The notes beneath the pieces are model-generated. The model had not been told where the DNA came from. It did no database searches and saw only the letters and a list, made by a program, of their open reading frames with translations. Position numbers and translations under genes: made by a program. From positions 1 to 22,295 of the IMG/VR virus record IMGVR_UViG_3300044949_000720: a stretch of DNA of 22,295 nt; one strand, written 5' to 3'. Shown one piece after another: positions 1 to 22,295 of the stretch; positions within the stretch are counted from its first letter, which is position 1; each line of letters begins with the position of its first letter. The DNA comes from a virus.

Positions 1-1
1 A

Positions 2-118
2 CACTACTCTACTGAAACTATTGATGGTATGTTTGCATGGGTAGATTCTATGGGAAAGGAAGTAACAGTTAGAGAAATAGTAGAACACTATTATAAAGAA
101 ACCTATAAACCAGAATAA
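2..118 (+). CDS. C-terminal fragment of small TAVEWL-family phage protein (5' truncated by window edge)
   Basis: The open frame enters from the left edge and stops with TAA at 116-118; 38 residues are visible. The end, REIVEHYYKETYKPE, matches the ends of the proteins at 723-950 (EAFEQYYTQTYGK) and 1687-1902 (EAFQQYYKKTYK), so this is most likely another member of the same small-protein family, whose N-terminus lies outside the window. Members of this kind (start TAVEWL, end QYYxxTYxK) are common in phages of Bacteroidota and have no known function. The next gene starts one base after the stop. The family assignment rests on the tail alone. Confidence 0.65.
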   Translation, partial: HYSTETIDGMFAWVDSMGKEVTVREIVEHYYKETYKPE

Positions 119-141
119 CATGGCACAACAGACAGTGGTGG
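107..141 (+). repeat. Gene-junction repeat, copy 1
   Basis: The block AAACCAgAATAACATGG continues into CACAACAGACAGtGGTGGAG. It covers the stop codon of the upstream gene and the start codon plus first codons of the next. It matches blocks at 277-299, 526-553, 717-749 and 1681-1708. Confidence 0.8.
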
Positions 142-287
142 AGCTCACCTATTTGGAAGATTGCAGTATGATTTCTAATTGGAAATATCTATTAAAGATA
201 TTAGAAATGAAAGAAAAAACCTATCAAGAAAGGGGTAAATTTGGTAGAACACTTAGAACAAACAGCAAAAACCTAAAAACCAAATAA
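120..287 (+). CDS. Small cassette protein with MAQQT start, unknown function (55 aa)
   Basis: Starts at ATG 120, one base after the upstream stop, and ends with TAA at 285-287, one base before the next ATG. The first residues, MAQQTVVEL, match the common start of this gene group, but the body does not resemble the 723-950 and 1687-1902 proteins and the usual QYYxxTY ending is absent. It may be a decayed or recombined member in which the conserved start was joined to unrelated sequence. It is short, lysine-rich toward the end, and has no membrane segment or known motif. The junction repeat on both sides supports it as one unit of a cassette series. Confidence 0.5.
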   Translation: MAQQTVVELTYLEDCSMISNWKYLLKILEMKEKTYQERGKFGRTLRTNSKNLKTK

Positions 288-299
288 CATGGCACAACA
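277..299 (+). repeat. Gene-junction repeat, copy 2
   Basis: AAACCAAATAACATGGCACA plus ACA. It is identical to copy 3 (526-553) over 23 bases. Here TAA (285-287) acts as the stop of the upstream gene and the ATG at 289 starts the lipoprotein. Confidence 0.8.
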
Positions 300-720
300 A
301 AAAAACAAAATTTATCTAATACTAATAGCTTTTATTTTTTTTGGTTGCGGAGAACAAAAAACCCAAGAAATAAAATTAGAAATCAACACTAAAGCATCTT
401 GGGGATTGGATGTACATGTTAGATTGATTGAAGTTGACAGTTGCGAATACATAGTATCAACAAGACACGGTGCTATAAGCACTATTCATAAGCAGAATTG
501 TAAATTTTGTGAACAACGTAAACACAAACCAAATAACATGGCACAACAGACAGAAGAAGAAATGGAACAATATATGCAAAAGCTAATTGAAAAGTTTAAA
601 CAAGACCCGAAATGGGAACTTCAACAAGATTTTGGTAGAATGTTAATGAGGCACATTGATAGTTTTACAAACGAAGAAAGAGTTAGATATGAACAACTTA
701 AAGAACTTCTAAAAGATTAA
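289..720 (+). CDS. Putative lipoprotein fused in frame to a second MAQQ cassette protein (143 aa)
   Basis: Residues 5-20 form a lipoprotein signal: charged KNK, a hydrophobic run YLILIAFIFF, then GC with Cys20 as the probable lipidation site (FFGC). Residues about 48-75 carry DSCEYIV, HKQNC and KFC, a small Cys/His pattern seen in hypothetical proteins of flavobacterial phages. At residue 84 (ATG 538) the junction repeat appears in frame and a second MAQQTE start follows, with a charged helical tail of 60 aa. At the equivalent junction near 285 the TAA is in frame; here the same TAA (534-536) is out of frame, so translation would read through. The region is therefore either a genuine fusion or two genes where an indel removed the first stop. 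Ribosomes may also start at 538. Confidence 0.6.
   Translation: MAQQKNKIYLILIAFIFFGCGEQKTQEIKLEINTKASWGLDVHVRLIEVDSCEYIVSTRHGAISTIHKQNCKFCEQRKHKPNNMAQQTEEEMEQYMQKLIEKFKQDPKWELQQDFGRMLMRHIDSFTNEERVRYEQLKELLKD
526..553 (+). repeat. Gene-junction repeat, copy 3, inside an open frame
   Basis: AAACCAAATAACATGGCACA followed by ACAGACAG. It contains ATG 538, in frame with the upstream lipoprotein. The TAA that stops the upstream gene in copy 2 is read here as part of AAT-AAC. Confidence 0.8.
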
Positions 721-749
721 ACATGGCACAACAGACAGCGGTGGAGTGG
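717..749 (+). repeat. Gene-junction repeat, copy 4
   Basis: ATGGCACAACAGACAGCGG continues with TGGAGTGG at the start of the 723-950 gene. The part upstream of the ATG (TTAAAC) has diverged from copies 1-3, so conservation is strongest in the coding half. Confidence 0.75.
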
Positions 750-950
750 TTGATAAATAATCTTCCTGAAGATTATATTCTTGCGTTACCTTATGAATTA
801 TTAGAACAAGCCAAAGAAATGGAAAAGCAGGAGAAAGAAAAATGCTGGATAGCAGCATTAGAATATGGACTTAAAGTCTTAAAAACAGACGAAAATGCAA
901 ACTCTAAAGAAGCATTTGAACAATACTACACCCAAACCTACGGCAAATGA
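723..950 (+). CDS. Small TAVEWL-family phage protein, unknown function (75 aa)
   Basis: This is the most complete family member in the window: N-terminal MAQQTAVEWL, a central LLEQAKEMEKQE helix, and C-terminal EAFEQYYTQTYGK. The same three blocks recur in many small proteins of Bacteroidota phages; their function is unknown. It is acidic and probably all-helical, with no membrane segment. ATG 723 lies two bases after the upstream stop. Its TGA overlaps the next ATG (ATGA at 947-950), so the phosphoesterase is probably translationally coupled. Compare 1687-1902, which has the same start and end but a different middle. Confidence 0.8.
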   Translation: MAQQTAVEWLINNLPEDYILALPYELLEQAKEMEKQEKEKCWIAALEYGLKVLKTDENANSKEAFEQYYTQTYGK

Positions 951-1684
951 AAACTGTTATTTTAGGTGATACACACGGTCGCTCACTTTGGAAGTTAATC
1001 ACACATCAAGAAAAAGATGCTGATAGAATCATTTTTATAGGTGATTATTTTGATTCATTTGATATATCAGGAGTTGAACAATTACATAACTTCAGAGAAA
1101 TCATTGAATATAAAGAAACATCAGGTAAAGAAGTGGTATTACTAATAGGTAATCACGATTATCATTATTTTCCTGAAATTGGTTATACTGGTACAATTGG
1201 TTACCAAACAAGAATAGCACCTTCTATATCACAAATTATAGATGAAAATAGACACCATTTACAAATGGCTTATGGATTTGGAGAGTATTTATTTACTCAT
1301 GCTGGTGTAAGTCCAGTATTTATGGATGAAGTGTTTGGTTCTAATGGTTGGTCTAAAGAAAATGTTGTAGTTGATTTAAATGAGCTGTTTAAACACAAAC
1401 CCAAAGCTTTTGACTTTAATGGTTTTGAGTCTAGTGGTGATAATATAACACAAACTCCAATTTGGATTAGACCTAGATCATTAATGGTCTCTAATAAAAA
1501 ACATGATAGATCATTAAAAAAAGATTATATACAAATAGTAGGTCACACTCAAGTAGTTAGACTTGATCTTGATACAGCTATTAAAGCAATGGGAGGCAGA
1601 TATTATTTAATTGATTGTCAAGAAACAACAGGAGAATATCTAATCATAGAAAATGATAAATTTAAAATAGGTAAAACAAGATAA
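947..1684 (+). CDS. Calcineurin-like metallophosphoesterase (245 aa)
   Basis: All metal-binding motifs of the calcineurin-like superfamily are present in order: GDTHG (Asp8, His10), GDYFD (Asp33), GNHDYHY (Asn69, His70), THAG (His118) and GHTQ (His200). Such enzymes use two metal ions to cleave phosphomonoesters or diesters of proteins, nucleotides or nucleic acids. The protein is about the length of PrpE/ApaH-type phosphatases, but the substrate cannot be read from sequence. No signal peptide is seen, so it should be cytoplasmic. It starts inside the stop codon of the preceding small gene, and the following TAVEWL gene starts two bases after its stop. It therefore sits as a larger insert among the cassettes. 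A role in reversing host nucleotide or RNA-end modification is possible but unproven. Confidence 0.9.
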   Translation: MKTVILGDTHGRSLWKLITHQEKDADRIIFIGDYFDSFDISGVEQLHNFREIIEYKETSGKEVVLLIGNHDYHYFPEIGYTGTIGYQTRIAPSISQIIDENRHHLQMAYGFGEYLFTHAGVSPVFMDEVFGSNGWSKENVVVDLNELFKHKPKAFDFNGFESSGDNITQTPIWIRPRSLMVSNKKHDRSLKKDYIQIVGHTQVVRLDLDTAIKAMGGRYYLIDCQETTGEYLIIENDKFKIGKTR

Positions 1685-1708
1685 ATATGGGACAACAGAC
1701 AGCGGTAC
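1681..1708 (+). repeat. Gene-junction repeat, copy 5 (diverged)
   Basis: ATGgGACAACAGACAGCGGT at the start of the 1687-1902 gene. One base change turns MAQQ into MGQQ, and the sequence departs from the other copies after GCGGT. Confidence 0.7.
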
Positions 1709-1902
1709 ACGAATTGTTTTTAAAGTGGTTGCATAGAGATTTAACAACAGAAGATTTTGAACAAGCTGAAGAAACACAAAAAATGAATATGGAGCTTACT
1801 TGGATAGAAGCATGTAAGTATGCACTTGATTTTATTAAAGATAATACTTCATTAGAATCAAAAGAAGCATTTCAGCAATATTACAAAAAAACCTACAAAT
1901 AA
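1687..1902 (+). CDS. Small TAVEWL-family phage protein, unknown function (71 aa)
   Basis: Begins MGQQTAVHEL, has a central EQAEETQKMN helix, and ends EAFQQYYKKTYK, so it shares both end blocks with 723-950. The middle differs, with W-I-E-A-C-K-Y-A-L-D matching W-I-A-A-L-E-Y-G-L-K of the paralogue at reduced identity. It follows the phosphoesterase by two bases and ends 11 bases before the next gene. Function is unknown. The two copies in one operon suggest duplication and divergence. Confidence 0.8.
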   Translation: MGQQTAVHELFLKWLHRDLTTEDFEQAEETQKMNMELTWIEACKYALDFIKDNTSLESKEAFQQYYKKTYK

Positions 1903-1913
1903 AAATTAATACT

Positions 1914-2462
1914 ATGGAAGAAATAAAAGATGAATCTTTAATGTATGATGACTTAAAAAAGGCATATATAGAAAACATTAAACAATATGTAGAAGAAAAC
2001 GGAAATATGTTTGCTCATATTAGTGTTTTTGCTAAACATAAAAAAGATGATAAAAATGGTATTATACATATACCTATTAATGGAGAATTTCTTGAATCTG
2101 AAGAAAGTAAAGATAAATTTATTGATGAAATTGTTCCTAAAATAGCAAAAAAGATCAAAGAAGACTTTACAACTTATGGCGTTGCTTGGGTATCAGAAGC
2201 TTGGATTAGAAAAACAGATGCATCAAAAAAAGATGCTTTACAAAACTGGAAAAAAATACCTATTACTGGTGAGGTTTTATTAATTAGTATGCAATTTAAT
2301 GATAGAAAAGATTTAATAACATTTGATATTGTAAGAAACGGTAAACAAGTAAATGATGATGGTGATTTAATAGATAAGGTAGAACTAATTGAGACAGATT
2401 TAAAAGGTGATAGTTTTAGTGGTAGACTTAGTGACTTATATGAAAAGTTTGTAATAGATTAA
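1914..2462 (+). CDS. Hypothetical protein, acidic, unknown function (182 aa)
   Basis: I do not recognise this family. It is a soluble, charged protein with no signal peptide, membrane segment or cysteine pattern. Residues about 35-110 read as alternating strands and helices (FAHISVFAKHKK, then YGVAWVSEAWIRK), followed by GEVLLISMQF and ITFDIVRNGKQV. The pattern of paired strands is typical of small phage proteins that handle measurement or modulation rather than catalysis, but this is only an impression. ATG 1914 follows the previous stop by 11 bases with an A-rich leader. It is co-directional with the small HTH gene 10 bases downstream. Confidence 0.75.
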   Translation: MEEIKDESLMYDDLKKAYIENIKQYVEENGNMFAHISVFAKHKKDDKNGIIHIPINGEFLESEESKDKFIDEIVPKIAKKIKEDFTTYGVAWVSEAWIRKTDASKKDALQNWKKIPITGEVLLISMQFNDRKDLITFDIVRNGKQVNDDGDLIDKVELIETDLKGDSFSGRLSDLYEKFVID

Positions 2463-2472
2463 ATTATAAATT

Positions 2473-2709
2473 ATGCTTAGTAAGACTAATTGGCAAGATG
2501 TAAAAAAATTAATTTATGATGTTACATTTTCTGAAAAAGAATGGATAACTGAACAAAAAGCGTGTGATATTCTTGGTATACAAAAAGCAACATTACTAAG
2601 AAGAATTAGTAAAAATAAAATCACAAAAGATATGTATTGCAATACAACAATAAATAAACTTAGATTTTATAATAGAGAAGAAATTGAGAAATTAAAAAAA
2701 AATATCTAA
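2473..2709 (+). CDS. Small helix-turn-helix DNA-binding protein (78 aa)
   Basis: Residues 24-50 (WITEQKACDILGIQKATLLRR) form a helix-turn-helix of the MerR/excisionase (HTH_17) type: a start residue set, CDILGI turn and an ATLLRRI recognition helix. The usual wing sequence follows with RFYNREEIEKL. Proteins of this form bind short DNA sites as regulators or recombination directionality factors. No integrase lies in the window, so a transcription regulator is more likely. It is followed four bases later by a coiled-coil protein with which it could be co-expressed. Its binding site is unknown. Confidence 0.65.
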   Translation: MLSKTNWQDVKKLIYDVTFSEKEWITEQKACDILGIQKATLLRRISKNKITKDMYCNTTINKLRFYNREEIEKLKKNI

Positions 2710-2713
2710 ATAT

Positions 2714-2878
2714 ATGTTTTTAAAGTGGTTTAAGAAAACTTTTAATTTAAAGAAAATAGAACAATTAGAGTCTGAGAACAAAGAACTTAAAGAAAAACTT
2801 GTTGAAAAGCAAGAACATATTAATAAAACCAATGCATATTGGAAAAAACGTATGTTTGACTTAAAAACAAGAAAATGA
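2714..2878 (+). CDS. Short coiled-coil protein (54 aa)
   Basis: ATG 2714, four bases after the HTH gene stop, opens a 54-codon frame ending in TGA 2876-2878. Residues 13-37 give a heptad-like run (KKIEQLESENKELKEKLVEK), a clear coiled coil. The N-terminus MFLKWFKKTF is amphipathic and basic and could lie on a membrane. The strong heptads, tight spacing and codon use like neighbouring genes support it as real. Function is unknown. It is the last gene before the promoter at 2900-2931. Confidence 0.6.
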   Translation: MFLKWFKKTFNLKKIEQLESENKELKEKLVEKQEHINKTNAYWKKRMFDLKTRK

Positions 2879-2899
2879 TTATAGCTCTATTATCCGTAG

Positions 2900-2931
2900 T
2901 TGTTATAGATAACTCTTTGTAAATCAATTTG
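2900..2931 (+). promoter_or_regulatory. Bacteroidota-type promoter for 2965 gene
   Basis: TTG at 2900-2902 (-33 element) and TCAATTTG at 2924-2931 (-7 element, one mismatch to TAnnTTTG) are 21 bases apart, followed by TAGAG. A second TTTGTA sits at 2916-2921. The gene starts about 25-30 bases after the expected transcription start. Confidence 0.55.
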
Positions 2932-2964
2932 TAGAGCTTAGCTTTATAGTAAATATAAAGCGTT

Positions 2965-3228
2965 ATGCTGTACCAGTTGCCAAATGGAAAGGTAATTGAA
3001 ATAAGTACAGAACAATATTTAGAACTTACTGATGAGGAACTTGAGTATCTTATTGCGTATAATTACGGGGAAATTCTAGAAAATCCCTGGTTCGGATCCG
3101 TACTCAATAGTAGAGAATCAAGTTTTCAAAAAGAAGAAGTTCCTGATATTCTTCCAGACTTAATAAATATACCTGATGAAGATAAAATTAACTACTCGGA
3201 TATAGACTATATACCCGAAGAAGAATAG
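2965..3228 (+). CDS. Conserved phage protein, acidic, unknown function (87 aa)
   Basis: The N-terminal half reads MLYQLPNGKVIEIS, then EQYLELTDEELEYL, a pattern I associate with small conserved proteins of crAss-like and other Bacteroidota phages; no function is known to me. The C-terminal half is rich in Asp, Glu and Pro (PDILPDLINIPDEDK) and is probably disordered. The protein is strongly acidic. It has a candidate promoter of its own at 2900-2931 and is followed 20 bases later by a strong terminator, so it can form a single-gene transcript. That arrangement, shared with the next gene, suggests high or independently timed expression. Confidence 0.75.
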   Translation: MLYQLPNGKVIEISTEQYLELTDEELEYLIAYNYGEILENPWFGSVLNSRESSFQKEEVPDILPDLINIPDEDKINYSDIDYIPEEE

Positions 3229-3248
3229 TGTATTATTAATTGATTATC

Positions 3249-3288
3249 AAGCCTTTAGGAAATAACTTCCTAAAGGCTTTTTATTTTT
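3249..3288 (+). terminator. Rho-independent terminator
   Basis: A perfect 13-bp stem, AAGCCTTTAGGAA / TTCCTAAAGGCTT, with loop ATAAC at 3262-3266, is followed by a T-rich tail (TTTATTTTT). It ends the transcript of the 2965-3228 gene. Confidence 0.92.
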
Positions 3289-3301
3289 AAAAAACAATTG
3301 T

Positions 3302-3760
3302 ATGAGTAAAGTAGTAGTTACAGCAGACCAAAACGGTAATGTTATTGGTCAGTCAGAAAAAAATCCCGAATACGGTTACGTACGGGTAGAACAAGTTGGT
3401 ACATTTATTAATGACCAAGGATGGTTACGTATAAGCAAACGTTCTGCATTGATAAAAGGTCTTGTTAAAGACTTACAACAAACTGGTTTTACAGCAGGTC
3501 AAGAACTTGATGGTAAAATTATTGTTGTAGAATCCTTGAGTCCTTTTAATCCTGATAATCCAGATCGTGATTTGAAACTTGCGGGAGAAACCGGTGTTAT
3601 ATGCCGTTATGATGATCAACCTATTTATCGTCAAACGTTCTTTACACCTAATATGAGTGCTTATGATACATTAATTGCTCATACTAATGCAGACGAGATC
3701 CGTGAAGTACAAGCAGCTCAAAGAACATTAGCTACAATGACAGCTAATACAGAGTTGTAA
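3302..3760 (+). CDS. Conserved phage protein, possibly abundant early factor (152 aa)
   Basis: No enzymatic motif is visible. The order of conserved-looking blocks is NPEYGYVRVEQ (22-32), a central GWLRISKRSALIKG (40-53), DGKIIVVESLSPFNP (70-84), then LAGETGVICRYDDQPIYRQT (93-112). The strand-rich pattern with K-I-I-V-V-E and C-R-Y-D-D-Q-P-I-Y would fit an OB-like or other beta fold, and I recall similar proteins in crAss-like phages, but I cannot name a function. It has slightly higher GC than its neighbours and lies between two strong terminators (3249-3288 and 3781-3811), so it forms its own transcription unit. ATG 3302 comes directly after AACAATTG, leaving almost no leader. Confidence 0.8.
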   Translation: MSKVVVTADQNGNVIGQSEKNPEYGYVRVEQVGTFINDQGWLRISKRSALIKGLVKDLQQTGFTAGQELDGKIIVVESLSPFNPDNPDRDLKLAGETGVICRYDDQPIYRQTFFTPNMSAYDTLIAHTNADEIREVQAAQRTLATMTANTEL

Positions 3761-3780
3761 TAATGTATTCTACAGTATTT

Positions 3781-3811
3781 AAAAGCCTAGGAGAAATCCT
3801 AGGCTTTTTTA
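3781..3811 (+). terminator. Rho-independent terminator with GAAA tetraloop
   Basis: A perfect 12-bp stem, AAAAGCCTAGGA / TCCTAGGCTTTT, is closed by GAAA (a GNRA loop) and followed by a T-run. An outer pair TTCTACA (3768-3774) / TGTAGAA (3813-3819) flanks it. It ends the 3302-3760 transcript. Confidence 0.92.
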
Positions 3812-3845
3812 TTGTAGAAATCATTTATTTTATATAACTTCAATA

Positions 3846-3853
3846 TAAATTTG
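3846..3853 (+). promoter_or_regulatory. Promoter -7 element giving near-leaderless mRNA
   Basis: TAAATTTG, an exact TAnnTTTG match, is followed by TAGAA. The ATG at 3861 is only 7 bases further on, so transcription should begin at or next to the start codon. No clear -33 TTG is seen at the usual distance. Confidence 0.7.
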
Positions 3854-3860
3854 TAGAACT

Positions 3861-4379
3861 ATGCCTAATCAAAATAAAACAGTATCTGCAAATAGCAGAG
3901 GTATAGTGATTTCTTTTACAGATATTAATAAACACAAGTATGTGCCTTATTCTAATAAACTTGTACAAGAAAGACAACTAGAACCTAAACCAAAGTATCA
4001 ACACATTGAAAAATCGGTATTTAATGCACAGCAACAAAAACTTTATGCACTTTCTATTTATGGATTAAGTGTTTATAATAAAGAAGAAATACAAAAAATA
4101 CCAGCTGAAGAGAGAAGTACAATAATTAAAAACTATAATAAAATTCAAGCTTTCTTAAATAAATGGAAGCAAGAAATAGTAGAAGCTAGAACAAATAAAA
4201 TACTTCTTTCAATATTTCATAACTCAAAAATTATTAAAAAGTTTTGTTCTATAAACGGATATGATAACTTTCATACAGATAGACATACGTTTAAAGAACT
4301 AGGACTTACACAAAAAGTTATAGCTGAAAGATTAGTTAAAGAAGGTTTATTACCTACTAACTTTTTTCAATTAGTATAA
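3861..4379 (+). CDS. Conserved phage protein, basic, unknown function (172 aa)
   Basis: The N-terminal third contains KYVPYSNKLVQERQ and a KYQHIEKSVFNAQQQKLY stretch leading into a helical middle (LYALSIYGLSVYNKEEIQKI). Then comes a Lys-rich helix INKWKQEIVE and a C-terminal block DRHTFKELGLTQKVIAERLVKEGLLP that could hold a small DNA- or protein-binding helical unit. I do not recognise a named family. It starts immediately after a promoter element and may be translated from a leaderless message. The next gene follows after 26 bases in the same direction, so it probably heads an operon running to about 5006. Confidence 0.75.
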   Translation: MPNQNKTVSANSRGIVISFTDINKHKYVPYSNKLVQERQLEPKPKYQHIEKSVFNAQQQKLYALSIYGLSVYNKEEIQKIPAEERSTIIKNYNKIQAFLNKWKQEIVEARTNKILLSIFHNSKIIKKFCSINGYDNFHTDRHTFKELGLTQKVIAERLVKEGLLPTNFFQLV

Positions 4380-4405
4380 CTATTATATCATTTATAAAAA
4401 TAATT

Positions 4406-4633
4406 ATGGAAACAATTTTTATTGCAAACGGAGATGTACAATTAGCTATAGTGCCAAAAAACGAAATAGAAAAAATGCTATTGAAAAAATTAGTTGAATC
4501 TGGACCTGTTGAATTTGAGATTTCATCTAAGCCTCTTAATATATTAACTAAATCAGTTAATGACGTATTAATAATTAAACCAAAAGAAAAACTACTTAAC
4601 ATTGAAGAATTTCAAGAACCTGAAGATTTGTAG
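4406..4633 (+). CDS. Small hypothetical protein (75 aa)
   Basis: A short soluble protein of mixed charge. METIFIANGDVQLAIVPKNEIEKMLLKKL suggests two strands and a helix, followed by a strand-rich middle (EFEISS, NDVLIIKPKEKL) and an acidic tail EEFQEPEDL. No known motif. A-rich sequence precedes ATG 4406. Its 3' end overlaps the HNH gene by 32 bases in another frame, so the two may be translationally coupled. An antisense open frame over the same bases is a shadow of this one. Confidence 0.65.
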   Translation: METIFIANGDVQLAIVPKNEIEKMLLKKLVESGPVEFEISSKPLNILTKSVNDVLIIKPKEKLLNIEEFQEPEDL

Positions 4634-5006
4634 TGGATGTAATCTACCTAAACCTATATGGAAATCAGTAGGTAAAAAAGATAAGTATTGTAAAAATTGT
4701 TGGTATGATATAGAAAAACCTAAAGCAATAGCTCCTATTTCTGAAAAGAAGAAAGAGGAAATTAGTACATATAGTAAGCTTAGAAGTGCTTTTCTATTTT
4801 TAAAATCACATTGTGAAGCAAAACTTATAGGATGTACAGGTGCAGCTACAGATATTCATCACAAAAAAGGTAGAATTGGTGATAATTATTTAGCTATAGG
4901 AACATGGTTAGCTGTTTGTAGAAACTGTCATTCTTGGATAGAACTCAATCCAGAAGAAGCTAAAGAACTTGGTTTATCAGAATCACGCTTAAATAATGAA
5001 GAATAA
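4602..5006 (+). CDS. HNH endonuclease-like protein with zinc ribbon (134 aa, non-ATG start)
   Basis: A four-Cys zinc site lies at the N-terminus (Cys10, Cys13, Cys30, Cys33). The HNH core follows: Cys71 and Cys78, ATDIHHKKGR with the His pair at 86-87, then the metal site CRNCH (Cys106, Cys109, His110). Proteins of this layout are frequent in phages and are thought to nick or cut DNA, often near packaging or replication genes; target and role here are unknown. The only starts that retain the zinc ribbon are non-ATG: TTG 4602 (used here) or the CTG at about 4620. The 32-base overlap with 4406-4633 suggests coupled translation or reinitiation. Confidence 0.8.
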   Translation: MKNFKNLKICSGCNLPKPIWKSVGKKDKYCKNCWYDIEKPKAIAPISEKKKEEISTYSKLRSAFLFLKSHCEAKLIGCTGAATDIHHKKGRIGDNYLAIGTWLAVCRNCHSWIELNPEEAKELGLSESRLNNEE

Positions 5007-5039
5007 GCCATCCATACCACCACAGTATTTTTAAATAAA

Positions 5040-5070
5040 TTTGGTTAGATGACATGGATATTGTATATTG
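5040..5070 (+). promoter_or_regulatory. Promoter candidate for the homing-type HNH gene
   Basis: TTTG at 5040-5043 and TATATTG at 5064-5070 are separated by 20 bases, resembling the -33/-7 pair of Bacteroidota promoters, with one T fewer than consensus. The 84-base gap before 5091 fits a separate transcription start. Confidence 0.45.
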
Positions 5071-5090
5071 TATTATAAACAGTATACATT

Positions 5091-5630
5091 ATGAAAAAGT
5101 ACATTTACCAACCAGGTGATAAAGTGACCTCTTATTTTACATATATAGAAGAGGATAAAGAAAAAAGCACAAGTAACCACAGATACATGAAAGTAAAATG
5201 TCTTTGTGGTACTGAAAAAAGCATAAGAACTGATTATGTCCCTGTAGATGTAGGTTGTCATAAATGTGGTCAAATTAAAAGAAGATCTACATTTAGTAAT
5301 AAGACTAAAGAATCTATCATTAAGTCTTTATATAACTCATATGCAAAACAAGCTACAAAAAGAAGTTATACATTTGATATAACTTATGAAATCTTTAAAA
5401 AATTTATTTTTAAAGATTGTTATTATTGTTCAACCCCACCTTCTAATACAGCAAAACAAAATTATAGGTCATTAACTTATAATGGTATTGATAGAGTAGA
5501 TAACTCTGAAGGATACCATAATGATAATATTGTACCTTGTTGTGGAGAATGTAATTGGATGAAGAATAAACTTAGTAGGGATCAGTTCTTAGACAAAGTA
5601 AAAAAAATTTATAACAATTTAAAACTTTAA
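5091..5630 (+). CDS. HNH homing endonuclease, GIDR type (179 aa)
   Basis: The C-terminal half holds a GIDR-class HNH domain: CYYC (110-113), the signature GIDRVDNSEGYHNDN (132-146) with Asp134, and CCGECN (150-155) completing the zinc site. An N-terminal module contains CLC (37-39) and CHKC (56-59), a probable DNA-recognition zinc finger. Such free-standing enzymes cut alleles of a phage genome that lack them and spread by repair copying. The gene has a candidate promoter of its own and is inserted between the zinc-ribbon HNH gene and an unrelated gene cluster. No split gene or intron was seen on either side. Confidence 0.85.
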   Translation: MKKYIYQPGDKVTSYFTYIEEDKEKSTSNHRYMKVKCLCGTEKSIRTDYVPVDVGCHKCGQIKRRSTFSNKTKESIIKSLYNSYAKQATKRSYTFDITYEIFKKFIFKDCYYCSTPPSNTAKQNYRSLTYNGIDRVDNSEGYHNDNIVPCCGECNWMKNKLSRDQFLDKVKKIYNNLKL

Positions 5631-5632
5631 AA

Positions 5633-6019
5633 ATGTCCCACCCACTGCATCATGCTATTTCAAGTCAGAAAAAGCATAAAGGAAAGATTGAGGACTATCT
5701 TCCACTCCATAATTGGTTTGATGAAACCAAGAAATCATACCCTGATATGAAACATAGAGCATTACGTCATCATTCAGAAGGTATATTCTGGGCTGAAGAA
5801 AAATTTGGTGTATACATAACCAATAGTGATGGTAAAATGATTCCAACTAGGGTGTTGGGAGAACAACACATCATGGAAGATATAGGTTTTATACCTACTA
5901 TTAAACAATACTTAGATTGTATGTCTACCGAAGGTTGGATGTATAAGCCAGGAGACGGTAGAAAACTTTTACAAGAAATAAAAGATCAAAAACTAGATTA
6001 CGTAACAACAAACCTTTAA
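5633..6019 (+). CDS. DUF6915-like protein (128 aa)
   Basis: The sequence MSHPLHHAISSQKKHKGK, then DYLPLHNWFDETK, KHRALRHHSEGIFWAEEKFG, ITNSDGKMIPTR and LGEQHIMEDIGFIP has the order of blocks of the DUF6915 family, proteins of phages and some bacteria that are rich in conserved His (HPLHH, HRALRHH, GEQH). The repeated His suggests metal binding, but no activity is known. The start ATG 5633 lies two bases after the HNH stop. It heads a run of five closely spaced genes of unknown function reaching 8225, the next starting two bases after its stop. Confidence 0.75.
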   Translation: MSHPLHHAISSQKKHKGKIEDYLPLHNWFDETKKSYPDMKHRALRHHSEGIFWAEEKFGVYITNSDGKMIPTRVLGEQHIMEDIGFIPTIKQYLDCMSTEGWMYKPGDGRKLLQEIKDQKLDYVTTNL

Positions 6020-6021
6020 AA

Positions 6022-6720
6022 ATGGCAAAAGAATTATTAACAAATCAAGATCTAATAAATTGGTGTGATAAACAAGTAGAAGAAGGCCACGAACTTTCCT
6101 TACACTGGGAAGGTGGTGGTGACTCTGGTTGGGTATACTTTAAAATAGATGACGATGAAATAAGTGAATCTGCAGATAATAGTTTTACAGAAAAACTTAT
6201 TTCACTAATGTATGACCAACTTGATTATGGTTCATGGGCTGGTGAATTTTCTGCTTCTGGTCAAGCTGTGTATGATGCAAAATTAAAAGCTTTTGTAGGT
6301 ATAGATTATTATGGTGAAGATAATAGTGAGGTTTATGACTATCCAATTAAGATTAAAATACCTGAAAATCTTTGGTTTGATGCAGTAAACATACATATTG
6401 AATCTGAAAATGAAGGTGACACTAATGTAGAAATAGCATTTTCAGTCCGTAATGGATTTTTAACAGATGAACATGAAGTAATAGCAGAAAAAATATCTAC
6501 TCAAGTAGTAAAACATATTGATAAAGCTATTATTAATTTTCAAGATAATCCTGAGAATAATACATTTCGTAGTATATGGCAAGAGGAAAGATTCAATCGT
6601 AATGAATTAATGAAAAAAGATGATACTTTAATTATGATAATATCTCAAATATCTATGGGTACAAGTGTAACTGAAGAAAAAGACGTTTATTTAGAATTAA
6701 AATCTGATAATAATGAGTAA
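6022..6720 (+). CDS. Conserved phage protein with WEGGGDSG motif, unknown (232 aa)
   Basis: The N-terminus is acidic and contains SLHWEGGGDSGWVYFKIDDD (26-45), followed by LDYGSWAGEFSASGQAVYD (67-85) and GIDYYGEDNSEVYDYP, a series of aromatic and Gly/Asp-rich blocks that look conserved. The remainder (IKIPENLWFDAVNIHIES, then helices) is less distinct. No catalytic motif can be named. The protein is very acidic, like its cluster partners. It begins two bases after the DUF6915-like gene and overlaps the next gene by eight bases, so the proteins are probably made in fixed ratio and may act together. Confidence 0.7.
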   Translation: MAKELLTNQDLINWCDKQVEEGHELSLHWEGGGDSGWVYFKIDDDEISESADNSFTEKLISLMYDQLDYGSWAGEFSASGQAVYDAKLKAFVGIDYYGEDNSEVYDYPIKIKIPENLWFDAVNIHIESENEGDTNVEIAFSVRNGFLTDEHEVIAEKISTQVVKHIDKAIINFQDNPENNTFRSIWQEERFNRNELMKKDDTLIMIISQISMGTSVTEEKDVYLELKSDNNE

Positions 6721-7447
6721 AATAAATTATGCTAATCTTACTTATACTGTTAATGGCAGAGAAGGATACATACTTACTGAAGCTTTACGTCTTTGGAAGA
6801 CTAAATACATAAATGACTTCAAAGATTTTGAAAAAGACGTAATTACCCACGAAAGACTTCATGACTTCAGAGATTTTGTCAAAGAAGTATGGGATAGTAT
6901 AGAACCTGTAACTATAGAAGATGCATTTAAACAAGTAAATACTGAAGCCAGAAGAACATATTTTGATGCCATAGGTATACAAAAAATATTCAAAGAACTT
7001 GGACCAGAACTTAAAGACCGTCAAATAATAAAGAAAAAACGTACAAGATGGGATGATAAAAACACTGAGTATGAATATGAATTTGAAGATATCTATGAAC
7101 TATATCAAATTGATGGTAAAAAGCTATTTGGTTCAGATAGATGGGGTAACCCAGGTAATCCTGTATTTGCTGTAAGATGTTGGTGTACAACAACAAACAG
7201 AGAATACTGGCTTTATGTATCTATTGAAGCTGCTACAGGTCAAAGATGGTGGTCTGTTAGTTCTATTCCTAAATATGATGCTATTCAAGCTATAGCTTGG
7301 ACCATACGTTTAGATATAAGCGATCCTGAAAGAATCTATCGTCAAGGTGATATTATAGTAGCAAAAAAGAGTGATAAATCTAAAGATGTTAATCCTTATC
7401 ATCTAAATAAAGAACAATATCTTGACTTAATGTATTCTGAAACATAA
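6713..7447 (+). CDS. Conserved phage protein with DRWGNPGNP block, unknown (244 aa)
   Basis: The N-terminal 130 residues are helical and charged. A distinctive block follows at about 141-180: GSDRWGNPGNPVFAVRCWCT, then TNREYWLYVSIEAA. After it come AIQAIAWTIRLD and YRQGDIIVAKK near the C-terminus. The order 'cysteine strand, REYWL, helix with AIAWT, RQGDIIV' resembles the C-terminal part of DUF6745-type proteins in my memory, but I cannot verify this. It overlaps the previous gene by eight bases and is followed by another cluster member after 17 bases. Function unknown. Confidence 0.7.
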   Translation: MSKINYANLTYTVNGREGYILTEALRLWKTKYINDFKDFEKDVITHERLHDFRDFVKEVWDSIEPVTIEDAFKQVNTEARRTYFDAIGIQKIFKELGPELKDRQIIKKKRTRWDDKNTEYEYEFEDIYELYQIDGKKLFGSDRWGNPGNPVFAVRCWCTTTNREYWLYVSIEAATGQRWWSVSSIPKYDAIQAIAWTIRLDISDPERIYRQGDIIVAKKSDKSKDVNPYHLNKEQYLDLMYSET

Positions 7448-7464
7448 TAAAAAATAATAAAGTT

Positions 7465-7950
<486 letters not shown>

Positions 7951-7976
7951 TTTACAATTAAAAAAACTATAAAACA

Positions 7977-8225
7977 ATGAAAAAGAAAGCAAAACGTATA
8001 GTACTTGGAGAAGGTGAAGTCATTGGACACAAGCATATACTTGAATCTGAAAAAGATATTAAGTATACTGAATCTGCTGACAGTATCACTTTTATGCTTA
8101 ATTCAATGGGTATTCTTACACATGATGAACATGACCGTATGGTATTTGGACCAGGTGAATATAAGTCATATAACCAAGTAGAATTTAACCCGTTTGATAA
8201 TACTGTAACAAGAGTATTTGATTAA
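7977..8225 (+). CDS. Conserved small phage protein with GEVxGHxH motif (82 aa)
   Basis: The N-terminus has GEGEVIGHKHIL (11-22), the middle THDEHDRMVFGPGEY (48-62), and the end FNPFDNTVTRVFD. This set (G-E-V-x-G-H-x-H, E-H, PG-x-Y, then a strand ending T-R-V) recurs in small proteins of unrelated phages, so I consider it a conserved family of unknown role. The three His-bearing blocks could bind metal. It is the last of the five-gene cluster, and the 214 bases after it contain no gene but have strong RNA folds. Confidence 0.7.
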   Translation: MKKKAKRIVLGEGEVIGHKHILESEKDIKYTESADSITFMLNSMGILTHDEHDRMVFGPGEYKSYNQVEFNPFDNTVTRVFD

Positions 8226-8239
8226 ATTTTTTAAAATTG

Positions 8240-8402
8240 CAGAGATCCCAGAGTGTTTGCATTTTACCTTGTACCCTTGCCTCGGGGTTGGTTTAGACAT
8301 AGATTACTTGACTTTTGTTAAACATACTAACTGGGAATTGTTTAATTTAAAACAATAAAGTAATCAGGGGGGTTTAGCTGTACCAGAACAGCTAATTTTT
8401 TA
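8240..8402 (+). ncRNA. Candidate structured non-coding RNA or leader upstream of the helicase
   Basis: No ATG-initiated frame of any length lies on the plus strand between 8226 and 8437. Several complementary pairs can be read: TCCCAG (8247-8252) with CTGGGA (8331-8336), GATTACTT with AAGTAATC around the centre, ATTGTTT / AAACAAT enclosing AATTTA, ACCC / GGGT around TTGCCTCG, and finally the terminator hairpin at 8374-8395. Local GC is higher than in neighbouring genes. The layout fits either a free-standing RNA ending at the terminator or a 5' leader with an attenuator for the helicase. No match to a known riboswitch or tRNA was recognised, and no clear promoter was found. Confidence 0.4.
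8374..8402 (+). terminator. Rho-independent terminator or attenuator
   Basis: Perfect 8-bp stem TTAGCTGT / ACAGCTAA with loop ACCAGA, followed by TTTTTTAT. It lies 38 bases before the helicase start, so read-through here would control helicase expression. Confidence 0.85.
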
Positions 8403-8439
8403 TTATAAAAACAAGAATGTATAACTAAAAAACAGTTAT

Positions 8440-9576
8440 GTGAAACAAAAAAATACAAGAGATATTATACAAGCTGAGTGTTTAGAAGTAGCTTTAAAAT
8501 ATAAACGAGCAGGCTTGGCTGTGAGTATGGGAGTAGGTAAAACTTTAATCGGTCTTAAATACATAGATCATTTTCAGCAAGAAAATATGAATAAGTTAAA
8601 TGTTTTAATAGTTGCACCTAAACTTAGCATATTTGATAGCTGGAAATCTGATGCTGAAAAGTTTAATATAAATATAGAAAATGCTGATTACAGCACTTAC
8701 TTATCTTTAAATAAACTTAATCCGCACAGTTATGATTTAGTAGTATTAGACGAATGTCACAGTCTTTTAAGTTCTCATGAAACATTTTTAGCTAATTATA
8801 AAGGAAGAATATTAGGACTAAGTGGTACTCCACCAAGATATTCTAATAGTGAAAAAGGTCAAATGGTAAGTAAATACTGTCCTATTATGTACACTTACTA
8901 TACAGATGATGCAATAGATGATTCTATTTTAAATGATTATAGAATTATTGTACATAAGATGCCCTTAAACGCAGCTAATAATATTCCTGTAACTGTAAAA
9001 AGTAAGAACACAACTTTTTATACATCAGAAAAAAAGAACTATGACTATTGGACTAAACGTATTATGGAAGCTCAGACTAAAAAACAAGAGCAAATAGCTT
9101 CTGTAATGCGTATGAGAGCAATGATGGACTATAAAACAAAAGAAGTGTACACTAAAAATCTATTAGAAAATATAGAAGATAAATGTATTGTATTTTGTAA
9201 TACCCAAGCCCAAGCAGATAGAGTGTTTCCTTATTCTGTACATTCAGAGAATCCAGAATCAGAAACAAACCTGGAAATGTTTAAGAAAGATGAAATAGAT
9301 GTACTTTCTTGTGTTTTACAGTTGAATGAAGGTGTAAACATACCTAATTTAAAAGCAGGTATTATTATGCATGCGTATGGTAATGAAAGAAAAGCATCTC
9401 AACGTATAGGTAGATTGTTAAGACTAAATCCAAAAGATAAATCTACAGTGCATATACTCTGTTATAAAGACACTGTAGATGAAAGATGGATAAACGAAGC
9501 ACTTAAAGATCTAGACTCTACAAAAATTAAATATTTTGATGTAAAAATATCTAACTATGAATCTACAACATTTTAA
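8440..9576 (+). CDS. Superfamily 2 DNA/RNA helicase (378 aa, GTG start)
   Basis: Ordered SF2 motifs: SMGVGKT Walker A (29-35), VVLDECHSLL Walker B/DExH (101-110), LGLSGTPP motif III (126-132), CIVFCN motif IV (249-254), and QRIGRLLRL motif VI (321-329) with two arginine-finger candidates. The two RecA-like lobes make an ATP-driven translocase or helicase, and the 378-aa length marks a compact phage version without accessory domains. Start: GTG 8440 is the only start keeping Walker A, since the upstream frame is closed at 8422 and the next in-frame ATG is inside the motif. An ATG at 8438 is followed at once by TGA. Its 3' end overlaps the next gene by 20 bases. It likely serves replication or recombination. 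Confidence 0.9.
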   Translation: MKQKNTRDIIQAECLEVALKYKRAGLAVSMGVGKTLIGLKYIDHFQQENMNKLNVLIVAPKLSIFDSWKSDAEKFNINIENADYSTYLSLNKLNPHSYDLVVLDECHSLLSSHETFLANYKGRILGLSGTPPRYSNSEKGQMVSKYCPIMYTYYTDDAIDDSILNDYRIIVHKMPLNAANNIPVTVKSKNTTFYTSEKKNYDYWTKRIMEAQTKKQEQIASVMRMRAMMDYKTKEVYTKNLLENIEDKCIVFCNTQAQADRVFPYSVHSENPESETNLEMFKKDEIDVLSCVLQLNEGVNIPNLKAGIIMHAYGNERKASQRIGRLLRLNPKDKSTVHILCYKDTVDERWINEALKDLDSTKIKYFDVKISNYESTTF

Positions 9577-9955
9577 TGGTAAATACATAAAAAAAGAAGG
9601 AAAGTTAGAATTTTTAACACTAGCAAGTGCTAAACAGTTTGAACTTTTTCTTTCTAACATGGCGGAAGGACAAATTGTAGAAGTATTTTATGAAGAGCAG
9701 CATGATGATGGTACACTGCCTCAACTAGCTAAAATACATGTGCTAATTAAGCAATTAGCCATGCATATAGGTGAGACAGTAGAGAATATGAAGTTGTTAA
9801 TTAAAGATAGAGCAGGATTGTGTATAGCAAGAGAAGTTTCTGGAAAAGAATACTTCTTAGCTAAAAGCTTTGCTGAATGCTCAAGAGAAGAACTATCACT
9901 AGCTATACAAGCAGCTATAGAAATAGGTGAAGAAGTAGGATTTATTTTGCATTAG
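9557..9955 (+). CDS. Hypothetical protein, possibly NinB-like recombination factor (132 aa)
   Basis: The first 45 residues form beta strands around GKYIKKEGKLEFLTL and IVEVFYEEQ. A helical part follows with LAKIHVLIKQLAMHIGETVE, then KLLIKDRAGLC, YFLAKSFAECSREELSLAIQ and an IGEEVGF end. The order of an N-terminal strand unit, a Q-x-x-x-I-H helix, a G-T-x-E-x-x-K segment and a final 'S-x-x-E-L-S-x-A-I-Q' helix is reminiscent of NinB-type recombination mediators, but the resemblance is weak and unverified. It overlaps the SF2 helicase by 20 bases, which suggests coupled translation and a shared process. Its 3' end overlaps the convergent minus-strand gene by 14 bases. Confidence 0.65.
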   Translation: MNLQHFNGKYIKKEGKLEFLTLASAKQFELFLSNMAEGQIVEVFYEEQHDDGTLPQLAKIHVLIKQLAMHIGETVENMKLLIKDRAGLCIAREVSGKEYFLAKSFAECSREELSLAIQAAIEIGEEVGFILH

Positions 9956-10226
9956 AAGAAAGACTATCTAAGTCTGTCTGATCAGCTAATCCTTTTTCTA
10001 CAGCAATTTTTTCCATATATTGAATCATATATGCTAAAAAAGCATAGTGCTCAACCCATTCGTCTTCAAAATCTCTTTTAACAATTTTTTCATAAGCTTC
10101 TTTAATATCTTCTTCAGTTTTATCTGCAATAAGAAATAATAGAAGTTTTTGAAAACTCACTAAAGTGTTGCCTCCCACTGTAATATCAAAAATAACATCG
10201 TTTTTTATTGTAGTGTAAGTAGACAT
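9942..10226 (-). CDS. Isolated minus-strand protein, unknown function (94 aa)
   Basis: Reads leftward from ATG 10226. The N-terminus MSTYTTIKNDVIFDITVGGN is strand-like, followed by helices (VSFQKLLLFLIADKTEEDIK, EAYEKIVKRDFEDEWVEHYAFLAYMIQYMEKIAVEKG). No membrane signal and no known motif. It is the only leftward gene in an otherwise rightward block (120-14547) and carries a good promoter of its own 18 bases upstream at 10244-10251. Its stop lies within the last codons of the convergent 9557-9955 gene. A compact, separately promoted gene against the operon direction is typical of small regulatory or early host-interaction proteins, but the sequence does not say which. Confidence 0.75.
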   Translation of the reverse strand: MSTYTTIKNDVIFDITVGGNTLVSFQKLLLFLIADKTEEDIKEAYEKIVKRDFEDEWVEHYAFLAYMIQYMEKIAVEKGLADQTDLDSLSSNAK

Positions 10227-10243
10227 ATAATATTTTATTTTTA

Positions 10244-10251
10244 CAAATTTA
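10244..10251 (-). promoter_or_regulatory. Minus-strand promoter for the isolated gene
   Basis: On the minus strand TATAAATTTGTAAAA contains TAAATTTG, an exact match to TAnnTTTG. The ATG at 10226 is about 18 bases downstream, leaving a leader of roughly a dozen bases. Confidence 0.75.
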
Positions 10252-10261
10252 TAAAACTTTT

Positions 10262-10981
10262 ATGACAGAAACTATAGATATAGAAGATATTAAGAAAAAA
10301 CTTATAGAAAAACTAACTCCATCAGGATGGTCAAGAAAGCTAAGAGGGTTTGTAATGTCAAGTGACTTTGATAAGATCATAGAAGGACTAGTTAAAGAAA
10401 AAGAGAATGGTAAAAGATTTACTCCTCCTCTTAAATATGTATTTAAAGCATTTGAAGAATGTGCTGAGAAAGATCTTAAGGTGGTTATCATTGGTCAAGA
10501 TCCATATCCCCATTTTGGTGTTGCAGATGGAATAGCATTTTCTTGCGGACTAACAGAAAAAGCACAACCTAGTCTAAAGAATATATTTGATGCTATAGAT
10601 GCCACTGTATATGAAGGAGTACCTCGTAAAGAACATGATTTAGATTTGTCTAGATGGTCAAGACAAGGTGTGCTTCTTTTAAACACAGCTCTCACTACAC
10701 AAATAGACAAGGTAGGAACCCATTATGATATATGGAAAGACTTTATTATGTATACACTAGACATGTTAAGTCTTACAAATTCAGGATTAATATTTATACT
10801 ACTTGGTGCTAAAGCACAAGAGTTAGAATCAGTAATAACTCCTGCTCATTATGTTCTTAAAGCTAGTCATCCTGCTTCTGCAGCATATACTAAAACAACA
10901 TGGGATTGTAATGATGTATTTAATAAAGCTAACGAACTATTAGTTAAAAACAACGGTGCTGAGTATAAAATTCAATGGTAA
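10262..10981 (+). CDS. ung: Uracil-DNA glycosylase, family 1 (239 aa)
   Basis: Family 1 UDG motifs: IIGQDPYP at 76-83 with catalytic Asp80 and VADGIAFS after it, LLLNTALT (138-145) in the uracil pocket, and HPASAAY (203-209) corresponding to the His-Pro-Ser loop that enters the minor groove. The enzyme removes uracil from DNA as the first step of base excision repair. In a phage this keeps uracil out of the replicating genome, or helps degrade host DNA. Differences from bacterial Ung include Pro after the GQDPY motif in place of His and HPAS in place of HPSP; both variants occur in phage enzymes. Length is about normal. No forward promoter is obvious, and it starts directly beside the divergent promoter. 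Confidence 0.93.
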   Translation: MTETIDIEDIKKKLIEKLTPSGWSRKLRGFVMSSDFDKIIEGLVKEKENGKRFTPPLKYVFKAFEECAEKDLKVVIIGQDPYPHFGVADGIAFSCGLTEKAQPSLKNIFDAIDATVYEGVPRKEHDLDLSRWSRQGVLLLNTALTTQIDKVGTHYDIWKDFIMYTLDMLSLTNSGLIFILLGAKAQELESVITPAHYVLKASHPASAAYTKTTWDCNDVFNKANELLVKNNGAEYKIQW

Positions 10982-11005
10982 TAATAAATTAAAAAAAACA
11001 AAACT

Positions 11006-11329
11006 ATGGCAGTAAACAAAGTGGATCTTTATGTATCCCAAATTTTAGAAGATTTAAACAATGGTCTAACTTGGTTAAAACGTGATGACCTAGGATATGG
11101 AAGCATTCAAGAGAAGTACAATGCTAAAGACCAACAAATTGCAATGGTCAGAAAGGATCCTGCTCTTAAAGAAGCTGAAACTAATGTAACAGTATTTAAT
11201 GTTATTGATGATACAATAGACACTAAACAAGCTGTAACCACTAAACAAGAACCTGTAAAAGAAACTGTTTCTAATCAAGATGCGTTAATTGACAAAGTGG
11301 ATGAATTAGCAACATTTATGAATCTATAA
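11006..11329 (+). CDS. Hypothetical protein before the MoxR ATPase (107 aa)
   Basis: The N-terminal part, MAVNKVDLYVSQILEDLNNG, then GLTWLKRDDLGYGSIQ, is helical. The middle (about 60-90) is Thr/Val/Glu/Lys-rich and likely disordered, and the end has a helix QDALIDKVDELATFMNL. No family recognised. It starts 24 bases after the UDG stop with an A-rich leader and is followed one base after its stop by the MoxR-type ATPase. Such tight linkage makes it a candidate partner or adaptor of the ATPase/VWA pair, though nothing in its own sequence proves this. Confidence 0.65.
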   Translation: MAVNKVDLYVSQILEDLNNGLTWLKRDDLGYGSIQEKYNAKDQQIAMVRKDPALKEAETNVTVFNVIDDTIDTKQAVTTKQEPVKETVSNQDALIDKVDELATFMNL

Positions 11330-11330
11330 T

Positions 11331-12953
11331 ATGAGTAGACAAAATAGACCTAGTCCATCTATAAGTGCAACTACTCAAGCGGTTGGAACAGTTATGACAG
11401 GTAATGATGGTAGAAATTGGTATGTAGCACAAAATAGTAATGGAGTCCAAAGATGGGTTCAAATAGGAACTACTTCAACATCTATACCTATTTCAAAATC
11501 AACATTACAGAGTATGAATAGTTCATCAACTACAGTTAATTCAGAAAATTTTCCTAAGTTTAAAGTGGGAGATAAAGTAAAGATAACACATTCAGGAGCG
11601 GGTTGTGGTAAAGAAGATTTAGGAAATATAGTTGAAATAACAGAAGTTGGTTGGTATGGTGGTTCGTTATTTGGCTATAAAATTAATCCTGCGTATGGTA
11701 ACACTAAACATGGATTTTTTAATGGATATATAGCTGAGAATTCCTTTGAGTTAGCAGAAGAAAATAAAATAGAAAAACAAACTTTAACAAAAGAACAATT
11801 AAACAACGCTTATAAAATGGCAAAAGCAAATAAAAAAATAATTACAAAAAGAACTGCACAAGAAGTTCGTAAAATTGAAACATCTTTGATTAACAAAGAG
11901 GAAGTATTTAAAATGCTAGCTCTAGCAGAAGCAACTGGTTTACCCTGCTTATTAATAGGTGAGCCAGGTGTAGCAAAGACCAAAACAGTTATAGAATACG
12001 CCAAAGCATGGTTAAATAAAGATGGTAATATGACTGCAGAGGATTTTGCTAATAAAATCTATATTCTAGAAACTGATGAAGGCACTAAAGCATCAGAAAT
12101 TAAGGGTATGCCAGATTTATCTGTATTGTTTACAGAAAACAAGTATCAACTTAACGCACCTGTTACAGAAGCTGAGATTGTTATTATTAACGAGGTAGAC
12201 AAAGCTAGCTCAGCAATTCGCAATGCTATGTTGGGCGTAATGAATGAGAAATTTCTGTTTAACGGTAAGCATAAAACTCCTTGTAAATGGAAGTTATTTG
12301 TAGCAACATGTAATGAGATTCCTAAAGAAGAAAAAGATTCTCCTTTCTGGGATAGATTTATGCTTAAAATGAAAGTAAACAGAGTGAGTGCAGGTGAACT
12401 TGTAAAATATTACCAAAAAGGTGCTCGTAACTATCGTGAGAAGTTTAGTGTTGGTATTCCTTCAGTTGCAGAAATAGAAAGTTTTGAAGTTCCTACATCT
12501 AAACTAGAAAAATACTTAGAAGTAGGTTATAATTCTAGTTCAGATCGTACATTAACATTTGTACCAAAGCTTACTAAAGCAGTGTCTTATATTTGGGATG
12601 TATCTATTGATAAAGCTTTAGTAAAGACAGCACAAATTATGATTGATCAAAAAGCTGGATCAGAACTTCAAAACAAACTAATGTCTTCTGAAATTAAAGC
12701 TGTAATGTCTAAGGTAGAAATGCTACAAAGCTTTACAACTAATGAACAGTTGGAATTAGCTATTGCTGATATAGAAAGTCTTATTAACACTTATGTTACT
12801 CGTAATATCATGGATGAAACACAAGTAGAAGAGATAGAACTTTCTATGCAGTATATTCTTTCTACACATCCTGCTCGTAAAGATATGATAGAAGCTGATT
12901 TAGAAGAAACTGTAAGTCAACTAAACGACACAGCTAAAATGGAAAGTATGTAA
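11331..12953 (+). CDS. MoxR-type AAA+ ATPase with extra N-terminal domains (540 aa)
   Basis: The C-terminal two thirds is a MoxR-class AAA+ module: Walker A GEPGVAKT (210-217), Walker B IVIINEVDKA (283-292, Asn in place of the usual first Asp), sensor 1 VATCNE (324-329) and the DRF segment (341-343). The N-terminal part is unusual. Residues about 19-45 (GTVMTGNDGRNWYVAQNSNG, then VQRWV) match a short module that I recall from large viruses. Residues 75-140 (FPKFKVGDKVKITHSGAG and the next 50) look like an SH3-like barrel. MoxR ATPases remodel protein complexes together with a VWA-domain partner; that partner is 13042-14547. The target is unknown. The gene follows 11006-11329 by one base. Confidence 0.88.
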   Translation: MSRQNRPSPSISATTQAVGTVMTGNDGRNWYVAQNSNGVQRWVQIGTTSTSIPISKSTLQSMNSSSTTVNSENFPKFKVGDKVKITHSGAGCGKEDLGNIVEITEVGWYGGSLFGYKINPAYGNTKHGFFNGYIAENSFELAEENKIEKQTLTKEQLNNAYKMAKANKKIITKRTAQEVRKIETSLINKEEVFKMLALAEATGLPCLLIGEPGVAKTKTVIEYAKAWLNKDGNMTAEDFANKIYILETDEGTKASEIKGMPDLSVLFTENKYQLNAPVTEAEIVIINEVDKASSAIRNAMLGVMNEKFLFNGKHKTPCKWKLFVATCNEIPKEEKDSPFWDRFMLKMKVNRVSAGELVKYYQKGARNYREKFSVGIPSVAEIESFEVPTSKLEKYLEVGYNSSSDRTLTFVPKLTKAVSYIWDVSIDKALVKTAQIMIDQKAGSELQNKLMSSEIKAVMSKVEMLQSFTTNEQLELAIADIESLINTYVTRNIMDETQVEEIELSMQYILSTHPARKDMIEADLEETVSQLNDTAKMESM

Positions 12954-12974
12954 GAAGCTGTTAATAATTCAAAA

Positions 12975-13028
12975 TTTCTGTTAATAGATATAGTGTAGGG
13001 TGTAATGCCCTACACTATATTACAGAAA
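12975..13028 (+). repeat. Perfect 13-bp inverted repeat between the ATPase and VWA genes
   Basis: Inner stem ATATAGTGTAGGG (12988-13000) / CCCTACACTATAT (13008-13020) with loop TGTAATG. An outer pair TTTCTGT (12975-12981) / ACAGAAA (13022-13028) extends it. No T-run follows, so it is not an ordinary terminator. It could be an RNA processing or stabilising hairpin, or a protein-binding operator. Confidence 0.8.
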
Positions 13029-13041
13029 CTAAATTAAATTT

Positions 13042-14547
13042 ATGTCAAAGAAACGCCAGTATAAAAATCCTTACACTATACTTGAAAAAGTTAAAAAAGG
13101 TGAAATAGCAACTCATTATAGAAATGAAGAAGGAGGACTATTTGGTAAATTAAATTTTTATAAAAAGCCAGATTTAGTTAAACCCACGCTTCACTATATA
13201 GATGAGATTAGACTTAAAGAAATGATGCAAGATTATGTTTCATCAGCTTCAGGAAATAAAAAAATAATTGAAACTCTTCAAAGCCTTCCTATAGATGTTA
13301 TTAATAATAAAAAAGTTGATGCTTCCAAATTTACTAAAAGTGTACGCGAAATAAATGAAACTTTTCCTAAACACATATTATATGACATCTTTAAGATGTA
13401 CTATAATAGAATGGATAAATTAGAATTTTCAGAAAGAACTGATAAAAACTTTACTAAATATAAGTTTTTAGAAAAAGCTAACAATCCTGTAGGTAAAATT
13501 ATGAGTGAAAACAGTCATTTAAAATCATCAATATTTGCTAGAAATACACTTATGTATTTTCTTATGCAATTAGTAAAACTAGAATATTTAGATCCAAATG
13601 CTTCCAATGATTTAAAAAGTTCTTTAAAGGGTGATTCTAGTGAATTTGATCAAGATGGTCTTGAGAAATTATTAAACAAAATGTTTGGTGATTCTAAAGA
13701 TCAGTATGAAAAAGAAATGCAAGAAGCACAAGATATTTGTAAAAACATAGATGATAATATAGATGATGAAATACAAGAGCAGATATATAAAAATCCCGAT
13801 AAGTCAAGTTCTTTAAATGCAGGAAAAATGGATAGTGATTTTATTAAAAAACTATCAAGTCAGCTAGAAAATATTAAACTTTCTATGAACTCACTTAAAA
13901 ATAGTTTAAAGAAAATACTTGATAAAAGTATAAGCTATTTTTCTGCAAAGAGTATTCCTATATTTGAAGATTTGTTTAATGCACAAGATATATCAGGATT
14001 AAATGAATATGAACTTTTACATCCAAAACTTAGGAAAATATTTGCTGAAGATGTGCAAGTAAAAGAAAATAAGTATTTTGGAAAAATAAATGTATACATA
14101 GATGTGTCAGGATCAATGGATAGTAGTTGTGGTAGTCTTAATCAAAATGGTGACAATGTAAGTAGACTTGACTTTGCTAAATCTATGGTTATGAAATTAA
14201 AAGAAATGAATATTCTAAATGAAATTTATCCTTTTAATACAAAAGTTAAAACAAATCTTAAGACTGATTCTATTAGTATTGCTACATTAGGTTCAGATGG
14301 AGGTACTCATATCAATTCAGCTGTAGAACATATAGTGCGTAGTAATCAAAATGCAATTATTATAACAGATGCTGAAGACTCTTGTAATATTTATAATGAA
14401 AAAGTTTTCTTTATAGGTCTAAAAGGATCCAAGTTTTCCCATTTTAACAAAGAAACATTAAAAAAATATTCTGAAGCTCAGCAAATTATTATATTTGATG
14501 GTCAAAAGATATTTAATGTTGATGAAAAAGGAGCTTTAAAAAAATAG
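13042..14547 (+). CDS. VWA-domain protein, partner of MoxR-type ATPase (501 aa)
   Basis: The C-terminal 150 residues form a von Willebrand A domain with a full metal-ion adhesion site: DVSGSM (354-359), the Thr of DGGTHIN (422) and Asp443 in IITDAED. The first 345 residues are mostly helical and charged, with an acidic stretch around 225-250 (EMQEAQDICKNIDDNIDDEI) and no recognisable motif. MoxR ATPases are commonly paired with VWA proteins of the CoxE/ViaA/YehP kind, where the metal site binds the ATPase or its target. The pairing here is direct, with a hairpin between the two genes. It ends just before a bidirectional terminator at the boundary with the leftward lysis genes. Confidence 0.88.
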   Translation: MSKKRQYKNPYTILEKVKKGEIATHYRNEEGGLFGKLNFYKKPDLVKPTLHYIDEIRLKEMMQDYVSSASGNKKIIETLQSLPIDVINNKKVDASKFTKSVREINETFPKHILYDIFKMYYNRMDKLEFSERTDKNFTKYKFLEKANNPVGKIMSENSHLKSSIFARNTLMYFLMQLVKLEYLDPNASNDLKSSLKGDSSEFDQDGLEKLLNKMFGDSKDQYEKEMQEAQDICKNIDDNIDDEIQEQIYKNPDKSSSLNAGKMDSDFIKKLSSQLENIKLSMNSLKNSLKKILDKSISYFSAKSIPIFEDLFNAQDISGLNEYELLHPKLRKIFAEDVQVKENKYFGKINVYIDVSGSMDSSCGSLNQNGDNVSRLDFAKSMVMKLKEMNILNEIYPFNTKVKTNLKTDSISIATLGSDGGTHINSAVEHIVRSNQNAIIITDAEDSCNIYNEKVFFIGLKGSKFSHFNKETLKKYSEAQQIIIFDGQKIFNVDEKGALKK

Positions 14548-14564
14548 TAGTATAGTTTGTAAAT

Positions 14565-14596
14565 AAAAAAGACCGGTGTTATGCCGGTCTTTTTTT
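14565..14596. terminator. Bidirectional terminator
   Basis: The stem AAAAAAGACCGG / CCGGTCTTTTTT with loop TGTTATG has an A-run before and a T-run after, so it can end transcripts from both directions: the VWA gene on the plus strand and the lysis operon on the minus strand. Confidence 0.9.
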
Positions 14597-14720
14597 ATAC
14601 TTTTCCTTGTCCTCTATATTTAGAGACAGCTTTATCTTTTGGTCCTTTTGTTTTACGTGGTTTTCTACCTTTACGTTTACCAAAATTTATTTTTCTTGAG
14701 TCAGCAGCAGATTTTTTCAT
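14595..14720 (-). CDS. Very basic 41-aa protein at the end of the lysis operon
   Basis: Reads leftward from ATG 14720 to TAA 14597-14595, inside the T-run of the terminator. The sequence begins MKKSAADSRKINFGKRKGRK and is about one third Lys+Arg, continuing KTKGPKDKAVSKYRGQGKV. The ATG overlaps the TGA stop of the amidase gene (ATGA), so it is translationally coupled to it. No family is known to me, although similar basic tails ending in KYRGQG occur in small phage proteins. Its charge fits binding to DNA, RNA or cell-wall teichoic or lipid phosphate, but nothing distinguishes these. Confidence 0.7.
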   Translation of the reverse strand: MKKSAADSRKINFGKRKGRKPRKTKGPKDKAVSKYRGQGKV

Positions 14721-15253
14721 TTAGTATGTTGGTTTAATGTTAAAGCTATTCTACGAGCTATGCCATGTTTATTTGCTTGGTAAAGCTTCATATCTAATAT
14801 ATTGCTTATAAAACAAACTTCTATAAGAAGATTCTCAGCTCCTGGTCTCATCCAACCTAAGCTTTTTCTTGCACTCTGAGATTCAGGTCTAACACCTCTA
14901 CTCTTAAATCCAAACACTGTAAAGCATTTAAGGAGCTCTGCAGCCAAGGTTCTTTCAAATGTAGAAGACTGGTCAGGAATAAATATCTCTGAACCTTTAA
15001 CATCTGGACCTGCAGCATTCCAATGAATGTCTACAAGAATATCTCCTGTTGTAAACTTGCCTCTTAACCAAAGTAGGGTTTGTTTGAGGGCGTTTTTATT
15101 ATCATCTACTAAAGCAGTGACACCTAATGCTTTAAGCTCAGCTACAATTAAGTTTCTAAGCTCTATAGCAAGATCACGTTCAACGTAGCCATTTCCTGTA
15201 GCTCCAGGATCTGTACCTCCATGTCCAGCAGATAAGATGATTTTTCTAGCCAT
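14717..15253 (-). CDS. N-acetylmuramoyl-L-alanine amidase (endolysin, 178 aa)
   Basis: A single Amidase_3 domain fills the protein. The zinc ligands are visible: His11 in LSAGHGG, Glu25 in VERDLA, and His77 in VDIHWNA, with the catalytic Glu145 in LIEVCF. The enzyme cuts the bond between N-acetylmuramate and the stem peptide of peptidoglycan and so lyses the host at the end of infection. There is no signal peptide or cell-wall binding domain, which fits export through the holin encoded two bases upstream and the thin wall of a Gram-negative host. Confidence 0.92.
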   Translation of the reverse strand: MARKIILSAGHGGTDPGATGNGYVERDLAIELRNLIVAELKALGVTALVDDNKNALKQTLLWLRGKFTTGDILVDIHWNAAGPDVKGSEIFIPDQSSTFERTLAAELLKCFTVFGFKSRGVRPESQSARKSLGWMRPGAENLLIEVCFISNILDMKLYQANKHGIARRIALTLNQHTK

Positions 15254-15255
15254 TA

Positions 15256-15492
15256 TTATTGATTCTCAGGTGGATTCTTAGCTGTTAATTGAGAAGTTAA
15301 TCCAACTGCTGTACAAAAAGCTATAATGTATTTACAGATGGATAAAAACCATTCATCAAGATTTAAATTAAGACTTGAATTAGCCAACCAAACTGCTGTT
15401 GCAGAAGAACCAACAGTAATAGCTATTGATTTTACCTTTTTAAAAAATGGAGGAATTTCTGCTTTCCATCTTTTAATAAATAGTGATTCCAT
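15256..15492 (-). CDS. Putative holin (78 aa, two membrane segments)
   Basis: Two hydrophobic spans are visible, residues about 22-38 (SIAITVGSSATAVWLAN) and 49-67 (FLSICKYIIAFCTAVGLTSQ), separated by a short polar hairpin (SLNLNLDEW), with a basic N-terminus and a short C-tail. Small size, two spans and position two bases upstream of the endolysin gene are the classic signs of a class II holin, which opens the inner membrane for the amidase. The sequence alone cannot separate a holin from another small membrane protein, so the call rests mainly on context. Confidence 0.75.
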   Translation of the reverse strand: MESLFIKRWKAEIPPFFKKVKSIAITVGSSATAVWLANSSLNLNLDEWFLSICKYIIAFCTAVGLTSQLTAKNPPENQ

Positions 15493-15516
15493 TGTTATTT
15501 AATTTTAGATAAACTA

Positions 15517-16173
15517 TTATTTAGATAATCGTATTTTCCAATAAGAAGATATTCCATAGGTTACTTGTGAGTTAAATACACCCACATTAGCACCAAACAC
15601 TCTATCCTTTTTGTCTTTGTACAAGAAGCCCGTATTTAAACCATTAACAAAACTAGACTGACTCATCCATAAAGATCCTCCAACATATAGTTGACGTGTA
15701 GCTGGAGCTGGTTGAGTGATTGTAATAGTTTTAGTGTTAGTTATTACAGGATATTTAATATTGTAAGTAAATTCTCTACCTGTAATTATATTACTCACTA
15801 CAGTGTCTTTAATAAAAGCATATCCAACTGAGTCAATTTTTACAGTGTCTTTATAGATATGTCTGCTATAATACTTATCACCCAATTCTATATAACTATT
15901 AAGAAGAGTGTTATAAGTGCTATCTTTAAGCTTAATACTATCTCTCCAGGAAGTATCTATAACCGCTGATCCTGTAGGTTTAGGTTTACTATAAACAGTT
16001 TTTACTTTTTCTTTCCATATTGTATCAGTCTTATTAACAATTAAAGTGTCTATTTTACCTGATTTGTTATTAGCAGGTTTAGAGCCACAACGTTGTAATA
16101 AAACTATAAAAACTAATACAACAATGACAAGATTAGGTAAATTAAAGAGTAGTTTGGTTAGGTTTTTTAACAT
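15517..16173 (-). CDS. Membrane-anchored protein of the lysis cassette (218 aa)
   Basis: An N-terminal membrane anchor spans residues about 8-27 (LLFNLPNLVIVVLVFIVLLQ) and is followed by RCGSKP. The periplasmic part holds a long polar, probably helical stretch around 75-115 and ends with a strand-rich block of about 60 residues (YVGGSLWMSQSSFVNGLNTG, then GANVGVFNSQVTYGISSYWK) that looks like short beta-barrel or sandwich strands. It sits 24 bases upstream of the holin and overlaps the 16142-16501 gene by 32 bases. Position and layout suggest a spanin-like or cell-envelope function, but no family is recognised. Confidence 0.65.
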   Translation of the reverse strand: MLKNLTKLLFNLPNLVIVVLVFIVLLQRCGSKPANNKSGKIDTLIVNKTDTIWKEKVKTVYSKPKPTGSAVIDTSWRDSIKLKDSTYNTLLNSYIELGDKYYSRHIYKDTVKIDSVGYAFIKDTVVSNIITGREFTYNIKYPVITNTKTITITQPAPATRQLYVGGSLWMSQSSFVNGLNTGFLYKDKKDRVFGANVGVFNSQVTYGISSYWKIRLSK

Positions 16174-16501
16174 GTACAGCTAGTATTTTCTTCTGTCGAG
16201 TGTCTAAATATAAATCTTTAATAATGAACTCTGCACTAAATGGTTTTTCCGGAGTGGTGGGGTGTCCAAAACTAACATTAGTAGTAGGCTTAGTAGTAGA
16301 TCCTTTATAAAAATCAAGTTGCTTTTCTAAATTGTCTATTCTAGTTTTATCTACGTTAGATTGTGCCATTAAAAGTTTAACATCATTTTTAATTTCCTTG
16401 ATGTCATTCCATATGATAGTGCCAAGTATTACCACTAAAGTGGGAAAAAGCCAAAGTTTAATCTGACTTACTGAATGATGATTTTCTCCTTGAGGTATCA
16501 T
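16142..16501 (-). CDS. Membrane protein with coiled coil (119 aa)
   Basis: A single membrane span is visible at about 15-31 (KLWLFPTLVVILGTIIW), followed by a charged coiled-coil stretch DIKEIKNDVKLLMAQSNVDK and TRIDNLEKQLDFY (33-66). After a Thr/Pro-rich linker the end (ILAVHVKKPNQTTL) is short. One membrane span plus a coiled coil is the shape expected of an i-spanin or other lysis accessory. Its 3' end overlaps the 218-aa gene by 32 bases in another frame, as in overlapping spanin gene pairs. That match is suggestive, not proof. Confidence 0.65.
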   Translation of the reverse strand: MIPQGENHHSVSQIKLWLFPTLVVILGTIIWNDIKEIKNDVKLLMAQSNVDKTRIDNLEKQLDFYKGSTTKPTTNVSFGHPTTPEKPFSAEFIIKDLYLDTRQKKILAVHVKKPNQTTL

Positions 16502-16522
16502 ATTACATTTAATTAATATGTA

Positions 16523-16783
16523 TTATGGTAATCTAAACTCTAAAAGGCGTACGTCAGATGGTCTTTGTAATGTAATCATTAGAGAATTAGGTAATATTCT
16601 ACCTCCGTTATCTGTTCTAACAAAATAACGCAACCCATTAGGATTGGATTTTGTACCGGTTGTAGTAGGTATTTCAACAGCTGTAGAAGGAATAATATTA
16701 CTAGTAGTGCCCATCATAGTACCAGGAATAGGCCAGTTATTAGCATCTTTCTGAGCATAATATTTGACAATTGGATGTGACAT
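16523..16783 (-). CDS. Hypothetical protein heading the lysis operon (86 aa)
   Basis: Soluble and rich in Pro, Thr, Asn and Gly. MSHPIVKYYAQKDANNWPIP and GTMMG, then a Thr/Pro-rich middle (IPTTTGTKSNPNGLRYFVRT) and the end MITLQRPSDVRLLEFRLP. Such composition is more like a structural or host-surface protein than a lysis enzyme. It is first in the leftward operon, 21 bases upstream of the coiled-coil membrane gene, and is preceded by the minus-strand promoter candidate at 16831-16839. No family recognised. Confidence 0.65.
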   Translation of the reverse strand: MSHPIVKYYAQKDANNWPIPGTMMGTTSNIIPSTAVEIPTTTGTKSNPNGLRYFVRTDNGGRILPNSLMITLQRPSDVRLLEFRLP

Positions 16784-16830
16784 ATTACAATAATTTATAA
16801 ATTTAAAATATGTAGAAATAAAATATTCTC

Positions 16831-16839
16831 TACAATATA
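16831..16839 (-). promoter_or_regulatory. Minus-strand promoter candidate for the lysis operon
   Basis: On the minus strand TATATTGTAGAGA is close to TAnnTTTG (one T fewer), and TTTG (plus-strand CAAA at 16860-16863) lies about 20 bases upstream as a -33 element. The first gene starts 47 bases downstream. Confidence 0.5.
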
Positions 16840-16865
16840 ATATACAAAATATTCCAGAACAAACC

Positions 16866-16873
16866 TATATTTG
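16866..16873 (+). promoter_or_regulatory. Promoter for the replication module
   Basis: TATATTTG, an exact TAnnTTTG match, is followed by TAGAC, and the ATG at 16895 is 22 bases on. It lies beside the leftward promoter region, so the 111-base gap is a divergent control region. Confidence 0.75.
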
Positions 16874-16894
16874 TAGACAAAACTTCAAAGATTT

Positions 16895-17395
16895 ATGAAT
16901 ACTAAAACCTATGCATGTATGCTAGAAAAAAAACTAACTGAAGAATTTAAAGAAAAATTTTGTGAAAAACTAGGTTACTATCCCATTGTAGTGACTAAAA
17001 TGAGCACTGACGCTGATGGAAATACTATTCCGGTGATATCACTTGATACTCTTGAGGAAGCATTTACAGCTTTTTTACCTGAAAGAAATGGAAGAATTAT
17101 CCATCTTAACGTGCATCGTAGATATAGAGAAATAGTAGAACTGAGAAACATCTTCTGTCTTATAGCCAAATCAATGGGATATAGCCTTAAAAGAATAGGT
17201 AGTCATCTTGGAAAGAGAGATCACACAACAGTTATACATAATATTAGAACCTGTAAAGATCTATTGGAACATAATTCTAACTTTCAAGAAACATACAAAA
17301 AGATTATAAAAACAATAAAAAATAACTATGAGTCATCAGCTGTGGAACTCACTAATCAAGTACAATCTCAGTCCGAATCAACTGTACTTTCTTGA
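16895..17395 (+). CDS. DnaA domain IV-like protein (166 aa)
   Basis: Residues about 75-125 match the DNA-binding domain IV of the replication initiator DnaA: VELRNIFCLIAKSMGYSLKR, then IGSHLGKRDHTTVIHNIRTC, containing the DnaA signature G-x-R-D-H-T-T-V-x-H (106-115). There is no AAA+ module, so it cannot act as an ATP-driven initiator on its own. It could bind DnaA boxes to mark a phage origin, compete with host DnaA, or repress transcription. It is the first rightward gene after the divergent control region and heads the replication genes. The C-tail (LTNQVQSQSESTVLS) is low complexity and overlaps the next gene by 68 bases. Confidence 0.85.
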   Translation: MNTKTYACMLEKKLTEEFKEKFCEKLGYYPIVVTKMSTDADGNTIPVISLDTLEEAFTAFLPERNGRIIHLNVHRRYREIVELRNIFCLIAKSMGYSLKRIGSHLGKRDHTTVIHNIRTCKDLLEHNSNFQETYKKIIKTIKNNYESSAVELTNQVQSQSESTVLS

Positions 17396-17906
17396 TTGCT
17401 GCCGTCATAAGATTAAACCTTGTAGCATTATAGATAGTGAAAAAGAAAAGAAAGCAGCTATAGAAAGAGGTCATTTAGATGAAAAGAATAATTTAAGTCA
17501 CGGAGCTTTGTTTATACTAGACGAGTTTGAAAGTCTTCTGATAAAAACAAAAAAGAAAGTATCATCTGAAATATTAGGATCTGCATCCTTGGAGCATATA
17601 AACACTTATAGAGAAATGTTTCCTGCTAAAAGAGTGGCAAAGGTTGGATTACTTAGACAAACAGTGCAGGAGTTAAAAGATAAGTTTGTTTGGTTTTTTA
17701 AGACCTATCCTGAATATGATTGGAACTTAGTTTTAGACGCAACTGATTATTATATATACATAAAGAATAAAGAAAATATGGAATATATAACAACTAGTAG
17801 CTATTTTATACAAAGAACGGATACATATACAAAAACAAACCGTTCACTATTGGCAGATTATTGCCAAATGATTGTAGATAATCCTCAGATTCTATCTGAA
17901 AATTAA
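17328..17906 (+). CDS. Hypothetical protein upstream of the DnaB-like helicase (192 aa)
   Basis: Mostly helical, with conserved-looking blocks NQLYFLDCCRHKIKP (17-31), HINTYREMFPAKRVAKVG (89-106) and LKDKFVWFFKTYPEYDWN (115-132). These are aromatic-rich segments common in proteins beside phage helicases. A helicase loader or origin-binding partner is a reasonable guess from position, since it lies between the DnaA-like protein and the helicase. ATG 17328 is the only start keeping the conserved N-terminus, although it overlaps the DnaA-like gene by 68 bases. Confidence 0.7.
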   Translation: MSHQLWNSLIKYNLSPNQLYFLDCCRHKIKPCSIIDSEKEKKAAIERGHLDEKNNLSHGALFILDEFESLLIKTKKKVSSEILGSASLEHINTYREMFPAKRVAKVGLLRQTVQELKDKFVWFFKTYPEYDWNLVLDATDYYIYIKNKENMEYITTSSYFIQRTDTYTKTNRSLLADYCQMIVDNPQILSEN

Positions 17907-17908
17907 TC

Positions 17909-17930
17909 TGTAAAAATAATAATTTTTACA
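17909..17930 (+). repeat. Inverted repeat upstream of the DnaB-like gene
   Basis: TGTAAAAAT (17909-17917) and ATTTTTACA (17922-17930) form a perfect 9-bp inverted repeat around AATA. A third ATTTTTACA copy occurs about a dozen bases downstream. It could be a protein-binding site or a weak terminator. Confidence 0.7.
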
Positions 17931-17962
17931 TTTTATTACGTATTTTTACAAACCCGTGTAAT

Positions 17963-19021
17963 ATGAGTGGTGAACAAGAATATCAATCAAAGTTTAAGCC
18001 TTATTCTTCTGTGTTAGAGAAGGGTATGAGGTATGTAGAAAAAAGAAAAACTGGTGAAATAAAGAGTTTAAGAACACCATGGCCCAGTTTTAATGAAGCA
18101 GGTGTTGCAGGTCTAGAATGGGGCAGTATGCTAACTATTGGTGCTAGACCAGGTGCAGGTAAGACAATGATAAGTTCTCAAATATTAAGAGAGTCTCACC
18201 GTCTTAACTCTGACCAATCATTTAATATTCTTGAATTTCAATTTGAAATGGGTGATGAACAATATGCTTCTCGTCAGTTTGCAGCTGAAATGGCTCTAGA
18301 CTACGGTCATATTTTAAGCACTAATAGAGAACTTGATAATTTTACAATGAAAAGAATTATTGAGTTTACAGCTGAAACTAAAAGATTGGAGAAAATGGGT
18401 CTCCGTAGAGACATAGTGAGTGAATCTTTAACAGAAGATTTAATAAGAAAAGAAATAGAAATGGCATATGTTAGAGGTGGTAGTAAACCACTTCTTATAA
18501 CAATAGACCATAGCTGGTTGATTAAGAAAGGTAGTAGAGATAAAGACAAATTTGATGTATTATATAATACAACAGAGATGTTAATGAAGCTAAAAAATCA
18601 ACTACCTATTATTGTTATTATGCTTACACAATTAAATAGATCAATAGAAGATGCTGCAAGAAGAATACCAGCATCTATACATAATTATCCTACATCAGGA
18701 GACATCTTTGGTGGTGATGCACTGATGCAAGGATCTGATATGGTAGTGGTATTATCCCGTCCATTTAAATTAGATATAAAACTTTATGGTCCATATGCTT
18801 ATCATGTATTGACAGATGATGTTATTATGCACCTAATTAAGGTGAGAAATAACGGAGATGAAAAGAATAACATGATATTTATGAAAATGGAAGGTCAAAA
18901 TCAAAGAATGATTGAAGTAGCTCCACCTAAAGCTGAAAGACCAGAAGGAAACTATCAAAGATTTTCACAAAGAACAGGAGGTAGACAAATAATAGAATCT
19001 CCCATTGGAACAGAAATTTAA
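17963..19021 (+). CDS. Replicative DNA helicase, DnaB/SF4-like RecA core (352 aa)
   Basis: Motifs of the hexameric RecA-like helicases: Walker A GARPGAGKT (60-68), the H1a-like EFQFEM (91-96) with catalytic Glu, Walker B LLITIDH (177-183), LTQLNR (221-226), and KVRNNGD (293-299) as the arginine-finger/H4 segment. The enzyme should unwind DNA at the phage fork. At 352 aa it lacks the N-terminal primase-binding domain of bacterial DnaB (usually about 450 aa), so loading and primase contact must come from other proteins, possibly the gene just upstream. It precedes the next gene by 10 bases and is preceded by the inverted repeat. Confidence 0.9.
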   Translation: MSGEQEYQSKFKPYSSVLEKGMRYVEKRKTGEIKSLRTPWPSFNEAGVAGLEWGSMLTIGARPGAGKTMISSQILRESHRLNSDQSFNILEFQFEMGDEQYASRQFAAEMALDYGHILSTNRELDNFTMKRIIEFTAETKRLEKMGLRRDIVSESLTEDLIRKEIEMAYVRGGSKPLLITIDHSWLIKKGSRDKDKFDVLYNTTEMLMKLKNQLPIIVIMLTQLNRSIEDAARRIPASIHNYPTSGDIFGGDALMQGSDMVVVLSRPFKLDIKLYGPYAYHVLTDDVIMHLIKVRNNGDEKNNMIFMKMEGQNQRMIEVAPPKAERPEGNYQRFSQRTGGRQIIESPIGTEI

Positions 19022-19031
19022 ATCAACACAT

Positions 19032-19673
19032 ATGTTTACAACAGCACAACCTAAACAAACGAGTACAATGCTACTACCTCGTTTAAGCTACGCAGAGTAT
19101 AAAGCTCTTGATCCGTTAGAACAAAAAAAGTATAAGGCTGAAATCTTAAATGAGCTTAGAGAATTTCATAAGCCACTTATTAACAATCTAGGTGTTTCTA
19201 GTAATGACTTTCAGTTTAAAGTGCCTTTTTATCATAAAGGTATACAAGTGATAGGCGTTTTTAATAATGAGTTTACTAAACAAAAAGGGTTATTCTTTGA
19301 AATGTTTGATAGAGAATTTAACCCAACAGATAAAGAAAGAACAGTATATAATGTAGCTCATAATGTAAATTATGAAGAAGAATATGAAATTAATCAAAAC
19401 AATTCATATCTTGTGCCACTAGATGAACTCAGAGTGGTTAATTCATATAGTGTAGCTATTAGTGGTGAATCAGCAATTGTAGATGCTCAAAAGAAGACAA
19501 CAGGTTTAACTTATAGCAAACCAGCTGAGACAAAAAAAGAAGAAGTAGAGCAGTATAATGATGCTTTGTTTTCAGAAATGACTATTAGAGATTATTATGC
19601 TATGCAGACAGGTAAACCTCTTAGTCTTAAACCTTGGCTTAATGACCTTATTAAATCAACAATAAACAAGTAA
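19032..19673 (+). CDS. Conserved protein between helicase and Sak4-like ATPase (213 aa)
   Basis: I chose ATG 19032, ten bases after the helicase stop, over a TTG at 19005 inside the helicase gene. The protein has a helical N-terminus (LSYAEYKALDPLEQKKYKAE), a strand-rich middle (FKVPFYHKGIQVIGVFNNEF) and an extended block around YNVAHNVNYEEEYEIN. It ends with EMTIRDYYAMQTGKPLSLKP followed by WLNDLIK. The final block resembles the MTLRDYFA-type motif found at the ends of many small phage proteins. No catalytic motif. It is separated from the ATPase by one base, so it may be part of a recombination or replication complex. Confidence 0.75.
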   Translation: MFTTAQPKQTSTMLLPRLSYAEYKALDPLEQKKYKAEILNELREFHKPLINNLGVSSNDFQFKVPFYHKGIQVIGVFNNEFTKQKGLFFEMFDREFNPTDKERTVYNVAHNVNYEEEYEINQNNSYLVPLDELRVVNSYSVAISGESAIVDAQKKTTGLTYSKPAETKKEEVEQYNDALFSEMTIRDYYAMQTGKPLSLKPWLNDLIKSTINK

Positions 19674-19674
19674 T

Positions 19675-20358
19675 ATGGGTAAAGGAGTATTAATTATTGC
19701 AGAATCTGGTACAGGAAAATCTACCAGTATTGAAAACTTAGATTCGGCTAGTACATTTATTATTAATGTAGCTAATAAACCACTTCCATTTAAAGGATGG
19801 AAGAAAAAATATACTATTTGGACTAAAGATAATCAAGCAGGTAATCTTTATTCAGGTAGCAAACCTGAACAGATAGAAGCAGCGTTAGTGTATGTTAATA
19901 CAAAACGTCCTGAGATTAAAACAATAGTTATTGATGATTTTCAATACATGTCTAGCTTTGAGTTTTTTGATAGAGCAAGTGAGAAAGGTTATGAAAAATT
20001 CACTGAAATAGGTGGTCATCTAGCTCGTATTAGTAGACTTCCTAAAGATTTACGTGAAGATCTCACTGTATTCTACTTAACACATGCAGAAGAAGGTACA
20101 GATATAGAAGGTAGAAAGCGTTATAAAGCCAAAACTATTGGCAAAATGGTAGATGAGAAGCTTACACTAGAAGGTTTATTTTCTATTGTATTATTTGGCA
20201 AAACTAAAAAAGATGCTAATGGTATAATCAGATATGTGTTTGAGACACAAACAACTGGTGATAATACATGTAAAAGTCCTAAAGGTATGTTTAAAGACTT
20301 TGAGATACCTAATGACTTAGAGTATGTTAATAAAGCAATTCATGATTTTGAAAACTAA
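19675..20358 (+). CDS. Sak4-like RecA-family ATPase (227 aa)
   Basis: P-loop ATPase with Walker A AESGTGKST (9-17), Walker B IKTIVIDDF (81-89) and a strand ending in a polar residue set FYLTHAEE (133-140) at the sensor position. The short single RecA-like core fits the AAA_24/Sak4 family, phage single-strand annealing or strand-exchange proteins that work with an SSB. An SSB-like gene follows 35 bases downstream, a pairing known for Sak4 proteins. It probably repairs or recombines replicating phage DNA. Other P-loop recombination ATPases cannot be excluded. Confidence 0.82.
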   Translation: MGKGVLIIAESGTGKSTSIENLDSASTFIINVANKPLPFKGWKKKYTIWTKDNQAGNLYSGSKPEQIEAALVYVNTKRPEIKTIVIDDFQYMSSFEFFDRASEKGYEKFTEIGGHLARISRLPKDLREDLTVFYLTHAEEGTDIEGRKRYKAKTIGKMVDEKLTLEGLFSIVLFGKTKKDANGIIRYVFETQTTGDNTCKSPKGMFKDFEIPNDLEYVNKAIHDFEN

Positions 20359-20393
20359 TTTTTCTAATTTTTCATTTAATAAAAACAAACATT

Positions 20394-21005
20394 ATGTTTA
20401 GTACAAAAGGACAGGATGTCAAACAGGGAGGAGGTACTCCAAAATCACTACAGCCAGGCGTAGTTTATGCTCACATCTATGATGCCAATCTTAGAACATC
20501 TAACAAAGGAGACAAGAAGTGTTTAGAACTCTATCTTGAAGGTCCTGAATTAGAAAACTTTGAGGGTTGGCCCATTGATAAAGAAAATCCAGAAGGTCCT
20601 AAATACAAAGGACAAGTGGGTAGAGTGGCAGCTACTATATGGACTGATCAATTTGATAGCAGTAACGTATCCGTTAACGACATTATGTATAAGCTCATTG
20701 TAATTGCTAAAGAGTTAAATCTTCAGGATGAACTTAATGCAGTTGAAGCTGTTACTATTGAAGAGTGGGTTAAAGCAGCTGTTAACATTGTAAAAGGTAA
20801 GAAGTTATATTGGTTTTTAAAGGGTTCAGAAGAAGAATATAATGATAAAACTATTATTAAGTTGTCTTTACCTAAATATAAGTTCGTTTCTACAGATGCA
20901 GCAAAACTTGATAAGTTTGACAAAACAAATAAATATCATTATAAAGCATTGGCTAAATCTAATGTAAGTAGTTTTGAACCAGCTACTAATGATTTTGAAG
21001 TGTAA
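20394..21005 (+). CDS. Putative single-stranded DNA-binding protein, SSB-like (203 aa)
   Basis: The middle (about 20-100) is strand-rich with VVYAHIYDANLRT, CLELYLEGPEL and VGRVAATIWTDQF, as in an OB fold. A helix follows at about 101-132, and then KKLYWFLKGSEEEYN with KLSLPKYKFVS add more strands. The end is acidic and hydrophobic (ATNDFEV), like the partner-binding tip of SSB proteins. Such proteins coat single strands and recruit recombination factors. Gene order directly after the Sak4-like ATPase supports the call. It ends before a strong terminator, closing the operon that starts near 16866. No sequence signature is decisive. Confidence 0.6.
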   Translation: MFSTKGQDVKQGGGTPKSLQPGVVYAHIYDANLRTSNKGDKKCLELYLEGPELENFEGWPIDKENPEGPKYKGQVGRVAATIWTDQFDSSNVSVNDIMYKLIVIAKELNLQDELNAVEAVTIEEWVKAAVNIVKGKKLYWFLKGSEEEYNDKTIIKLSLPKYKFVSTDAAKLDKFDKTNKYHYKALAKSNVSSFEPATNDFEV

Positions 21006-21031
21006 GATTTTTTCATTTTTTTAATTATTGC

Positions 21032-21063
21032 GGGGAGTGTTTCTACACTCCCCTATATTTTTT
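21032..21063 (+). terminator. Rho-independent terminator after the SSB-like gene
   Basis: Perfect 9-bp stem GGGGAGTGT / ACACTCCCC with loop TTCT, followed by TATATTTTTT. It closes the replication operon. Confidence 0.92.
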
Positions 21064-21066
21064 GTA
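21054..21066 (+). promoter_or_regulatory. Promoter candidate for the primase-like gene, overlapping the terminator tail
   Basis: TATATTTTTTGTA, followed by GATATATG, resembles TAnnTTTG with two extra T. It shares bases with the terminator T-run, so termination and re-initiation are adjacent. ATG 21090 lies 24 bases downstream. Confidence 0.4.
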
Positions 21067-21089
21067 GATATATGTAAATATAGAATACT

Positions 21090-22067
21090 ATGTTTAAAAC
21101 AAAAAATCTTGTTCATGATATAAAAGACGTTCCAGTTACATGGATATTTGAAACATATTGTAAGTTAAAAGAAAAACTTACAGGGCAAGATATAAAGATT
21201 AAAAGTTTATTTAACCCTAAAGAAAAGACACCTTCCATGTGTGTCTATTTTGATAAAAGTAAAAATACTTACAGATATAAAGACTTTTCTTCTGGTAAAG
21301 GAGGATCTGCAGTAGACCTTGTAAAAGATTTAAAAGAACTTACATTTCATAAAGCTTGTCAACATATAGTTGAATGTTATAATGACTATGTCCTTCATAA
21401 TAATGGTAGTTATGATGTAAAAGAATTTAAAGAAGCTAGTAAATATAAAGTTAAATCATATATATTTCGTTCATGGAATACTTCAGATCAATACTACTGG
21501 ACTCAGTTTAATATAGGTACACGTTTGTTAGAAGAATATTGTGTACGTCCTTTAGAAAATTATACACTTGAAAAAAAGCTTAATGAAAAGGTAGATACAT
21601 TAGTTATTTATAGCAATTATCTGTACGGTTATTTTAAAAAAGATGGTAGCTTGTATAAAATTTATCAGCCTAAAACTCTAGACAAAAAGTTTATTAAAGT
21701 GCAAGATCATATCCAAGGCAGTGAGCAATTAAAATCTTCTAAATACTTAGTAATTACTAGTTCTTTAAAAGATATTATGGCACTTAAAAGTCTTAAAATA
21801 GAAATGGATGTAATAGCTCCAGACTCAGAAAATAGTTTTATACGTAAAGAGTTGATGCAGGAATACATAAAATCTTATAAAAAAGTAATAGTGCTATTTG
21901 ATTATGATGATGCAGGTATAGCAGCTATGAATAAGTATAAAACATTATATCCAGAGATTGGCACTACTATTTTACCAATGAGTAAAGATCCGTCTGACAG
22001 CATAAAAGACTTTGGTGCTAAAGAAGTGTTCTTAAGACTTATACCTATATTAGATAAAAAGTTATAA
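21090..22067 (+). CDS. DnaG-like primase / Toprim-domain protein (325 aa)
   Basis: The N-terminal block IKSLFNPKEKTPSMCVYFDK and DFSSGKGGSAVDLV (37-78) is the CHC2-like segment of DnaG primases, but the usual Cys/His zinc ligands are not visible. A Toprim-like region at about 218-300 contains YLVITSSLKDIMALKS and VLFDYDDAG (268-276) with the DxD pair. The conserved Glu of Toprim (normally in an EG motif) appears replaced by Ser (TSSLKD). I recall this variant from other Bacteroidota phages, so it is probably a family feature rather than a broken gene. It could prime phage replication with host help or act as a non-catalytic subunit. It is separated from the SSB-like gene by a terminator. Confidence 0.8.
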   Translation: MFKTKNLVHDIKDVPVTWIFETYCKLKEKLTGQDIKIKSLFNPKEKTPSMCVYFDKSKNTYRYKDFSSGKGGSAVDLVKDLKELTFHKACQHIVECYNDYVLHNNGSYDVKEFKEASKYKVKSYIFRSWNTSDQYYWTQFNIGTRLLEEYCVRPLENYTLEKKLNEKVDTLVIYSNYLYGYFKKDGSLYKIYQPKTLDKKFIKVQDHIQGSEQLKSSKYLVITSSLKDIMALKSLKIEMDVIAPDSENSFIRKELMQEYIKSYKKVIVLFDYDDAGIAAMNKYKTLYPEIGTTILPMSKDPSDSIKDFGAKEVFLRLIPILDKKL

Positions 22068-22086
22068 AAAATATTAACTTCTACAC

Positions 22087-22094
22087 TATATTTG
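22087..22094 (+). promoter_or_regulatory. Promoter for the final gene
   Basis: TATATTTG, an exact TAnnTTTG match followed by TATAG, lies 17 bases before ATG 22112, leaving a leader of roughly a dozen bases. It sits 20 bases after the primase-like stop. Confidence 0.75.
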
Positions 22095-22111
22095 TATAGA
22101 AAATTTATATT

Positions 22112-22295
22112 ATGCCTAAGAAAACTACAAAAAAACCTCGCGTAGCTAAAACTAGAAATGCAAGTACGATGACAGAAGCTGCCTTCTGGAGTTTTATACG
22201 TTCAGGTCTTAGACAGAAATCTAGATGGTGGAAACCTATTACTCAGTGTAAGTTAAAAGCTAAAAGAATATACAAAGGACCTAATAAAAGACAAA
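22112..22295 (+). CDS. Phage HNH-family protein, N-terminal part (3' truncated by window edge)
   Basis: 61 residues are visible. The basic start MPKKTTKKPRVAKTRNASTM leads to TEAAFWSFIRSGLRQKSRWW and CKLKAKRIYKGPNKRQ. The order TMTE-x-x-(F/Y)-W, IRS-x-LR, WW-K-P and Y-K-GPNKRQ is the N-terminal half of a common phage family whose C-terminal half, beyond this window, carries a CxxC and HNH motif for DNA binding or cleavage. The catalytic part cannot be seen here, so the assignment depends on the N-terminal pattern. It has its own promoter and starts just after the replication genes. Confidence 0.7.
   Translation, partial: MPKKTTKKPRVAKTRNASTMTEAAFWSFIRSGLRQKSRWWKPITQCKLKAKRIYKGPNKRQ

Follow-up and report, generated by a model that had tools for sequence, protein, structure and literature searches.

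MoxR-VWA pairs are widespread, and their targets are, to our knowledge, mostly unknown. The Pfam name bpMoxR derives from the MoxR-VWA ternary conflict systems. Such ternary systems are widespread conflict modules (PMC7159879). Acidianus two-tailed virus (ATV) and the group 2.2 jumbo phages have MoxR-VWA pairs with a proposed role in virion assembly (PMC7824862). McrB of E. coli, which belongs to the same broad AAA+ group, yields a headless form, McrBS, when translation initiates internally, and recognition domains are swapped among its relatives (PMC12707154), while frameshifting in the Mg-chelatase gene chlD produces a small AAA+ subunit from the same gene (PMC9227772).

A putative ATP-driven protein-remodeling set of three genes, shared by a large group of uncultured crAss-like phages, is described here from a window of 22,295 nucleotides, the whole stretch analyzed (IMG/VR record IMGVR_UViG_3300044949_000720; Table 1). 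On balance, we favor the reading that it encodes a MoxR-VWA chaperone or remodeling complex with swappable targeting heads, two isoforms of the ATPase and a small adaptor or substrate. A literature search for crAss-like phages with MoxR or von Willebrand gave no result.

Table 1. Features of the locus (positions counted from the first base of the window).
Feature	Position	Strand	Basis
107-aa gene / MoxR-clade AAA+ ATPase gene (540 aa) / VWA gene (501 aa)	11006-11329 / 11331-12953 / 13042-14547	+	ORFs
Uracil-DNA glycosylase (UDG) gene; context, outside the machine	10262..10981	+	Pfam UDG 4e-12
C-terminal tail TFMNL of the 107-aa protein (consensus A-F-A-N-L-COOH)	11312..11326	+	alignment
MoxR-clade AAA+ ATPase, long form, 540 aa, 60.3 kDa	11331..12953	+	Pfam, motifs, predicted structure
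Module A (residues 6-45), RPSPSISATTQAVGTVMTGNDGRNWYVAQNSNGVQRWVQI, small beta domain	11346..11465	+	pLDDT 92-93
Module B (residues 75-144), small beta-rich, SH3/KOW-like	11553..11762	+	pLDDT about 95; PHROG 9779 4e-5
Disordered linker, doubling as G-poor leader of the predicted internal start	11763..11816	+	pLDDT below 50; leader statistics
Predicted short isoform from internal ATG (Met163), 378 aa, 42.7 kDa, ATPase core only	11817..12953	+	start-like context
Walker A, GEPGVAKT	11958..11981	+	motif
Walker B, IINEVDK, N287 replacing Asp	12183..12203	+	N-E in 81/81 relatives
VWA partner of 501 aa, helical in its N-terminal part and with a CoxE-like VWA domain at the C-terminus	13042..14547	+	MIDAS, profile comparison
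MIDAS DxSxS (DVSGS, residues 354-358); complete site with T422, D443	14101..14115	+	invariant in 45 sequences
Intrinsic-terminator-like hairpin after the cassette	14565..14595	+	pattern scan only; 1 found vs 1.3 expected in shuffles

The cassette and its surroundings

A sequence-only reading of this DNA had described a phage pair of MoxR AAA+ and VWA genes with a 107-aa gene one base upstream. Its three open reading frames lie where it had placed them, all on the plus strand, with a single base between the 107-aa stop and the ATPase start, and the pair itself is borne out by the Pfam bpMoxR match of the ATPase and by the metal site of its partner. Three independent queries recovered about 80 IMG/VR contigs in which the order 107-aa gene, ATPase, VWA is fixed, and this retention of order argues that the cassette is not a chance arrangement. 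The partners, whose joint conservation the earlier reading had left in question, are kept together across relatives; the 107-aa gene adjoins the ATPase gene in 77 of 80 loci, the other three ending just downstream of it. Where a relative extends far enough on that side, UDG is almost always the upstream neighbor, and its best named matches come from crAss-like phages and from an Acinetobacter phage record.

The window holds crAss-like replication genes in the crAss-like order, with Sak4, a small gene and primase following one another as in Cellulophaga phage phi14:2; the crAss-like major capsid, portal and terminase genes lie outside it. A relative, G008, gave virion-structure PHROG matches, with major capsid, portal and terminase not identified among them, and its structural block is on the strand opposite the cassette. 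Many large crAss-like genomes, uncultured and of environmental origin, have the cassette, which therefore recurs within an abundant phage order. A scan for sigma-70 promoters in the region found fewer than in shuffles. A strong hairpin lies in the spacer between the ATPase and VWA genes in 43 of 47 relatives, but its reading as a specific control element was set aside, 51% of other co-directional spacers also having one.

The VWA protein, which has no Pfam match, resembles many VWA domains in a Foldseek search and carries a complete MIDAS whose residues (D354, S356, S358, T422 and D443) are invariant. Its top Foldseek match, 9kop (4e-4), suggested a Ro60/TROVE identity, but comparison with the profile of 17 TROVE proteins gave 1.8%, against 93.6% (E 2e-7) for CoxE-type VWA, and by these profiles the partner is CoxE-like, not Ro60. 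Among cellular proteins of 198 Bacteroidota genomes, its profile found one weak partial match. In the 107-aa protein, alignment of 31 relatives delineates a conserved domain of about 70 aa at the N-terminus, a linker that varies in length and a conserved C-terminal tail in which the F is invariant and the L nearly so. The FANL-type ending is essentially confined to this family among the 2263 distinct ORFs scanned. Family searches with this protein gave no above-threshold match, and a phi29 capsid protein (MCP) match was discarded, being far below the cut-off and without support from a profile search. The protein may be a small adaptor or substrate.

A constant motor with exchangeable N-terminal modules

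The ATPase matches bpMoxR (PF20030, 4e-24) and AAA_5 (6e-11) in Pfam. The best PDB fold matches of its predicted model are RavA, a MoxR and BchI, and RavA is also its best solved relative by sequence (2e-11). Besides the Walker motifs it has sensor 1 (N328), an Arg finger (R342) and sensor 2 (R406), and in 46 sequences K216/T217, N287/E288, N328, R342 and R406 are invariant; it is thus a predicted ring ATPase of the RavA/MoxR/BchI clade. No close cellular relatives were found in a genome scan. The sequence-only reading had noted Asn for the first Asp of Walker B, and N287-E288 is indeed shared by every relative examined, in place of the canonical D-E, which 81 of 83 RavA-type matches have, as do the ATV, SMV1 and fecal homologues. 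Because all other motifs are kept, N-E is treated as a lineage variant, and the alignments mark the Asn as a fixed lineage trait rather than damage.

Modules A and B are predicted as folded domains at high confidence (pLDDT about 92-95), with low-confidence linkers between. PHROG 9779, which module B matches, is of unknown function. Module A (RPSPT.SAT...GNDG..W...GV.RW) has no Pfam or PHROG family, and its motif strings gave no match in the literature; its third codon positions vary most (0.44 vs 0.30 and 0.29), and it is therefore coding. It is carried by at least five kinds of protein, including unrelated phage proteins, among them another AAA+ of a MoxR/VWA-type pair. Within what was searched its matches are limited to viral contigs and phage records; none was found in plasmids, nor in 296 Bacteroidota genomes in a scan run without a positive control. 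Module A is an uncatalogued small phage domain that deserves a family entry.

The earlier claim of added, virus-type N-terminal domains holds in part: folded domains are predicted in many relatives and module A is viral wherever the searches found it, but the modules are not fixed, at least 11 of 48 non-redundant relatives lacking them. The search across phages that it had called for found the modules in most relatives, far from absent in all, yet often switching, with five architecture classes that imply at least 21 changes on the ATPase-core tree. The tree indicates that modules have been exchanged repeatedly on a constant motor.

Two more specific roles have been weighed, both of which we consider somewhat unlikely. 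One is that of a virion-assembly chaperone maturing tail or other structural proteins, as proposed for the ATV and jumbo phage pairs; consistent with it, the nearest annotated viral homologues include the ATV and SMV1 MoxR ATPases, a VWA gene adjoins the SMV1 MoxR gene, and module A ends proteins of ~1000 aa adjoining large phage proteins. However, the cassette lies after UDG among replication and repair genes, not in a structural block, and its third gene has no structural-protein match. Neither point is decisive, yet nothing in the replication-operon location speaks specifically for a role in the virion. The other, doubtful to the same degree, is host takeover or counter-defense, in which exchangeable heads would track changing host targets or defense proteins that the ring disassembles or inactivates. 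Frequent exchange of heads on a constant motor is the pattern expected under conflict, and the early/replication operon position and the conflict role of the ternary systems agree with it; the same exchange could equally follow changing viral partners, and a PADLOC search gave no match, a result on which an anti-phage defense model was also dropped.

A predicted internal start and short isoform

An in-frame internal ATG is present in 36 of 37 non-redundant N-extended genes, exactly at the start of the short relatives and, as in McrB, at the beginning of the AAA+ core, where a start is predicted (Met163, position 11817 of the window). Its leader is G-poor and A-rich. G makes up 3.1% of the 18 nt preceding it, compared with 24.1% ahead of 742 other in-frame ATGs (P 9e-24), and there is no difference from the leaders of true starts (P 0.44). 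The effect persists among relatives below 80% core identity (ATG in 7 of 7, P 9e-5), although the P values overstate independence because the relatives share ancestry. At constant amino acid sequence, 20 G occur in the last six codons, where 48.9 +/- 4.8 are expected. A weaker depletion extends over codons -18 to -9 (131 against 156.9 expected), and part of the leader signal is therefore a general linker bias. Third positions differ least in the last ten codons (0.24 vs 0.31 and 0.35), the reverse of module A, and M-[AS]-K occurs at 30 of 36 internal sites, compared to 59 of 742 other Met. One clade (L007, L008, L015) has lost the ATG, though it has a GTG in frame, preceded by a leader of 21 nt free of G.

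The ATPase gene thus probably yields both the long form and a headless form of 378 aa. The alternative is a plain fusion, whereby only the long protein is made, modules having been inserted before a short ancestral gene whose Met and leader are leftovers, with a linker having its own low-complexity base bias. Short forms with the same start do exist, and the linker is G-poor beyond the start region. Modules are also gained and lost often, so many insertions may be recent, and a recently inserted module could have inherited its leader from a former non-coding one. A dual start found no support in the second AAA+ family with module A (L151-L177), where only some members keep the Met and the leader is rich in G; there, a leftover Met occurs without a start-like leader. 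On the other hand, Met and leader persist in a clade with all eight members N-extended (ATG in 7 of 8), synonymous choice and third-position constraint act at the nucleotide level, M-[AS]-K is kept, and the leader context equals that of true starts, all of which leaves plain fusion with a small share of our belief. The long/short design with swapping heads appears new for phages, while the protein family itself is known. The predicted internal start at 11817, the repeated module exchange and the C-terminal tail of the 107-aa protein are observations beyond the sequence-only reading.

Proposed mechanism and known systems

In the favored reading, an AAA+ ring ATPase with its catalytic motifs, recognized from sequence and fold, would act together with the CoxE-like VWA and 107-aa proteins encoded beside it. 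Its gene would give two products, long with N-terminal modules and headless from Met163, and rings could therefore carry a chosen number of heads. The modules would serve as recognition heads that guide the ring to its target, and phages would exchange them when targets change, the motor remaining constant. More tentatively, the VWA protein may use its metal site to grip a peptide, and the FANL-tailed 107-aa protein may be an adaptor or a substrate handed to the ring, ATP hydrolysis then remodeling the bound complex. A bolder version, possible though short of an even chance, would combine mixed AAA+ rings from one gene via the internal start with virus-specific heads swapped independently of a constant motor, as a phage MoxR-VWA counterpart of McrB, the same modules retargeting a second, unrelated phage AAA+ family and the FANL tail feeding substrates. 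A CobS/CobT-like metal-insertion pair is very improbable: BchI is among the top folds and a CbbQ/NorQ-type AAA+ with the annotation "porphyrin biosynthesis" occurs in gut crAss-like phages, but RavA scores above BchI, the window has no CobN-like or porphyrin gene, the gut-phage protein is of a different AAA+ family, and the Walker B and head domains differ.

Among known systems, the ternary conflict systems share the ATPase domain (PF20030) and the number of genes, yet the cassette is phage-borne and without effector domains, and a 107-aa protein stands in place of their third component (VMAP, iSTAND or beta-propeller). CoxD-CoxE type pairs have a similar VWA domain by profile, over about 90 columns, the helical N-terminal part of the cassette protein being unmatched, and CO-dehydrogenase-type genes were not found in the window. 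RavA-ViaA of E. coli has the same motor fold and an ATPase and VWA partner encoded together; it differs in its D-E Walker B, whereas the cassette has N-E, N-terminal modules, a third gene and a VWA profile far from ViaA (22%) and near CoxE (94%). The MoxR ATPases of ATV, SMV1 and the group 2.2 jumbo phages are likewise virus-encoded, with a VWA protein in SMV1 and the jumbo phages (PMC7824862), but they are 25-29% identical to the cassette ATPase in the core only, have D-E in Walker B, and lack modules A and B and the 107-aa gene; the jumbo-phage VWA also carries a peptidase domain not seen here. In chlD, as predicted for the cassette, one gene of the MoxR-like AAA+ group gives two subunits, there by a frameshift and in a metal chelatase, here by predicted internal initiation. 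McrB (McrBL/McrBS) is alike in design, with a variable N-terminal recognition domain, a conserved AAA+ core and an internal start giving a headless form, predicted in the cassette. A McrC nuclease gene was not found, the neighbors in relatives being the 107-aa and VWA genes, and the likeness is one of working, not of family membership. Because the motor of this phage version is constant and its heads are exchangeable, the heads offer a route to the targets, and the headless isoform, if true, would extend the McrB principle of a variable recognition domain and a short regulatory isoform to a VWA-coupled ATPase.

Gene order and origin of the cassette

The three genes proposed in the sequence-only reading, coding for a 107-aa protein, a MoxR-type ATPase and a VWA protein, were borne out by an ORF check of the window. 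Separate queries with each of the three proteins returned the same cassette, and its order (uracil-DNA glycosylase (UDG), 107-aa gene, ATPase, VWA gene) is constant on all sufficiently long contigs, a few exhibiting an extra gap after UDG. The source genome is probably that of a crAss-like phage, since the UDG matches and the order of the replication genes fit that assignment.

A small opposite-strand ORF lies amid the plus-strand operon, and a terminator-like hairpin separates the cassette from a convergent amidase gene. The spacer between ATPase and VWA genes contains a strong RNA hairpin (-27.5 kcal/mol); one is found in 43 of 47 relatives, whose spacer sequences are unrelated, and also in 51% of the other co-directional spacers of these phages.

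Coordinates of the cassette and of associated features
Feature	Location	Strand	Size
Virus record	whole window		22,295 bp
ORF within operon	9942-10226	minus	94 aa
Three-gene set	11006-14547	plus	
ATPase gene	11331-12953	plus	540 aa
Internal ATG (Met163)	11817	plus	378 aa (predicted short form)
Spacer RNA hairpin	12975-13028		
Terminator-like hairpin	14565-14595		
Gene with 107-aa-like tail	L067:2536-2841	minus	
Short ORF with module A	L094:5932-6120		
cr118_1 AAA+ gene	L183:4554-6533		

The motor, its partners and its N-terminal modules

The ATPase belongs to the MoxR clade of AAA+ proteins by Pfam match, and its predicted fold best matches RavA, a MoxR and BchI. Walker A, sensor 1, the Arg finger and sensor 2 are all present and invariant among relatives. 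Asn (Asn287 in the window) replaces the Walker B Asp in 81/81 relatives, while Asp occurs in 81 of 83 RavA-type matches used for comparison and also in distant viral homologues. Because the Asn is completely fixed while all other motifs are kept, the pattern argues for a functional, perhaps slower, ATPase. The genome scan revealed no close cellular relatives; the phage record collection gave only distant ATPase matches, confined to the core, and none for the VWA protein.

No Pfam family matches the VWA protein, yet its metal site is invariant (45 relatives) and profile comparison places its domain nearest to CoxE-type MoxR partners. A Foldseek match to Ro60/TROVE failed that comparison and was rejected. 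The 107-aa protein, for which neither fold nor family was found, joins a conserved domain of ~70 residues through a variable linker to a likewise conserved C-terminus, which mostly reads FANL; within the ORF set analysed, this type of ending is nearly private to the family. Such an arrangement suggests a docking peptide on a tether. Near the cassette of locus L067, a small opposite-strand gene ends in QFLNL, similar to the 107-aa tail.

Modules A (residues 6-45) and B (75-144) of the ATPase are predicted with high confidence to be distinct, small, beta-rich domains. Among 48 non-redundant relatives, module A stands alone in 17 and module B alone in 5, both occur together in 12, another 3 have other extensions and 11 lack any, the classes being approximate motif assignments and the three "other" cases including truncated or degenerate ones; at least 21 architecture changes are required on the core tree. 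Module A matched no Pfam or PHROG family, was not found in plasmids and was absent from 296 Bacteroidota genomes in a scan that had no positive control. In other phages it appears on CbbQ/NorQ-type AAA+ proteins whose second downstream neighbour is a VWA gene (L137, L142), C-terminally on proteins of ~970-1040 aa (L106, L107, L112, L113) and on one protein of 167 aa (L111). Both L150 and a short ORF of the 635-kb phage LR745206 (L094) end with it.

The CbbQ/NorQ-type proteins with a downstream VWA gene (L137, L142, L151-L177) form a second phage AAA+ family with hypervariable N-terminal regions, some containing module A. The gut crAss-like phage cr118_1 likewise codes for a CbbQ/NorQ-type AAA+ with an N-terminal extension, annotated "porphyrin biosynthesis"; the following gene, judged by eye, might code for a degenerate VWA protein.

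A predicted internal start in the ATPase gene

Short ATPase relatives begin with M-[SA]-K-x-K-[ST]-I-T-K, and N-extended genes have an in-frame ATG at exactly that position (36 of 37 non-redundant genes). In the exceptional clade the ATG is lost and an in-frame GTG follows 21 G-free bases. The 18 nt upstream of the internal ATG contain 3.1% G, compared to 24.1% in front of the 742 in-frame ATGs elsewhere (P 9e-24, for relatives that share ancestry), with A at -3 in 92%; the leaders at the starts of the UDG, 107-aa and VWA genes do not differ from it (P 0.44). For an unchanged amino-acid sequence, 48.9 +/- 4.8 G would be expected in the last six codons and 20 are observed, although a weaker G depletion extends further upstream. 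Met-[AS]-Lys is retained at 30/36 internal sites vs 59/742 elsewhere, and the internal-start result persists among relatives below 80% core identity. Third codon positions diverge least in the last ten codons before the ATG and most in module A; these opposite trends indicate that the leader is constrained as nucleotides and module A as protein.

Proposed mode of action and known counterparts

MoxR-VWA pairs are known as chaperones of specific complexes, including those of jumbo phages and ATV (PMC7824862) and ternary systems (PMC7159879). The cassette may encode a remodelling complex in which the constant parts, namely the motor, VWA protein and 107-aa protein, would perform the work, exchangeable heads would choose the target, and the predicted headless form would set the number of heads per ring. 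Virion assembly and host takeover are both compatible with such a complex and about equally possible as its role.

The closest working model is E. coli McrB, in which internal initiation favours McrBS, lacking the recognition domain, and whose relatives exchange that domain (PMC12707154). Frameshifting in chlD, whereby one gene of such kind yields two subunits (PMC9227772), is a second example. Both likenesses to the phage ATPase are of operation, rather than of family membership.
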